A DNA stretch of 64,000 nt from Galliscardovia ingluviei. Its GTDB lineage: Bacteria > Actinomycetota > Actinomycetes > Actinomycetales > Bifidobacteriaceae. The stretch is from positions 620,001 through 684,000 of the forward strand of contig NZ_BMDH01000001.1 in the NCBI RefSeq assembly GCF_014635685.1, given 5' to 3'. Below the pieces are notes generated by a model. The model was not told the origin of the DNA, ran no database searches, and worked only from the letters and a program-made list of their open reading frames with translations. Below, piece by piece: positions 1 to 64,000 of the stretch; within the stretch, counting starts at the first letter, position 1; every line of letters starts with the position of its first letter. The translations under genes were made by a program, and so were the position numbers.

Positions 1-2
1 TT

Positions 3-1769
3 GCTTTCAAGCAGCGCGATAAGGATTCCATTCCATACCGCAACGATTTCACCGAGACTGAAATCGAGCATTGGATTCGTTTCCGCGAAGAGCATGATGA
101 GCAGATCAAGGCTTTGAAGAAGCTCATTACTTTGGGTAAGGAATATGGTCTTGATTTGACTCGCCCAGCTCGTAATGCAAAGGAAGCTGTACAGTGGACT
201 TACATGGGCTATTTGGCATCTGTAAAGAGCCAGGATGGCGCTGCAATGTCCATCGGTCGTCTTTCTGCATTCTTCGATTGCTACTTCGAGCGTGATTTGA
301 AGGCTGGTCTTATCACTGAGACTGATGCTCAGGAGATTATCGATAACATTGTTATGAAGTTGCGTATTGTGCGCTTCCTTCGTACCAAGGATTATGACAA
401 CATCTTCTCCGGCGATCCATACTGGGCAACTTGGTCAGACGCAGGCTTCGGCGATGATGGTCGTACTTTGGTAACCAAGACCTCATTCCGTTTGCTCAAC
501 ACGCTAACTCTTGAGCACCTCGGACCTGGTCCTGAACCAAACATCACCATTTTCTGGGATCCAAAGCTTCCAGAAGGCTACAAGCGCTTCTGCGCAAAGA
601 TTTCCATCGATACCTCTGCTATTCAGTACGAGTCCGATAAGGAAATCCGCGGTCACTGGGGCGATGATGCTGCAATCGCATGCTGCGTTTCCCCAATGCG
701 CGTCGGCAAGCAGATGCAGTTCTTCGCAGCTCGCGTGAACTCCGCAAAGGCATTGCTCTACGCAATCAACGGTGGTCGCGATGAAATGACCGGTATGCAG
801 GTTATTGACAAGGGTGTTATCGATCCAATTACCCCAGAAGCAGATGGTACTTTGGACTACACCAAGGTCAAGGACAACTACGAGAAGGCTCTCGAGTGGT
901 TGTCAGAAACCTACGTACAGGCTCTGAACATCATTCACTACATGCACGATAAGTATGCATACGAATCCATCGAGATGGCTTTGCATGACAAGGAAGTATA
1001 CCGTACCCTCGGTTGCGGTATGTCTGGTTTGTCTATTGCTGCTGATTCCTTGGCTGCAATTAAGTATGCAAAGGTATATCCAATTACCAATGCAGAGGCA
1101 AAGAACCTCGAAGGTCATGAGTATGAGTATGTTGAAGGCGCTGACGATGATCTGGTAGTCGGCTACCGTACTGAGGGTGAATTCCCAATCTACGGTAACG
1201 ATGATGATCGTGCTGATGACATTGCAAAGTGGGTAGTATCCACTGTAATGGGTCAGGTTCGTCGTCTTCCTGTATACCGCGGTGCAGTTCCAACCCAGTC
1301 CATTCTGACCATTACCTCCAATGTTGAGTATGGTAAGAACACTGGTTCCTTCCCTTCAGGTCACAAGAAGGGCACTCCATATGCTCCAGGTGCAAACCCA
1401 GAGAATGGTATGGATTCCCACGGTATGCTCCCATCCATGTTCTCAGTCGGCAAGATTGATTACAACGATGCACTCGACGGCATTTCCTTGACCAACACCA
1501 TTACTCCTGATGGTCTTGGTCGTGATGAACAAGAGCGTATCGGCAACTTGGTTGGTATTTTGGATGCTGGTAACGGTCATGGCTTGTACCACGCAAACAT
1601 TAATGTGTTGCGCAAGGAACAGCTTGAAGATGCTGTAGAGCACCCAGAAAAGTACCCACACTTGACCGTACGTGTTTCTGGCTATGCTGTAAACTTCGTG
1701 AAGCTTACCAAGGAGCAGCAGCTCGATGTAATTTCACGTACATTCCACCAGGGTTCTGTCACTGATTAA
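3..1769 (+). CDS. pflB: Formate acetyltransferase (pyruvate formate-lyase), 3' part
   Basis: Cytosolic glycyl-radical enzyme that cleaves pyruvate with CoA to acetyl-CoA and formate under anaerobic conditions. The reading frame is open from base 3, so the gene begins outside the window; 588 residues are present, about 200 short of the family's usual length of roughly 760-790. The active-site pair is visible in ACCVSPM, and the C-terminal glycyl-radical loop is visible as RVSGYAVNF. The activating enzyme gene pflA follows after 93 bases, with a strong hairpin between them. Codon use looks strongly biased (few synonymous codons, GGT/AAG/TTC rich), as expected for a highly expressed fermentation enzyme. 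Very confident. Confidence 0.97.
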
Positions 1770-1811
1770 TCTCATTGGCTAATACTGATGGTATGCCGCA
1801 TAAGCGGTTAG

Positions 1812-1845
1812 CAGGGGCGGGAGTTTTTCCTCCCGTCCCTGTTTT
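1812..1845 (+). terminator. Intrinsic terminator between pflB and pflA
   Basis: A 12-bp stem (arms 1812-1823 and 1830-1841, one G-U pair), 6-base loop, followed by TTTT. It sits 43 bases after the pflB stop and 18 bases before pflA, so it probably lowers pflA transcription relative to pflB rather than separating two fully independent genes. Confidence 0.85.
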
Positions 1846-1862
1846 GTAGAAAGAGGACACTG

Positions 1863-2744
1863 ATGTCTCAAGTTCAACAATTCCGTACAACGCGACCTCA
1901 TATGCTCAAAACGAATAAAGAGTATGCGCGTCAAACGCTTATGGGGGGATTATCTGGATTTGAATCTCCGATTGGATTAGACCGTAGAGATCGTCTCGCA
2001 GCTTTAAAAACTGGCGATATCGGCTTTGTTCATTCTTGGGATATCAACACAGCAGTAGATGGTCCTGGCACTCGTATGACAGTATTCATGAGTGGGTGTC
2101 CATTACGTTGTCAATATTGCCAAAATCCTGACACATGGAAAATGCGTGACGGTAAACCTGTGTATTATGAGGCGATGATTAAGAAGGTTGAGCGTTACGC
2201 TGACTTATTCAAAGCAACTGGGGGAGGTATCACTTTCTCCGGTGGTGAATCTATGATGCAGCCGGCTTTTGTTTCTCGTGTTTTCAGAGCAGCAAAAGAG
2301 ATGGGCGTGCATACTTGTTTAGATACTTCTGGCTTTTTGGGTGCAAATTATACTGATGAACAAATTGCGGATATTGATTTGTGCTTGCTTGATGTAAAAT
2401 CTGGCGACGAAGCCACCTACAAAGAGGTAACAGGTGGTGTGCTTCAGCCAACTATCGATTTTGGTCAGCGTTTGGCAAAACAGGGTGTAAAGATTTGGGT
2501 TCGTTTTGTACTTGTTCCAGGTCTTACTGATAGTGAAGAGAATGTCGAACGTGTTGCACAAATTTGTGAGACTTTTGGCGATAGTGTAGAGCATATTGAT
2601 GTGCTTGGATTCCATCAACTTGGTCGTCCAAAGTGGCATGAGATGCGTATTCCATATCCATTAGAGGATGCTAAAGGTCCTTCTGCAGCATTGAAAAGCA
2701 GAGTAGTACAGCAGTTTAAAGATCATGGTTTCGTAGTGTATTAG
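1863..2744 (+). CDS. pflA: Pyruvate formate-lyase activating enzyme (radical SAM)
   Basis: 293-residue radical-SAM enzyme that installs the glycyl radical on PflB, using S-adenosylmethionine and a [4Fe-4S] cluster. The cluster motif CPLRCQYC (CxxxCxxC) lies near residue 80, preceded by the family motif DGPGTR, and TGGGITFSGGE follows as the SAM-binding GGE region. The N-terminal extension of about 50 residues before the radical-SAM core is longer than in E. coli PflA (246 residues), which is common in bifidobacteria. The start ATG at 1863 is preceded by an AGAGGA-type ribosome binding site. It is downstream of pflB past an attenuating hairpin, so partial read-through expression is likely. Confidence 0.95.
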   Translation: MSQVQQFRTTRPHMLKTNKEYARQTLMGGLSGFESPIGLDRRDRLAALKTGDIGFVHSWDINTAVDGPGTRMTVFMSGCPLRCQYCQNPDTWKMRDGKPVYYEAMIKKVERYADLFKATGGGITFSGGESMMQPAFVSRVFRAAKEMGVHTCLDTSGFLGANYTDEQIADIDLCLLDVKSGDEATYKEVTGGVLQPTIDFGQRLAKQGVKIWVRFVLVPGLTDSEENVERVAQICETFGDSVEHIDVLGFHQLGRPKWHEMRIPYPLEDAKGPSAALKSRVVQQFKDHGFVVY

Positions 2745-2775
2745 TATATATCTGTTCATTGGAACAGCTTATTTC

Positions 2776-2800
2776 GCCCCTGTCATTGGATAGGGGCTTT
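2776..2800 (+). terminator. Probable terminator after pflA
   Basis: Stem GCCCCT (2776-2781) / AGGGGC (2792-2797) with a 10-base loop and a short TTT tail, 32 bases after the pflA stop. Short stem but well placed. Confidence 0.55.
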
Positions 2801-2823
2801 ATCATACCTTGTCAAGGATCTAA

Positions 2824-2882
2824 CCTATTTTAATAGGGGTTATATAGGGGGTATGGATTGAATGCAACACGCCTACTATAAT
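2824..2882 (+). promoter_or_regulatory. Possible promoter/operator region of the DUF3000 gene
   Basis: A perfect -10 hexamer TATAAT lies at 2877-2882, 38 bases before the DUF3000 start, but no good -35 is found at the right distance (TTGAAT at 2858 is only 13 bases upstream). A 14-base palindrome with arms CCTATT and AATAGG lies at 2824-2837. Promoter call rests on the -10 only; the palindrome's function is unknown. Confidence 0.35.
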
Positions 2883-2919
2883 CCCTAAAAAATGAAAAAA
2901 ACACGATAAGGTTACATAT

Positions 2920-3651
2920 ATGGCAGACATATTTAGGTTTACTGGTGAGTCTGTCTATAAAGACGCATCGGTTGTTGCATCGCAAGTACACAGTAGTACT
3001 GCAATGCTTGCTCATGCTCCAATACATCATCATCGGCCTCCGCGTGCTGTGCTTATGGCTGTGCAGTCAGTGAGGACCATGATGAAGCGTGGTAGTATTG
3101 CGTATTCTGAAATAGCAGTACCTCCATCTCTTGGAGATTATGGAATTGGTGTTGCTATAGAAGATTTTCACCATTGTACAAGAGATATTTGTCCTATTTG
3201 TGGCAAACGTGCGGTGCAATCCATGCCGGCTTCGGGCTGGGTGCTTATTGCATATCGCGATGTGCCAGTGCAAGCATGGCATTCTCAATGGCGTTGTGTG
3301 GCTGGAGCTACATTACCGATGATTGCTCACGCATCACAAACGGATACCCAACATGTGGAGCAGCATTTGAGTCAGTCCGTCATTGCCACAGTTCGAAAAA
3401 CATTACGGGATATTCCCATGTTACCCTCCTTTGACCAAAGTCTTGGCGGGACGGTAAGTGTTGTACGGAACACAGCATTTGGTACAGTACATGCAGCAGA
3501 TATTAGTGAACCAATAGCAACCGTAGAATTGCGCGTTTCTTGGACGCCAAAGTTTGCTGATATTACACGACCTGATGCTGCATCATATATTGATGCTTGG
3601 GTTAAAGTACTATTGCAGTTACACACGCAACGAATGGGAATAGTAGAGTAG
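2920..3651 (+). CDS. DUF3000 family protein
   Basis: 243-residue protein that I recognise as the actinobacterial DUF3000 family by its setting directly before an RNase D/HRDC gene and by its overall pattern (basic N-terminal region, ICPICGK motif around residue 91, C-terminal residues rich in beta-type segments). Function is unknown. The CPIC pair could bind a metal, but only one such pair is visible, so this is speculative. The stop codon at 3649-3651 overlaps the GTG/ATG starts of the next gene, so the two are translationally linked, suggesting a shared RNA-related role. No signal peptide or membrane segment is seen. Confidence 0.75.
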   Translation: MADIFRFTGESVYKDASVVASQVHSSTAMLAHAPIHHHRPPRAVLMAVQSVRTMMKRGSIAYSEIAVPPSLGDYGIGVAIEDFHHCTRDICPICGKRAVQSMPASGWVLIAYRDVPVQAWHSQWRCVAGATLPMIAHASQTDTQHVEQHLSQSVIATVRKTLRDIPMLPSFDQSLGGTVSVVRNTAFGTVHAADISEPIATVELRVSWTPKFADITRPDAASYIDAWVKVLLQLHTQRMGIVE

Positions 3652-4940
3652 TGATGAATATACGTGAACCTCGCGTTTTGGCTCAACCATCCGAGGGTGT
3701 TCCGAATGTTACTGATACGAAAAAGCAATTTCAGGAAATTGTAGAAGCTTTTGCTGGGGCGCAAGGTCCTGTTGCTGTCGATGCTGAACGAGCAATGGGG
3801 TATCGCTATTCTAGTAAAGATTATCTTATTCAACTCAAACGTAATGATGCTGGTATTGCATTGCTTGATCCTATTGCGCTATCTGAGGATCGCGTAGATT
3901 TTGATGCATTGCGAGAAGTCTGTGCGGGTGTAGATTGGATTTTTCATGATGCGCGTCAAGATATACCAGGCATTGTTGCGTTAGGTCTTGTACCAGATCA
4001 AATTTTTGATACCGAAATTGCAGCACGATTACTCGGCAATAGAAGGTTTGGTCTGGCTGCAGTTACTGAGCGGTATTTAGGTGTGATATTAGCAAAAGAA
4101 CATGCTACCGCTGATTGGTCATATCGTCCTATTCCAAGGGATTGGCGTAATTATGCCGCGCTAGACGTTGAAATTTTAATAGAACTACGTCATGAATTGT
4201 ATGAAGCTTTACATGCTGCGGGCAAAATTGCATGGGCTCGTGAAGAATTTGCTTATGTATTGCAGCAAAGTATGCAAGAAAAAGCACCGCATCCTGAGCC
4301 ATGGAGGAGAGTGTCCCATATTTCTGATTTGCGCTCAGATGGTAGAGCTTTAGCTATTGTGCGCGAGCTGTGGTACACCAGAGATGCATATGCGCGTAAA
4401 CTAGATATTGAACCAACATTATTACTCAGCGATGCAGCGATTATCGAGGCGGCACAACGTAAACCAAAGAATGCTAGACAATTTTCAGCTATCCGAATAC
4501 TAAATGAACGTGTTATTGCACATACGCAGTCACCAGAGCAAGAACGAATGTTTGCGCACTATATCCCAATACAGCGCAAAGTGCAGCCAAAAGTTTGGAA
4601 GGCGGCTATCGATCGGGCTCTGGCAGTGCCGTATAATGAGTTACCAATTGAGCAAATGAGCTTGCCGAGTGACATTCCGCAACCGCCGAAATCATTGAAA
4701 TTATGGAGAGAACATCATCCTGAACGCTTTGCATCACTAGAACGTGTGCGCTATATTCTTGCACAAATAGCACAGGACACTGATACTCCAGTAGATATGT
4801 TAGTTCAACCTAAATTGATCAAAGCCTTGTGCTGGCAAGAAGTTGCGCCTGATGATGTAAGTGCATTTTTAACTGAGTATGGCGCGCGTCCATGGCAGGT
4901 AAAGCTTGTTTCTAAGTCCGTTAGTAGCGTTATTATGTAA
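3651..4940 (+). CDS. rnd: RNase D-like 3'-5' exonuclease with HRDC domain
   Basis: 429 residues with a DnaQ-like exonuclease fold in the first half: VAVDAERAMGYRYS corresponds to Exo I (D and E present), IFHDARQDI to Exo II, and NYAALDVEIL to Exo III, so the four acidic residues appear intact. An HRDC-type helical region follows around residues 215-300, as in RNase D. The family trims 3' ends of structured RNAs such as tRNAs. The start could be GTG 3651 or ATG 3654; the ribosome binding site is inside the preceding gene. It overlaps the DUF3000 gene and precedes tig by 50 bases. Confident in the family; the true RNA substrates here are unknown. Confidence 0.88.
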   Translation: MMNIREPRVLAQPSEGVPNVTDTKKQFQEIVEAFAGAQGPVAVDAERAMGYRYSSKDYLIQLKRNDAGIALLDPIALSEDRVDFDALREVCAGVDWIFHDARQDIPGIVALGLVPDQIFDTEIAARLLGNRRFGLAAVTERYLGVILAKEHATADWSYRPIPRDWRNYAALDVEILIELRHELYEALHAAGKIAWAREEFAYVLQQSMQEKAPHPEPWRRVSHISDLRSDGRALAIVRELWYTRDAYARKLDIEPTLLLSDAAIIEAAQRKPKNARQFSAIRILNERVIAHTQSPEQERMFAHYIPIQRKVQPKVWKAAIDRALAVPYNELPIEQMSLPSDIPQPPKSLKLWREHHPERFASLERVRYILAQIAQDTDTPVDMLVQPKLIKALCWQEVAPDDVSAFLTEYGARPWQVKLVSKSVSSVIM

Positions 4941-4990
4941 CGGTTGCCCATATAAGGGTGTAGAGAAACATTTACGAATTGGAGTGCAGC

Positions 4991-6370
4991 GTGAAAATCA
5001 CCGTTAGGAATTTGGAGCCTACTAAGGTACGCCTGACCGTCACTGTCGACGCCGAAGAGTTTGAACCTTACTTACAAGAGGCACGCAAGGAGATCGGTAA
5101 GCAGGTTTCTATTCCTGGCTTCCGCAAGGGACATGTTCCTGCTCGCGTATTAGATCGTCGTGTTGGTTTTGGTGCCGTAGCTGCTGAGGCGTTGAATAAT
5201 GGCGTTCCAGACTTGTATAACAAGGCTATTGAGGAACGTGATTTGCGTCCAATGGATCAGCCAAAGTTGGATGTTAAAGAAACACCAGAATCTGCAGATG
5301 ACGACACCAAGGTAAAGTTCACTGCAGAAGTTGAAGTTCGACCAAAGATTGAATTGCCATCATTTGATGGTGTGAAGGTAGAAGTTGCTCAACCAGCAGT
5401 AACCGATGAAGATGTTGAGCAGCGCTTGCAGAACTTGCGTCAGCGTTTTGGTACTTTGGTTGGTGTAGATCGCCCAGCTGCAAAGGGTGATTTTGCCAAC
5501 ATCGATCTGGAAGCGACTGTTAACGGTGAGTCTGTAGATGCTCAGCAGGGTGTAAGCTACGAACTCGGTTCCGGCACTATGCTTGATGGCCTTGATGAGG
5601 CACTTGATGGCTTGTCAGCAGGTGAAGAAACTACCTTTACCAGCAAGCTTGAAGGTGGAGATCACCAAGGTGAAGAAGCTGAAGTCAAGGTGAAGGTAAA
5701 CTCCGTTAAGGCTGAAGAACTTCCAGAATTGAATGATGATTTCGCTCAAGACGCTTCTGAATTCGATACTCTTGAAGAGCTTAAGGCTGATATTCGTAAG
5801 GCTTGCGAGCGTGATGCAGAGGGTCGTCAGGCAACTGATGCTCGTGATGCGTTCATTGCATTCTTGCAGGATAACGTTGAAGAGATTCCACTGCCAAAGG
5901 GTATTTTGGAGCGCTCTGTCGAGGATCATTTGAAGGGCTTAACTCCAGATCCTGAGAAGGCTGATGATGACACCAAGGAGCAGGCTCGTGAGGGCGCTGA
6001 AAAGGAGCTGCGCGACCAGATTACTCTCGATACTTTGGCAGAGACTATGAAGGTTGAAGTTTCTCAGGCTGATGTGATGAACTTCTTGGCTTCTATTGCT
6101 CAGCAGTACGGTATGGATCCAAACCAGTTCATCAGCTCCATTATTCAGAGTGGTCAGATTGCTTCTGCAGTTCAGGAAGTTGCTCGTTCAAAGGGCTTGC
6201 TTGCTGGTATGCGTGCAGTGGAGTTTGTTGACCCAGAAGGTAATACTCTCGATTTGAGCAAGTTCCTTGGTGAGGATGACAACGAAGCTGATGACGAAGA
6301 TGCTAGCGTAGCCGCTGCAAGTGTTGCCGCTCAAGTAGCTGACGCTGCAGCTCAGGCGGATGCTGAGTAA
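4991..6370 (+). CDS. tig: Trigger factor, ribosome-associated chaperone/PPIase
   Basis: 459-residue trigger factor: N-terminal ribosome-binding domain with the signature VSIPGFRKGHVPARV (GFRKG contacts ribosomal protein L23), a central FKBP-type peptidyl-prolyl isomerase domain (about residues 150-240), and a C-terminal SurA-like chaperone domain. It binds nascent chains at the exit tunnel. I choose GTG 4991 because GGAG sits about seven bases upstream; an in-frame TTG at 4979 lacks a ribosome binding site. The last 35 residues are an acidic then alanine-rich tail (EDDNEADDEDASVAAA and further), extra to the conserved fold and typical of actinobacterial homologues. Often near clpP/clpX; here those lie 11 kb downstream. 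Confidence 0.95.
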   Translation: MKITVRNLEPTKVRLTVTVDAEEFEPYLQEARKEIGKQVSIPGFRKGHVPARVLDRRVGFGAVAAEALNNGVPDLYNKAIEERDLRPMDQPKLDVKETPESADDDTKVKFTAEVEVRPKIELPSFDGVKVEVAQPAVTDEDVEQRLQNLRQRFGTLVGVDRPAAKGDFANIDLEATVNGESVDAQQGVSYELGSGTMLDGLDEALDGLSAGEETTFTSKLEGGDHQGEEAEVKVKVNSVKAEELPELNDDFAQDASEFDTLEELKADIRKACERDAEGRQATDARDAFIAFLQDNVEEIPLPKGILERSVEDHLKGLTPDPEKADDDTKEQAREGAEKELRDQITLDTLAETMKVEVSQADVMNFLASIAQQYGMDPNQFISSIIQSGQIASAVQEVARSKGLLAGMRAVEFVDPEGNTLDLSKFLGEDDNEADDEDASVAAASVAAQVADAAAQADAE

Positions 6371-6441
6371 TCATATACCTTGGATGTAGTTGATAACTAG
6401 CGTAGTTATAAAACGCCATCGTATATAAGTTGTGTATAGTG

Positions 6442-6474
6442 AGAGGGTCTAGGCATGTGCTTAGACCCTCTTGC
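6442..6474 (+). terminator. Intrinsic terminator after tig
   Basis: Long stem (arms 6442-6454 and 6459-6471) with a four-base loop, 71 bases beyond the tig stop. The tail is short (TTGCT). It lies between the convergent tig and bcp genes. Confidence 0.75.
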
Positions 6475-6596
6475 TGTACTTAACATATGCTCACTATAAA
6501 AGGCGATTCAGTATGGACTTGGAATGCTTTAAGCTATATATGCTAATTGTTAGCTATAGTAGTTTGATTACAGTGCTTCGATAATTGTGCTTATTG

Positions 6597-7091
6597 CTAC
6601 TGCAGTTCACTAATAAGTCGCATCAGCATATCGACGTGTCCGCGTGCACGCACATTGTACCGTGCTAATAACACTGTGCCATCAGTATCAAGCACCACAG
6701 TTGAACGCAATACACCTTCATGGATTCTGCCATACAGTTTTTTCTCACCCCAAGCTCCCCATTGACGATGCACTGTAGTATCAGGATCAGAAAGTAGAGA
6801 AAACTGCAAATGTTCTGCTTGCTTAAAACGAGCCAGTTTGTCGATATTGTCTCGTGAAATACCTAAAACGGTATATCCAGTTTCTGTGAATTTATTGATA
6901 TTACTGCTAAAGTCGCAGGCTTCGCGTGTGCAACCTGGGGTCATTGCTTGAGGATAAAAATATACAATAACGCGATTGCCTTGTGCGAGCACATCATATA
7001 AATGAACATTATTGCCTTGCTCATCAGGCAGAGTGAAATCTGGAGCTTGTTCTCCAACTTGCAATGTGTGAGGTTCTGGTAAATCAGTCAT
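6597..7091 (-). CDS. bcp: Thioredoxin-dependent peroxiredoxin (Bcp/PrxQ type)
   Basis: 164-residue thiol peroxidase that reduces hydrogen peroxide and organic hydroperoxides. The peroxidatic cysteine lies in the typical TPGCTREAC motif, with the resolving cysteine five residues later, which is the PrxQ/Bcp arrangement. Length is standard. It stands alone on the minus strand, divergent from the deaminase gene with about 74 bases between starts, and converges on tig. No obvious regulator site was seen. In a catalase-poor fermenter it is probably a main peroxide defence (inference). Confidence 0.93.
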   Translation of the reverse strand: MTDLPEPHTLQVGEQAPDFTLPDEQGNNVHLYDVLAQGNRVIVYFYPQAMTPGCTREACDFSSNINKFTETGYTVLGISRDNIDKLARFKQAEHLQFSLLSDPDTTVHRQWGAWGEKKLYGRIHEGVLRSTVVLDTDGTVLLARYNVRARGHVDMLMRLISELQ

Positions 7092-7165
7092 ACTAGTAAC
7101 TGTACTCGTGTAACTTCTTCCTAGTCAAGGGTACAATACGGATATCTTAAACTAGTGAGGTATAT

Positions 7166-8197
7166 ATGATTGAGCAACATGCAACGCTAAGTAGACAAGC
7201 TATCTGCCAGTTACCTAAAGCTGAACTTCATCTACATATTGAAGGCACGCTTGAGCCACAATTGGCGTTAGCTCTTGCTGAGCGCAATCATATAGCGCTG
7301 CCTTATGCATCTCTTGAGGAACTACGTAAACAGTATGCATTTACTAATTTGCAATCATTTTTAGACTTGTATTATCAGCTTATGGGTACGCTGAAAACTT
7401 CTGAAGATTTTCGTGATTTGATGATTGCATATTTAGAACATGCCCACGATGATGGCGTGCGACATGCAGAAATATTTTTTGACCCACAGGTGCATGTGCA
7501 TAATGGGCTTGATTACAATATGGTGCTTGATGGTTTGCTGGCAGGTATGCAATATGGTCGTGAAAACTTTGGTATTACCAGCAGTTTGATTCTTTGTATT
7601 GTTCGCGACATGCCAGTTGAAGATGCTCATCGTATTTTGGATTTGGCTGCTCCTCGTGCTGACGAATTATGTGGCATTGGCTTAGATTCTGCGGAAGTAG
7701 GGTATCCTCCTGAGCTTTTTGATGAAGTGTTCGCTCGTGCTCGTGCCATGGGTTTACATGTAGTAGCTCATGCTGGTGAAGAGGGTCCCTCATCATATGT
7801 TGAGCAGGCGTTAAATATATTACATGTTGAGCGCATTGACCATGGGGTGCGCGCGATTGATGATGCACAAGTCGTTCAGCAGTGTGCTCGTGACCGTATT
7901 GGCATGACCAGTTGCCCGCTGTCTAATAGACGATTGCAAGTAGTTGATGATATTAGTAAACTGCCGTTACGTGCTTTGTTGGAAGCTGGTGTTCCTGTTT
8001 CTGTGCATTCTGATGATCCAGCGTATTTCGGTGGGTATATTGCAGACAACTATCAAGCCTTAGCGAATATTGGGTTTAGTGCTGCCGAGTTGGCACAATT
8101 TGCTCAGCATAGTATTGAAACGTCATTTATTGATGAGCATGAGCGCCAAACACTACTGAAAGAGCTTGAGCAGTGGCGTGCCCAGTATGTTGCTTAA
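7166..8197 (+). CDS. add: Adenine/adenosine deaminase (type 2 adenine deaminase subfamily likely)
   Basis: 343-residue metal-dependent amidohydrolase. The zinc ligands are visible: HLHIEG (HxH) near residue 24, HAGEEGP near residue 203, and the catalytic HSDDPAYFGGY near residue 285. The extended forms HIEGTLEP, FFDPQ, IDHGVR, CPLSN and DDPAYFGGY match the fungal-type adenine deaminase branch (type 2 adenine deaminases) more closely than classical adenosine deaminases, so the substrate may be adenine rather than adenosine, giving hypoxanthine and ammonia for purine salvage. The ATG start has GTGAGG upstream. A substrate assay would separate the two activities. Single-gene transcription unit. 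Confidence 0.9.
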   Translation: MIEQHATLSRQAICQLPKAELHLHIEGTLEPQLALALAERNHIALPYASLEELRKQYAFTNLQSFLDLYYQLMGTLKTSEDFRDLMIAYLEHAHDDGVRHAEIFFDPQVHVHNGLDYNMVLDGLLAGMQYGRENFGITSSLILCIVRDMPVEDAHRILDLAAPRADELCGIGLDSAEVGYPPELFDEVFARARAMGLHVVAHAGEEGPSSYVEQALNILHVERIDHGVRAIDDAQVVQQCARDRIGMTSCPLSNRRLQVVDDISKLPLRALLEAGVPVSVHSDDPAYFGGYIADNYQALANIGFSAAELAQFAQHSIETSFIDEHERQTLLKELEQWRAQYVA

Positions 8198-8246
8198 CGT
8201 TTTAATAGTTCAGTAATCTATTATTACTATGCTGATGTAACATTCC

Positions 8247-9398
8247 TTATTGTGCGATACGATGTACGGGTTGGTTGGTAAACGCTAACCAATCTCGTAG
8301 TGTAAAAGCGATAGTAAGCAGAGCATAATCCTTGTGGTTACGAGGATTATACCCCGTTACTTGCGCGATGGTGTTGAGCTTGTTTTGTAATGTGTTTTTG
8401 TGAATGTACAGGCTCTGCGCGGCCTTGGTAATAGCTCCGTTGTAGGTGCTGTATGCACGCATAATAGCGCTATATTCATCTAGTGTATGTTCATCAATAT
8501 TGCCGAGCATATGTTGGATAATATATTGCGCATCACGTTTGGGTAATGCGGTAATCACCATGCCAAGATCGATAGTATTATAGTGCGCTACATCCTGTGT
8601 TTGAGTAAAAGTACTCCACTGTAGTGCTCGGTTTGCTAGTTCATGAGATTTCGCATATTCCTGAATTTGTGTGCACTGTGTGCCTATGCCAAAACGTAAT
8701 TTTGCGCCAATGTACTGCTGATTGATAGTATCAACTATGGTTTGCAAATGTTGATCAATATCATATACTTCTTGTGTATCGACAAGCATTACACATCGCC
8801 CAGCTCCTGCTGACCAAATACTTTGTGGGCTTTGTTCAAGTAGTCCAGTGATATGGTTGACAATGCTTTCACGAATATGCTGTGGAGCAACACCATGGTC
8901 GAATCGTCCAACAATTACCGTTCGCGAACGGTCAAGCGAGATAGAGAGTGCGGATGCAAGATAGGCAATAGAAACCGTATCTGGTATTTCTCTTGTGATC
9001 ATGTCTATAAGATTTGCTTGCATAAGTCGACGGTCAAACCGTGTATGCTGGTCAAGGTTCTCTCTGATAAGAATTTCAGTCATTTTGCGGATGATGTCGC
9101 CATATTGCGCAACTTCGTCACATTGTCCGGTAATACCTACTACGGCTACCACTTGATTGCCAATCATCACAGGCGCGTTAATACCCGGTCTTGCTCCTAC
9201 AAACTGGTTATTGTCATGTACTGCAATAGTTCTACGTTGCTCAATAGCTAACTGCGCCGCTCCATGTACTCCGCCAATTCGTGAGTGATCTGTGCTTGCA
9301 ATCACTACGCCTCTCGTGTCAAAAAGGTTAATTTCATGTTGTAGCGCACCTTTGAGTTTGGATACAATGGTTTGAGCGATTGATGCAGAGATCTCCAT
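8247..9398 (-). CDS. cdaR: CdaR-like sugar-diacid/glycerate regulator
   Basis: 383-residue transcriptional regulator: N-terminal diacid-recognition sensor (start to about residue 135; GVIASTDHSRIGGVHGAA and PVMIGNQVVAVVGITG are typical), central GGDEF-like fold, and a C-terminal PucR-type helix-turn-helix (about 320-370; AQSLYIHKNTLQNKL). The family senses glycerate/diacids and activates their uptake and catabolism. It is divergent from a GntP-type permease and glycerate kinase, the same gene set that E. coli CdaR controls, so those are the likely targets. Start ATG 9398 has AAGGAG just upstream. Very likely functional. Confidence 0.9.
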   Translation of the reverse strand: MEISASIAQTIVSKLKGALQHEINLFDTRGVVIASTDHSRIGGVHGAAQLAIEQRRTIAVHDNNQFVGARPGINAPVMIGNQVVAVVGITGQCDEVAQYGDIIRKMTEILIRENLDQHTRFDRRLMQANLIDMITREIPDTVSIAYLASALSISLDRSRTVIVGRFDHGVAPQHIRESIVNHITGLLEQSPQSIWSAGAGRCVMLVDTQEVYDIDQHLQTIVDTINQQYIGAKLRFGIGTQCTQIQEYAKSHELANRALQWSTFTQTQDVAHYNTIDLGMVITALPKRDAQYIIQHMLGNIDEHTLDEYSAIMRAYSTYNGAITKAAQSLYIHKNTLQNKLNTIAQVTGYNPRNHKDYALLTIAFTLRDWLAFTNQPVHRIAQ

Positions 9399-9570
9399 GG
9401 TGCTCCTTTGCTTATATATTTGAAGAGGGGGTGATTGTACCCCCGTTTAGGTAGTTGAAATATATCCTATACTTTGGTATGTATAACATTTTCTATATTG
9501 AATGCGATGAATACAGAGTATAGAGCATATGGAAATAATGCGATAAGTCATCAATAATTACATGTGAAAA

Positions 9571-9654
9571 CGTTGGATATAAATCCGTAAGTCGTTGTTG
9601 ACTACAGAAACTGCGATGCTCCAACGAACTAAGATTAGTACCGGTAACACCGGT
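9571..9654 (+). promoter_or_regulatory. Inverted repeats in the gntP leader, candidate CdaR site or RNA structure
   Basis: Two structures lie in the 270-base divergent region just before gntP. One is a pair of arms CGTTGGA (9571-9577) and TCCAACG (9620-9626). The other is two copies of the self-complementary hexamer ACCGGT (9640-9645 and 9649-9654) separated by three bases, ending five bases before the AAGGAG ribosome binding site. Either could be a regulator site or a hairpin limiting translation. Function inferred only from position. Confidence 0.35.
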
Positions 9655-9668
9655 TAAGGAGAATTCAC

Positions 9669-10964
9669 ATGGGTGTGACATTAACATGGTGGGCAGCTCT
9701 GCTAGGTCTTGCCTTGGCAATAATACTAATACTGAAAAAACTCAATACCACGTACGCATTGATGCTTGGCGCTGTTGTCGGATGCCTTATCGGAGGGGCA
9801 AATTTCCCTCAAACAGTAAAAATAATTGTTGCAGGTTCGCAAAGTGTTATGGGCACTGTAGTGCGTGTTCTTGCTGCAGGTGTACTTGCAGGCGTGATGA
9901 TGGAATCTGGCGCTGCTAATCGTATTGCCAAAACGATTGTTACTGTATTCGGCGAAAAACTAGCTATTTTTTCACTAGCTTTTGCCACAATGATTATTTG
10001 TGCAGTTGGCGTATTTATTCCTGTTGCAGTGTTGATTGTGGCTCCAATTGCTATTGAGGTTGGTACCCGTTTGCATTTTTCAAAACTGGCGCTGCTTGTT
10101 GCCCTCTCTGGTGGTGGAAAAGCAGGTAATATTATTTCTCCAAATCCAAACACTGTAGCTGTTGCAGAGGGGTTCAAAGTTCCTATCGCTAGTGTGATGA
10201 TTAACAGCTTTATTCCAGCGTTATTTGGATTAGCAGTTGCCGTGCTTTTGGCAAGTCTGTTACAGCACCGTGGTACTCCTGTCTCTATGGCTGATTTAGG
10301 AGAAACATCAGACGATAGCGAGCCAGCACAGCTGCCTTCTATTGGGGCTTCATTAGTTGCTCCAATTGTCGCGATAGTGCTATTGCTTATTAACCCTATT
10401 GGATCGGTGCTGGGAATTGGTTTTATGAAAGCATTCCAGGTAGATGCAATGTATATTTTGCCATTGGCAGCCATTATTGGTTTGCTAGCTATGGGTCAGG
10501 GCAAGCATATACTGCAATACACGAAAGCTGGTCTTAACCGTATGGTCGATGTGGTGCTGATTCTTATTGGTGCTGGCGCTTTAGGCGGTCTGATAACGAA
10601 TTCTGATTTACCTGATCAAATCGTCAACTTGATTAAGATGACGGGTATTTCTGGGTCATTCTTAGCGCCAATTGCGGGTATTCTTATGGCTGCTGCCGCT
10701 GCTTCTACATCGACTGGTGTTATTTTGGGTTCAAGTGCTTTTGGTAGTACCATTTTGGGCTTTGGTGTTTCTCCTGTTGCTGCCGCAGTTACTATGCAAG
10801 CGGGTGCAACAGTTATTGATTCGTTGCCACATGGTAACTACTTCCATGTAACGGGTAAGAGCATGAATATGAGCTTGGCAGAACGTATGAAAGTATTGCC
10901 ATACGAGGCTCTTGTTGGTTTAACTATGACTGTGGTGTCGAGCGTGATGTATCTCGTTTTCTAG
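9669..10964 (+). CDS. gntP: GntP-family gluconate/glycerate:H+ symporter
   Basis: 431-residue integral membrane protein with around 12 hydrophobic segments across its length. The pattern of glycine-rich helices (LALAIILILKKLNTTYALML, GGAGNIISPNPNT-like region GGKAGNIISPNPNTVAVAEG, and the C-terminal VIDSLPHGNYFHVTG) matches the GntP permeases, which import gluconate, glycerate or related acids with protons. With CdaR upstream and a glycerate kinase 64 bases downstream, glycerate (or a glucarate-type diacid product) is the best guess for the substrate. The start ATG has AAGGAG nine bases upstream. Confidence 0.88.
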   Translation: MGVTLTWWAALLGLALAIILILKKLNTTYALMLGAVVGCLIGGANFPQTVKIIVAGSQSVMGTVVRVLAAGVLAGVMMESGAANRIAKTIVTVFGEKLAIFSLAFATMIICAVGVFIPVAVLIVAPIAIEVGTRLHFSKLALLVALSGGGKAGNIISPNPNTVAVAEGFKVPIASVMINSFIPALFGLAVAVLLASLLQHRGTPVSMADLGETSDDSEPAQLPSIGASLVAPIVAIVLLLINPIGSVLGIGFMKAFQVDAMYILPLAAIIGLLAMGQGKHILQYTKAGLNRMVDVVLILIGAGALGGLITNSDLPDQIVNLIKMTGISGSFLAPIAGILMAAAAASTSTGVILGSSAFGSTILGFGVSPVAAAVTMQAGATVIDSLPHGNYFHVTGKSMNMSLAERMKVLPYEALVGLTMTVVSSVMYLVF

Positions 10965-11028
10965 TGATTTCTATGAAGAATAAGTCGATGCTCTTGCATG
11001 TAATAGAACGAGTCAGTAAAGGTTGGTT

Positions 11029-12177
11029 ATGATGAAAATCGTCATTGCTCCAGATTCTTTTAAAGGAAGTCTTACCGCTCAGCAGGCAGCAGACGCAATT
11101 GCTCAAGGAGTACGTGAAGTGTTGCCAGAAGCTGAATTGGTGTGTGTGCCTATGGCTGATGGCGGTGAGGGTACTGTGCGATCACTAGTTGATGCTACAA
11201 GCGGTACGCTACTTACAGCAGAGGTTACAGGGCCTTTAGGAACACCAGTCCAAGCAGAATATGGATTGCTTGGAGATGGGCAGACTGCCGTTATTGAAAT
11301 GGCAGCTGCCAGTGGCATCCAATTTATTGATGAAACTACGCGCAACCCACTGATTACAACCACACGTGGCACAGGTGAGTTGATTATTGACGCGCTCAAT
11401 CATGGAGTACATCAGTTCATTATTGGGCTAGGTGGTTCAGCAACCAATGATGGTGGTGCAGGTATGGCGCAGGCTTTAGGTGTGCGACTCTTGGACGCCC
11501 AAGGTCATGAGCTTGCACCTGGTGGTGCCGCCTTAGCTCATCTTGACCACATTGATACCTCTGGTATAGATCCCCGCCTTGCTACTACACAAATTCGTCT
11601 TGCTTCGGATGTCACGAATCCATTAACTGGAGAGCGAGGAGCATCCGCAGTATTTGGGCCACAAAAAGGTGCCACACCCCAGATGGTTGAGCAGCTCGAT
11701 AAGGCACTAACACATTATGCTCAAGTGATTGAGCAGCAACTTGGTAAGCGAGTTGTAGATATTCCAGGAGCGGGCGCTGCCGGTGGTTTGGGCGCAGGCT
11801 TTTTAGCATTCACTCATGCTTCTATGAGTTCAGGAGTGAATATCGTTGTCGATACCGTTGGTCTGGTTGCTCTTGCCAAGGGAGCTGATTGGTGTATTAC
11901 CGGTGAAGGTGGCATTGATTCGCAAACTCAATATGGCAAAACGCCGATGGGCGTAGCCAAGGCAGTGCATCAGGCTAACCCTAATTGTAAAGTCATCGCT
12001 CTTGCTGGCAAAGTAGGCAGCGATGTTGAGCCATTGTATAGTTTAGGATTTGATGCCATTTTTGGTATTATGCCAGGAGTATGTACAATGCAAGATGCAG
12101 TGGAACATGCTGCAAGCAATCTCAGATTTGCCGCGCAAAATATTGCACGTTTAATTCTTGCAGCACAACAATCATAA
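11029..12177 (+). CDS. glxK: Glycerate 2-kinase (GarK/GlxK family)
   Basis: About 382 residues; phosphorylates D-glycerate with ATP (family product 2-phosphoglycerate), feeding lower glycolysis. The family start KIVIAPDSFKGSLTA is clear, followed by MADGGEGT and the glycine-rich GLGGSATNDGGAGMAQALG, and near the C terminus TGEGGIDSQTQYGKTP. I use ATG 11029, spaced six bases from AAAGG; ATG 11032 is possible. It lies 64 bases after gntP and is probably co-transcribed with it under CdaR control. A hairpin follows at 12275. Confidence 0.93.
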   Translation: MMKIVIAPDSFKGSLTAQQAADAIAQGVREVLPEAELVCVPMADGGEGTVRSLVDATSGTLLTAEVTGPLGTPVQAEYGLLGDGQTAVIEMAAASGIQFIDETTRNPLITTTRGTGELIIDALNHGVHQFIIGLGGSATNDGGAGMAQALGVRLLDAQGHELAPGGAALAHLDHIDTSGIDPRLATTQIRLASDVTNPLTGERGASAVFGPQKGATPQMVEQLDKALTHYAQVIEQQLGKRVVDIPGAGAAGGLGAGFLAFTHASMSSGVNIVVDTVGLVALAKGADWCITGEGGIDSQTQYGKTPMGVAKAVHQANPNCKVIALAGKVGSDVEPLYSLGFDAIFGIMPGVCTMQDAVEHAASNLRFAAQNIARLILAAQQS

Positions 12178-12274
12178 ATCCAAACATATATTAAACGCAT
12201 GAGCATTCCGTCCCAGTTCAAAAGTGAACTTGGTACTGAGTTACATACAGAGTTACGGTGATGATTATGTGCTT

Positions 12275-12300
12275 ATAAGGCAGGCATCAGCCTGCCTTAT
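12275..12300 (+). terminator. Terminator-like hairpin after glycerate kinase
   Basis: Perfect 11-bp stem (12275-12285 / 12290-12300) with four-base loop ATCA, 97 bases after the kinase stop. No real T run on either side, so this is termination by hairpin strength or a folded leader of sbcD, which starts 89 bases downstream. Confidence 0.55.
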
Positions 12301-12389
12301 GTCTTATCTACAGCATATCGCTGTATACTTGCTGTGCAAGGGACTTAAGCATGACTACTACATCTCAGTACTCGGCGATAAGGAATGCT

Positions 12390-13892
12390 ATGAAAATATT
12401 GCACACTTCTGATTGGCATATCGGCAGGCGCTTTAAAGGCGTTGACATGCAAAAGTGGCAGCAACATGCACTCGATTGGCTGATTTCCTATATCGAACAA
12501 GAGCATATTCAGGTTTTGCTAGTGAGCGGCGATGTATACGATGTGCCACGACCTTCTGCACAGTCTGTGCAGTTGCTCAGTAGCGTATTGAACCGTATTA
12601 CTCAGCTTACTGTTGATGGGCGTCCTGTAGAAGTCGTGATTACGCCGGGCAATCATGATTCCGCATTACGATTAGGTTTTGCAGATCAAGCATTTGTACC
12701 GCAGTTGCATATGCGATGGAATGTTCGTGATATTGCAAAACCGGTAATTGTTGAGCGTGATCATGAAATTACAGCAGTATATGCGCTACCGTATTTAGAT
12801 CCTGATGCATATCGCGCCGATATTGCAAGTCTTATACAAGAATACATACAGCAATTTGATGATATACAATATTTGCCAATGCCGTATGGGGTACAGATTG
12901 ACGATGAAACTGTAGTACATGTCGATCGTTCTCACGATGCCATGATGAGTGCAGCATTAACATTGATGATGCCGAGTATCCTTGAGCAGCGTGCGAAAGC
13001 TGAACGTATCGGCAAAGCGATTACAGTGATTGTGATGGCTCATGCATTTGTCCGTGGTGCTCTTCCAGCAGATAGCGAGCGCAATATCGCTATTGGCGGT
13101 GTGCAAAGCGTTGCGAGTGACTTATTTATAGGTTCAGGTATTGATTATCTTGCACTTGGGCATTTACATCGCGCTCAGCAAGTGCGCATTGATTCGGCAG
13201 ATATAACAGATTCATCGAATACTGATACTCAACATGTAGTTCTTCTTCCGCAAGCCAAATTGGCGAAGCAGTGGTGCGAGCAGCATGGCGTAAAGGCGAA
13301 TATTGATTCACTAGTTACTCCAATTGCTCGTTATAGTGGATCACTGCTAGCGTATTCGTTTTCTGAACGTGTAATTCCAGCGCGTGAGGGGAATAATAAA
13401 AGCGTAGTGATACTCAATACTGAATCTGGTGTCGATGCTACTAATGCCAAGAGTAAGGGTAAACATGGTGATACATGCGATCAGGGTGAGATGTGTTCAT
13501 CACGTATTGTTGTTGAGCATCTTGAGCCTGTGCAGTCAGGTCAGCCAGCGTTAAGCATTGTTGAAGGAAAGCTGCAAGACGTACTGAATGAGGCTGAGCA
13601 GCATAGCGAGCATTGGGTCAGTGCTCGTGTGCATGTTGATGAATATCCGCGTGGGTTATATGAGCAACTTGATCATTACTACCAGTATGTACTTGAAAAA
13701 ACTATTATTTACGATAGAACAGCGAGTAGTCGTAGTGCACCGCGACTTACTGCAGAACGTGATGCTGCGCAGGATAGTGATATTCTCGACAGTTTTGTTC
13801 AAGATATGCTTGGTAGGAAAGCGACGGTTCAAGAGCGTGATGTTTTGCACCGGGCTTTAGAGCGAGCATTAGCGCAGGGGAGAGCATTGTGA
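12390..13892 (+). CDS. sbcD: Exonuclease subunit SbcD (Mre11-type nuclease)
   Basis: About 500 residues; the nuclease subunit of the SbcCD complex, which opens hairpins and processes blocked DNA ends. Phosphoesterase motifs with Mn ligands are present: TSDWHIG near the start (D, H), SGDVYD (D), TPGNHDS (N, H), AHAF, and ALGHLHRAQ (H). The start ATG 12390 begins directly at MKILHTSDWHIG, as is normal; an in-frame ATG 13 codons upstream is less likely. The protein is longer than E. coli SbcD (400) because of extra segments, for instance around residues 275-300 and 340-380. Its stop overlaps the GTG start of sbcC by four bases. Confidence 0.94.
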   Translation: MKILHTSDWHIGRRFKGVDMQKWQQHALDWLISYIEQEHIQVLLVSGDVYDVPRPSAQSVQLLSSVLNRITQLTVDGRPVEVVITPGNHDSALRLGFADQAFVPQLHMRWNVRDIAKPVIVERDHEITAVYALPYLDPDAYRADIASLIQEYIQQFDDIQYLPMPYGVQIDDETVVHVDRSHDAMMSAALTLMMPSILEQRAKAERIGKAITVIVMAHAFVRGALPADSERNIAIGGVQSVASDLFIGSGIDYLALGHLHRAQQVRIDSADITDSSNTDTQHVVLLPQAKLAKQWCEQHGVKANIDSLVTPIARYSGSLLAYSFSERVIPAREGNNKSVVILNTESGVDATNAKSKGKHGDTCDQGEMCSSRIVVEHLEPVQSGQPALSIVEGKLQDVLNEAEQHSEHWVSARVHVDEYPRGLYEQLDHYYQYVLEKTIIYDRTASSRSAPRLTAERDAAQDSDILDSFVQDMLGRKATVQERDVLHRALERALAQGRAL

Positions 13893-16800
13893 AGATTATC
13901 GGGTTGCAATTTGCTGGTATTGGTCCTTATGTTGAGCAGTGTTCTATTGATTTTGCGGCATTGAGTGCTTCAGGTATGTTTTTAATTCAGGGCGAGACAG
14001 GTTCTGGTAAATCAACACTTCTTGATGCTATTACTATGGCTTTGTATGACAGTGTTTCCAGTGATTTTAGTGATAGTTCTCGCATGAGGTCTAAATTCTT
14101 AGCTCAAAGTCGTAAAGAAACTTTTACCGATCTGATTTTTGAAATACGTGATAAGGTATACCGCGTGCGTAGAGAGCCACAATATAGTATCCCAAAATTG
14201 CGTGGCGAAGGAGTTACTGAACATCGTGCAAGTGCAACACTGTGGCAACTAGATGATGATATTCGTCAGCTTATTAATGATGTCGATGAACAGGGTAGTG
14301 CACAACGGTATTTTGATTTTGCTCAAATTCAGGGTAATGCTACGGTGCTGGCTACCAAAGCTAATGATGTTGGCCAGGAATTATCTGCGATTATTGGGTT
14401 GACGCGCAAACAATTTACTACCACAGTTTTATTGGCTCAAGGGCAATTTGCAAAACTACTTAATATGCAGCCAGAAGAACGCACTCAATTGCTTGCTGAC
14501 TTAGTGGATGCGCGTATTTTTGAAAAAGTGCAGGATGAGCTTCAGGAGGCTCGAAAGCAAGCAAAGAGTGAGCTTGATCAAGATTCTACTGTGTTTACGC
14601 AGTGTATTATTGCTTGGCAAAAGCTGGTGCAGGACTATGTAGAGCTTATGCGAGAGCACAACCATCTAGCTGATAGTGAGCAGCGGGAACTTGAAAATAT
14701 TGCAAGCGACAATGAACAGTGGTGCTTAACTAGTGAGCACAAGCTCAATGTGCCAGCATTAACTACAGAAGATGTTAAGCGAGCATTAACATCGCATACG
14801 GAGGCTTTCGCACAGCATCTTAATGCTTGGCAGCATGGAATTATGCAGGATATTAACACCGCTCAGCAACTCTGGTCTCAAGCGCAGAAACAGACTCTAT
14901 TTGCACGACAAGTTGTGCACAATATTGAACAAATACATGAATACAGTGTCACGGTAGCGCAACAACTACAGCAATATGACGATATTGTTGGGCTACGTTC
15001 ACAATTACGCCGTGCTCGCGATGCTGCGCCTATTTATACGAGTATTCTTGAGTTGAAAGCTCAGCAACAGCAACATGATGCGACAGTTCAGCAGCATAAA
15101 ATATTGGTAGACCAGATAGCTGAATTTCCCAAGCGTGAACAGATTGTTGCTGGCCAACAGCAAGTTCATCAGGCGCGTACGCAGCTAGTGGACTATACAT
15201 ATCAATTAGAGCAAGTGCAACATCAACAAGAATTGTGGCTGCAGATACAGCAGACTCAAGAGCAGCTTAAACAAGCACAACGTCATGTTGAAACACAAGT
15301 AATGGCTGTTAGACAAGCTCAACAGCAATCACAAGATTTTGGCACCAGTGCAAATTTCTCACAACAGCTTCATAAGATTCAGGAACATATTGAACAATAT
15401 GGTGGAGCACAAGCGCAACTTGAGCAAGCTCAAGCAGTGCTTACCCATGCCGAGCAAGCGCTAACGCTGCAAAAGCAAGAGCAGCAACTTGCCAATTCAT
15501 ACAAACAAGCACAACAACAACTTGAAGATACAACAACAAGTCTCAATCTTGCCGTGCAAACAGTACAGCAAGATGAAAATGCGAAACTTGCAGCATTACT
15601 TATTGAAGGACAGCCTTGTCCAGTATGCGGTGCGCTGGAACACCCTAATCCGGTTATGCGGCCTGACTATGTGCCAGATGAATCATATATTGCTCGACTA
15701 GAGCAGGAACAAAATAACGCACGCACCCAATGTGAACAACTTCAGACGAAGTTAGTAACGATACGTGCTGATCTTCATGCTGAACAAGAACAGGCGCACG
15801 GGGGCGTTAAACAAGCACAACGAGAATTGAAACAAGCCAACGAACGAGTGGAGCAGTACCAAAGCTTTATACAACAACGAGATGCGGTACAAAAGCAGGT
15901 TGATCATGCGCAGCAGCTCGAGCAGGCAGTGGTAGAAGCACAACATATGGCGGATAAGGCGCAACAAGAACTTTCTGTAATTCAAGCTACCCACAAGCAA
16001 TTGCAATCACGCCTTGATAGCAACTCAACGCAGGCTAGCCTAGAGCACCGTATCCAAGAACTCAACGAGTGTATTGCACAGGCACAACAGCGCATTGATC
16101 AAGAACAAGCTCTTGACGAACAACTCAAACGCTATGATGCGGCAATACAACAACATAACACACTTACCGCGCTGATTGATGAGCAGAACAAAACCCTGCA
16201 ACGACTTCGCAAAAGTATAAACGAAGCTTGTAAACAAGCCAATTTCAAGGATAGCGATGCTGTGACTCAAGCAGTATTAGACGATGATATGCAGGTCGAT
16301 ATTGAACACAAAATTCAAGCATTTGAGCATGCTTGTGCAGCTACTGATGAGCACGGTAAGCAACTGGCTATACAGTTATATGCCACAATCGAACGCACTG
16401 CCGAGGAGACAAGTGCTATTGAAAATGCAGATGATACCGAAAATGCTGGTATTTCAGTAGCTTCGCTTTTTGCTTTCGACACACAACAAGATAATAAATT
16501 GAGCGAGCGCTATACAAGCAATATTCGCACGATATATCAGTATCTTGTAGAACAGAGCGTGGGACGTACACATTTTGATGAGCTACGTAGCGTGATAGCA
16601 GCACTAATACAAGTGTCAAAGCATATTGATCTAACACGTTTTGAACAGAAACAGGGTCAGGCATTGCAACAGCGTGACGATACACGCCAGTTGTATACGG
16701 TAGTACACAATATTGAGGTGCAGTCACAGCGATTGCAGTCACAGCTGATGCGAGACTACGAACAATGGGCGAAAACCTACCAAGCATATGAGCCTATTCG

Positions 16801-17341
16801 AGCCATGGCTGCATTAGCAAATGCATCTCCAGATTCTCCGGCTGCTGAAAAAATTACGTTAATGACATATTCGGTGACTGAGCGCTGTAAAGACATGTTG
16901 GAGCATGCTAATGAACTTTTGCATGATATTCAAGGTGGTGTTTACGAATTACGCTTAGATCAATCCACAATGCACCGTGGGCGCAAAACCGGATTGCCAA
17001 TAAGTGTCTACGATCGGCGCAGTGATACCATTCGAGCTGCAGCAAGTCTTTCAGGTGGAGAGACTTTCTTCGTTTCTTTGGCTTTGGCGCTTGCTCTAGC
17101 TGATGAAATAACTGCTGGTCAAGGTGGGTTGTCACTGCAAACCATGTTTATTGATGAAGGCTTTGGCTCGTTATCTGATGAATATTTGGATGATGTTATG
17201 GACGTTTTACACGCGATTTCACGGCATCGAACCATTGGTATTATTTCTCATGTTGATCGTTTGAAAGATCAAGTACCATCAAATATTACGGTAACTCGTG
17301 TGAAACCAGATGGACGCTCTACACTGTGTGTGCAAGCGTAA
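13889..17341 (+). CDS. sbcC: Exonuclease subunit SbcC (Rad50-type SMC ATPase)
   Basis: 1150-residue ATPase partner of SbcD. N-terminal Walker A GETGSGKST (near residue 35), two long glutamine-rich coiled coils, a central zinc hook with cysteines at about residues 577 and 580 (PCPVCGALEHP), and C-terminal signature LSGGE followed by the Walker B FIDEGFGSL. GTG start overlaps the sbcD stop (GTGA), showing translational coupling. Parts of the coils are extremely rich in Gln, coded mostly by CAA/CAG next to GAG/GAA, which gives low-complexity DNA. Complete and apparently functional. Confidence 0.96.
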   Translation: MKIIGLQFAGIGPYVEQCSIDFAALSASGMFLIQGETGSGKSTLLDAITMALYDSVSSDFSDSSRMRSKFLAQSRKETFTDLIFEIRDKVYRVRREPQYSIPKLRGEGVTEHRASATLWQLDDDIRQLINDVDEQGSAQRYFDFAQIQGNATVLATKANDVGQELSAIIGLTRKQFTTTVLLAQGQFAKLLNMQPEERTQLLADLVDARIFEKVQDELQEARKQAKSELDQDSTVFTQCIIAWQKLVQDYVELMREHNHLADSEQRELENIASDNEQWCLTSEHKLNVPALTTEDVKRALTSHTEAFAQHLNAWQHGIMQDINTAQQLWSQAQKQTLFARQVVHNIEQIHEYSVTVAQQLQQYDDIVGLRSQLRRARDAAPIYTSILELKAQQQQHDATVQQHKILVDQIAEFPKREQIVAGQQQVHQARTQLVDYTYQLEQVQHQQELWLQIQQTQEQLKQAQRHVETQVMAVRQAQQQSQDFGTSANFSQQLHKIQEHIEQYGGAQAQLEQAQAVLTHAEQALTLQKQEQQLANSYKQAQQQLEDTTTSLNLAVQTVQQDENAKLAALLIEGQPCPVCGALEHPNPVMRPDYVPDESYIARLEQEQNNARTQCEQLQTKLVTIRADLHAEQEQAHGGVKQAQRELKQANERVEQYQSFIQQRDAVQKQVDHAQQLEQAVVEAQHMADKAQQELSVIQATHKQLQSRLDSNSTQASLEHRIQELNECIAQAQQRIDQEQALDEQLKRYDAAIQQHNTLTALIDEQNKTLQRLRKSINEACKQANFKDSDAVTQAVLDDDMQVDIEHKIQAFEHACAATDEHGKQLAIQLYATIERTAEETSAIENADDTENAGISVASLFAFDTQQDNKLSERYTSNIRTIYQYLVEQSVGRTHFDELRSVIAALIQVSKHIDLTRFEQKQGQALQQRDDTRQLYTVVHNIEVQSQRLQSQLMRDYEQWAKTYQAYEPIRAMAALANASPDSPAAEKITLMTYSVTERCKDMLEHANELLHDIQGGVYELRLDQSTMHRGRKTGLPISVYDRRSDTIRAAASLSGGETFFVSLALALALADEITAGQGGLSLQTMFIDEGFGSLSDEYLDDVMDVLHAISRHRTIGIISHVDRLKDQVPSNITVTRVKPDGRSTLCVQA

Positions 17342-17458
17342 TTTTAAGCTCTTAGTGGTATTGTGTGAGTGTTTGATACGCGTGCAGCCGAAAACGCGCC
17401 GCGAGTCTCTTCAAGACGCTAGGCTTAAGGATGATTAGTTTAAGGTTAAGGAGACAAG

Positions 17459-18076
17459 GTGAGTGACTTACTACATGCCTCGCCACTAATGGATGGCTCG
17501 GATTCGCCAATGGGTCCTAATGACCCTATTTTTAACAGGTTGCTCAAGGAACGCATTATCTGGTTGGGCTCCGAAGTGCGTGATGAGAATGCCAATATTA
17601 TTTGTGCACAGATGTTGATGCTTGCCGCTGAAGATCCAACTAAGGATATTTGGCTCTACATCAATTCTCCAGGTGGATCTATTACTGCTGGTATGGCTAT
17701 TTACGATACTATGCAGCTTATTGAACCTGATGTTGCTACGATGGGTCTTGGAATGTGTGCTTCTATGGGTCAGTTCTTGTTAAGCTCTGGCACCAAGGGT
17801 AAGCGCTACCTGACTTCTCATGCCCGAGTGCTTATGCATCAGCCTGCTGGTGGTGTCGGTGGTACGGCTACAGATGTCCGTATTAATGCCGAATTGATTA
17901 TGGATATGAAGAAGACTATGGCTGAGCTTACTGCTGAACAAACTGGTCATACTGTTGAAGAGATTTATCGCGATAATGAGTATGATCACTGGTTTACTGC
18001 TCAGCAAGCCTTGGAGTATGGATTTGTAGATAAGCTTGTATCTACACCAAGCTCTATCACACAGAAGGGGGAATAA
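17459..18076 (+). CDS. clpP1: ATP-dependent Clp protease proteolytic subunit 1
   Basis: 205-residue serine protease subunit. The catalytic triad is visible: Ser in GMCASMGQF, His in [11 protein letters not shown], and Asp in the [18 protein letters not shown] region. Starts with GTG 17459 after AAGGAGA. In actinobacteria ClpP1 and ClpP2 form a mixed tetradecamer that works with ClpX and ClpC. clpP2 begins one base after this stop, and clpX follows, so all parts of ClpXP are together. The upstream 117 bases have several CG-rich inverted pieces (around 17379-17433) that could hold a ClgR site, but I could not identify one with confidence. Confidence 0.95.
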
Positions 18077-18077
18077 C

Positions 18078-18740
18078 ATGGCCTCTGAAGAAGCACAATT
18101 TGTTGCGCGAGCCCAGCGTTTAGCAGGTAGGTCGTTTACCTCACCACAGTCGCGGTATATTCTTCCTCAGTTTGAGGAGAAAACCCCATATGGGTTTAAG
18201 CGCCAAGATCCATACACGCGACTGTTTGAAGATCGCATTATTTTTATGGGTGTGCAGGTCGATGACACCAGTGCAGACGATATTATGGCACAGTTGCTGG
18301 TATTGGAAAGCCAAGATCCAAACCGCGATGTGATGATGTACATCAACTCTCCTGGTGGATCAATGACTGCTATGACTGCCATTTATGACACTATGCAGTA
18401 TATTCGCCCTGATGTGCAGACAGTATGCTTAGGTCAGGCAGCTAGCGCTGCGGCAATTTTATTGGCAGCAGGTACCAAGGGTAAGCGATTGATGCTGCCT
18501 AATGCTCGTGTACTTATTCATCAGCCTGCTATGGGTCAGGATTTTGGTAAAGCCACTGAAATTGAGATTCAGGCTCGTGAAATGTTGCGTTTGCGCACAT
18601 GGTTAGAGGAGACACTAGCCAAGCATACAGGTCAGGATATTGAGCGCATCCGTAAGGATATTGAAGTTGATACAATTTTGACCTCGCAGCAGGCAAAAGA
18701 GTACGGTATTGTTGATGAGGTGTTAGCTCCTCGTCAGTAG
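18078..18740 (+). CDS. clpP2: ATP-dependent Clp protease proteolytic subunit 2
   Basis: 220 residues; second ClpP paralogue. Catalytic serine in GQAASAAAIL, histidine in ARVLIHQPAMG, and aspartate in the DTILTSQQAKEYG segment. The N-terminal 20 residues are a likely propeptide removed on assembly (family knowledge). ATG 18078 has GGGGGA upstream and lies one base after the clpP1 stop, so the pair is co-translated; an earlier in-frame start within clpP1 is unlikely. A stem-loop at 18847 follows before clpX. Confidence 0.95.
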   Translation: MASEEAQFVARAQRLAGRSFTSPQSRYILPQFEEKTPYGFKRQDPYTRLFEDRIIFMGVQVDDTSADDIMAQLLVLESQDPNRDVMMYINSPGGSMTAMTAIYDTMQYIRPDVQTVCLGQAASAAAILLAAGTKGKRLMLPNARVLIHQPAMGQDFGKATEIEIQAREMLRLRTWLEETLAKHTGQDIERIRKDIEVDTILTSQQAKEYGIVDEVLAPRQ

Positions 18741-18846
18741 TTCATCAGGTTCGAGTTGCGTAAGCATTCGATGCTGAAGTGATAAGAACTACACACTAGT
18801 CTGTCTGAAAATACGCTTGACGTGTATGGCAGTAAGTGTTGTAATA

Positions 18847-18889
18847 CGTCCCTATCGTGGTAATAGTGCTAGGATAGGGACGTTAGTTT
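18847..18889 (+). terminator. Terminator-like stem-loop between clpP2 and clpX
   Basis: Ten-bp perfect stem (18847-18856 / 18873-18882) with a 16-base loop and a T-rich tail (TTAGTTTA). It separates clpP1P2 from clpX, so clpX may have its own promoter. Confidence 0.65.
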
Positions 18890-18932
18890 ATAGATAGCGT
18901 TTTGTCACATACCGCAACGTGTAGGGAGTGCT

Positions 18933-20498
18933 ATGGGAGAAGTAGTTAGCTATGACGATGAGGTCATGGTGTGTAATTTTTGCGGTAAAAGTGAAGAGCA
19001 AGTTACCAAGTTAATTGCGGGTCCCGGAGTTGCTATTTGTGATGAGTGTGTTGCTATTTGTACAGAGATTTTGCAAGAGCACCAGCAAGAAGATGCGCAA
19101 GTTTTTGCCGATCATATTCCTGCTCCACGCGCGATTTATGACTACTTAGAGCAGTATGTTGTTGGGCAATATCAAGCAAAACGCACACTTGCTGTAGCAG
19201 TGCATAATCACTACAAACGTGTGGTTATGCAGTCCTATGAGCAATTGAGCAAGCAAAGCGAACAAAATACTGAACACGCTACTGGGCAAACACTGCGAGA
19301 TAAAATGCCAGTGCATCATCAAGCATTTATAGAACATGATGAAGCGCATGATGATACGAGTCATGATAAGCGAGCATATGATGACCCTGCACATGATGAT
19401 ACGCTAGCACTAGCACTTCATACAGATTCGCAAAGTAGATTTTCATCCTTTAGTCAAGGATTGCATAAACGAGAACGACAATCAGACACTGCGCATCATG
19501 AGCAGGAAAGCTATAATCACAGGCATAAACTTGCACAACTCGCTAAAGCATTCGGTCATGTACGCATCGATAAGTCAAATGTGCTTATGCTTGGTCCCAC
19601 TGGTGTGGGTAAAACCTATTTAGCGCGTACATTAGCTGATGTTATGCATGTGCCTTTTGCACTTACTGATGCGACAACGCTTACTGAGGCAGGCTATGTT
19701 GGCGACGATGTAGAGACTGTACTACAGCGGTTAATTCAGGCGGCTGATGGTGATATTGAACGCGCACAGTCTGGCATTATTTATATTGATGAGATTGATA
19801 AAATTGCGCGCAAATCGGGAGAGAATACGTCGATTACTCGTGATGTGTCCGGTGAAGGAGTACAGCAGGCTTTATTAAAAATTATTGAAGGCACAGTAGC
19901 CAGCGTTCCGGTGGAAGGTTCTCGTAAGCATCGCGATTTGGAAACGGTGCAAATTGATACGCGTAATATTTTATTCATGTTTGGTGGGGCGTTTGTTGGG
20001 CTGGAAGATATTATTGAACGCCGTTTAGGTAAGCATGAGAGTGGGTTTGTGACTTCAGATAAACGCGACGAGCTTGCTCATGTGGATGGCAATGCGCTAT
20101 TGCATTATGTTACTGGCGATGATTTGATTGAATTTGGTATGCTTCCTGAATTTATTGGAAGAATTCCGGTACGCACTGTGCTTGATGAGCTGCAAGAGCA
20201 GGATCTGGCGAGGATTCTTTGTGATCCTGTTAATGCCTTAACCAAGCAATATCAAAAGCTATTTGCATTTGATGGTATTACTTTGGACTTTCAAGATGAT
20301 GCTATTGCGCAGATTGCTCATATTGCAAAGTCAAGTGGCACAGGGGCTCGTGGACTACGTTCTATTATTGAGCAAGCGCTCGAGGAGACGATGTTCCAAT
20401 TGCCTGAACTACACAATGTTACACGTATTATCGTTGATGCTGAGGTAATAGAGGGTAGAGAGCGACCGCGCGTAGAGTACCGTACTGCCGAGGCATAA
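18933..20498 (+). CDS. clpX: ATP-dependent Clp protease ATP-binding subunit ClpX, with large insert
   Basis: 521-residue AAA+ unfoldase for ClpP. N-terminal zinc domain with four cysteines (CNFC near 14-17 and CDEC near 36-39), AAA+ large domain with the conserved start helix [21 protein letters not shown], Walker A GPTGVGKT at about 221-228, Walker [11 protein letters not shown], and ClpX-type pore/RKH loops (ISPGEGVQ-like [16 protein letters not shown]). Family length is about 420; the extra hundred residues are an insert at about 101-208, rich in His, Asp, Gln and Lys ([20 protein letters not shown]), exactly where E. coli ClpX has a short loop before the Walker A strand. The core is otherwise intact, so the protein is probably active. 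Confidence 0.95.
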
Positions 20499-20746
20499 TG
20501 GGCTTTTAGAACAGGCATATAGGCAGGAAACTCTGCCACGTGGGAACAGCAAGCCACACTAGTGTGGCAAAACCACTTTATCTTTTACATTTCAGCTAAG
20601 CGGATATGTATATACATGGTATCGGCGTGTCGTGCACAGTACACAATGGAATGAATTTTTGCCCCTATCTCAATATGTAGGGGAATGTAGGGGAATGTAG
20701 GGGAATGCTATTTTTGATGGTTGGTTGTATGGTGTGCAGATATGCG
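20499..20746. other. Intergenic stretch clpX to tRNA-Asn
   Basis: No gene found. It holds the 10-bp triple repeat described separately and no hairpin that is an obvious clpX terminator apart from CCACACTAGTGTGG (20551-20564), a short palindrome with no T run. Confidence 0.5.
20677..20706. repeat. 10-bp tandem repeat, three copies
   Basis: GTAGGGGAAT occurs three times head to tail without mismatch at 20677-20686, 20687-20696 and 20697-20706. It lies in the spacer between clpX and the tRNA-Asn terminator. The copy number may vary between strains by replication slippage. Confidence 0.9.
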
Positions 20747-20773
20747 AAAACCCCTTGAAAATCAAGGGGTTTT
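20747..20773 (-). terminator. Terminator of tRNA-Asn (bidirectional in structure)
   Basis: Stem CCCCTTG (20751-20757) / CAAGGGG (20763-20769) flanked by AAAA and TTTT, so it has a T run on both strands. It ends seven bases from the tRNA 3' end on the minus strand. Confidence 0.85.
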
Positions 20774-20779
20774 GACTTG

Positions 20780-20852
<73 letters not shown>

Positions 20853-21152
20853 ATACTCCATGAACTTGAAGCAGTGAACTGTTTCGTGCTCACAAGATGA
20901 ATACTATAGACCCATTTCCTTCATATGCCAAATCACGGCGTGTTGCACGTATTTTCAGTATTTATCTATAACCATTCTGCAATGCCATGAGTTGTCCTCG
21001 CGTAGTTGACGAATGCTTGATAACAATTCCTCAAGCGCTTGCTTCCAGAAATTTGAATGTGCTGAACTATAAGCAAGGACACACTTCATTACAACGTAGT
21101 AACTCAGCACAATACAGCACTTAATCAAACGCATTGTTTTGAAAGGAATACT
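20853..21152. other. Intergenic stretch between tRNA-Asn and the M23-like gene
   Basis: 300 bases without a recognisable gene. It must hold the tRNA promoter (minus strand) and that of the M23-like gene (plus strand); I could not assign clear -35/-10 pairs. A GAAAGGA ribosome binding site sits at its right end. Confidence 0.5.
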
Positions 21153-21917
21153 ATGTCAGTACAAACCCGATCAGCACAATTCCAACATCGTATTCAGCTG
21201 TACCGGCAGCAACAACGATTTGCACGTTTAGCAGCACATAAACAATATATGTATCTTGTTGTATGTGCGCTGTGGACGTTTTGCTTTGGAAGTATTGTAT
21301 GCTTTGTCTCCGCTCCTATATCCACTTATGCCATGTCAACAAACGAAACCAATAGTGCTTCTACAAACTACTCATCCCAATCAAATTCCTTTATCCAAAT
21401 ACGCGGCTCGAAACCAGCAAAATCCATCACTATTTCAGACAGCCAAAGTCAGCATAAACAATGTCGTATTCGCTGGCAATGGCCAGTTGAGCACAGACAA
21501 GATAGCGTTCCTACAATATTGCGCCATTTTGAAAAACCTCCCGCAGCATGGCTTGCAGGACATCGCGGCATTGATATTAAGTCACAAGAACAAGAATCGG
21601 TTATAGCGCCAGCACGCGGCGTTATTAGATATGCCGGAATCATCGCGGGCGTACCAACAGTTTCCTTACAGCATCAAGAAGGTGTAGTAAGTAGCTATCA
21701 ACCAGCACGGCTTTTACCAACTCTACATATCGGTAGCACAGTTACACAGGGCGAACCTTTTGGCGTTATCACGTATGCACAATCATCAGCAATGCATTGC
21801 ACCCAGTGCCTCCATTGGGGTGTATTTATGCCAGAGCACCCTCCTCAATATCGCAATCCCATGCAATATATCGAGCCGCAAACCATTGTCTTGAAGCCAT
21901 ATGAGCCAAGGAGTTAA
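21153..21917 (+). CDS. Membrane-anchored M23-family (LytM) peptidase-like protein
   Basis: 254 residues. A hydrophobic segment at about residues 31-54 (following a basic N-terminal part) acts as a signal anchor, so the C-terminal domain should be outside. The domain (about 105-245) carries the LytM pattern of actinobacterial M23 proteins: GHRGIDI (zinc ligands H and D), APARGVIRYAG, VSSYQPA in place of the usual TYEPV, and CLHWG with the final HxG histidine. The family cuts peptidoglycan stem peptides or acts as a hydrolase regulator. The second histidine of the active site is not obvious to me, so activity is uncertain. The region between anchor and domain is Ser/Asn/Gln rich, a linker. Confidence 0.8.
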   Translation: MSVQTRSAQFQHRIQLYRQQQRFARLAAHKQYMYLVVCALWTFCFGSIVCFVSAPISTYAMSTNETNSASTNYSSQSNSFIQIRGSKPAKSITISDSQSQHKQCRIRWQWPVEHRQDSVPTILRHFEKPPAAWLAGHRGIDIKSQEQESVIAPARGVIRYAGIIAGVPTVSLQHQEGVVSSYQPARLLPTLHIGSTVTQGEPFGVITYAQSSAMHCTQCLHWGVFMPEHPPQYRNPMQYIEPQTIVLKPYEPRS

Positions 21918-21973
21918 AGTCTACCAACTAAAAACCGACTTGCGAACCAATAGCGGCTGAAGGAGGTTCATAC

Positions 21974-22236
21974 TTGGTCAATAATGTTATAGCATCGGAT
22001 AGAGTGCAACAGCGCCATCCAGAGATAAACAAATTTGATGTGCAAGTATGGCGTAATATCCAAAAATCTATGCGACGTAACACAGAACCGTATAACTATG
22101 TTGCAGTGGGCATAGACGATAGAGGTAGACAACTGGAAGTGATTGCATTTTAGATAAGAATAGTGATTGGGTTATATACCATGCAATGGAAGCTACCGTA
22201 AAAGTATTACGAGAGTTAGGCATGTTAAGGAGATAA
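21974..22236 (+). pseudogene. Toxin-like gene of a TA pair, frameshifted
   Basis: TTG 21974 with AGGAGG seven bases upstream starts an open frame of 59 codons (RVQQRHPEI, YVAVGIDDRGRQLEVIAF) that stops at TAG 22151. Reading on in the next frame gives LDKNSDWVIYHAMEATVKVL and an end at 22236, which continues the same protein: adding one T in the TTTT run at 22148-22151 restores an 87-residue protein. The complete form resembles small BrnT/DUF4258-like toxins encoded before a ribbon-helix-helix antitoxin; family assignment is tentative. The next gene starts five bases later, in the usual TA arrangement. Confidence 0.7.
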
Positions 22237-22240
22237 GAAC

Positions 22241-22513
22241 ATGGGAATGATCTCTAAAGCTGGCACAATCGTTACCGACAAAATGATAGAAAAATAGTCG
22301 AGTGATGCTGAACATGGTATCTATCCAGGCGAGAGTGGTCCAGTATTTGCTGGACAGACACCGCTAGATGAAAACGATGTTGAGATGAATAAGCCCAACA
22401 TTTCTATTAGTGTCGATTTGTGGGATCTTATTGCCAGCAAGTCTCAGCGTTTAGGAGTTAGTACTGACGAAATAGTTAGGCGCGCACTTACTCGAGAACT
22501 AGCGATGATGTAA
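22241..22513 (+). pseudogene. Ribbon-helix-helix antitoxin-like gene with an in-frame stop
   Basis: ATG 22241 has AGGAGA upstream and a 90-codon frame interrupted only by TAG at codon 19 (22295-22297). The N-terminal MISKAGTIVTDKMIEK-stop and the following GIYPGESGPVFAGQ fit a known bifidobacterial antitoxin pattern in which the broken codon is tryptophan, so a single TGG to TAG change is the simplest explanation. The C-terminal part (ISISVDLWDLIASKSQRLGV and on) is a typical CopG/RHH DNA-binding fold. With the frameshifted partner upstream, the whole module looks dead, although a short internal restart (for example ATG at 22386) could still make the DNA-binding half. Confidence 0.7.
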
Positions 22514-22518
22514 TGTTT

Positions 22519-22607
22519 CGCGGCTTGTACCCCACGCGATACTGCACACGGGGCACAAAAAGCCGCGTAGTTGGTAGCTACGCGGCTCGCGTGGGGCAGT
22601 GCCCCAC
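22519..22607. repeat. Nested inverted-repeat block
   Basis: Several related arms are packed into 90 bases: CGCGGCT at 22519-22525 and 22581-22587, its complement AGCCGCG at 22561-22567; a 10-bp stem AGCCGCGTAG (22561-22570) / CTACGCGGCT (22578-22587); CCCCACGCG (22530-22538) complementary to CGCGTGGGG (22588-22596); and a final hairpin GTGGGGC (22591-22597) / GCCCCAC (22601-22607) followed by AAAAA. The arms can form alternative structures. GC content is much higher than the surroundings. It could be a REP-like element, a mobile-element end, or the terminator of the TA pair. Confidence 0.8.
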
Positions 22608-22613
22608 AAAAAC

Positions 22614-22784
22614 ATGAGTAGTAGCAACATAGTAGGCAGCATGCAAATCGGCAACACTTGCATCACAGTAGACTACAACGGGAAAACTGGAGTAGTAAGC
22701 GTCGCACAAAGTAACACCTATGTATACACGAAATACAGCACGGGTACGGTGTTATTTCACTTAAGATTGTATTCTTTGAAGTAA
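22614..22784 (+). pseudogene. Small ORF or gene remnant, unknown
   Basis: ATG 22614 opens 56 codons whose first 45 or so read as beta-strand-like sequence (GNTCITVDYNGKTGVVSVAQ), then run antisense into the end of the arsC-like gene by 24 bases. No ribosome binding site is visible and I do not recognise the protein. The overlap with the facing gene suggests that the original C terminus was lost. Weak call. Confidence 0.3.
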
Positions 22785-23168
22785 ATCGCGTACACGACCT
22801 TCAATATCTGCAATAATAGCCTCTACCTCTAGTGAGCTTGCGTGTGCAGGATCTGCAACAGGCCAGTCCACATAATGTTTTCCTGGATATACGGGGCATG
22901 CCTCGCCGCACCCCATGGTGATCACCCAATCAGCCTGTGCTACTATCTCATCGGTGAGTAGTTGCGGCGTAAGATTAACCGGACTGAGACCGCGTTGCAT
23001 TAACGCCTGCATTACTTGAGGGTGAATGTGCTCAGCTGGAGTTGTACCAGCACTTACTATATGTATATAAGCTGGTGCTTGTTGTCGAGCAATCGCCGCA
23101 GCTATCTGCGAGCGCCCAGCATTTTGCTTGCAGGCGAATACAATAGTTATTGTGTGGTTGTTCATCAT
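22761..23168 (-). CDS. arsC: Low-molecular-weight PTPase-type arsenate reductase
   Basis: 135 residues with the phosphatase loop CKQNAGRS near the N terminus (C-x5-R, in the arsenate-reductase form CxxNxxRS) and the C-terminal DWPVADP aspartate loop (general acid). Cysteines in MGCGEACPVYPG correspond to the redox relay of thioredoxin- or mycothiol-linked ArsC proteins. It would reduce arsenate to arsenite. No arsenite pump or ArsR is next to it, which is unusual for a dedicated resistance set; the gene downstream is an unrelated ABC exporter. A protein tyrosine phosphatase role is the alternative. Confidence 0.85.
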   Translation of the reverse strand: MMNNHTITIVFACKQNAGRSQIAAAIARQQAPAYIHIVSAGTTPAEHIHPQVMQALMQRGLSPVNLTPQLLTDEIVAQADWVITMGCGEACPVYPGKHYVDWPVADPAHASSLEVEAIIADIEGRVRDLLQRIQS

Positions 23169-23284
23169 ATCTCAAATTCTGTTGCTCTGCCAATATGTCT
23201 ATTTTAATATATGGCGCTGGTATTTATTATTGATTTTTATGTGCTAGACGCTATGCCAACACTATGTATTCTTTCGTTTCGTAA

Positions 23285-24064
23285 TTACAATATGTATTGT
23301 GCTTCTTGATTAAAGCATGTTCGATATACCATAAGCATAATTATAGAATCTGCGATAAGCGTGAGAGAGGCAATAGTTACTAAAATAACAAACTGATATT
23401 TGGCTGCGTTAAGTGGGTCGCCTCCTGCAATGATTTGACCAGCCATCATGCCTGGAATGGTAACTATGCCTGCAGAAGCGAGGGATGCGATAGTAGGAGT
23501 AATACCCAGTCTGATAGACGATTCAATTGATGGTCGAGCAGCTTCCCAAGTACTGGCGCCAAGTGCTAGTAATGTCTGTATCTCATTGCGGCGTTCGCGC
23601 ATGGATTCAAAAAATCTGCTTAATCCTACAGCAAGTGCTGAGACAGTGTTACCCAAAAGCATTCCTGCGAGTGGTGTTACCAGTTGTGGAGCATACCATG
23701 GTTGTGGCCTAACGATGAGTTCGGCAACTACACTAATCATCAGTAGTACGGTTAGAGTAAGCGCTAACAGCACTGGTAGCGCGAGCCCATGTGGTACACC
23801 TTTTGCTCTCGATAGAGTAATTTGTACTCCTGCTACCAGCATAAAGATGATCAGTAAGCCCACTAACCAAGGGTTTTGCTGTGCAATAACAAAGCCGATA
23901 ATATAGCCCATAACTGCAAGTTGTAGTAAAGCTCGAAGTGTGGACCATAGGAGCGTTGTTGCTATGCCGATGCGCATGCGCACGGTAATGATGGCCGCAA
24001 TGCTCACCATAAGTAAAGCAATAACCAGTCCCCAAATATCAATATTGTAACTATTGGTTGACAT
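23285..24064 (-). CDS. fetB: FetB/YbbM-type ABC transporter permease
   Basis: 259-residue membrane protein of the UPF0014 family with about seven hydrophobic helices. Family marks include LRALLQLAVMGYIIG near residue 43, TPLAGMLLGNTVSALAVGL, LALGAS, and IVTIPGMMAGQIIAGGDP. In E. coli FetAB is thought to export iron and protects against peroxide stress. The reading frame overlaps that of the ATPase gene upstream by 14 bases, so the two are co-translated as one transporter. Substrate in this organism is not known. Confidence 0.88.
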   Translation of the reverse strand: MSTNSYNIDIWGLVIALLMVSIAAIITVRMRIGIATTLLWSTLRALLQLAVMGYIIGFVIAQQNPWLVGLLIIFMLVAGVQITLSRAKGVPHGLALPVLLALTLTVLLMISVVAELIVRPQPWYAPQLVTPLAGMLLGNTVSALAVGLSRFFESMRERRNEIQTLLALGASTWEAARPSIESSIRLGITPTIASLASAGIVTIPGMMAGQIIAGGDPLNAAKYQFVILVTIASLTLIADSIIMLMVYRTCFNQEAQYIL

Positions 24065-24734
24065 GATGTAGTCCTTCTGGGTTTAGTATAAGTGTACGTG
24101 TTGCAATGCCATCATCGGCACTATGTCTTACGCGAATAATGCTTACATGCTCATGTGTTGCAATATGTTGTAGGAGTTGGCTGACTAGATAAGCATTGTC
24201 TGGATCGAGTGCGGCATCGACTTCATCGGCGAGGAGTACTTGTGGTTTAGTAAGTAGCGTGCGCGCAAGACTAATACGTGCTGCTTGCCCGCCCGAAAGT
24301 TCATGAATGGGCCGCTGCATCTCGATATCAGCGCAACCTAATGTTGTTAAAAGTTGCTCAAGTTTTAGGTCATTGGGCGCGTGAGATTGGGCAGGGTGAC
24401 GTATGCGCATACCAAAAGGCATACGTAATGCGTCAGCCACTGTTTCGCCAATAAGTATTGGTTGCTGTGGAATATACGCTACTTGTGTGCGCCACTTGGC
24501 AGGGGAGTATTGTTTGGCTGAAATTCCATGCAATGCCAGTTGCCCTGTACTATACCGATTTAATCGAGCAAAAGCAGTGAGCAAAGTACTTTTCCCGCAT
24601 CCAGATGGACCAGTAATATCAATAATTTCCCCGGATTGCACAGTGAGATCGACATGGGCAAAAATAGTTTTTTTACTGCCGTTTGGCATGGGAATGCAGC
24701 ATGTCATGTTGTGGGCTTCAAATGCGTTAGCCAT
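24051..24734 (-). CDS. fetA: FetA/YbbL-type ABC transporter ATP-binding protein
   Basis: 227-residue ATPase with Walker A GPSGCGKST, Q-loop in AYIPQQP, signature LSGGQAARISLARTLL, Walker B VLLADEVDAALD, and H-loop near RVRHSADD. Start chosen at 24734 (MANAFEAHN), as the long upstream extension to 24857 is not conserved in the family and would run across the start of the divergent marR remnant at 24780. Pairs with FetB; both genes overlap. The divergent MarR-like regulator remnant may once have controlled this operon. Confidence 0.9.
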   Translation of the reverse strand: MANAFEAHNMTCCIPMPNGSKKTIFAHVDLTVQSGEIIDITGPSGCGKSTLLTAFARLNRYSTGQLALHGISAKQYSPAKWRTQVAYIPQQPILIGETVADALRMPFGMRIRHPAQSHAPNDLKLEQLLTTLGCADIEMQRPIHELSGGQAARISLARTLLTKPQVLLADEVDAALDPDNAYLVSQLLQHIATHEHVSIIRVRHSADDGIATRTLILNPEGLHHVNQ

Positions 24735-24779
24735 GGCAGACACTATAGCATTCAATATGCAGTTTTGAATTGAGCAACT

Positions 24780-25180
24780 ATGAACCTTGAACAATGGTTT
24801 GACACACGCAATACTCTGCATCAAATAGAACATGCCATTGCCGACCAGCTCCAACACACGTCAGAACCAATGACACTGAATGCATTCTACGTCATGCATT
24901 ATCTTGCCCAGGCGCAAGGAAAGCCACTTACTGTTAACGAAATTAGCGCGTATATTGGGCTAAGCCAGTGTGCCACTTCACGCATGCTTCACCGATTTGA
25001 AGCATCATGCCAAGTTATAGAAAAACATAAAGCCCTACCGATAGGCGTGCATTACAAATCAAACTCACAGACTACGGTAACACACTACTACAAGAAGTAT
25101 ATAGTGCCGTTACACACGTACTTGCCGCATACACACAAGTACCACTTGCACACAAAGAGCAAGTAAAAATCATAGACTGA
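24780..25180 (+). pseudogene. MarR-family regulator, frameshifted
   Basis: The first 75 or so codons from ATG 24780 are a typical MarR winged-helix N-terminal half (YVMHYLAQ, LTVNEISAYIGLSQCATSRML). After LHRFEASCQVIEKHKA the frame breaks: the following sequence makes sense only in the next frame, which reads DRRALQIKLTDYGNTLLQEV and ends at 25180, the classic DRRA-LTDxG wing of MarR proteins. A one-base loss near 25030-25040 explains it. The start is 46 bases from fetA on the opposite strand and the SDR remnant begins 12 bases after the end. Confidence 0.85.
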
Positions 25181-25191
25181 AAAGGGAAACC

Positions 25192-25460
25192 ATGGAACAC
25201 GAAGTACTACTCATAACTGGTGCGTCAAAGGGCATAGGGTTGGCAACAACACTTGCAGCATTAGCACAGGGACATTATGTTGCAGCAACATCGCGTGATA
25301 CTCATCAACTGCAACAGACTATACAGGAAAAAGCTCCTGCACAAGTAGATCATTTTCTTGCAGTGGACAACCTGCTATCGGAGCTATGCAATCACATATT
25401 AACGAGCTCATCACTCAAATCAACGATAACATCGAACTAAGTATGAGTATTGATAGATAA
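25192..25460 (+). pseudogene. Short-chain dehydrogenase with internal deletion
   Basis: Begins as a normal SDR: LLITGASKGIGLATTLAALAQ (TGxxxGIG cofactor loop) then VAATSRDTHQL. After LAVD at about codon 63 the middle of the protein is missing, including the NNAG strand, the YxxxK active site and its serine. A second frame continues with AIGAMQSHINELITQINDN and ends at 25460, which looks like the C-terminal helix of the same kind of SDR. So about 170 codons were deleted and the frame was lost. Good ribosome binding site (AAAGGGAAACC) remains. It probably formed an operon with the marR gene. Confidence 0.8.
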
Positions 25461-25536
25461 CATATCTAAAGACACAGCGCTATTGTCAAAACAGTACAAT
25501 AGTCAAAGTATTGAGAGGGATCATATGAAGCAATTG

Positions 25537-25582
25537 AGCTTGGTATTGTAATCTAGGAACTGCTACCTATCAATACCAAGCT
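25537..25582 (-). terminator. 12-bp inverted repeat at the end of the sngC-like helicase
   Basis: Perfect arms AGCTTGGTATTG (25537-25548) and CAATACCAAGCT (25571-25582) with a 22-base loop. The right arm covers the stop codon of the minus-strand helicase gene. No T run follows, so it is either a U-less terminator or an RNA 3'-end stabiliser for the defence operon; it also faces the decayed SDR gene. Confidence 0.6.
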
Positions 25583-28001
25583 ACAAGAACATCTGCGTCC
25601 AGCGCTCAATCGCCTCAGCCATACCTTGAATATCAAGCACGCCGTAAGCAAAGCCCTTTTTCACCAATTCAGCAGGCACATACTGATCATACTTCTCAAA
25701 AATAGGAACTTCTTGAGGATAGACCAATTCCAAAGGATCAATACCACGATGAAGCTCATCGGCCACAATAGCATAAAACTCGCGCTCGCTTACTTGCATA
25801 GTAAATTGCATAACATACGGACGTGTAGACTGTAAGCCTTTTAAGCCTAAACGACTAGCGCAGCGAATTTTTAACATACGCTCTAACGCCAAAAATGCGT
25901 AAGTACCTAACCATGGCACTAGCGCGTACGACCTACCACCAAGATGTATAAGCGGTTGCTCAGCCATATGATTGTACTGGGCAAGCGAGCGAGCTTGTGT
26001 TAATCGAGCTTGTGCATGGGGGAGCAAGTACGGGTACATCGTAGATTCGCGTAGCACTTGCGCCATGCGCTGTAGCACTCGTGTATGAATATCGCCTGGT
26101 ACATCGCCAAAATACGCTGGTTTGGTGCCTTGTACCAGTTCGCAGTAGACAAGGTGACGTTCATAATCGATATCTTCGACCACCCACACTCGACCAGCAA
26201 TAGCAATCGTTTCTCCTACAGGAGGCGGCTTAACAATAGTGCCGAGCTCTTGAGAACCGGTGCGAACACTGAATTCAATATTTTCTTGGAATACCGCATA
26301 GAATTTATAATTATTGACAACTTTTTCTCCAGTAATACCGACAATAAGATTGCCAGATTCAGTAAGATTGATATGGTCAGTTGCAATAAGATGACGCAAA
26401 AGCAGGCGATAATCCTCCTGGCTAATAGTATGGAAACAAGCCAATGAGAGTACGCGTGAAGCAAGTTGCGCTGCACTTAATTCACCATACGAAGCAAGGG
26501 TACTCATGGTCTGATGGTAGAGCAAACTATAGGGAAGCCGGTCTAATCTGGCAGGCTCAACAAAATGCTCCTCTGCATAGAGTTGTATCAGTGCAATACC
26601 TTGTAGTAAGTACCATGGGGTATTGGCAGGTGAATCGCTGCGAGCGAGCGCAGGATCTTCTCGCATCACAAACCACATTTCGCTTGGCATACCACGCCTA
26701 CCTGTCCTACCAAGGCGTTGTAGGAAACCAGAAACAGTGAATGGTGCATCGAGATGAAAGGCACGCTCTAATTTACCGATATCAATACCGAGCTCCAAGG
26801 TGGCTGTAGCGCAGATAGAGATAAGACTGTCGTCTTCCTTCATCTCTTCTTCCGCACTTTGGCGCAGTGCAGGTGACAGATTGCCATGATGGATTAAAAA
26901 TCGGTCTGGTTCGCCGGTTATTTCGCAATAATGTCGTAACTGCTGACAGACGATTTCGCATTCTTCACGTGAGTTCGTGAAAATTAAGCATTTATGACCT
27001 TTGGTATGTTCAAAAATATAGCCTATACCTGGGTTTGCTTGTTCTGGTGCTTGATCAGTTGCCTGCTCCTGTATAAAGGTGCTAGGTGGTTCTTGCGCGT
27101 CAAGTAGTGGCTGCTGGTGCTGTGTCAAAGCGTGAGCACGCTGAGGGTGAGTGTGCAACTGAATATCACGTGCTATTTCTTGTTGTGGTAATGCTAAGAC
27201 TGGCTTTGTACTAGTTGATTCAGTACTCATATCAGTGGAAAGTGCATCAGCTTGTGGTCCACTATTATAAAAATGCTCCATACTGATACGCCACACGTCA
27301 TTGCCGGATTCGATATGCGGGATAATAGTAGCTCGATCGCTGCCTGCTGCTAAAAATGCTCCAGCAGATTGTGGATCTCCAATAGTTGCAGAAAGACCAA
27401 TTCGGCGCGGATTACATCCTGCAATTCTACAAAGCCGCTCAATAAGAGCAAAGGTTTGTAGCCCACGATCTGCGCGTAGCAGCGCATGAATTTCATCAAT
27501 AACCACAAAGCGTAAATCGTGGAATAATGATGGAATTTCCATAGCGCGATTGATCAGTAAGGATTCTAAAGATTCAGGAGTAATTTGCACAATACCACTA
27601 GGGTGTTTGAGTAGCCTTCGTTTGGCACTTTGAGAAGCATCACCATGCCATTTCGTGACTGTAATATGCGCTTGCTCACATAATTCATCTAAACGCAGAA
27701 ACTGATCATTAATGAGCGCTTTTAATGGAGCAATATACAAAATACCAACGCTATGAGCCGGAGCTTCATCAAGTAAAGTCAGCATTGGAAAAAACGCTGC
27801 CTCGGTTTTACCAGACGCAGTAGAAGCACAAACTAGTACATGATGGTCGGTAGTAAAAATTGCGCGTCCAGTAGCCTCTTGCACGTCACGTAATGCATGC
27901 CATCCCGATTGGTAAATATAGTCTTGGATAAACGGCGCATATCGACTAAACACATCAACATCATCAGTTGGAGTATCACTTGTATAGTGTGTATTCACCA
28001 T
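25581..28001 (-). CDS. sngC: Shango SngC-like superfamily 2 helicase (Lhr/BrxHI type)
   Basis: 806-residue DExH helicase. N-terminal motor: Q-like region FIQDYIYQSGWHALRDVQ, Walker A ASTASGKTEAAF (about 60-72), VIDEIHALL (Walker B, DEIH), motif III GLSATIG. C-terminal motor: CLIFTNSREECE, TATLELGIDIG and motif VI QRLGRTGRRG. The remaining 350 residues form the long C-terminal part typical of Lhr-like/BrxHI helicases. It is the last gene of a three-gene minus-strand operon with a BrxD-like ATPase and a TerB-domain protein, the composition of the Shango anti-phage system. An insert of about 75 residues rich in Gln and Pro separates the two motor domains. The intact length of all three genes suggests a working system; the Shango name is by composition, not by experiment. 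Confidence 0.82.
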   Translation of the reverse strand: MVNTHYTSDTPTDDVDVFSRYAPFIQDYIYQSGWHALRDVQEATGRAIFTTDHHVLVCASTASGKTEAAFFPMLTLLDEAPAHSVGILYIAPLKALINDQFLRLDELCEQAHITVTKWHGDASQSAKRRLLKHPSGIVQITPESLESLLINRAMEIPSLFHDLRFVVIDEIHALLRADRGLQTFALIERLCRIAGCNPRRIGLSATIGDPQSAGAFLAAGSDRATIIPHIESGNDVWRISMEHFYNSGPQADALSTDMSTESTSTKPVLALPQQEIARDIQLHTHPQRAHALTQHQQPLLDAQEPPSTFIQEQATDQAPEQANPGIGYIFEHTKGHKCLIFTNSREECEIVCQQLRHYCEITGEPDRFLIHHGNLSPALRQSAEEEMKEDDSLISICATATLELGIDIGKLERAFHLDAPFTVSGFLQRLGRTGRRGMPSEMWFVMREDPALARSDSPANTPWYLLQGIALIQLYAEEHFVEPARLDRLPYSLLYHQTMSTLASYGELSAAQLASRVLSLACFHTISQEDYRLLLRHLIATDHINLTESGNLIVGITGEKVVNNYKFYAVFQENIEFSVRTGSQELGTIVKPPPVGETIAIAGRVWVVEDIDYERHLVYCELVQGTKPAYFGDVPGDIHTRVLQRMAQVLRESTMYPYLLPHAQARLTQARSLAQYNHMAEQPLIHLGGRSYALVPWLGTYAFLALERMLKIRCASRLGLKGLQSTRPYVMQFTMQVSEREFYAIVADELHRGIDPLELVYPQEVPIFEKYDQYVPAELVKKGFAYGVLDIQGMAEAIERWTQMFL

Positions 28002-28057
28002 AACCGCCTATCGTTACCATCCGCCCGCTTCCTGCGCAATACATGTACAACCTAAGC

Positions 28058-29488
28058 TCACAACGTAAATTCAGCATATAAACCCTCATCAGGATCAGCA
28101 TTGCGTTCAGGGGCAGACACCACTTGATGCGTTTGCTGTGAAGCGGCACCTGTAGAGTATGCGCCAAACGAGTCATGTACTTGCGGCTGCGGCGCAGAGG
28201 CAAAGGTAAATGAAGAAGAATCAAGAATTGCCTGTAACGTCAAATCAGGATGCTGGTAGAGCAAATCACACAGCTCAATAAAATCTCTAATAATTTCTCG
28301 CGGCGTAATATGCCGATCTGCACCAACTCTGCCATATTCAATTTGAATAAACGAAGCCAGATCCTCAGTAGTAAGACGCGGCTCATAACCATACAGCCCA
28401 CAATGCATCGTCTGTAGCTTCTCACACAAGACCAGTATCTCCTCCGGCGTGAGCGGATCAAGACGAATAACGGGTGCTAATAAATCGCGAGCACCTGGCC
28501 TAGAGAATTTACCCTCCGTCAGCCTAGACCGAAGTGCTTCATAACTATAAATGCCACGGCGTTTATCCTCTAATGTTTGCGGAGTAGCACCAAGAATTAG
28601 CCCCAAATAATGCGCTTTACCTTGTAATGTGTCGTTATACATGGTCAACATTTTTTCATAATTATATTGACGAGTAATGCTGTTTGGAATCTTATAAATA
28701 TTGACCAGCTCATCAATCATCACCAGCAAACCTGCATACCCGGCATAGCGGAAAAACTGCGCAAACAACTTAATATACTCGTACCAATTATCGTCAGTAA
28801 TAATAATATTGACACCAAGTGCTTCTTTTGCTTCCCGTTTCAACGTGAATTCAGCTCTAAACCAGCGTAATACCTGCTGCTGAGTAAGCTCATCGCCATC
28901 AAGATACGCATGATAGTAGCGTGAAAGCAGTGTAGCAAATTCAAAACCATGTACTAACTCACTCATTGATGAAGTGACATGAACAATACGCTGATCGACA
29001 AGAGCACCAACTTTAGGATCGTTAAGCTGCAAACCAGATTCTTGAATAACCTCACTTTGCACATTACTAATCCAACGATCAAGAATCAACGAAAGCGCCC
29101 CGCCCTCAGGCTTAGTTTTAGTAGCCAAATTGCCAATGAGCTCACGATAAGTAGCCAAGCCCTGTCCACGAGAACCCTGCAAGCGACGCTCAGGAGACAA
29201 ATCCGCATCAGCAACAATAAAATCCTTGTCCATAACATAATTGCGAATAGCTTGAATCAGAAAACTCTTACCAGAACCATACTTACCAACAATAAAGCGA
29301 CAAGTAGCGCCCCCATCAGCAATAATATCCACATCACTTAATAATGCTTGAATTTCAAGCTTCCTACCCACAGTAATATACGGCAAGCCGATACGCGGCA
29401 CCACACCACCTTTTAACGCATTGAGTACTGTACGAGCAATACGCTTTGGAACCTTAGGGGCCGACTGTGCGCTGTTGCTAAAATCCAT
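28058..29488 (-). CDS. sngB: Shango SngB-like / BrxD-like AAA ATPase (DUF2791)
   Basis: About 476 residues from ATG 29488, which is preceded by AAGG; a TTG 16 codons further upstream is less likely. The P-loop FIVGKYGSGKSFLIQAIR (about residues 66-83) and DADLSPERRLQGSRGQGL are hallmarks of BREX BrxD-type ATPases; Walker B is LLVMIDELVN. Proteins of this kind load or drive a partner helicase on DNA. It lies 92 bases after the TerB gene and 56 bases before the helicase gene, all on one strand. No BREX methylase or PglZ gene is nearby, which favours Shango over BREX. Confidence 0.82.
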   Translation of the reverse strand: MDFSNSAQSAPKVPKRIARTVLNALKGGVVPRIGLPYITVGRKLEIQALLSDVDIIADGGATCRFIVGKYGSGKSFLIQAIRNYVMDKDFIVADADLSPERRLQGSRGQGLATYRELIGNLATKTKPEGGALSLILDRWISNVQSEVIQESGLQLNDPKVGALVDQRIVHVTSSMSELVHGFEFATLLSRYYHAYLDGDELTQQQVLRWFRAEFTLKREAKEALGVNIIITDDNWYEYIKLFAQFFRYAGYAGLLVMIDELVNIYKIPNSITRQYNYEKMLTMYNDTLQGKAHYLGLILGATPQTLEDKRRGIYSYEALRSRLTEGKFSRPGARDLLAPVIRLDPLTPEEILVLCEKLQTMHCGLYGYEPRLTTEDLASFIQIEYGRVGADRHITPREIIRDFIELCDLLYQHPDLTLQAILDSSSFTFASAPQPQVHDSFGAYSTGAASQQTHQVVSAPERNADPDEGLYAEFTL

Positions 29489-29580
29489 GCGTCCAAACCT
29501 TACTGTCTTAACTATCAAACTATTCAAACTATCCAACTATTGCTTAGCCATTCTATTATGGTATCGCCTGATAAGACCGA

Positions 29581-31593
29581 TTATTGTGCCTGCTGCTCCA
29601 GCCACTGGGCGACATCATCAGCATAATCATCAACTAGTTGCAAAGAAGCACCATCATACTCCACAATGGTATCGCCAAACTCCTGCCAGCAAAGACTATT
29701 AATGCTATCAGCAACAACAGCAGGCAACCGTTGAGCTTGACGAATATCAGCCAATGCTGATTCGCCTGACGAGTCAGCAAGCAAATCCCTGAGAATACGG
29801 TATACAAACTCTTGATCTTGATTGTGCTCCTCTTGTTGCCCCTGAGAGCGAATAGTTTGCTGAGCATCATCATGGGGGTTAACTGAATCCACAAATGATA
29901 GTGTTACAGCATCTGAAGATGAATCGAGCAATGAATCCACACCTGAACTCGTCAATGCCGTTGTTTGATCAGTATCATCACGCTCCTCATCAGTGAGCAA
30001 ACGCTCTTGAGTTAATGCCGCATCAGTACGGATTTTGCCCAATGTGCCCGCGCTGACATCAATCGAAGGAATCTGCACTCGCCGTTGTTGCTGTGCCACA
30101 TACGCAAATCCTTGTTCAACAAGAGGCACAGCCCACAACTCATCATCACGCTCGCGTAAATATCCTCCAGTTTTCCATTGTTTACGCAGTATGCGGTCAA
30201 CAACGCGCAGGAAAGTATCAAGTTGCTTCGTATCAAATGAAAATGGCGAGTATCCCTCGATATACCAAGCGCGTTTCTGATACTCAAGGCGTCGCATTGG
30301 CGTAAGCATATAAGAAACATTAGTTTCTGGCTTAATGGGTTCCACCATAGCGTCGGCAAGAGGGAAGTACTGGCGACGATATGGCTTACCAAAAATAATG
30401 CTAAATAAAGACTGCTTCTGCATGGCTTCGACCGTCTGCCGCGCACAATATGTCCACAGCTGCGCTACCATATGTACGGCTTCATCATGCCGCTTTTTAA
30501 AAATTGGAGACTTACTGAAAGTCGTAGAAAACTCAAATATTGCTTCAATAATTTGTGATTCTTGATACTCCTGAGGTGAATACAATGTATGCAGCAGCGT
30601 ATCTTGTTCTCGTATAGTGTGATCTATAAATTGTTGTATTAAAGCCACATCTACACCGTATAGAACGCAAAAATCAACGATCCACGTATGTAATGCAACA
30701 GTATTAACAGCAAAGAACTCATCCTGCTGCTCAAATTGTGCCAGACAGTGATATGCTTTGCGTGCAGCATCTTCAGGACTGTCAGCACCAACACCATTAA
30801 ATAATTCATTTAAATAAATACTGATAAATACTGCGGAAGCTGGTTGAAGTTGACCAGCACGGTACCGCGTGCGCCAAGTGAAGTATCCGCGCAACTGATT
30901 CAACGTCAAACTTTGATAGGTTGGGTAAAGCCTAAAAAGGGAAGTGCTCCATGTGCCTGTTGTTTCAGTGTAGTCACGCATAAAACGTGCTTGACGAATA
31001 AAAAGTTTGCGCTGTGCATCTAACGATTTTGAGGGTCGTGCTTGTTGTCCCATAGCAAGCATTTGCCGCAACTGTTCAGGAATACTTGGATCATCAAAGC
31101 GCGCATCAGTATGCTGCGCTCTAACAATACGCTGGCTTTGCACGTGTCCGGCGCTATAACTCCTAGTAGAGCGTTGTGTTGGTTGGACAACAATATCAGC
31201 TGGCTGATTTTGCGGATGCACATGGTTGATTACCATTACATTGCCAAGTTCAGCTTTAGCATAGGCCTCATCGAAACACGCAAATACATCATGAGCATCG
31301 TAAACTTGTGAGCAGTCCACGCCAATCCAGTCATTGCCGCTCACCCGTTTAGCAAAAATCACATACGGTGCCTGCTGTTGTGCAAGCATTTGTTTATAAG
31401 GAACACCGCATTTAATATCGCAATATTCAACAAACTCACCCAACTGCTCATTCCATTCACGCATAAGAATGGCTAGCCACGAGCCAGTATGTGGATGCGA
31501 TAATACAGAAACTCCAGGGTATTGCGACCAAGGGAAAGTTTCGTCAATATCGTACTGCTCATATGCATATTCAACCAGTTCACTTAGTTGCAT
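29581..31593 (-). CDS. sngA: Shango SngA-like TerB-N/TerB-C protein with N-terminal MmcQ/YjbR-like domain
   Basis: About 670 residues; start ATG 31593 rather than the TTG two codons earlier. The first 110 residues (TFPWSQYPGVSVLSHPHTGSW, CDIKCG, GNDWIGVDCSQV) look like an MmcQ/YjbR DNA-binding domain. Then a linker, and a clear TerB-N domain around 200-300: ARFMRDYTE, YPTYQSLTLNQLRGYFTWRT, YIYLNELFNG-like region ISIYLNELFNGVG. The C-terminal half holds a TerB-C-like region and an acidic, Asp/Ser-rich stretch at about 545-600. TerB domains are linked with membrane stress and phage defence. First gene of the operon, divergent from thrS across 236 bases. Confidence 0.8.
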   Translation of the reverse strand: MQLSELVEYAYEQYDIDETFPWSQYPGVSVLSHPHTGSWLAILMREWNEQLGEFVEYCDIKCGVPYKQMLAQQQAPYVIFAKRVSGNDWIGVDCSQVYDAHDVFACFDEAYAKAELGNVMVINHVHPQNQPADIVVQPTQRSTRSYSAGHVQSQRIVRAQHTDARFDDPSIPEQLRQMLAMGQQARPSKSLDAQRKLFIRQARFMRDYTETTGTWSTSLFRLYPTYQSLTLNQLRGYFTWRTRYRAGQLQPASAVFISIYLNELFNGVGADSPEDAARKAYHCLAQFEQQDEFFAVNTVALHTWIVDFCVLYGVDVALIQQFIDHTIREQDTLLHTLYSPQEYQESQIIEAIFEFSTTFSKSPIFKKRHDEAVHMVAQLWTYCARQTVEAMQKQSLFSIIFGKPYRRQYFPLADAMVEPIKPETNVSYMLTPMRRLEYQKRAWYIEGYSPFSFDTKQLDTFLRVVDRILRKQWKTGGYLRERDDELWAVPLVEQGFAYVAQQQRRVQIPSIDVSAGTLGKIRTDAALTQERLLTDEERDDTDQTTALTSSGVDSLLDSSSDAVTLSFVDSVNPHDDAQQTIRSQGQQEEHNQDQEFVYRILRDLLADSSGESALADIRQAQRLPAVVADSINSLCWQEFGDTIVEYDGASLQLVDDYADDVAQWLEQQAQ

Positions 31594-31829
31594 ACTCAAC
31601 GTGCGCTCGCCTTACTGGATAAAACTATCGCCTACTCATGAGTATCATAATAGACTACATTTATTTTCTAAAGCGTGTGAATGCATATTTTGTGTCCTTG
31701 TCTGCTCAACGACTTAAGGTATGCATGTTGTTGTTCCTTGAGATACACCGCGTACTAAGGGCACAATGACACACTATAAGTCCACGACCTGCACCACGTA
31801 CCGCGGGTCCCGATAGTAAAGGACAAACT

Positions 31830-33869
31830 ATGCCTCAGGCACAAGACCTCATTCATATCACTGTTCAAGGCGAACCGCGAGATATCGAGGCAACGCAAAC
31901 AGGAACTGAACTGTTTGTAGAAGATCGCTCCGTGATTGCAATTCGACTCAATGGCGAACCACGCGATTTGTATACACCACTACATGATGGTGATGTTGTT
32001 GAACCAATTTCCTTAGAGAGTGAAGATGGTATTGCTATTATGCGCCATTCTGCCACTCATGTGATGGCTCAAGCTGTTCAGCAGATTCGACCAAATGCCA
32101 AGCTCGGCATCGGACCTGTGATTGAGAACGGATTCTATTACGACTTCGATGTAGATGAGCCATTTACTCCTTCAGATTTGAAGGATATTGAGAAGCGCAT
32201 GCAGCGCATTATTAAGTCTGGACAACGCTTTGTCCGCCGTGTAGTTACTGAAGAAGAAGCACGTGCAGAAGAAGCAGATCAGCCTTACAAATTAGAGCTT
32301 ATTGGGGATAAGGAGGCGGCTCTTGATCCAGAAGCTGCGACAGAAGTTTCTCAAGCTGAATTAAGCATGTATGACAATGTTGATCATAATGGCAATACCG
32401 TGTGGAAAGACTTGTGCCGTGGCCCTCATTTGCCTAATACACGCTTGATTAAGGCATTCCATCTGGAACGTGCTGCTGCTGCATATTGGCGCGGCAATGA
32501 GCACAATCCAATGTTGCAGCGTATCTACGGTGTGGCATTTGCTACAAAGGAAGAGCTTAAAGACTATCAAACTCGCATGGAAGAGGCAGCCCGCCGCGAC
32601 CATCGTAAGCTCGGTCAAGAAATGGATTTATTCTCCTTCCCAGATGAGATTGGTCCAGGTCTTGCAGTGTTCCATCCAAAGGGTGCAGCAATTATTAACG
32701 CTATGGAGGACTACTCCCGCAATCTGCATCGCACTCACGGGTATTCCTTTGTACAGACCCCACATATTACTAAGGGTCATTTGTACGAAGTCTCTGGACA
32801 CTTGTCTTGGTACAAGGACGGTATGTATCCGCCAATGCGCATGGATGAGGAAGTCGATGAGCATGGTCAAGTTACCAAGCAGGGCGTAGATTATTACTTG
32901 AAACCAATGAACTGCCCGATGCATAATTTGATTTTCAAGTCTCGTCAGCGCTCATATCGTGAGCTTCCATTGCGTCTGTTTGAGTTTGGTACAGTGTATC
33001 GTTACGAAAAGTCTGGCGTGGTACATGGTTTAACTCGTGTACGCGGACTTACTCAAGATGATTCACATATTTACTGCACCCGCGAGCAAATGAAGGACGA
33101 ACTGAAGTCTTTGCTTGGTTTTGTGCTTGGCTTGCTCAAGGACTTCGGTCTAAATGACTTCTATCTGGAACTTTCTACTAAAGATGAGCACAAGTTTGTT
33201 GGCTCAGATGAAATCTGGGAAGAAGCAACTAATACTTTGGCAGAGGTAGCTAAAGATTCTGGATTGGAACTTGTCGATGATCCAGGTGGGGCTGCATTCT
33301 ATGGACCAAAGATTTCTGTTCAGGCACGTGATGCTATTGGCAGAACTTGGCAGGTTTCTACGATTCAGCTTGATTTCAATTTGCCTGAACGCTTTGGTTT
33401 GGAATATGTGGCTGCTGATGGCACACGTCAGCGCCCTGTGATGATTCACCGTGCCCTCTTTGGCTCTATTGAGCGATTCTTTGCTATTTTGCTTGAGCAC
33501 TATGCGGGCGCATTCCCAGCATGGCTTGCCCCAGTGCAAGTTCTTGGTGTGCCGGTAGCGGACGATGTAACTGAGCATTTGCGTTCTGTAATTGCTCAGC
33601 TGGAACGTGACATGGTGCGTTGCGATTTGGATACTTCAGACGATCGCTTCGGCAAGAAGATTCGCAATGCTTCAAAGTCCAAGGTGCCATTCACTTTAAT
33701 TGCTGGTGAAGAGGATGCTTCCAATAATGCAGTAAGCTTCAGGTTCCGCGATGGTAGCCAGCGTAATGGTGTGCCGGTAGCGGATGCCGTGGCTTGGATT
33801 AATAAGGTGATTGACTCTCACGCTCAAGTAAATTCTGCTGATGATTTTGCAGCAATTGTTGAGGCATAA
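31830..33869 (+). CDS. thrS: Threonyl-tRNA synthetase
   Basis: 679 residues, class II aminoacyl-tRNA synthetase charging tRNA-Thr with threonine. Domains: N-terminal TGS (about 5-65), the editing/second additional domain with [11 protein letters not shown] (HxxxH) and the CRGPH motif, catalytic core with zinc-binding CPMHN (Cys) and matching His residues, motif 2 [21 protein letters not shown], motif 3 near [16 protein letters not shown], and a C-terminal anticodon-binding domain. Length is typical. Standard core gene marking the right border of the accessory region. No T-box leader was seen in the upstream 236 bases. Confidence 0.97.
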
Positions 33870-33907
33870 TCGTCTATAGCGTTGCGTGCGTTGTGAGCAC
33901 AAAACAG

Positions 33908-33941
33908 AATGTGCGGGCAGTATTCACACTGTCCGCACATT
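33908..33941 (+). terminator. Terminator-like hairpin after thrS
   Basis: 13-bp stem with one G-U pair (33908-33920 / 33929-33941), eight-base loop, 39 bases after the thrS stop. The tail is only moderately T-rich (CGTATCT). Lies between convergent thrS and tetR. Confidence 0.7.
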
Positions 33942-34055
33942 CGTATCTATAAGGGTGATCGTATTGCTTGCTTTACTGTGGCACTTTGATAAATTGTTGG
34001 TAAAGGCACAGATCTAGTTACCAATACATTGCTTTTATCTAGCAAGCATATGATG

Positions 34056-34742
34056 TTAAGAAGCTAGCTGATGCTCCTGATGTTCTGTGCTCAATGTTCG
34101 GGCTGCATGCTGACGTTCAGCAGCGCTATTTTGAGTGAAGGATTCAAGGCGCAAGGTTTGGACAGCAACATCTCGGATAGTTTCATCACTTACCATGGGG
34201 TATTGGCGAATAATGCCAAACATGCCGATGATAAGAATAATAAGATTTTCTCGTAAATTCTTAATTGGCAGTGTATGGAGTGCATGAAAATCATCGAATG
34301 CATATTCAAGAATAAAATCAGAAATCTGCGAAGAAGTGCAGTCTATAAATTGCAGATATAACTGACCATTAGCGTACCCAATCATGCGAGAGGAAAACAA
34401 GCTAGATTCGTCAATTACAGTTCTCATTAAAACAACAAGGTTTTTTATTGCCTCATGCAGATTGCCATGTACACGCTGATCATTCCATTTACGCAGTGGC
34501 TCAGTAACTAGGTCCTGCACAATACTTGTTACCATGGCATCTGCAACAGCATCTTTATCTTCAAAATAATGATAGATTAGTGTGCGCGTAATACCGGCGC
34601 GTTTGGCAATACCGTTAATAGTAACCTTTGAAAAGCCTTGCTCAATGCAAATATCATATGCAGTTTGAATAATGCGCTGACGTTGGCGGTCGCCAATACT
34701 TAACTCTCGCGCACCTACATGTGTTTGCATAGTATCTGTCAT
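34056..34742 (-). CDS. TetR-family transcriptional regulator
   Basis: 228 residues. N-terminal helix-turn-helix: IIQTAYDICIEQGFSKVTIN, GIAKRAGITRTLIYHYFEDK (about 18-65), which is the TetR DNA-binding domain. The C-terminal ligand domain is not recognisable. No efflux gene is next to it: ugpA is divergent and thrS convergent. A near-perfect palindrome at 34789-34809 upstream of its start overlaps a TTGACA -35 element, so it most likely represses its own gene, and perhaps other targets elsewhere. Confidence 0.9.
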   Translation of the reverse strand: MTDTMQTHVGARELSIGDRQRQRIIQTAYDICIEQGFSKVTINGIAKRAGITRTLIYHYFEDKDAVADAMVTSIVQDLVTEPLRKWNDQRVHGNLHEAIKNLVVLMRTVIDESSLFSSRMIGYANGQLYLQFIDCTSSQISDFILEYAFDDFHALHTLPIKNLRENLIILIIGMFGIIRQYPMVSDETIRDVAVQTLRLESFTQNSAAERQHAARTLSTEHQEHQLAS

Positions 34743-34788
34743 ACTTCACCTCTACAAGCTGTTCCCTTCCAGAAAGTACAGTATCAAA

Positions 34789-34809
34789 AAATTGACAGAG
34801 TGTCAATTT
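34789..34809. promoter_or_regulatory. Predicted TetR operator/promoter
   Basis: Perfect 9-bp arms AAATTGACA and TGTCAATTT separated by GAG. Each arm contains TTGACA on one strand, so RNA polymerase and repressor would compete. On the minus strand, TTGACA (34801-34806) is followed 17 bases later by TACTGT (34778-34783), a fair -10 for the tetR gene. This fits an autoregulated divergent operator. Confidence 0.8.
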
Positions 34810-35007
34810 GAGTTATGGCGTTGGAATAGTTTCCATTGTAGTTACAAATGTGGAGTTCCTGTGTATAACAGGTCATTATCAGCGTATTTTCAGCATAATC
34901 GTAGTCACACTAATAAGGCTATGGTAAATCGGCTGTGTTCCTACGTGCAAAGCATGAACACATTCGATACAATACACACAGCACATACGTATGCTGAAAG
35001 GGGCAAC

Positions 35008-36435
35008 GTGTCTACGGATAAATTTGAGCGGTCTGCAGCAAAAATGCGCGACCACGGGATGAGCGATATTGCAATAGCGCAATTTGAGCGCTTATACCAT
35101 GTGTGGCAGCAAGACGAATCAGAGTGGATTCGCGAAGCAGACGTGGAACCACTTACCGAAGTTCCAGCTATTCGTGATATCCATGCTGATATTGATCATG
35201 ATCAGGCGTGCGAAGCATTCAAAAAAACAGCTTTTTTGAAACTCAATGGAGGATTGGGTACCTCTATGGGATTAGAGGGACCAAAATCACTGTTACCTGT
35301 GCGCAGGCATAAAGCTCGACGTATGAGATTTTTGGATATTATTTTAGGTCAAGTAATTACGGCGCGCGCTAAGCAGGATGCGTCTTTGCCGTTGATTTTA
35401 ATGAATTCGTTTAGGACGAGCCATGATTCTATGGCAGTATTACAGCATAATCGACGATTTGTTCAGCATGATATTCCAATGGAAATTATTCAGCATGTTG
35501 AACCCAAGATTGACATCGCTACCGGTTTGCCGGTGACATTTGAGCAAAATCCTGAACTTGAATGGTGCCCTCCTGGTCATGGCGATGTGTTTACCACGCT
35601 TTGGGAATCTGGATTACTTGATACCTTACTGGAGCATGGCATTGAGTATCTGTTTATCTCCAACTCTGATAATTTAGGAGCCCGCCCATCGACAACGTTG
35701 GCAGGAGTTTTCGCACAATCTGACGCACCTTTTATGGTAGAAGTGGCACGTAGGACTCCTGCAGATCGTAAGGGGGGTCATGTGGTGCGCGATCGCAAGA
35801 CTGGGCGCTTGATGCTGCGCGAAATGAGCCAAGTACATCCTGATGATAAGGAACATGCTACTGATATTGCCAAGCATCCATACTTTAATACCAATAATAT
35901 TTGGGTACGTGTGCGTCAGCTGCGTGATCGATTAGCGCAAACTCAAGGAGTACTTGCTTTACCAGTAATTCGTAACCGTAAAACTGTGGATCCAACAGAT
36001 AGCACTACAACACCTGTGTTGCAGTTAGAGACTGCTATGGGTGCGGCAATTGCTCTATTCGATGGTGCAACATGTGTAGAAGTTGATAGACCACGATTCC
36101 TGCCCGTGAAAACGACCAACGATTTATTTATTATGCGTTCGGATCGTTTCCATCTTACTGACAGTTACGAGATGGAAGATGGTAATTATATTTTCCCTGA
36201 AGTTGACTTGGATCCAAGATTTTATAAGAATATTGCTGATTTTGATGAGCGATTCCCATATGGTGTACCATCGCTTGCAGCGGCAAAATCCTTCACAGTG
36301 CATGGGGATTGGACATTTGGGCAGGATGTGCGTTGTTTCTCAGCAGCAGTGCTAGAGGATGAAGGACATCCTTCTTACGTACCAAATGGGGAATTTGTCG
36401 GTCCATTAGGTGTTGAGCCTGATGATTGGCAATAA
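35008..36435 (+). CDS. ugpA: UTP-glucose-1-phosphate uridylyltransferase (eukaryotic UDPGP type)
   Basis: About 475 residues; forms UDP-glucose from UTP and glucose 1-phosphate. The nucleotide loop LNGGLGTSMGLEGPKSLLPV near residue 70 is characteristic of the UGP2/UGPA fold, unlike bacterial GalU. FKKTAFLKL precedes it and SNSDNLGA contributes the metal site. The GTG 35008 start has AAAGGGG six bases upstream and begins at the conserved STDKFERSAAKMRDHGM; a long in-frame extension to 34792 lacks support because it crosses the operator. In bifidobacteria this enzyme serves galactose and lacto-N-biose use and glycogen/capsule synthesis. Confidence 0.93.
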   Translation: MSTDKFERSAAKMRDHGMSDIAIAQFERLYHVWQQDESEWIREADVEPLTEVPAIRDIHADIDHDQACEAFKKTAFLKLNGGLGTSMGLEGPKSLLPVRRHKARRMRFLDIILGQVITARAKQDASLPLILMNSFRTSHDSMAVLQHNRRFVQHDIPMEIIQHVEPKIDIATGLPVTFEQNPELEWCPPGHGDVFTTLWESGLLDTLLEHGIEYLFISNSDNLGARPSTTLAGVFAQSDAPFMVEVARRTPADRKGGHVVRDRKTGRLMLREMSQVHPDDKEHATDIAKHPYFNTNNIWVRVRQLRDRLAQTQGVLALPVIRNRKTVDPTDSTTTPVLQLETAMGAAIALFDGATCVEVDRPRFLPVKTTNDLFIMRSDRFHLTDSYEMEDGNYIFPEVDLDPRFYKNIADFDERFPYGVPSLAAAKSFTVHGDWTFGQDVRCFSAAVLEDEGHPSYVPNGEFVGPLGVEPDDWQ

Positions 36436-36566
36436 AATGTGATATAAATCACTAAAATCAATCGATTGGTGAAAAAAATCACAAAACGAGTGGTATTCCT
36501 GTAAATACCACGTACAATACATAGAAGTAGTACTTAAACCGATACAATAGTGAGACGTGAGGACAG

Positions 36567-38465
36567 ATGGCTGAAGGATCGTTGAACGGTAGGCGCCGAT
36601 TCTCCGACAAGTGGGGTAAACATGAACTTGATGTGCTGGCAGTGTTGTCGTCAGCATTTCCGCAGTGGCTTACTTCTCGCCAAATCGCTCAGCGTGTAAA
36701 AGCGTATGCAGATTCATATGGCGAACTTGCAGATCAGGCAGCAAAAGCTGCATTTGCAAAACAGTTCCAGCGAGATCGTGCCAAGCTGGCTGCTATGGGC
36801 ATAGCTATTGAATCTCGTCAGCCAGAATATTCTTCAAAATCAGAAGGTCAAGACTTTGCTTCATATCGTCTGCAATTAGGCGATGAGCCACGTGTGCGCA
36901 TGCGTTTTGAACAGGAAGACTTGCCAGTACTGGCTGCGGCAAATTATTTAGCACAGTCGATGTCCATGTCATCTGCACTACAGCAGGCACAACACGAGCA
37001 TCAGAAGCTGTCGCGCACCGCTCCACGTGTACCACAGATGCCGGTTCCTGGATTAGGGCTCGATTCGATTGCACCAGGGTTAGGCACGCAAACCATTCCA
37101 GATGATTTGATTAAAGAAATTGATTCTCGCCGTTTTGCTGCAACAGTTGATGTTGATGGTGAGCATATTAACGTTGCCTATTCGGACTCGGATGATTTGG
37201 CAATGTTTGTACTGGAACATCCTGGTTCTAAGATTGTTAGCCCGCAAGAGGCTATTGATGCTTTTAATCGACGTTTACATTGCGCAATTCATTTTGCTTC
37301 TGCTGACCGTCCAGAGCACGCATTTGAAGAACATCAGGAGATTACTGATAGTTTTAATCTGCCAAAAGATGGTGAAGAGGCAAAGGGTCGTAAAGCGATT
37401 AGTCAGTCCTACCAGACCGGCTCAGAAGTTGATCGTCGCCTTCGCCTCATGCTGTTTTTGTCAGCGCATCTGGGAGAGGAATATCCGCTCACTGATCTTG
37501 CTGAGCGCTTCTATGGGCATTGCGAGACAGAAGATGAGCTGAAAAAGGCTGTAACTGTTATTCGTAAAGATATTGGTACACTGACAACAGTTTCTGACGA
37601 TGGTGAGCTTGCAGGAAGTCAATTCTTTGATATCGATTGGCCGTTGCTTGAATCAGAGGGCATTATTAGTGCTACGAATTCTCTTGGTTTAGAGCGTTTA
37701 GCTGGTATTGCGCCACAATATCTCAGTATGCTTACTGCTTCTGTAAGCTATTTGGCACATTCTCCATTACTTCCTGAACAGTCTCGTGAGCAGGCGCAAT
37801 CGTTATCACAACGTTTGCGCGCACATACTGAGCCAGGAGAAACGCCTTGGTTATCATTAACCGGATATGAACTTGAGCCACCAATCTATCCAATTGTCAA
37901 TAGTGCTATTCTCCGTAAGAAGTTGCTGGATATCGAATACACGGATGGCGCTGGGCGTACTCGTGAGCAGGTCGTTGTTCCAGCCAAGATTTTTGTTGAT
38001 GAAGGCGTGTATTACGCGGCAATTTGGGATGGGCTTGATGATTCTCAAGTGCAGCGCACGCGTAAAACTAATAAAGATAAAAACCGTAAGCATGACGACT
38101 GGCGTATGCTACGTTTAGCTCGTATTGGCAAGGCAGCAATTATTGAACCAGAGCATGATTTTGAAATTCCAGATGTGCCGCTCTCTGAAATCCGGCAGTG
38201 GAGTTTTGACAATGGCACAGTTACGCAGTTCATTACTGATGTGCCAGGGCATGAATTTGTTCAGGCGTTAACTGATGCAAAAGTTGAACCATTTGAACAA
38301 GGTGAGCGAGTAACGCTTACAGTATCTTCTGACTCATGGTTTGTGGCGTTCTGTATTGCACATGCACGTCATATTGTTGCTGTGTCTCCTGGAACACTTC
38401 GTACTATGATTGTGGCGCGTGCCAAGCGAGAGCTTAGTGTTAATGGAGAGGAAGATAGCCACTGA
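36567..38465 (+). CDS. pafBC: WYL-domain double regulator (PafB-PafC-like fusion)
   Basis: 632 residues built of two similar halves. First helix-turn-helix at about 12-75 (LDVLAVLSSAFPQWLTSRQIAQRV) with a WYL-like part behind it; second helix-turn-helix at about 282-340 (RRLRLMLFLSAHLGEEYPLTDL, KAVTVIRKDIGTL) followed by a second WYL region. Actinobacterial PafB and PafC are each about 330 residues and act together as a regulator of the SOS-independent DNA damage response; here both fit in one chain. It is not next to proteasome genes (bifidobacteria often lack them), but a helicase and RbpA lie downstream. No regulatory site seen. Confidence 0.78.
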   Translation: MAEGSLNGRRRFSDKWGKHELDVLAVLSSAFPQWLTSRQIAQRVKAYADSYGELADQAAKAAFAKQFQRDRAKLAAMGIAIESRQPEYSSKSEGQDFASYRLQLGDEPRVRMRFEQEDLPVLAAANYLAQSMSMSSALQQAQHEHQKLSRTAPRVPQMPVPGLGLDSIAPGLGTQTIPDDLIKEIDSRRFAATVDVDGEHINVAYSDSDDLAMFVLEHPGSKIVSPQEAIDAFNRRLHCAIHFASADRPEHAFEEHQEITDSFNLPKDGEEAKGRKAISQSYQTGSEVDRRLRLMLFLSAHLGEEYPLTDLAERFYGHCETEDELKKAVTVIRKDIGTLTTVSDDGELAGSQFFDIDWPLLESEGIISATNSLGLERLAGIAPQYLSMLTASVSYLAHSPLLPEQSREQAQSLSQRLRAHTEPGETPWLSLTGYELEPPIYPIVNSAILRKKLLDIEYTDGAGRTREQVVVPAKIFVDEGVYYAAIWDGLDDSQVQRTRKTNKDKNRKHDDWRMLRLARIGKAAIIEPEHDFEIPDVPLSEIRQWSFDNGTVTQFITDVPGHEFVQALTDAKVEPFEQGERVTLTVSSDSWFVAFCIAHARHIVAVSPGTLRTMIVARAKRELSVNGEEDSH

Positions 38466-38546
38466 CAGATCATCTTGATGTACTATTGCTGATTATGTCA
38501 GCTATTGTGCTCGATGTGATGTAACAATATACGTAAGGAGTATGTA

Positions 38547-38852
38547 ATGCCTGCTTGGGTATGGATTGGACTGGTTATATGGTTCATACTATGTCTTATT
38601 GCAGGTGTTGCATATGTGATTATCCATGCATTGCGGGCATTGCGAACAGTAAGTGATACCTCAACGCGTGTTACTGAGCCTTTAGCACAGTTACAAGCGC
38701 ATGAAGAGCGCGATCCAGTTGCAACAGTGCTACAAGAATCTTACGAAGATACGCGAAGTAGATATTTGCAAACTCAAATGGCCAAGAATGCACACAAGCA
38801 GCAGCGAAGGCTGGCACACAGCATTGTTTGGGAACGATGGAACAATTCATGA
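38547..38852 (+). CDS. Small single-pass membrane protein
   Basis: 101 residues with an N-terminal transmembrane helix at about 3-28 (WVWIGLVIWFILCLIAGVAY) and a mostly helical, charged cytosolic tail containing repeated Gln/Arg/Lys. ATG 38547 has AAGGAG upstream. Its stop overlaps the start of the diacylglycerol kinase gene by ATGA, so the two are coupled. Not recognised as a named family; it may be an adaptor for the lipid kinase (inference from coupling). Confidence 0.8.
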   Translation: MPAWVWIGLVIWFILCLIAGVAYVIIHALRALRTVSDTSTRVTEPLAQLQAHEERDPVATVLQESYEDTRSRYLQTQMAKNAHKQQRRLAHSIVWERWNNS

Positions 38853-39916
38853 TGAATACACACAACGATGGCGACACTGCACAAGTAACACCTCATGTCG
38901 TTGCTCCACATACTACTACGTTGGCTCTTATCACGAATCCTGCAGCAGATAATGGCAAAGGCGAACAGTATGGGCGTCAGGTATTTGAACACCTCACTAC
39001 GCATGGACAGCAATGGGATGTGCAAACCATTGATATTACTGGGCATGATCGTGATGAGTCACTGCGTAATGCTCGTAATATTCTTCATGATGTAGATGCT
39101 ATCGTTGTCGTTGGCGGCGATGGTATGGTTTCGCTTGGTGTTAATGCTGTTGCCGATACAGGTGTTCCACTTGGAGTTGTGGCAGCAGGATCTGGCAATG
39201 ATTTTGTTCGTTGCTTGGGTCATCCTGTGGGACGTATTATTGCAGGCACAGAAGCGGTACTGGCATCAGTTGTTGCACGCAGTACGATTGATTTAGACTT
39301 AGCTCAGGTTACCTCTCCTGAGGACGGTGGCGCTCGAATCAATCGTTACATAGCAGGCATGCTTAATTGTTCTATCGACGCGGCCATCAATGCACGCGCC
39401 AACGAGTCTACTTTGCCTGTTGGTATGTTGCGCTATATGGCTGCAGGGTTATGGGAAATTTCGCATGTGCAAGATTATGGATACCATATTCAAGCACAAT
39501 TAGCCAATGGGCAGACACATGAATTTGATGTAAATACTCCATTAGTTGCTATTGCAAACGCAAGATATATTGGTGGAGGTATTGAGGCTTCTCCGGAGTC
39601 CCAGCTTGATGATGGTGTGCTGGAAATGCTGTGGACTAAATGGCATCCAACACCTAAGCAGGCGCTTCATGCTTTTGCTCGCGCATATCATGGACAGCAT
39701 TTACAAGACCCAATTTTTGGTTATGACAAAATTACCGCCGTGCGCCTTGACCGCAACGATAGCGGTGCTGAGCCTCCGATATTGATGGCTGATGGTGAAC
39801 CTATCGGGCAGCTTCCAGTGAAGGTAACTGTGAAGCACAAGGCTCTACGCATGCTGGTACCAGTTGGCGTGCGTAAGCAGTGGAATGCAGGTACTTTGCC
39901 GCAAATGCGTGATTAG
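38849..39916 (+). CDS. Diacylglycerol/lipid kinase (DagK family)
   Basis: About 355 residues of the DAGKc fold: LITNPAADNGKG (nucleotide-binding start), VVVGGDGMVSLGVNAV, and GVVAAGSGNDFVRCLG, with C-terminal ISIDAAINAR-like and MADGEP segments typical of bacterial YegS/DgkB kinases. It phosphorylates a lipid alcohol such as diacylglycerol at the membrane, returning it to phospholipid synthesis. ATG 38849 overlaps the small membrane protein gene (ATGA). The start is less sure because ATG 38837 and TTG 38828 are in frame. Confidence 0.88.
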   Translation: MMNTHNDGDTAQVTPHVVAPHTTTLALITNPAADNGKGEQYGRQVFEHLTTHGQQWDVQTIDITGHDRDESLRNARNILHDVDAIVVVGGDGMVSLGVNAVADTGVPLGVVAAGSGNDFVRCLGHPVGRIIAGTEAVLASVVARSTIDLDLAQVTSPEDGGARINRYIAGMLNCSIDAAINARANESTLPVGMLRYMAAGLWEISHVQDYGYHIQAQLANGQTHEFDVNTPLVAIANARYIGGGIEASPESQLDDGVLEMLWTKWHPTPKQALHAFARAYHGQHLQDPIFGYDKITAVRLDRNDSGAEPPILMADGEPIGQLPVKVTVKHKALRMLVPVGVRKQWNAGTLPQMRD

Positions 39917-40003
39917 CTAAAATAGAGACATACAAACAGGTCTTTCTTTCATACTGCGTATCAACGAGCTCAAGTCGGTATAATAATAAGAGTAGGGGAA
40001 ACT

Positions 40004-42706
40004 ATGGTTCGTAGGCGTCGTCGCCGTGAGCAGCATACGCCAGATACAGTGGATCTTGATCCTCAATCACCTGCTGGTCGGTATCGTGCATTTAAGGAGC
40101 GTCAACAGTACAGATCCTCGTATGCGTACTCCTTTGCTCAACGCCTGCCTTTTGCACTTGATGATTTTCAGCAGCAGGCAATTGACGCTTTGGAACAGAA
40201 TAATAATGTTCTTGTTGCAGCTCCAACTGGTGCTGGTAAAACAGTAGTTGCAGATTTTGCAGTATATCTTGCGCAAGAGCGTGGTGTTAAAGCATTCTAT
40301 ACTACGCCAATTAAGGCATTAAGTAATCAAAAGTATCATGAGCTAGTCGCTCAGTATGGCAGCGAGCAAGTAGGACTACTTACTGGTGATTTGTCCGTAA
40401 ATCCAGAGGCGCAGATTGTGGTGATGACCACTGAAGTGTTGCGCAATATGTTGTACACTCATTCCATCACATTGCATGCCCTGAATTTTGTAATTCTTGA
40501 CGAGATTCACTATCTTGCTGACCGATTCAGGGGAGCAGTATGGGAAGAAGTCATTATTTATTTGCCAAGTAGCGTGCGCATTGTGGGATTATCTGCGACA
40601 GTGTCAAATGTAGAAGATTTTTCACGCTGGATTAAATCAACACGAGGCAATACTACATTAGTGATTAGTGAGCAACGACCAGTGCCACTTCGCCAAGAAG
40701 TGATGCTCCAATCCGATGAGCGACACGAACCACAGTTATATCCGCTATTCCAACGCGGAACTACAACATTAAATCATCAGCTGACGATGCGTCTTAAGGA
40801 GCTTGATCATAAGGCAGCTCGTAGAATAGGTGGTGCCGGGGATACTTATAGTCGAACAAAACGCCCTTCTGGTAGATACCATCGTGCATCAGCTAAGCAA
40901 TTAGTATCGTCTCGTCAGGGTCGTGGTCAGCGTTATACTCCGAAACGTTGGGCTGTTGTTGATGAACTTGACGTATTAGATCGTTTACCAGCAATTTATT
41001 TTATTTTCTCTCGTGCTGGATGCGATCAGGCGGTTCGTCAGTGTATGCAAGCTGGATTGCGATTGACCACGGATAGCGAAGCATTACGTATTCGACATAT
41101 TGTCGAAACTATGATTGATGGGCAACTTTCACGAGATGAGTTAAAAGCACTTGGTTTCTCGCATTTTATTCGCGCTTTAGAAGAAGGTATTGCTGCTCAC
41201 CATGCTGGTATGATTGCGCTTTTTAGGCAAATTGTTGAGACCTTATTTGAACAGGGTTTAGTGAAAATAGTTTTTGCTACAGAAACACTTGCTCTCGGTA
41301 TCAACATGCCAGCACGTAGTGTTGTTATCGAAAAACTTGAGAAGTTTAATGGTACAGGCCATGTTGATTTAACGCCTGGGGAGTTTACACAGCTTACCGG
41401 TCGAGCTGGTAGACGTGGAACTGATACAATCGGTCATGCGATCGTAGTGGATCATCAGGGTTTTGTCGCACAGACGGCAGCATCACTATCTTCTAAGCGT
41501 GTATATCCATTGCATTCGAGTTTTAAGCCAACATTTAGCATGGCTGTAAACTTATTAAACACATCAAGTGTGGCAATGGCACAGGATACGCTGGAACATT
41601 CGTTCGCACAATGGGAAGCTAATGCCTCAGCGTCGTCATTGGATTCGCGTATTGAGCAATTAAAGCAAGCAATACACGGCTACGAGCAGGCTATGCAATG
41701 CGAATATGGTGAAATTACCGAATTATTGCGTATTCGTATGAGGCTTACGGATGCACAGCGAGGGGAGAGGAATGCTCTTAAACATCGTGTTTTTAGTTCA
41801 ACTCAGGCACGATCAGGCGCCTTTCGATCATTAGATAGTAAAATTGATACCTTGAAAGCTCAAGATCGAGCCCATCCATGTCGTCAATGCCCTGATATTG
41901 ATGAGCATATGCGCTGGGGACATCGTTGGACAAGAGAGACACGAGAATTAGAGCGGCTAGAACATCGTAGAGATTCACGTACAGGTTCTGTTGTACGCAG
42001 GTTTTCTGTTATCTGTCATATTCTGCTGGCTCTTGGTATTGTTATCGATCCTAAAGAGTCGAGACACGATGAGCTTGAGGAAAACTATGATGCGCGACGT
42101 ATCGAACAGCTCTACGATGGCAATATGCCAATTGCTATTGAGCACAGGTCACTTCCTGATACATTAGTGCTCAGTACACAAGGTCAATTACTGCGTCGAA
42201 TTTATAGCGAACTCGATATTGTAATTGCGCAATGTTTGACACAAGGCGTATTTGACGGTCTTTCTCCCGAAGCGTTTGTCGCAGTGCTTTCTGCATTTAT
42301 CTATGAATCACACCACGGCTCAACTGGGCAGCCTGCTCATTATCCAGGGGGTGCAAAAGGCGATATCGCCGTGGCAGCATCACGCATGCAAACGCTGTGG
42401 TATCGCATGAATACCTTGTGTACGGATATGGGTTTAGAACCTTTGCGTCCGCTTGACTTTGGTATGGTTGAAGTTGTTTTTGACTGGGCTACTGGAGCAG
42501 ATTTGGCGCAAACGCTGTCAAATAATCGTGATTTAACTGGCGGTGATTTTGTTCGTTCGTGTAAGCGGATTATTGATCTGCTCGGTCAAATTGAGCAAGT
42601 TCGTGATTTCTTACCGGAACACGGGCAAACGAATGTTGCAGATTTGGCGCATTTTGCACGAGCTATTGTTAATCGCTCTGTTGTGGCGTATTCAGGTTTG
42701 GAATAA
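40004..42706 (+). CDS. helY: HelY-like SKI2/MTR4-type RNA/DNA helicase
   Basis: 900-residue DExH helicase: Walker A APTGAGKTVVADF (about 76-88), DEIHYLAD, LSATVSN, then the second motor with FIFSRAGCDQA-like segment, LALGINMPARSVV and QLTGRAGRRG (motif VI). After the motor there is a long C-terminal arch region with a CRQCPDIDEHM cysteine pair, as in MTR4/SKI2-like bacterial HelY proteins. Acts presumably on structured RNA; the cellular role in actinobacteria is not settled. Directly upstream of rbpA. RBS GGGGAAA seven bases before ATG. Confidence 0.9.
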   Translation: MVRRRRRREQHTPDTVDLDPQSPAGRYRAFKERQQYRSSYAYSFAQRLPFALDDFQQQAIDALEQNNNVLVAAPTGAGKTVVADFAVYLAQERGVKAFYTTPIKALSNQKYHELVAQYGSEQVGLLTGDLSVNPEAQIVVMTTEVLRNMLYTHSITLHALNFVILDEIHYLADRFRGAVWEEVIIYLPSSVRIVGLSATVSNVEDFSRWIKSTRGNTTLVISEQRPVPLRQEVMLQSDERHEPQLYPLFQRGTTTLNHQLTMRLKELDHKAARRIGGAGDTYSRTKRPSGRYHRASAKQLVSSRQGRGQRYTPKRWAVVDELDVLDRLPAIYFIFSRAGCDQAVRQCMQAGLRLTTDSEALRIRHIVETMIDGQLSRDELKALGFSHFIRALEEGIAAHHAGMIALFRQIVETLFEQGLVKIVFATETLALGINMPARSVVIEKLEKFNGTGHVDLTPGEFTQLTGRAGRRGTDTIGHAIVVDHQGFVAQTAASLSSKRVYPLHSSFKPTFSMAVNLLNTSSVAMAQDTLEHSFAQWEANASASSLDSRIEQLKQAIHGYEQAMQCEYGEITELLRIRMRLTDAQRGERNALKHRVFSSTQARSGAFRSLDSKIDTLKAQDRAHPCRQCPDIDEHMRWGHRWTRETRELERLEHRRDSRTGSVVRRFSVICHILLALGIVIDPKESRHDELEENYDARRIEQLYDGNMPIAIEHRSLPDTLVLSTQGQLLRRIYSELDIVIAQCLTQGVFDGLSPEAFVAVLSAFIYESHHGSTGQPAHYPGGAKGDIAVAASRMQTLWYRMNTLCTDMGLEPLRPLDFGMVEVVFDWATGADLAQTLSNNRDLTGGDFVRSCKRIIDLLGQIEQVRDFLPEHGQTNVADLAHFARAIVNRSVVAYSGLE

Positions 42707-42755
42707 AACAGGTGTCATTGCTGTTTTGTAGCGTGGTAGTAGGTAAGGAGGAGTA

Positions 42756-43103
42756 ATGGCTGAACGTTCATTACGTGGAATGAGTATTGGTGCAAAATCA
42801 CTAGAATCTGATGATAATGTGGATTTTGCGGCTCGTGTCGAAGTGGCGTATGTCTGTCCTAAAGGACATCGCACTATTTTGCCATTAGCTGAGGGTGCTG
42901 AACCACCAGAAGAATGGGAGTGCCGCTGCGGACAGACTGCAGTACGCGAAGGGAGCGAAAATAGCGAGGATGACGAAGACGCTAAGCCAGCACGCACACA
43001 CTGGGATATGTTGCTTGAGCGACGCGATATTCCAGAATTGCAAGAGTTGCTTGACAAGCGTTTACAAATGCACCGTGAAGGCTGGATTCCAGACTACGAA
43101 TAA
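42756..43103 (+). CDS. rbpA: RNA polymerase-binding protein RbpA
   Basis: 115-residue actinobacterial transcription activator that binds the main sigma factor and RNA polymerase and stabilises the open complex. Pattern: basic N-terminal tail with SLRGMSIGAKSLES, a zinc-type ribbon core (YVCPKGHR ... WECRCG), an acidic linker (ENSEDDEDA), and the C-terminal sigma-interaction helix TPWDML-like THWDMLLERRDIPELQELLDKRL. The AAGGAGG ribosome binding site is optimal. The sequence is clear enough for a firm call. Confidence 0.95.
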   Translation: MAERSLRGMSIGAKSLESDDNVDFAARVEVAYVCPKGHRTILPLAEGAEPPEEWECRCGQTAVREGSENSEDDEDAKPARTHWDMLLERRDIPELQELLDKRLQMHREGWIPDYE

Positions 43104-43124
43104 ACCGTTGAGGTAAGGGGGAGT

Positions 43125-43841
43125 ATGCAGTTTCAACATCCAATGCGCGTTGTTTTGCTTGATTTAGATGGTACTTTAACACAGTCACATCCCGGTATTA
43201 TTGCGTGTGTTACAAAGACCTTTGAGGAATTAGGTCGTCCTGTACCAGATCATGCTGAACTCATGCGGTTTATTGGTCCAGCTATTGTCGAATCCTTTGC
43301 TCGTAATGGTATTCCTGAGGGCGAAGAGATGGAACGCGCTGTGCGGATTTATCGCCATTATTATTCAGATGAAGCTACATTTGAAGACCCCAAGCATCCT
43401 GGACATAAAGTTGCTGGTAGGCTGTACAACTCGGTTTATGAGGGTATTCCTGAGCAACTTCAACGGTTACGCGATGACGGCTATATGCTTGCTGTGGCGA
43501 CATGTAAGCCTGAACCTCAGGCGCTAGTAGTCTGCGATTATTTTGGTATTGCCGACATGGTTGACGGTATTTATGGTGCATCCATGGATCGAAGCCGCCT
43601 AGAAAAAGACCAAGTGATTACATATTGTTTCTCATCTATTGGTTTTGATCCAGCCCAAGATCATGCAGTAATGGTTGGCGATCGTTGGACTGATATGGAT
43701 GGCGCACGTAAATGCGGCATTCCTGCATTAGGTTGCCGCTGGGGTTATGCTGAACCGCATGAGCTTGAAGAGCATGGAGCAACAGCTATTATTGATCGTG
43801 TTGATGAATTGCATGACGCAGCGGTTGCGTTATTACGATAA
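43125..43841 (+). CDS. gph: HAD-family phosphatase (Gph/phosphoglycolate-type)
   Basis: 238 residues. HAD motifs: VVLLDLDGTLTQSHPG (Asp nucleophile), a Thr in AVATCKPEPQ, Lys/Asp in MVGDRWTDMDGARK (motif IV), with a helical cap of the phosphoglycolate phosphatase group between them. Substrate cannot be predicted from sequence. AAGGGGGAG precedes ATG 43125, 21 bases after rbpA, so it is probably transcribed with it. Terminator at 43860. Confidence 0.9.
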   Translation: MQFQHPMRVVLLDLDGTLTQSHPGIIACVTKTFEELGRPVPDHAELMRFIGPAIVESFARNGIPEGEEMERAVRIYRHYYSDEATFEDPKHPGHKVAGRLYNSVYEGIPEQLQRLRDDGYMLAVATCKPEPQALVVCDYFGIADMVDGIYGASMDRSRLEKDQVITYCFSSIGFDPAQDHAVMVGDRWTDMDGARKCGIPALGCRWGYAEPHELEEHGATAIIDRVDELHDAAVALLR

Positions 43842-43859
43842 TGAATGATTATCAAATAG

Positions 43860-43899
43860 GTCGCAAGTTTTACTGTATGTGGTAAGGCTTGCGACTTTT
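43860..43899 (+). terminator. Intrinsic terminator after HAD gene
   Basis: Stem GTCGCAAG (43860-43867) / CTTGCGAC (43888-43895), 20-base loop, TTTT tail. 18 bases after the stop, ends the plus-strand block. Confidence 0.85.
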
Positions 43900-44036
43900 G
43901 TGTAGTGGAAGTATTGGTATATGTAATAACGCCGATAAGGTACGTTATGTCAAAATAGTATATAGAAATACACTTATATAAATAGCATCTAAAATATTCA
44001 GTATTCCTATGCTGAAATTTCAACAGCTCGTACAAC

Positions 44037-44080
44037 ATAAAAGGTCTGGAAAGCATATATAACATACTGTTCCCAGACCT
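44037..44080 (-). terminator. Intrinsic terminator after the FHA gene
   Basis: Arms 44042-44049 (AGGTCTGG) and 44073-44080 (CCAGACCT), and TTTTA on the minus-strand side at 44038-44041. Ends the minus-strand block that starts with rpsB/cdsA/his/trp/pgsA. Confidence 0.8.
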
Positions 44081-44118
44081 GTAGCTATTAAAGTAACTCA
44101 GTGAGCTATTGCAATATA

Positions 44119-44556
44119 TCAGCGCACAATGGCATTAGCACCGAAATATACCAAGCGGAATTTACCAATCATAATTTCATCGCCATTATGTAATGCTGCT
44201 GTTTCGACGCGCTCACGATTAACATATGTGCCATTTAATGAGCCAGCATCTTCGACACTAAAGCCCCCAGGAATACGCTTAAAAATAGCGTGTGAGCGAG
44301 AGACAGTAGAATCATCAAGTAAAATATCACAGCGACTATCACGCCCAACGGTAATCGTATCTTCATCTAACAAATACCGCGAACCCGTAACCGCGCCACG
44401 TGTAGAAATAAGCAGGGCAGTGCCCTCCCCTAGCCGTGCAATCGTCTCTAAATCCTGTGCGGTTAACGGACGATCAGAAGTAGCCGTATTAGCGATATTA
44501 ATTGCTGGAATACCGATAATAGTTGTTTCGCCAGCTGTTGGAATTGGATCAGTCAT
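44119..44556 (-). CDS. garA: GarA/OdhI-like FHA protein
   Basis: 145 residues. C-terminal FHA domain (about 50-140): VGRDSRCDILLDDSTVSRSHAIF (Arg, Ser, His) and DAGSLNGTYVNRE (Asn), which bind phosphothreonine. The N terminus has ETT (residues 8-10), placed like the phosphorylated TT of mycobacterial GarA and corynebacterial OdhI, so it is likely switched off by Ser/Thr kinases (inference). GarA/OdhI controls 2-oxoglutarate dehydrogenase and glutamate metabolism; bifidobacteria lack a full TCA cycle, so the target here may differ. Neighbour genes (pgsA, DUF881, sbp) match the mycobacterial order. Confidence 0.85.
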   Translation of the reverse strand: MTDPIPTAGETTIIGIPAINIANTATSDRPLTAQDLETIARLGEGTALLISTRGAVTGSRYLLDEDTITVGRDSRCDILLDDSTVSRSHAIFKRIPGGFSVEDAGSLNGTYVNRERVETAALHNGDEIMIGKFRLVYFGANAIVR

Positions 44557-44560
44557 ATCT

Positions 44561-45433
44561 CTATTCTACCGTCTTTGCATACGAATATGTGGAAGGCTGA
44601 CGCGTGGCGTCAATCTGCACATTATTGTTTTGTCGAATACGAACACCTGCATCATAGCGTACACGCAACTGAGAACCAACACCGCCAGCAATTTGCACAG
44701 CATTTGTTAGCGACTCTGGCTCACCAATAACGAGTATTTTATACGGTGCTTTCATCGATACACCATCACATATTACGCCATCCCCAGTATCTAAGAAGTA
44801 CGTTGAAGCTACCACGCGTACATCACCAAACTGCATAACCTCTGCCCCAGCATTACGCAATTCTTCAATAAGAGTGAAAAGCACAGATGCTGGAATATGT
44901 TTGCCACCTTGCGTAATAGTAATCTCAATTCCTTTGCCGTGTGCAGCAAGTCGTCCAGAGAGAATACCACTTGTACGCTCGTTTTCTTGGGCTACACGCT
45001 CCAGCTCCTGCTGTTTGTTGGCAGATGAACGAATTGAATCAAGTTGTTCGCTTAATTGTGTACGCTGCTGCTCAAGAGAGTCAACCTGACGATTTGTTTC
45101 ATCAAGTAAGCGCACTAGCTCATCTTCACTTAAAGATTCGTAGGATTTCTTTGAATTTTGAGACTGCGTCACATACCCAAAGCCAAGCAAAGCACATAAC
45201 ACAATAATAGTCAGTGTAGATGCGATACGCGCATACACATTATGTCTGGCATCATGAATTTTTGCAGGTTTTTTCTTCACCTGAGGGAAAGCACCAGTAT
45301 TGAGATCGTCATTATGCTCATCCGTATGCTCTTGATGCAACAACTGACCAATAGGACCAAGTGCATTAACAGCATTATCTCGTACTCGATTAGTCTCTCG
45401 GTTACTGTTTCGATTAGTTCGCTTTGATGGCAT
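44561..45433 (-). CDS. DUF881 family membrane-anchored protein
   Basis: 290 residues from ATG 45433 (GGGG upstream; an in-frame GTG earlier is less good). One transmembrane helix at about 65-83 (IVLCALLGFGYVTQ), then a coiled coil (EELVRLLDETNRQVDSLEQQ and on) and a DUF881 domain (GIEITITQGGKHI; VVASTYFLDTGDGVICDGV). Function unknown. It is the third of three clustered genes, DUF881, sbp, DUF881, conserved in actinobacteria next to pgsA and garA. Confidence 0.85.
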   Translation of the reverse strand: MPSKRTNRNSNRETNRVRDNAVNALGPIGQLLHQEHTDEHNDDLNTGAFPQVKKKPAKIHDARHNVYARIASTLTIIVLCALLGFGYVTQSQNSKKSYESLSEDELVRLLDETNRQVDSLEQQRTQLSEQLDSIRSSANKQQELERVAQENERTSGILSGRLAAHGKGIEITITQGGKHIPASVLFTLIEELRNAGAEVMQFGDVRVVASTYFLDTGDGVICDGVSMKAPYKILVIGEPESLTNAVQIAGGVGSQLRVRYDAGVRIRQNNNVQIDATRQPSTYSYAKTVE

Positions 45434-45456
45434 CGTGTTGCCCCTTACCATACCTG

Positions 45457-45789
45457 CTATCCTCTAAAAATGAATCTACGAATTGCAGATACATTAGAGA
45501 AGATACGTATACCAAGTACAACAATCACAGCAGTTGTCAACTGAGATCCCACACCAAGTTGATTGCCTAAAAACACCAAGAGTACAGCAGTTACCACATT
45601 AGATAAGAACGAAATGACAAACACACGATCTGAGAAGTTACGCTCAAAATATGCACGTGCAGAACCCATCAGTGCATCAATAGCTGCAACAACCATAATA
45701 GGCAAATACGGCTGTAATTCTACAGGAACCGTTGGCTTAAATACAATACCAACAATAACACCAACAATAAGCCCTAAAATAGCTGCCAT
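45457..45789 (-). CDS. sbp: Small basic protein family (Sbp, DUF1290)
   Basis: 110-residue membrane protein with about three hydrophobic helices (AAILGLIVGVIVGI; NVVTAVLLVFLG; TAVIVVLGI) and basic loops. It is the actinobacterial/Firmicute Sbp family, of unknown function. ATG 45789 shares one base with the stop of the upstream DUF881 gene, so the pair is translationally coupled. Confidence 0.88.
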   Translation of the reverse strand: MAAILGLIVGVIVGIVFKPTVPVELQPYLPIMVVAAIDALMGSARAYFERNFSDRVFVISFLSNVVTAVLLVFLGNQLGVGSQLTTAVIVVLGIRIFSNVSAIRRFIFRG

Positions 45790-46754
45790 TATTTATCCTC
45801 TCGCGCGTAGGTTATATCATTCGCAGTAATTGCTGGAAGTGTAAGTGACTTTGCTGTAGAAACATCAGGATAAATACCAACCTGTTCTAAAGCATCATAA
45901 AATGCATCTTGTTCTTGCTTTGAAGCCGCGGCCTTGAGCTCTGATGGATCGCCAATAGCTTCAATTTTATATGGGCTCTCTACAGGGGTAATTCCCACTA
46001 AAATAGTACTACCAGCAGTACGAATCGAAGTCTGTACCCCAAGGCGAACACCGTTAATAGCAATAGCCTCTGCATGCGCAGCCCACAGTCTCGATACGAT
46101 AACTTGCAAATCAATATCAGAAACTACACGAATGGACTGCCCGTCAGTCACGCGCGTATCAGAACCTGAGTCATCAGCTGCAATAGGGTTAGTAAGCGTA
46201 ACGCTTACTCCTTGCCCTGTAACTGCTACTGCCCCATTTTGAATATTATCGCTTTGGACTCGCGAACTTGTCTGAGAAGTATTGAGTTCCTGCGTGAGTT
46301 TATCAATTTCAGCACGATCTCGATCGAGCTCAGACTGCAACTGACTACGTTTATCAGTCAAAGCAATAACTTGATTAGCAAGCTCAGCACGCACTTTTTC
46401 ACGTGTATTCAATTGCAATTCTTGAACAATATTGGCACCAGCAAAACCAACGACCACACAAAAAATAAACGCAAGAATACGATTAAACCAAATAACCAGT
46501 GGTGAATGTTGAGGAGCAAGTTGTGCGTCTTCAAACATCGGATCGACAGGACGATTCACTAACTCATCGATTAAATGTAGTGATTCATCATGAACACGGC
46601 GTCTCGTAATTCTTGTTTGCTCACGATGATCAAGATGCTGGGTATGACGATGCACAAGACCGGCAACTGAGCGAGAAAAAACAGCACGGCGGTGTACAGG
46701 CGTTGTCTCAGGATCTACCTGCCATGATGCTGGTTGAGACTGCTGCATCTGCAC
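45789..46754 (-). CDS. DUF881 family membrane-anchored protein, second copy
   Basis: 321 residues. A helix at about 88-108 (LVIWFNRILAFIFCVVVGFA), then a coiled-coil stretch (VIALTDKRSQLQSELDRDRAE) and a DUF881 domain (VAVTGQGVSVTLTNP; VVSDIDLQVIVSRLWAAHAE). The N-terminal cytosolic 85 residues are basic and His/Arg rich. The two DUF881 proteins and Sbp may form one membrane complex (inference from clustering). Stop overlaps sbp start. Confidence 0.85.
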   Translation of the reverse strand: MQMQQSQPASWQVDPETTPVHRRAVFSRSVAGLVHRHTQHLDHREQTRITRRRVHDESLHLIDELVNRPVDPMFEDAQLAPQHSPLVIWFNRILAFIFCVVVGFAGANIVQELQLNTREKVRAELANQVIALTDKRSQLQSELDRDRAEIDKLTQELNTSQTSSRVQSDNIQNGAVAVTGQGVSVTLTNPIAADDSGSDTRVTDGQSIRVVSDIDLQVIVSRLWAAHAEAIAINGVRLGVQTSIRTAGSTILVGITPVESPYKIEAIGDPSELKAAASKQEQDAFYDALEQVGIYPDVSTAKSLTLPAITANDITYAREDK

Positions 46755-46769
46755 GACCTCACCTCAAGT

Positions 46770-47462
46770 TCACTCTGTGTTCTGCCTACCCAAATGTGTG
46801 ATCAGTACTACACCTTGACTGATATATATCACACCAGCAACCCAGTACAGTCCAATCCCCCATATTGCACCTGCAACACCAATTAAATGTAGCACAGTAA
46901 AAATATTTTGAGAACCTAAATCGCCAATAATCAAAATAGGTACACACATCAACAGTAACGCAGTACCTGCTTTTCCAACAAAATGTACAGGAAGCGGACC
47001 ATAGCCATGATCTGCAAGCACAAGAATCTCCATCAGCATAATAAGATCGCGCACACCAACAGCAATAAGTAGCCACCAAGGGACAATATGTGCCCATCCG
47101 AGAGCCAGCATAGAACAAATAATCAGCAATCGATCTGCAATTGGGTCAAGAAGCTGACCAATTCTACTGACTTGATTAAAGCGACGCGCAATATAGCCAT
47201 CTAAACCATCTGTGGCAGAGGAAATCATTAAAATCACCAGCGACAATAATAATTGCCGTTGTGAAATTAAATAAGCAATACACGGTATAGAAAGAATCCT
47301 AATCAAACTAATGAGATTAGGAATAGTAAAAATCACATCGCGTGCTTCTGGACCAAACGCCTCCTGCTCACCGTCATCATTATTCGTATGTGGTGATGAG
47401 GCTGATGCCATAGTGAGCGTTGACGTTTGATCCTGAATACCTGCCTGCTCTGAAACTGCCAT
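46770..47462 (-). CDS. pgsA: CDP-alcohol phosphatidyltransferase (PgsA-like)
   Basis: 230 residues with 5-6 transmembrane helices. The CDP-alcohol signature (D-G-x2-A-R-x8-G-x3-D-x3-D) is present as DGLDGYIARRFNQVSRIGQLLDPIADR. Makes phosphatidylglycerophosphate or phosphatidylinositol phosphate-type lipids at the membrane. The first 35 residues are an extra hydrophilic tail. pgsA next to DUF881 and sbp matches the usual actinobacterial order. Twelve bases from hisG. Confidence 0.9.
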   Translation of the reverse strand: MAVSEQAGIQDQTSTLTMASASSPHTNNDDGEQEAFGPEARDVIFTIPNLISLIRILSIPCIAYLISQRQLLLSLVILMISSATDGLDGYIARRFNQVSRIGQLLDPIADRLLIICSMLALGWAHIVPWWLLIAVGVRDLIMLMEILVLADHGYGPLPVHFVGKAGTALLLMCVPILIIGDLGSQNIFTVLHLIGVAGAIWGIGLYWVAGVIYISQGVVLITHLGRQNTE

Positions 47463-47473
47463 ACCGCATCAAA

Positions 47474-48325
47474 CTACATTCTAGAAGCCTGCAAAGCCGT
47501 CACAATAATGGCTCGTGCACCAATTTCGTACAAATCATCCATCAGCTTATTGACTTGCTTCTTGGGCACCATAACGCGCACCGCTGACCACTGTGAATCA
47601 TGTAATGGCGAAATAGTAGGTGATTCAAAGCCAGGGGTAATCGCTACAGCTTGAGAAACCTTGCCAACAGGAATATCAAAATCCATAAGCACATAGCGAT
47701 GCGCAGTAAGTACACCTTGTAAACGGCGCATCAACCTTGCTAAATCAGCATTATCCTCATCTAATCTTGGAGAGCGAATCATAATGGCCTCTGAGCGCAA
47801 AATTGGGTCACCGAAAATATGCAAACCAGCATTGCGCAATGTGGTACCAGTAGAAACAACATCAGCAATAAGATCTGCTACACCAAGGTGTACTGAGGAC
47901 TCAACAGCGCCATCAAGGTGAATAATTTCTGCATCAATACCGCGCTCAGTAAGATAGTCACCGACCAACTTATCGTATGAGCTTGCTACACGCTTACCTT
48001 GAATATCGCTGAGTTGGCGAATAGCACTGTCAGCTGGGGCTGCAAAACGAAATGTTGAAGCCCCAAATCCTAGCGGCATAGTCTCAATAGCTTGAGTTCC
48101 TGAGTTTAGCAGCAAATCCCTGCCAGTAATACCAACATCAACTGTTCCTCGACCCACATACACGGCAATATCTAAAGGTCGTAAATAGAACAATTCGATT
48201 CCATTGTCAGGATCCTCTACAACGAGCTGACGCGCATTCGTGCGTAGCGCATAGCCAGCTTCATCTAAAAGATTCCACGATGGTTCAGAAAGCATACCTT
48301 TGTTGGGAACAGCAATACGTAACAT
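47474..48325 (-). CDS. hisG: ATP phosphoribosyltransferase
   Basis: 283 residues, long-form HisG with a C-terminal regulatory domain. Catalyses the first step of histidine synthesis from ATP and PRPP; usually feedback-inhibited by histidine. [12 protein letters not shown] start and [10 protein letters not shown] (substrate site), with [18 protein letters not shown] (PRPP loop) fit the family well. The last 80 residues form the ACT-like domain ([20 protein letters not shown]). It is separated from hisE by 43 bases. Confidence 0.96.
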
Positions 48326-48368
48326 ACCTAACTCCTTGAAGTGAATATAGCATTACGGCGTGTAATGT

Positions 48369-48632
48369 TTAGAGATGCTTATACACATCTTCAAGTGTCA
48401 GACCGCGGTCGATCATCATAACCTGAATATGATAGAGCAACTGGCTCAATTCTTCTGCTGTGCGGTCAGCACCCTCATATTCTGCGGCAATCCAACTTTC
48501 GCTTGCCTCTTCAACCAGCTTCTTGCCGATAAAATGGGTGCCCTTATGCAGTTCTTCTACAGTAAGAGATCCAGCTGATTGTTGCTGTGCTTTAGTCTGC
48601 AATTCAGCAAATAAAGAGTCAAAAGTTTTCAT
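48369..48632 (-). CDS. hisE: Phosphoribosyl-ATP pyrophosphatase
   Basis: 87-residue all-helical enzyme for the second step of histidine synthesis. [16 protein letters not shown] and [15 protein letters not shown] show the typical E-x2-E and D/E metal sites. Not fused with hisI, which lies 7 kb away as a separate gene. Precedes hisG. Confidence 0.94.
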
Positions 48633-48680
48633 GATCTTCCTTTTTATACCGTGTGTTTACAGCGTATTACTACACTCTCG

Positions 48681-49355
48681 TTAATTGCGATATGCTGCCG
48701 CAGCGTTATTGCGAATCAAATCGATTTCTGCAGCAATATCATCGGCGCCATACACAGCAGAACCTGCAACTAATGTATCAGCACCTGCTTCAGCCACAAT
48801 AGCAGCTGTAGAACGACTTACACCGCCATCGACCTGAATGTGAACATCGAGACCACGACGAGTAATTTCATCACGCAGACGACGGGTTTTTGCCATTTGG
48901 TTCGCAAGGAACTTTTGACCGCCGAAACCTGGTTCAACAGTCATAATAAGTACCATGTCAAATTCATCCAAAATATCAAAGATTGGCTCAACAGGTTCTG
49001 CAGGACGAACTGCAAAGCATGCCTTCACACCCATATCGCGCAACTGACGAGCCAAACGAACAGGTGCATGCGTAGCGCCCATATGGAACGTCACAGAATC
49101 AGCACCACAGCGAGCAAATTCAGGCGCCCAACGGTCTGGATCTTCAATCATCAAGTGCACGTCGACTGGCAGAGGACTTACCTCGCAAATGCGCTTAACA
49201 ATAGGCTCACCAAGTGTCAAATTCGGCACAAAATGGTGATCCATAACATCCACATGAACTAAGTCAGCATTTGCGATTGCTTGCAAATCGCGCTCTAAAT
49301 TACAAAAATCAGCTGATAAAATACTTGGTGCAATTCTAATATCCATGGTTACCAT
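48681..49355 (-). CDS. rpe: Ribulose-phosphate 3-epimerase
   Basis: 224-residue TIM barrel interconverting ribulose 5-phosphate and xylulose 5-phosphate, a step feeding the bifid shunt. Motifs: IAPSILSADFCNLE, HVDVMDHHFVPNLTLG, VEPGFGGQKF, IQVDGGVS. ATG 49355 or 49346 are both possible; neither has a clear ribosome binding site. Lies between lgt and hisE on the same strand. Confidence 0.95.
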   Translation of the reverse strand: MVTMDIRIAPSILSADFCNLERDLQAIANADLVHVDVMDHHFVPNLTLGEPIVKRICEVSPLPVDVHLMIEDPDRWAPEFARCGADSVTFHMGATHAPVRLARQLRDMGVKACFAVRPAEPVEPIFDILDEFDMVLIMTVEPGFGGQKFLANQMAKTRRLRDEITRRGLDVHIQVDGGVSRSTAAIVAEAGADTLVAGSAVYGADDIAAEIDLIRNNAAAAYRN

Positions 49356-49392
49356 TCTATGAAATTCACGGACTACGCGAGTTAAGCGTAGC

Positions 49393-50304
49393 TTATTGAT
49401 GTTCTTCCTGTGCTAAACGTTCCAATTCCGCTTTGGTCACTGCTTGCAAATGTTGCGATTGAGACAGACGACTTTGCCCCTTTCGTGCAAGGACAATAAA
49501 TAGAATTAGACCTGCAATAGCAACAAAAATTGCTGTCCAAATATTGGTGCGAAGTCCAAAAATTACTGTTGAATAATTAATGCGTAATGCCTCAACCCAA
49601 GATCTACCTACGCCGTACCACATCATGTACATAGCGAATTGTTGCCCTGCACGCAAACGCTGACCGAATTTAGCGCCAATATAAACCAGCAATGCAGCAC
49701 CACAGAGATTCCAAATCATCTCATATAAAAATGTTGGATGAAACAGCGTACCTTGTGGGCATGCGGAACCTTGGAAACACACTTGCGTTTTACCCAATGC
49801 ATTGGCATCATTAAGCTCTAATCCCCAAGGCAATGTTGTCGGCCAACCATAAAGCTCCTGATTAAACCAATTACCCAATCGCCCAATTGCTTGAGCGACC
49901 ATGAGACCAGGAGCAATTGCATCAGCGAATAAACCAAAAGGGTAATGCTTATGGCGACACCACAAAAATACCGCCAATGCACCGGCACCAATACCACCAA
50001 AAATGGCCATGCCGCCTTCCCAGACCTTGACAATACTAATTAAAGAACCAGTCGGCGGGAAATATTGTGCTGGCAAAGTAATGACATGATATAGTCTTGC
50101 GCCCACCAGGCCACATGGCACCGCGATAAGCGTTGTATCAAGCACCTGATCAAAAGTGCCACCTACTGCTTTCCATCGCGCAGTTAAAATCCATACAGCA
50201 AAGACAACGCCAGTAAGTATACAGATTGCATACATATGAATAGTAACTGGTCCAATATTAAATTGTGAAAATGTCGGTGAAGGTATCGAAGCCTGAATTT
50301 GCAT
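49393..50304 (-). CDS. lgt: Prolipoprotein diacylglyceryl transferase
   Basis: About 303 residues with seven transmembrane helices; moves a diacylglyceryl group from phosphatidylglycerol to the lipobox cysteine of prolipoproteins. The signature IGRLGNWFNQELYGWPTTLPWG and the conserved HPTFLYEMIWNL are present. Start ATG 50304 (MQIQASIPSPTF) rather than 50331. Family-typical length. Sits in the trp/rpe run. Confidence 0.95.
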   Translation of the reverse strand: MQIQASIPSPTFSQFNIGPVTIHMYAICILTGVVFAVWILTARWKAVGGTFDQVLDTTLIAVPCGLVGARLYHVITLPAQYFPPTGSLISIVKVWEGGMAIFGGIGAGALAVFLWCRHKHYPFGLFADAIAPGLMVAQAIGRLGNWFNQELYGWPTTLPWGLELNDANALGKTQVCFQGSACPQGTLFHPTFLYEMIWNLCGAALLVYIGAKFGQRLRAGQQFAMYMMWYGVGRSWVEALRINYSTVIFGLRTNIWTAIFVAIAGLILFIVLARKGQSRLSQSQHLQAVTKAELERLAQEEHQ

Positions 50305-50374
50305 ATCGCTCACTATACACTGCCTCACCAACTACATACACTACTTACCCTATATACCATTGACAGCTACAGCA

Positions 50375-51262
50375 TTATGCTTTGCGCGCATGGTGAATAC
50401 CTTCAGCCAGCTGAGCGGTTTTTGCTCCCAATGCATCAAGACAAGCATTCACTTGCTGAGTATCACCACCAATAGCATTGAGCATCGTGTGCACCAACGC
50501 AGAACCAACAATCACACCATCAGCGTATGCGCCCACAGTTGCACCTTGCTCAGGGGTTGAAACACCAATACCAACACAAACATGGTCTGCTCCAGCCTTG
50601 CGAGTTCGCTCAACAAGCTGTTGAGGAGAGCTCGACAACGTGGTGCGTTCACCGGTAACGCCCATACGAGACGCGGCATACACAAAGCCTCTACTAGCTT
50701 GACTAACCGCTTGCAAACGCTGATCAGTCGAATCAGGTGATACAAGGAAAATACGATCTAAACCAAAACGCTCAGAAGCTTCAAACCATGCTCCAGCCTC
50801 TTCTGGAATTAGATCTGGAGTAATCAGACCTTTACCACCTGCAGCTGCGAAATCTCGGGCGAATGCATTTACACCATAATGGAAAATCAAGTTCCAATAG
50901 CTCATAACTAACGGCACTGCACCAGCTGCTGCCACAGCTTCTACTGCGTCAAATACACACCGAATGCGTTCTCCTGCTTCGATTGCGCTTAATGCTGCTC
51001 GTTGAATAACAGGCCCATCCATCACAGGGTCAGAATATGGCAAACCGATTTCCACTATATCGACACCATGTTGAACCATAACACGCAGAGCATCAATTGA
51101 GGTTTGCGCACTAGGGAATCCATATGGCATATATCCGATAAATGCTGGTTGGTTTTGCGCGGCACGATGTTCTAATGCTTCAGCTGTGGCACTAGGAGTG
51201 TGTGCAAAGCCCTTCGGTTGAGTTCCAGCGGCAAGAGCTGGTGTAGTATGAGCATTTTGCAT
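50375..51262 (-). CDS. trpA: Tryptophan synthase alpha chain
   Basis: 295-residue TIM barrel that splits indoleglycerol phosphate to indole and glyceraldehyde 3-phosphate. Motifs: IGYMPYGFPSAQTS near residue 42, VDIVEIGLPYSDPVMDGPVIQ (catalytic Glu, Asp), VMSYWNLIF. The N-terminal 30 residues are an extra tail. It follows trpCB by 92 bases and works in complex with the TrpB part of that protein. Confidence 0.95.
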   Translation of the reverse strand: MQNAHTTPALAAGTQPKGFAHTPSATAEALEHRAAQNQPAFIGYMPYGFPSAQTSIDALRVMVQHGVDIVEIGLPYSDPVMDGPVIQRAALSAIEAGERIRCVFDAVEAVAAAGAVPLVMSYWNLIFHYGVNAFARDFAAAGGKGLITPDLIPEEAGAWFEASERFGLDRIFLVSPDSTDQRLQAVSQASRGFVYAASRMGVTGERTTLSSSPQQLVERTRKAGADHVCVGIGVSTPEQGATVGAYADGVIVGSALVHTMLNAIGGDTQQVNACLDALGAKTAQLAEGIHHARKA

Positions 51263-51354
51263 AATTATTCCTTTTCAAAATGTGTTAGACACGGGTAACA
51301 CAAATTAAGTTATTGTAGGTTAGATGTTGCTGGCCAGTCACGCATCACATACCA

Positions 51355-53442
51355 TTAGGCAGTTGCATTGCCATGTGCACCGTTAGCTTCAAGAGCAGCA
51401 CTTTGTTCATCGGTCAGATAGCCAAACCACTTTCCAGCAGTTGCTACATCCTTATCTCCCCTGCCTGAAACATTAACGAGCAAAACTGGATTTTCTATAC
51501 CCTGTTGCAATAGATCTTGTGCAGCCTTAGTCGCTCCTGCTAACGCATGTGAACTTTCAATCGCCGGAATAATACCCTCTGTTTCGCACAAGTCTTTAAA
51601 CGCCTGCATCGCCTCAGTATCAGTTGCATAGTCATAGTTGACGCGACCGATATCATGTAACCATGCATGTTCTGGTCCTACAGAGGCATAATCCAAACCT
51701 GCAGAAATTGAGTAGGTGTCAAGAGTTTGTCCTTCCTCATTTTCTAACAGATATGACCATGCACCTTGGAATGTGCCAACCTGACCAGTACCAGGTGTAA
51801 GACGAATTGCATGACGGCCGTCCTCTGGACCGTATCCGCCAGCCTCATATCCATACAGGTGTACGCGAGTATCGTCGAGAAATGCATTCATTACACCAAT
51901 AGCATTAGAGCCACCACCTACGCATGCAACTACGCCGTCTGGATGGTCAACACCGTATTCATGCAATTGCTTACAAGCTTCTTCGCCAATAATCTTCTGA
52001 AAATCGCGTACCATTGAAGGGAACGGGTGTGGTCCTGCCACAGTGCCAAGCAGATAGTGCGTATCAGCCACATTGGTAACCCAATCACGTAACGCTTCAT
52101 TGATGGCATCTTTCAAAATACGTGTACCCTGCGTTACTTCAACAACTTCTGCACCAAGCAACCTCATACGCGCCACATTTAGTGCCTGACGACGAGCATC
52201 AATTTGCCCCATATAAATACGGCATTTCAGCCCAAGTAATGCACAGACCGTCGCAGTAGCAACGCCATGCTGTCCTGCACCAGTTTCAGCAATAACGCGT
52301 GTTTTGCCCATGCGCTTGACTAACAGTGCTTGCCCTAAGGCATTGTTAATTTTATGAGCACCAGTATGGTTCAAGTCTTCACGCTTCAAGAACACACGAA
52401 TATTGCCGCCTACACGCTCACTAATGCGCTCGGCAAATCGTGGAGCCTCGGTCAGCTGTGAAGGACGACCGACATATCGGCGGTTTAGTTCATGAAGCTC
52501 CTGCATAAAGTCAGGATCCTGCTTCGCTTCTTTGTATACACGTTCTAACTCGTCTAATGCGCCAATCAGTGCTTCTGGAACCATTCTGCCGCCATACGGA
52601 CCAAAGTATGGACCTTCATGTGTAGATAATGGTCGTGCTTGAGAAAGTTTAACTTTATTACCAGCCTGTACTAAACGCTGTACTGCAAGCTCTGGCTGCT
52701 CAGCAGTAGCTACTCCCTCGCCGACGAGTACGGCATCAGCTCCAGCACGTGCATATGCTTCCAGTTCAACTGCACCAAACACTCCAGATTCAGCGACTTT
52801 AACCACGTCTTGCGGAATATGTTCCAGCAACGCCCGCACTGTATTAGTATCAACATCCAGGTTCGTTAAATTTCTAGCATTGATACCAATAATTTTTGCT
52901 CCAGCACGCACTGCACGATCAATTTCTTCCTGTGAATGTGTCTCCACAAGAGCATACATTCCATATTGATGAGTGAAATCAAGTAATTCACGCAATTGCT
53001 TATCATCAAGTGCAGCCACAATAAGCAATACAAGATCAGCACCATGCAAGCGTGCTTCAAGAATTTGATACGGCGTTGTAATAAAATCTTTATTTAATAC
53101 TGGAATATCAACTGCTGCACGTACAGCGTCCAAATCGTCAAAACTACCAAGGAATACACGAGACTCGGTGAGCACAGAAATAGCACTTGCGCCGCCACTC
53201 GCATATTGTGTTGCCAATGCTGCTGGATCTTCAATAGCGCTCAAAAATCCTTTTGAAGGAGAAGCACGTTTAATTTCAGCAATAATTGGCACGCTTTGGT
53301 CGGATTTGAGCCACTGATACGCATTACGTGGGGTTGTTGTAAGAGCATTCACTTGGCGTTGTAGCTGTGCAAATGAAAGAACACTCTCACGCTGCTGCCG
53401 ATCTTCCTGAGCTCCTGCCACCAAAGTATCCAGAACTGACAT
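51355..53442 (-). CDS. trpCB: Bifunctional indole-3-glycerol phosphate synthase / tryptophan synthase beta (TrpC-TrpB fusion)
   Basis: 695 residues joining two enzymes. Residues about 1-262 are TrpC ([46 protein letters not shown]), making indoleglycerol phosphate. A linker at 263-274 leads into Trp[31 protein letters not shown] with the PLP lysine, [19 protein letters not shown] (phosphate loop) and SGRGDKD. Indole or its phosphate could be passed between the halves and TrpA. trpA follows; trpE lies upstream by about 270 bases; trpD, trpF and trpG are not in the window. ATG has GAAGGAG upstream. Confidence 0.95.
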
Positions 53443-53466
53443 GATACTCCTTCGAATGTAGTATGC

Positions 53467-53480
53467 CCCCGGGAACGGGG
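53467..53480. promoter_or_regulatory. Small GC-rich hairpin before trpCB
   Basis: Stem CCCCG/CGGGG (53467-53471 and 53476-53480) with loop GGAA, 25-38 bases upstream of the trpCB start on the minus strand. On the plus strand TTACTTTCTT follows it. It might be an attenuator or an end signal. No Trp codon-rich leader peptide was seen. Confidence 0.35.
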
Positions 53481-53561
53481 TTACTTTCTTATATCACAAA
53501 TTGATTATGCGCATAGTATTCGTCCAATCAATGGAATGCTCTACCTAGTCAACTGGAAGAA

Positions 53562-53678
53562 CTATCTGCACATCACGACTGAGTAATACCGAACAATGCC
53601 GAATAATGCCCAGAAGCATATCAGTAATTGAAACGTAGACACTGGTCCTTCACCTAGTAGGCTGAGCACCAGAAGCAT
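53562..53678 (-). CDS. Possible 38-residue membrane peptide between trpE and trpCB
   Basis: ATG 53678 opens 38 codons with a strongly hydrophobic stretch (STFQLLICFWALFGIVRYY) ending at 53562. It starts 35 bases after the trpE stop and lies wholly in the gap before trpCB. No clear ribosome binding site, so this may be the end of a decayed membrane protein gene in the trp operon or chance. Some actinobacterial trp operons contain a small membrane protein gene in this position, which is the only support. Confidence 0.3.
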   Translation of the reverse strand: MLLVLSLLGEGPVSTFQLLICFWALFGIVRYYSVVMCR

Positions 53679-53712
53679 CGCCAATGATTGTTGTAAAGAA
53701 TGGTAATTGGTA

Positions 53713-55314
53713 CTAAATAGTACGCAGTTGAGCTGCAATTTGAATCGCTTTGACCGAGGCAGCACCTTTATTGCGCGTCTCTTGCCACTCTGTAGCAGGT
53801 ACAGAATCAAGTACAATGCCGGCTCCAGCCTGCACACTCGCTTGATGATCGCGAATAAAAGCTGTGCGAATAGCAATAGCCATATCCATATTGCCGGACC
53901 AGTCAAAATAGCCGACAGTGCCGCCATAAATACCACGATCAGCAGGCTCAATTTCATCAATAATCTCTACAGCACGCGGCTTAGGAGCTCCAGAAAGCGT
54001 ACCTGCAGGGAATGCAGAGGTAAAGACATCAAAAGCATCAATGCCTTCACGTAAGTTGCCTGTAACTGTTGAGCAAATATGCATAATATGACTAAAACGC
54101 TTAATATCCATTAAACTGACTACATCAACAGTAGTAGGATCGCAGACTCGGCTTAAATCATTACGCGCCAAATCAACGAGCATAATATGTTCGCTACGCT
54201 CTTTGGGATCTGCCAACAGCTCTTGAGCAAGTTTCTCATCTTCCTCAGCTGTAGCGCCACGCGGACGTGAGCCAGCAATCGGGTAGGTCATAGCATGACC
54301 ATTATCAACCTTTATCAATGTTTCCGGACTTGACCCAATAATTGCACAATCACGACCTTGAGCATCGCTTAGCACTAACATATACATGTAAGGGCTTGGA
54401 TTGAGCGTACGTAATACGCGATAGATATCCAATGGATGAGCTTGGGCTTCAATATCTACGCGTTGTGAAATAACAACTTGGAATACATCGCCATCAATAA
54501 TATGTTGTTTTGCACGCTCAACTGATGCTTCAAAAAGCTTTTGTTCAGTTCTAAATTGAGGTTGAGGCTGGGCAATAGTCGTGTCAAGAACACGTACACG
54601 CGCTTCACCAGCACTTGGCGTAGCTGCCTCATGTTGCATGGCATCAAGTCGCGCAATGGCTTCCTGATAAACCTCTTGCTCGCGCGTCGGTCGATTATCG
54701 ACATTCACAGCATTGGCTATGAGCCACATTGAACCATCTATATGGTCGATAACTGCCATATCAGTGGCAAGAGCAAGCATCAGTTCACCTTGACCAGTTT
54801 CATCCGGTGCTTGAGCGCGTAAGGTTGGCTCCCAATGTCGAATCGCATCCCATCCAATAGAGCCAACAAGTCCGCCTGTTAGGCTTGGCAATCCATCGAT
54901 TTGTGGAGCTCGTAATTGCGTAATAGCAGCATGCGCTACCTCTATTACATCTCCCTCAGTAGGAATGCCAGCAGGAACTGTGCCCATCCACTGTGCTTGC
55001 CCGTGATTTGACACGAGTTGAGCCATGGCATGAACGCCAATAAATGAGTAGCGACTCCAGCCACTATCGAATTGTGATGATTCTAGAATAAAGGTTCCAC
55101 TTTGCCCGTGAGTGAGTCGTTCGTAGCATCCCATAGGAGTAAGTGAATCTACCAAGAGACGGCGCACGACTGGGATCACACGATACCCTTGCAAGGCTAG
55201 TTCATGAAATTCTTGAGCACTTGGCCATGTCTGCCCCCAGGAAACTGCACGTACACTTGGCTGTGATGATGGTGATGTTTCGTTTTGTGGAGCGTGTTCT
55301 GGTTGTACAGACAT
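53713..55314 (-). CDS. trpE: Anthranilate synthase component I
   Basis: 533 residues; makes anthranilate from chorismate, with ammonia supplied by a TrpG not in this window. Motifs: FVEIEQ-like N-terminal region, QVVISQRVDIEAQ, PSPYMYML, GSSPETLIKV, YPIAGSRPRGAT, VDLARNDLSRV, FPAGTLSGAPKPRA, AGAGIVLDS. ATG 55314 (MSVQPEH) chosen over 55329. Located 105 bases after hisI on the same strand, so his and trp genes may be co-transcribed. Tryptophan feedback is expected from the family. Confidence 0.95.
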   Translation of the reverse strand: MSVQPEHAPQNETSPSSQPSVRAVSWGQTWPSAQEFHELALQGYRVIPVVRRLLVDSLTPMGCYERLTHGQSGTFILESSQFDSGWSRYSFIGVHAMAQLVSNHGQAQWMGTVPAGIPTEGDVIEVAHAAITQLRAPQIDGLPSLTGGLVGSIGWDAIRHWEPTLRAQAPDETGQGELMLALATDMAVIDHIDGSMWLIANAVNVDNRPTREQEVYQEAIARLDAMQHEAATPSAGEARVRVLDTTIAQPQPQFRTEQKLFEASVERAKQHIIDGDVFQVVISQRVDIEAQAHPLDIYRVLRTLNPSPYMYMLVLSDAQGRDCAIIGSSPETLIKVDNGHAMTYPIAGSRPRGATAEEDEKLAQELLADPKERSEHIMLVDLARNDLSRVCDPTTVDVVSLMDIKRFSHIMHICSTVTGNLREGIDAFDVFTSAFPAGTLSGAPKPRAVEIIDEIEPADRGIYGGTVGYFDWSGNMDMAIAIRTAFIRDHQASVQAGAGIVLDSVPATEWQETRNKGAASVKAIQIAAQLRTI

Positions 55315-55433
55315 TGCCTCTACCCTCACTTGCTATTACTATTTACTATAATTTCAAATACATTTATGTTGTTGTCTCTGAACGCATGCGCCAATCTGGA
55401 CTTATGTACTAAACGTATTATGTATTTGCAGAA

Positions 55434-55817
55434 TTATTTGTTTGGACGCTGACCAATAACTGCTGGAAGGAATCCTCCTTCATCAAAGCAACTATGCTTG
55501 CCCGTATGACATGCGGCACCCACTTGGTCTACACGAATAAGTAAAGCATCTCCATCACAATCAATGGACACGGACTTCACATACTGCGCATGGCCTGAGG
55601 TATCACCTTTTCTCCAATACTCTTGCCGCGAGCGAGACCAGAATGTTACTCTTCCCTCGGTAAGGGTACGACGCAATGCCTCATCGTTCATATAACCAAC
55701 CATAAGCACTTGCGAAGTACTATCTTCTTGAATAATGGCGGCAACAAGTCCAGCCTGGTCACGCTTCAAGCGTTGTGCAATTTCAGGATCAAGACTTGAT
55801 TGCATTTCGGTATTCAT
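55434..55817 (-). CDS. hisI: Phosphoribosyl-AMP cyclohydrolase
   Basis: 127-residue zinc/magnesium enzyme for the third step of histidine synthesis. Conserved [20 protein letters not shown] and CHTGKHSCF (zinc cysteines) are visible. Separate from hisE. The gene is 81 bases downstream of hisF. Confidence 0.95.
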
Positions 55818-55898
55818 GTGTTACTCCTCACCATAGTTTGGTGTTTGTATGCACGGTATCCACTTACAGGCAGCTGTACAGCCACACTCTCTGTATCA

Positions 55899-56669
55899 CT
55901 AGCGAACAGTGTACCCGTGATCGCGCAATACTTGCTTCACTTGTCCAATTGTCATCACGCCATAATGAAAAACTGACGCAGCTAATACTGCATCTGCACC
56001 CGCTTCGATAGCTGGAGGGAAATCTTCAGGTTTACCAGCACCACCACTTGCAATAATAGGAATAGACACCTCACGGCGTACTTCACGAATCATTTCAAGA
56101 TCAAATCCCTCTTGTGTGCCATCAGCATCCATGGAATTCAGTAGAATCTCCCCCGCACCGAGTTCTTGAGCACGCTTAACCCACCATAGTGCATCAATAC
56201 CAGTCGAATGTCTGCCACCCATGGTGGTTACTTCAAAACCAGAAGCTGTATGTTGCTCTCCAACTTCACGTTTTGCATCAATAGAAAGCACCAACACTTG
56301 GCTACCAAAACGTTGAGCAATATCAGCAATTAATTGCGGGTTATTAATTGCAGCTGTATTCACGCCGACCTTATCAGCGCCGCATCGCAACAACATATCA
56401 ACATCTTCTGGTGTACGCACACCGCCGCCAACAGTAAGAGGAATAAACAATTCCTCAGCTGTTCGGCGTACCACATCATATGTAGTTGCACGGTTTGAGC
56501 TAGAAGCCGTCACATCCAAAAATGTAAGCTCATCTGCACCCTGCGCATAATACTTTGCTGCAAGTTCAACAGGATCACCGGCATCTCGCAAACCTTGAAA
56601 ATGTACGCCTTTGACAACGCGACCTGCATCCACATCTAAACAAGGAATAACACGAACAGCTAACGACAT
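55899..56669 (-). CDS. hisF: Imidazole glycerol phosphate synthase subunit HisF
   Basis: 256-residue TIM barrel that makes imidazole glycerol phosphate and AICAR using ammonia from HisH. Motifs: [16 protein letters not shown] (catalytic Asp), [34 protein letters not shown] (second catalytic Asp), ASGGAG. Standard length. hisH and other his genes are outside the window. Confidence 0.96.
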
Positions 56670-56708
56670 GGTCTCTCCCCTGGTACTTGGACTGTATACT
56701 ACATGAGG

Positions 56709-57920
56709 CTATTGCTGCTCTTTATTATGCATGGTTTCTAATGCTTTTGCAGCAAGCTGTCCACAAGCACCATCAATATCTGATCCTCGAGTATCGCGCA
56801 ATGTTGCTGTAATGCCAGCACGATGCAAAATATCAAGAAATTGTTGCTCATCTTCTGGCTTGGAAGCAGTCCAGCGCGAACCTTCAATAGGATTAAGCGG
56901 GATTGGATTAACATGCACCCAATCATCACCATAATGATTCAGCCTGCGTGCAAGCTCACGAGCATGCTCCGCTTGATCATTGATACCTCGCATTAACGCG
57001 TACTCAATACTGACACGACGTTTACTCGCAAGATAATAATCATGAGCAGCATCGAGTACTGCAGTAGTATTAAACCTCTTATTCATTGGCACAAGCTCAT
57101 CACGCAATGCATCATTAGGAGCGTGTAAAGAAACCGCTAGACGTACCGGAATATGCTCTGCGGCAAGTTTACGGATACCAGGAACCACACCTACTGTAGA
57201 AACGGTAATATTGCGTGCTGAAATACCAAAACCATACGGCGGCAAAGCGCTAATTTGTCGAATAGCATGCATTACTGCTTTGTAGTTGCCCATAGGCTCG
57301 CCCATGCCCATAAAAACCACATTGCTTAATCGACCAGGACCTCCAGCAACATCGCCATTACGCATCTGTAACGCAGCAACACGCACTTGTTCAAGGATTT
57401 CTCCTGTGCTCATATTCCGAGTGAGACCAAGTTTACCAGTCGCGCAAAATGGGCATCCCATGCCACAACCAACTTGGCTAGAAATACAAAGCGTTGTTCT
57501 CGTAGGATAGCGCATTAATACTGATTCAATTCGCGAACCATCAAAAAGCTTCCATAAAGTTTTTACTGTCGTTCCTTCATCAGCGCGTTGCTCTAGTAAC
57601 GGTTCAATAAGTGTCGGAAATAGCTGCTCTTGAATATCTGCTCTATGGGCAGCTGGCAAATCAGAAAACGTACTGACATCAGCATTAAGATGATCGAAAT
57701 AATGCGTAGCACACTGTGAAGCACGAAACTTTGGCAGCCCTAGCTCGCGCATAACTTCAATACGCTGCTTCTGCGCTAAATCGACAAAATGCGTCGGTGC
57801 TTTGCCACGGCGCGCATGATTTTTTGCCAAAATATCACGGAAAGGTCCAGACTGACCGCCCTCAGTAATACCAGTTTCTACTTCTTGTTCGTCGTTTAGC
57901 ACAGATATTCCTCTTCGCAT
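56709..57920 (-). CDS. rlmN: Radical SAM 23S rRNA adenine-2 methyltransferase RlmN
   Basis: About 403 residues. Methylates A2503 of 23S rRNA and A37 of some tRNAs. Cluster motif GMGCPFCATG (CxxxCxxC within SSQVGCGMGCPFCATG), GMGEPMGNY, and the C-terminal catalytic Cys in RGSDIDGACGQL. ATG 57920 chosen; a TTG at 57947 is also in frame. Downstream of cdsA by 30 bases, so probably co-transcribed with the frr-cdsA block. Confidence 0.93.
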   Translation of the reverse strand: MRRGISVLNDEQEVETGITEGGQSGPFRDILAKNHARRGKAPTHFVDLAQKQRIEVMRELGLPKFRASQCATHYFDHLNADVSTFSDLPAAHRADIQEQLFPTLIEPLLEQRADEGTTVKTLWKLFDGSRIESVLMRYPTRTTLCISSQVGCGMGCPFCATGKLGLTRNMSTGEILEQVRVAALQMRNGDVAGGPGRLSNVVFMGMGEPMGNYKAVMHAIRQISALPPYGFGISARNITVSTVGVVPGIRKLAAEHIPVRLAVSLHAPNDALRDELVPMNKRFNTTAVLDAAHDYYLASKRRVSIEYALMRGINDQAEHARELARRLNHYGDDWVHVNPIPLNPIEGSRWTASKPEDEQQFLDILHRAGITATLRDTRGSDIDGACGQLAAKALETMHNKEQQ

Positions 57921-57949
57921 TTGCTCGTCATATTCATAACGACACAAGT

Positions 57950-58933
57950 TTACAAGCCGCTAATTACAAACATAAAAGCAATAAATGGAGCTGAAATAAG
58001 AATAGAATCAATGCGATCGAGCACACCGCCGTGACCTTTTAGCAAATGCCCCATATCCTTTAAGCCTAAATCGCGCTTAATCATAGAAGCACATAAATCA
58101 CCAAATAGCCCAACTATGGCAACACCCACACCAAGAAGTATAAAATACCAGATTTTTTCCAACATCCCAGATATGCCATAGCCAATAGCGCCAATAATAA
58201 GAGCGCCAAGCGTGCAACATCCTATAGAACCAAGTAATCCTTCGACTGATTTCTTGGGAGAAATACGAGGTGAGAGTTTATGCTTACCTAACCATGCGCC
58301 GAATGCCAAGCCACCGATATCGCCTAGGGATGGTAAGAACAGCATAAAACAAGCATGCACTACAGCATGTTCACCATGCATACAGATAATCAAAAATGAT
58401 GCTAAAACAGGCACATAGAGTAGCGAAAATAGCGATACACAAACATTAGTTAATGTTGTTGCTTGTCGTTGCTGATCAAATGTCTTCATATCTTGTGCAA
58501 AATTTCCACGCTCGTGCTCTGCAGCAAGAATTTTATGTTCTACTGCCTTTCCAATACGAGAGTGTGCTATTGCAATTCGACTTGATGCTGCAAGAGCGAC
58601 AAGAGGAAGAGAAAACGCTGTCGTAATACCAAGACCTGTTAGTCTACTTTGAGAAATATATGTTCCTGCGGATAGTAAGATTGCACATATCCATAGGGCA
58701 ATTGTTGGAATACGAATACCTGCGGTAGCATAGTCTACGCGTAATTCCCATATGGCTAGTATCATGAAAATTGCGACTAATGTTGCATAGGCAGCCTCAC
58801 CTAAATACAAACATGTAGCAACCAATACAATAAGCACAACTCCGGTAAGAATGGCTTGTGGCATATTTCTACCGGTGCGTTTGTTAATAGTTGCAATAGC
58901 TTGGTCTGCTTCTTTGGCAACATCGTGACTCAT
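57950..58933 (-). CDS. cdsA: Phosphatidate cytidylyltransferase
   Basis: About 327 residues, polytopic membrane enzyme making CDP-diacylglycerol, precursor for PgsA upstream in the pathway. The C-terminal signature KRDLGLKDMGHLLKGHGGVLDRID is intact. ATG 58933 chosen over GTG 58948. It follows frr by 121 bases, the normal actinobacterial frr-cdsA-rlmN order. Confidence 0.94.
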   Translation of the reverse strand: MSHDVAKEADQAIATINKRTGRNMPQAILTGVVLIVLVATCLYLGEAAYATLVAIFMILAIWELRVDYATAGIRIPTIALWICAILLSAGTYISQSRLTGLGITTAFSLPLVALAASSRIAIAHSRIGKAVEHKILAAEHERGNFAQDMKTFDQQRQATTLTNVCVSLFSLLYVPVLASFLIICMHGEHAVVHACFMLFLPSLGDIGGLAFGAWLGKHKLSPRISPKKSVEGLLGSIGCCTLGALIIGAIGYGISGMLEKIWYFILLGVGVAIVGLFGDLCASMIKRDLGLKDMGHLLKGHGGVLDRIDSILISAPFIAFMFVISGL

Positions 58934-59053
58934 AATCGCGGCTTCCACTTCTATGAACCGGATTGCGCCTGTACCTCGCCTAAATAGATATTTGTGGTGA
59001 GATTTGGCAACAATCCGGCTTCATTCCTAGCGTTTAGAATGCATTACAGGAAA

Positions 59054-59608
59054 TCAGACAGAAAGAATTTCCTTTTCCTTGCTTTGCGCAAGCGTATCAA
59101 TTTCATCAGAAATACGCTTCGTAACCTTATCTAATTCCTTGAGCAAACGATCGCCTTCGTCCTCGCCGATCTCACCATCTTTTACTTGTGCATCGATGGT
59201 TTCCTTGGCTTTACGGCGAATATTACGAATAGCAACCTTACCGTCTTCTGCCTTACCTTTAGCGAGCTTGACGTATTCCTTCCTACGCTCTTCGGTGAGT
59301 TCAGGAAGTGTAATGCGAATAACATTGCCGTCACGGTTTGGATTCACACCCAAGTCGCTATCACGCAATGCTTTTTCTACAGCATTTGCTTGAGTAACAT
59401 CAAATGGCGTAATTGCCAGCATACGAGGCTCTGGTACACCAATAGTAGCCATTTGCTTCAATGGTGTTGGCGCTCCATAGTAATCGACAACGATACCATT
59501 TAAGAGTGCTGGGTTAGCACGACCTGTACGAATACCAGCAAAATTTTCCTTAGTTGATTCAACAGTTTTCTCCATTTGAGCAACTGCTTGATCAATAACT
59601 CCAGCCAT
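59054..59608 (-). CDS. frr: Ribosome recycling factor
   Basis: 184 residues; splits the post-termination ribosome with EF-G. The whole family pattern is present: IRTGRANPALL, VDYYGAPTPLKQMA, RMLAITPFDVT, GNVIRITLPELTEERRKEYVKL, and the C-terminal helix ending KEKEILSV. Standard length. Confidence 0.97.
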   Translation of the reverse strand: MAGVIDQAVAQMEKTVESTKENFAGIRTGRANPALLNGIVVDYYGAPTPLKQMATIGVPEPRMLAITPFDVTQANAVEKALRDSDLGVNPNRDGNVIRITLPELTEERRKEYVKLAKGKAEDGKVAIRNIRRKAKETIDAQVKDGEIGEDEGDRLLKELDKVTKRISDEIDTLAQSKEKEILSV

Positions 59609-59676
59609 GTTTGTCTCCTTATGTCATGTACTAGCCAGTGTACTCTATGTGCAAGGTCAGTGTATGAGTACATAAC

Positions 59677-60423
59677 TCACTGTGTGTTGCTTGTCTCAGT
59701 GCCAACAAGCGTACCTATTTCCTGTCCTTCAAGAGCACGTGTGACATTGCTCTGACCCTCAAGACCAAATACGCGAATCATCATGTGGTTGTCTCGAGCC
59801 ATAGATAGGGCCGATGCGTCCATAACTGCGAGATTATCAACAAGAGCACGATGATAATCCAGTGTTGTAAATTTCTTGGCGTTTGCATCTTTGCGTGGAT
59901 CTGCGGTATATACGCCGTCTACACCATTTTTGCCCATCAGCACTTCATCACAGTGGATTTCTAGCGCTCGCTGAATGGATACTGTATCAGTAGAGAAATA
60001 TGGCATACCCGCGCCAGCGCCAAAAATTACTACGCGACCTTTTTCAAGGTGGCGTATTGCCTTTAATGGGATATATGGCTCTGCAACCTGTGTCATAGAA
60101 ATTGCGGACTGTACACGTGTCGCCTGGCCTTCTTGCTCAAGGAAGTCTTGTAAAGCCAAGCAATTCATTACAGTGCCGAGCATTCCCATATAATCGCCGC
60201 GGGAACGATCAATTCCAGCTTGTTGCAACTGCGCGCCACGGAAGAAGTTCCCACCGCCGACGACGATTGCTACCTGAACACCATTGCTCACTGCTGGAAC
60301 AATTTCTTCTGCGATGCGACGAACTACTGCGGGGTCAATACCTACAGCACCGCCACCAAATGCTTCGCCTGATAGTTTAAGAAGAACCCTACGTGGATGG
60401 GATTTGCCATCTAAATCTGTCAT
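59677..60423 (-). CDS. pyrH: Uridylate kinase
   Basis: 248 residues; phosphorylates UMP to UDP, hexameric amino-acid-kinase fold. ATG 60423 starts the conserved [20 protein letters not shown]; an upstream extension to 60540 is not needed. GGGNFFRG and [11 protein letters not shown] are typical. The order rpsB-tsf-pyrH-frr matches other bacteria. Confidence 0.96.
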
Positions 60424-60508
60424 GTCAGCCTTTCTGCCTGCGCATGCATGTGTCTTGTCTAGAGTAGCTATGCAACTCGACAGATTTGTATATAACCTTA
60501 CATGACTA

Positions 60509-60540
60509 ATGCTCCCACACACCGAAGTATATGGGAGCAT
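60509..60540 (-). terminator. Stem-loop between tsf and pyrH
   Basis: Perfect 9-bp arms ATGCTCCCA (60509-60517) and TGGGAGCAT (60532-60540) with 14-base loop, 38 bases after the tsf stop. No T run, so partial termination or mRNA processing are both possible. Confidence 0.6.
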
Positions 60541-60577
60541 CGAGTATGTAAGCTGTACTGAAGTGCTATAGTACTAT

Positions 60578-61429
60578 TTACTCTTCTTCAGACTTGCCAA
60601 CCTCTACGCGAGCAAAAGCAACAGCCTTGCCACCGACTTCCTTGAAGAGGTCGCCAACAGTCTTGGAAGGATCCTTGACATAAGCCTGCTCAAGCAAGAC
60701 GTTCTCCTTGTAGAAGGCGTTCAAGCGACCTTCAACAATCTTTGGAACAATCTGCTCTGGCTTGCCTTCTGCCAAAGACTTTTCAGTAGCTACGCGGCGC
60801 TCGGATTCCACAACATCAGCTGGGACATCTTCGCGAGTGAGCCACTGTGCGCCCATTGCAGAAATCTGCAATGCTGCTTCGTGAGCAACAGCTGCACCTG
60901 CTTCGTCAGTTGCAATCATTGCTACGATGCTTGGAGGCATTTCAGCAGACTTCTTGTGTGCATAAATCTCAACACGTGGACCAGCGACGGTAGCAAAGCG
61001 ACCGAGCTTTACGTGCTCACCGAATAATGCTGCTGCCTGCTCGACAGCTTCCTTGACAGTACCTTCATCTGCTGCTGCAGCAAGTACTTCGTCAACGGTG
61101 GTTGCCTTGGCTTCGATAGCCTTATCGAGCATCTCGTTGGTGAATTCCACGAACTTTGGAGTCTTTGCCACAAAGTCAGTCTCAGAGTTCAGCTCAAGAG
61201 CATAGCCGAGCTGACCTTCGCCAGCTTCTACAACGCGGGAAGCAATGGTGCCTTCCTGTGCCTTACGGCCTTCGCGCTTACCAGCTGCCTGGATGCCCTT
61301 TGCACGAATAATTTCCTTAGCACGTGCGACGTCGCCTTCAGCCTCAGTCAAAGCCTTCTTGACGTCCATCATGCCTGCGCCGGTTTCTTCACGAACCTGC
61401 TTAATCAATGCTGCAGTAATTGCTGCCAT
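60578..61429 (-). CDS. tsf: Elongation factor Ts
   Basis: 283-residue nucleotide exchange factor for EF-Tu. N-terminal TITAALIKQVREETGAGMMDVKKAL with the conserved TGAGMMDCKKAL-type motif (here DVKKAL), then SETDFVAKTP, AMQIAA-like LQISAMGAQWL. Length typical. Follows rpsB by 81 bases; a stem-loop (61481-61488 / 61501-61508) lies between. Confidence 0.97.
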   Translation of the reverse strand: MAAITAALIKQVREETGAGMMDVKKALTEAEGDVARAKEIIRAKGIQAAGKREGRKAQEGTIASRVVEAGEGQLGYALELNSETDFVAKTPKFVEFTNEMLDKAIEAKATTVDEVLAAAADEGTVKEAVEQAAALFGEHVKLGRFATVAGPRVEIYAHKKSAEMPPSIVAMIATDEAGAAVAHEAALQISAMGAQWLTREDVPADVVESERRVATEKSLAEGKPEQIVPKIVEGRLNAFYKENVLLEQAYVKDPSKTVGDLFKEVGGKAVAFARVEVGKSEEE

Positions 61430-61510
61430 GATTTCTCCTCAATATACGGGTAAAGCGCAATACATGCCTGAGCTACTTTTATAGCATGGCACATATTGCG
61501 CATGCTATGG

Positions 61511-62332
61511 TTACTCGTTAGCTTCGCTCTCTTCAGCCTTCTGCTCTTCAGCTTCAGGAGCCTCAGCATCAGACTTCAACAGTTCAGTTTCCCACTCTGC
61601 CATTGGCTGAGCAGCTTCAGCAGCCTGTGCGCCACCCTTGCCGGAACGCTCAAGCAAGCCTTCAGCTACAGCGTCAGCCATCAAAGTGGTCAACAATTCA
61701 ACAGCACGAATAGCATCATCGTTTGCAGGAATTGGGTAATCAACTGCTTCTGGATCGCAGTTAGTATCTACCAAAGCGATAACTGGGATGTGCAGCTTGT
61801 GTGCTTCCTCAACTGCTAATGATTCCTTGTTGATATCGACAACAAAGAGAGCAGATGGGGTACGGTTCATATTGCGGATACCGCCGAGCTGCTTGACCAG
61901 CTTATCCTTTTCGCGCTCGAGCAGGAGCAATTCCTTCTTAGTCAAACCGGAAGAACGAACATCTGCGAAGTCCATTTCTTCCAATTCCTTCATGCGAGCA
62001 ACACGCTTTGATACGGTCTGGAAGTTGGTCAGCATACCACCGAGCCAACGCTCAGAAACATATGGCATATTCACACGAGTAGCCTGCTGTGCAATAGTCT
62101 CTGCAGCCTGCTTCTTGGTACCAACGAAAAGAATGGTGCCGTTATGAGCAACAGTCTGCTTCACAAAGTCGTATGCTTTGTCAATAAGAGCTAATGACTT
62201 GAACAGGTTGATAATGTGAATGCCGTTGCGCTCCATCAAGATGTACTGCTTCATCTTTGGGTTCCAACGGCGGGTCTGATGTCCGAAATGTACACCAGCC
62301 TTAAGCATTTGGCTCATTGTAATCTGTGCCAT
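61511..62332 (-). CDS. rpsB: 30S ribosomal protein S2
   Basis: 273 residues from ATG 62332 ([25 protein letters not shown]); a longer in-frame reading to 62488 is not supported by the family. Contains [18 protein letters not shown] and the C-terminal Glu/Ala-rich tail common in actinobacteria. Component of the small ribosomal subunit. Confidence 0.97.
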
Positions 62333-62693
62333 TACAGATCCTTTCATGTCGGTTCTTGCCTGGCCATGCGCGTCTGCGTGCAACTCTATATATAGAGCCG
62401 ACCGACACAGACCGTCGCCAACATGGCGCGTATTTACGTGCGTATAGACAATAGGATGTGCATTTTGTCCATGAGCGACTACAGACAAAACACGAATGCA
62501 CGCAATGGATTAATATACCATACCCATTTTACAAGCTGAGTGTCATGCTCATAGCACAACACGACAATGCACAATTTGATAATACAAGTGTGACGCACCC
62601 ACTGCAGGAATGCGCCACATCATAAAAGGTGTATTTACTTTCGCCAACTTTTCTATGTACTTGCCTTGTACTTTTATATGCTCTGCTGATGCT
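62333..62693. promoter_or_regulatory. Non-coding stretch upstream of rpsB
   Basis: 361 bases without a believable gene. It should hold the rpsB promoter and leader on the minus strand. It contains a perfect 14-base palindrome with arms CTCTATA and TATAGAG (62384-62397), and an imperfect stem GTGGCGCA/TGCGTCAC on the minus strand (about 62588-62617) just after def that could end the def transcript. I could not place the promoter with confidence. Confidence 0.4.
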
Positions 62694-63176
62694 CTACTGA
62701 GCGGATCTGAGCATGCGCATGGCTTCCCTACGCTGATCTTTTTCTAAACGATCCAAATACACATGCCCGTCTAGATGATCGCACTCATGCTGCAACATGC
62801 GTCCCATCAATCCTTTGCCTTCAAGAACCACAGGCTTACCGGCAAGATCAATACCAGTAACGCGAGCGTAGTCGGCACGCTTAGTGCCATACCACAGTCC
62901 TGGAACTGACAAACATCCCTCATCACCGTACTGCTCTCCTGATGTTTCTACAATACGAGGATTGAGGATGTACCCAATCTTGCCGTCGATATTATACGAA
63001 AAAGCACGCAAACCCACGCCAATCTGATTTGCAGAAAGACCCGCACGACCTGGGTCATCAACCGTATCGAGTAAATCTTGAACTAATGCCTCGATTGCAG
63101 GAGTAATCGTAGTAATTTCATCGCATGGGGTGCGCAAAATTGGGTCAGGAATGACGCGGATTGTTCGTATTGCCAT
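62694..63176 (-). CDS. def: Peptide deformylase
   Basis: 160 residues; removes the formyl group from new N-terminal methionines. Metal motifs: [10 protein letters not shown] (motif 1), EGCLSVPG (motif 2 with Cys), and [11 protein letters not shown] (motif 3, HExxH written here as QHECDHLDG). Normal length for type 1/3 forms. Free-standing on the minus strand. Confidence 0.95.
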
Positions 63177-63235
63177 GATTAACTTTCTTGTGTACTCAGT
63201 CTCTAACTTTTGTGCCTGTGCTTACTGTACCATTA

Positions 63236-64000
63236 TTACTCTTGAGTGCGTTCGCTCTCAGTTACTTCTTCTGATAATGGTTCAGCAGGCACTTGAAAAT
63301 CTACGGTATCTTTAGCGTCTTGTGATTCTTGTTTGAAGCGCCGAGAAACCGTCGCTATGGAATCACTCATATTAGCGCGCGCTTGATCCCAAACCGGCTC
63401 AATACGCTCCCTAGCCTCTTTGAGTTTCGGCAGGGCATTTTCTTGTGCTTTATCAACCAGAGGCGTGATTGATTCTGTTGCGCGCTCCAAAAACTGTCTT
63501 GAACTTGATGTCGGAGGCTGCGTACCTGGTTTTGGCGCATAGAGCACGGTGTCAATATCTTGCTGGTACAGGCGCAATACTTGTGGACGTACTACTTTCA
63601 TACTTGGTGTCAGCGTACCATCATCTTGATCAAAGTCACGTTCAAGAATAATAAACTTACGAATAGATTCTGCACGTGAAACAGTGGTATTCGCTTGATC
63701 AACATATTGCTGAATAAACGCATGTACGGCATCGCTTTGCGTTGCCTGAGCCAGTGACATCGCAGTATCCAGACCTTGAGTTGCAAGCCAAGTTCTAAGC
63801 ATTTGCTCATCAAGTGTTATTACTGCACCAATAAATGGTTTGCCATCTCCTACTACAACAACATGGGAGACAATTGGGCATGTTGCAATAATATCTTCTA
63901 ATGGCGCTGGAGAAACATTCTTACCGCCAGCTGTAATAATAATGTCTTTCTTCCTGCCGGTAATAAATACAAATCCATCATCGTCAATAGTCGCTAAATC
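63236..64000 (-). CDS. Long-chain fatty acid-CoA ligase (AMP-binding), 3' part
   Basis: Minus-strand frame open to the window end; 254 residues of the C-terminal part are visible. FITGRKKDIIITAGGKNVSPAPLED holds the hinge and the conserved Lys/Gly region (A8 motif) of acyl-CoA synthetases, and LTPSMKVVRPQVLRLYQQDID is the end of the ligase domain. After it comes an unusual extra tail of about 105 residues, strongly helical and rich in Glu/Arg/Ala (SRQFLERATESITPLVDKAQ, KLKEARERIEPVWDQARANM), which is not part of the enzyme fold. Confidence 0.88.
   Translation of the reverse strand, partial: DLATIDDDGFVFITGRKKDIIITAGGKNVSPAPLEDIIATCPIVSHVVVVGDGKPFIGAVITLDEQMLRTWLATQGLDTAMSLAQATQSDAVHAFIQQYVDQANTTVSRAESIRKFIILERDFDQDDGTLTPSMKVVRPQVLRLYQQDIDTVLYAPKPGTQPPTSSSRQFLERATESITPLVDKAQENALPKLKEARERIEPVWDQARANMSDSIATVSRRFKQESQDAKDTVDFQVPAEPLSEEVTESERTQE

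What the first reader, a model, noticed from the sequence alone, without database searches (positions are those of the whole stretch)
25581..31593. Three-gene TerB / BrxD-like ATPase / Lhr-like helicase operon, Shango-like anti-phage system
Three minus-strand genes with small gaps (56 and 92 bases by chosen starts) encode a TerB-N protein, a BrxD-type ATPase and a BrxHI-type helicase. Seen in sequence: TerB-N motifs, P-loop GKYGSGKS, and helicase motifs DEIH and GRTGRRG. Established: TerB + ATPase + helicase is the composition of Shango (SngA, SngB, SngC); BrxD and BrxHI also occur in type 2 BREX. Inference: this is an intact Shango-like defence locus in a Bifidobacteriaceae-type genome. No methylase, PglZ or PglX neighbours, so BREX is unlikely.
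Basis: partly seen in the sequence, partly recalled or inferred. Interest (0 to 1): 0.9.

Follow-up and report, generated by a model that had tools for sequence, protein, structure and literature searches.

The report
Shango anti-phage operon, variant SngA
Three neighbouring genes form an intact Shango-type anti-phage defence operon, already a known kind, but its first protein carries an unusual DNA-binding-type front domain and shows no TerB core, which better-known versions have.

Summary
PADLOC places all three in Shango (884.6, 607.4 and 140.1 bits); BREX models score far lower (BrxHI 404.8, BrxD 143.8). The genome shows no BrxC, and no PglZ or PglX match over its cut-off. The operon is patchy: strong SngB in 13 of 189 family genomes, own included, and in none of 8 others of the genus. 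Of the 80 nearest named loci, 76 keep sngA-sngB-sngC in order on one strand. So it is Shango, a known kind. SngA diverges much faster than SngB and SngC (median identity 48 against 83 and 82%). I infer that SngA recognises the target, SngB (Orc/Cdc6-like) loads and SngC (Lhr-like helicase) translocates; I recognised no nuclease. Defence activity was not tested.

The parts
25581..28001 (-). sngC, 806 aa, Lhr/BrxHI-like SF2 helicase
   Evidence: PADLOC SngC 884.6 bits over residues 17-798; PF00270 and PF00271; best solved relative Lhr 5v9x by sequence and by fold, Z 26.3 (moderate model, mean pLDDT 65.9)
28058..29488 (-). sngB, AAA+ ATPase of the BrxC/BrxD family (476 aa from ATG 29488; the ORF extends to TTG 29536)
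   Evidence: PADLOC SngB 607.4 bits; PF10923 542 bits
29264..29287 (-). SngB P-loop GKYGSGKS
   Evidence: sequence; G84, Y86, G87, G89, K90 and S91 invariant in 12 family members
28706..28729 (-). SngB Walker B region (LLVMIDEL)
   Evidence: D275 and E276 invariant in 12 family members; motif name recalled
29581..31593 (-). sngA, 670 aa from ATG 31593 (ORF to TTG 31599, 672 aa)
   Evidence: PADLOC SngA 140.1 bits, residues 157-667 to profile 63-527
31246..31593 (-). SngA N-terminal MmcQ/YjbR-type domain (residues 3-118 of the 672-aa ORF)
   Evidence: profile of 52 SngA matches PSPTO_3016 (2kfp/3h9x) at E 5.3e-12 over positions 1-110; AF2 model to 3h9x Z 15.6, rmsd 2.1, 112 aligned; PF04237 in 22 of 52 members at E<=0.1, but not in the window protein itself
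30562..31101 (-). SngA TerB_N domain (residues 167-346)
   Evidence: PF13208 62.3 bits
29611..30093 (-). SngA TerB_C domain (residues 503-663)
   Evidence: PF15615 28.3 bits; model residues about 580-672 resemble winged-helix DNA-binding domains only weakly, Z 6.3 or less
27804..27827 (-). SngC motif I ASTASGKT
   Evidence: sequence; T61-T66 invariant; motif names recalled
27486..27497 (-). SngC motif II DEIH
   Evidence: sequence; D169, E170 and H172 invariant
26691..26711 (-). SngC motif VI GRTGRRG
   Evidence: sequence; residues 431-436 invariant (G437 only)

Best explanation
This is an intact, probably horizontally mobile Shango-family anti-phage operon (sngABC) of a variant with a YjbR-type domain on SngA and no detectable TerB core. 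Shown: the identity of the three proteins, their order, their patchy spread, and the domain make-up of SngA. Inferred: SngA recognises the invading DNA or replication structure (a double-wing N-domain plus a possibly winged-helix C-terminal domain); SngB, an Orc/Cdc6-type AAA+ ATPase, is recruited and loads SngC; SngC, an Lhr-like helicase, translocates on the phage DNA and disrupts its replication. With no recognised nuclease in the operon, DNA destruction, if any, would fall to host nucleases. Identity as Shango is near certain (about 0.95); this division of labour is my best guess (about 0.5).
For: Shango profiles best for all three proteins. Operon order kept in 12 of 12 sister-family loci, one with a broken sngB, and in 76 of 80 named loci. 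Patchy: 13 of 189 family genomes with strong hits, counting the own genome, and none of the 8 others of the same genus. SngB is 68-78% identical to the 80 kept copies, from records named Bacillota groups, Bacteroidales, Chloroflexi and others, against 61-72% to 11 copies of its own family. Shango has been tested against phages in P. aeruginosa (PMC10250203, passages). The N-domain is a YjbR homologue; YjbR proteins have a MotA-like double-wing fold, are thought to bind DNA and are known fused to TerB (PMC7641849, passages). BrxD was proposed as a possible loader of BrxHI (PMC12839542, passages). SngA is less identical than SngB and than SngC in 1891 of 1891 locus pairs, as expected of a recognition part or a target of phage escape.
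Against: No activity was tested. The N-domain was not found in 17 of 66 full-length SngA ORFs nor in any of 17 other actinobacterial loci (one SngA there, L186, is cut at the locus edge and one, L179, is only weakly matched), so it cannot be essential to the system. Within SngA the N-domain is the most conserved part (median 57%, against 44-51% in the other domains), which speaks against it being the arms-race surface. The winged-helix likeness of TerB_C is weak. The SngC model is only moderate. The SngB tree is about half unresolved and puts the window beside two copies of its own family, so the transfer route is unproven.
Confidence: 0.55

Rival explanations
1. A remnant or offshoot of type 2 BREX: the BrxD-BrxHI pair working with BREX core genes elsewhere in the genome.
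For: SngB and SngC do match BrxD (143.8 bits) and BrxHI (404.8 bits), and PF10923 is named BrxC/BrxD.
Against: Shango profiles score much higher (607.4 and 884.6). SngB is under the BrxD equivalog cut-off (146.1 against 350 bits). No BrxC; PglZ 21 bits against a cut-off of 25; PglX (type 1 model) 35.6 against 500; the sngB gene is the only PF10923 hit. The genome is 95.6% complete, so a missed locus is possible but unlikely. PglW was not searched.
Confidence: 0.03
2. A chromosomal DNA-repair or stress operon rather than defence (Lhr and TerB families have such roles; recalled).
For: The best solved fold matches of SngC are the Lhr and MrfA helicases; the window neighbours looked up are mostly housekeeping genes.
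Against: Absent from all 8 other same-genus genomes and most of the family. Copies lie on plasmids of other bacteria: 691 of 72,556 plasmid records have a SngB-like match, 542 of those predicted conjugative, though the count may include true BrxD. A related operon protects P. aeruginosa.
Confidence: 0.1
3. Shango in this variant acts by sensing phage and killing or arresting the cell (abortive infection) rather than by acting on phage DNA.
For: Helicase-based systems such as Hachiman sense damaged DNA and release an effector (PMC12278908, start of abstract in the listing); protection by P. [quoted passage not shown]
Against: No effector domain (nuclease, toxin, membrane pore) was recognised in the three proteins by Pfam; extra genes sit between the sng genes in only a few relatives.
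Confidence: 0.3

Closest known systems
Shango (SngA, SngB, SngC) of Klebsiella, Sulfitobacter and Pseudomonas type
   Same: Same three proteins in the same order; SngB 37% identical to Klebsiella plasmid copies; the Klebsiella genes hit the same three profiles.
   Different: The Klebsiella and Sulfitobacter SngA have a detectable PF05099 TerB core and, by eye, a hydrophobic N-terminal stretch; the window SngA shows neither, but has a YjbR-type domain. The Pseudomonas protein itself was not examined.
Shango copies of gut Bacillota, Bacteroidota and others (loci L050-L129)
   Same: Same order in 76 of 80; SngB 68-78% identical in the 80, SngC 62-72% in the 36 aligned; YjbR-type domain in 49 of 66 full-length SngA ORFs.
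   Different: In 17 of 66 the domain was not found; a few have genes inserted inside the operon.
Type 2 BREX BrxD-BrxHI pair
   Same: Homologous ATPase and helicase.
   Different: Lower scores, and a SngA partner; no BrxC, and no PglZ or PglX over cut-off in the genome.
MmcQ/YjbR-TerB fusions (Anantharaman et al. 2012, as cited in PMC7641849)
   Same: The fusion of a YjbR domain to a TerB protein is already mentioned in print.
   Different: That paper could not be read here, so whether it describes this operon is unknown; in the window protein only TerB_N and TerB_C are detectable.

Membership tests
Shango, as defined by the three Sng profiles | SngA, SngB and SngC profiles each hit, best or only family for that protein | tested here: met
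   140.1, 607.4 and 884.6 bits
Shango, as defined by the three Sng profiles | Three adjacent genes in the order sngA-sngB-sngC on one strand | tested here: met
   the same order in relatives
Shango, as defined by the three Sng profiles | Protects against phages | not testable with these tools
   published for P. aeruginosa PA14 (PMC10250203, passages)
TerB-core Shango (a review's domain table lists PF05099 TerB for Shango: PMC10952713, passage) | PF05099 TerB core in SngA | tested here: not met
   not found in the window SngA (max E 10; max E 0.1) nor in any of the 52 SngA of A4 (window plus 51); found in 2 of 3 plasmid references
TerB-core Shango (a review's domain table lists PF05099 TerB for Shango: PMC10952713, passage) | TerB_N and TerB_C domains in SngA | tested here: met
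   62.3 and 28.3 bits, over cut-offs 25 and 26.3
Type 2 BREX | PglZ | tested here: not met
   own genome, best match 21 bits, E 3e-4, below cut-off 25; genome 95.6% complete
Type 2 BREX | BrxC | tested here: not met
   NF033441 no match; the only PF10923 match is sngB
Type 2 BREX | PglX/BrxX methyltransferase | tested here: not met
   NF033452 (BREX_1_MTaseX) 35.6 bits, E 1.3e-9, against cut-off 500; the same model rings below cut-off in 8 of 14 control genomes
Type 2 BREX | PglW | not tested
   no search of the own genome was made with a PglW model
MmcQ/YjbR domain family (PF04237) | Sequence or fold match of the SngA N-domain | tested here: met
   profile E 5.3e-12 to PSPTO_3016; Z 15.6 to 3h9x; direct PF04237 hits in 22 of 52 members, not in the window protein itself
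MmcQ/YjbR domain family (PF04237) | DNA binding | not testable with these tools
   proposed in print from fold likeness to MotA (PMC7641849, passages); 1kaf MotA only Z 4.2 here
Lhr-like helicases | SF2 core plus Lhr-type C-terminal part | tested here: met
   5v9x aligned over model 15-805, Z 26.3, rmsd 5.5, 558 aligned; model of moderate confidence

The most novel reading that the evidence does not exclude
Shango is a family with a constant engine (SngB loader plus SngC Lhr-like helicase, about 82% identical among gut copies from several phyla) and an exchangeable, fast-changing recognition subunit SngA, whose front end is swapped between a YjbR double-wing DNA reader, nothing, or a hydrophobic anchor with a TerB core further on; the gut variant recognises a DNA feature directly rather than at the membrane or through a TerB metal-binding core.
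Probability: 0.3. Interest if true: 0.5.

Novelty: new variant of a known kind. Interest (0 to 1): 0.3.

Why it matters
None of the paper passages that I opened explains how Shango works, and my searches (open-licence papers, listings only for most hits) showed no paper on its mechanism. The variant suggests which parts are dispensable (TerB core, N-terminal hydrophobic stretch) and which are constant (loader and helicase), and offers a domain whose removal or swap could show what SngA recognises. It also suggests that the operon moves between phyla in animal guts. For annotation: a locus whose SngA shows no TerB core is still Shango by profile.

Tried and rejected
BREX reading: rejected by scores and by core genes missing or below cut-off. 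The PglZ-like 21-bit and PglX-like 35.6-bit matches were not followed further.

Defence-island reading of the window: of 52 non-overlapping window ORFs of 90 aa or more, 45 were scanned together and the other seven. One search gives a tally by family (25 of 34 shown) and does not say which ORF: many HamB models in one member each, and in one member each CARF5--CARF_ADA (4.4e-34), PDC-M23B, SngC, WYL and LmuB; BrxHI in two. I did not assign these one by one. The helicase ORF 40004-42706 has a DSHCT domain, so I take the HamB hits to be a housekeeping Ski2-like helicase (inference). A second defence gene in the window is thus not excluded.

Empty-site comparison with same-genus genomes led nowhere. 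Eight thrS regions and six fetAB regions were read. thrS is kept in all eight, but the genes to its left differ from those of the window (in two of them they are genes that lie at 44-49 kb of the window), and fetAB lies elsewhere, so no clean insertion boundary could be drawn. GC content shows no step at the operon.

Neighbours of relatives: 125 flanking or inserted ORFs, chosen from 311 neighbours of at least 140 aa, include restriction enzymes, methylases and CARF nucleases, but no control set was scanned, so I claim no enrichment.

Tree of SngB: quick method, careful search not finished, 44 of 90 inner branches open; the window groups with two other family members at support 91 (not starred). 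L068 was left out of the 94 rows as a presumed duplicate of G002. No claim on route or direction of transfer rests on it.

Viral contigs (none of 75 pattern matches confirmed) and phage records: no SngB relative. Papers on Shango with Bifidobacterium: 38 hits, 20 listed, none about phage defence by title; not opened. The 2012 Ter paper is not held. SngB has no convincing solved relative by sequence (best E 0.14). 'TerB_C is a winged helix' was left as a weak hint (Z 6.3 or less).

Full report
Check of the observation. With the ATG starts the gaps are 56 and 92 bases, as stated. The P-loop of the ATPase and the helicase motifs are as described and are conserved in relatives.

Identity. PADLOC gives SngC 884.6, SngB 607.4 and SngA 140.1 bits. 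BrxHI and BrxD are the runners-up at 404.8 and 143.8, and SngA has no other match. Pfam gives DEAD and Helicase_C, BrxC_BrxD (PF10923), and TerB_N plus TerB_C. SngB falls far under the NCBIfam cut-off for BrxD (146.1 against 350). In the own genome the sngB gene is the only PF10923 hit. PglZ (21 bits against a cut-off of 25) and PglX (35.6 against 500) stay below cut-off, and BrxC has no match. PglW was not searched.

Spread. In 189 family genomes (own included), 15 have a SngB match at E 0.001 or better. Two of these (G036, G054) are weak partial matches, leaving 13 strong; one of the 13 (G031) has sngB broken into two ORFs with a stop between its pieces. None of the 8 other same-genus genomes has it. 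All 12 sister-family loci read have sngA-sngB-sngC in order. By their titles they are mostly gut Bacillota, with some Bacteroidales, Chloroflexi, planctomycetes, spirochaetes and others, at 68-78% identity to the window SngB. Most are metagenome bins, so single host names may be wrong. All three genes in order on one strand are found in 76 of 80. The other four (L078, L081, L099, L103) lack a detected sngA or sngC; in L081 and L103 sngB begins within 900 bases of the start of the stretch held. SngB identity to 11 copies of the window's own family is 61-72%. This fits transfer between phyla, but the quick tree leaves about half of its branches unsupported and places the window beside two copies of its own family, so the route is not shown. 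In 396 actinobacterial genomes (own included) 35 have a match at E 0.001 or better; 18 of them, own included, are above 560 bits.

SngA make-up. The window SngA shows three regions. Residues 3-118 form a domain that Pfam does not name in this protein. But PF04237 (YjbR) is hit in 22 of the 52 SngA of alignment A4 (window plus 51 of the 66 full-length ORFs from the 80 loci; best E 8e-6); a profile of the 52 matches the solved YjbR-family protein PSPTO_3016 at E 5e-12; and the predicted structure (mean pLDDT 83.4) aligns with it at Z 15.6, rmsd 2.1 over 112 residues. Then come TerB_N (167-346) and TerB_C (503-663). The TerB core PF05099 was not detected in the window protein even at E 10, nor in any of the 52 at E 0.1. 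It is present in SngA of Klebsiella and Sulfitobacter plasmids and absent from a Paenibacillus copy. Among 66 full-length SngA ORFs from 65 of the 80 loci, my own profile of the domain (built from 46 rows of A4, so partly circular) finds it in 49 and not in 17; in one of the 17 (L054) a weak trace lies in the upstream frames. It also finds it in three of the 12 sister-family loci (L021, L022, L028). One same-family SngA that it misses (L023) has a weak direct PF04237 match (E 0.0019), and two near relatives (L024, L029) align with it there, so the true count may be higher. In 17 other actinobacterial loci the profile found it in no SngA, with one SngA (L186) cut at the locus edge and one (L179) only weakly matched. 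The own genome also has one separate YjbR gene over the cut-off. A YjbR-TerB fusion is mentioned in print (PMC7641849, passages, citing a 2012 paper that I could not read), so the fusion itself is not new. I found no description of it as part of Shango in my searches, which cover open-licence papers only and of which I opened few.

Rates. In 62 loci with all three genes long enough, median pairwise identity is 48% for SngA, 83% for SngB and 82% for SngC, and SngA is lower than each of the others in 1891 of 1891 pairs. The loci were chosen by SngB likeness, which flatters SngB but less so SngC. Within SngA the N-domain is the most conserved (57%) and the linker the least (32%).

Mechanism. PMC12839542 (abstract and passages) describes BrxD as an Orc/Cdc6-type AAA+ ATPase and suggests that it may load the Lhr-tailed helicase BrxHI. 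SngB and SngC are their homologues, and SngC aligns with Lhr along nearly its whole length (Z 26.3; moderate model). PMC12278908 (passages) puts SngC, BrxHI, DruE and DpdJ in a potentially distinct clade of defence helicases. I infer that SngA recognises, SngB loads and SngC translocates. What is destroyed, and by what, is open: I recognised no nuclease domain. P. aeruginosa Shango gave modest (10-100-fold) protection on plates, not against all phages, and generally strong protection in liquid (PMC10250203, passages).

Verdict. An ordinary, intact member of a known defence family by its profiles, with a variant SngA that is common among the nearest gut copies and, as far as I could search, not described for Shango.

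Noticed in passing
window 24780-25437 (+): A MarR-like ORF followed by an 82-codon fragment of a short-chain dehydrogenase (only positions 2-52 of 195 of PF00106 match), whose stop ends 140 bases before the sngC stop codon: a decayed gene pair at the operon's 3' border. In the genus only weak matches to the fragment (best E 4e-6) in 3 of 8 other genomes.
   Followed up: partly
L052 2769-7997: Two sngA-like ORFs in tandem (1092 and 648 aa) upstream of one sngB.
   Followed up: no
L062, L065, L114, L118, L128: Extra DNA with genes inside the Shango operon: 1.1-4.2 kb between sngB and sngC in four loci (L062, L065, L114, L118), about 2 kb between sngA and sngB in two (L118, L128). They may be accessory effectors.
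   Followed up: no
L031 6963-12663: sngB broken into two ORFs beside a long sngC and a shortened sngA, a likely decaying copy.
   Followed up: no
L073, L102, L112 (start of sngA): By eye, SngA proteins that keep the first residues of the YjbR-type domain and the linker after it but lack the domain between, as if it had been cut out in frame.
   Followed up: no
plasmid records, e.g. L146: 691 of 72,556 plasmid records carry a SngB-like match, mainly Klebsiella (449) and Salmonella (144), 542 predicted conjugative; the Klebsiella record opened (L146) has a full sngA-B-C operon. Some of the 691 may be BrxD.
   Followed up: no
window 40004-42706 (+): Ski2-like helicase with DSHCT domain, taken to be the source of the HamB-type PADLOC hits; probably housekeeping.
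   Followed up: partly
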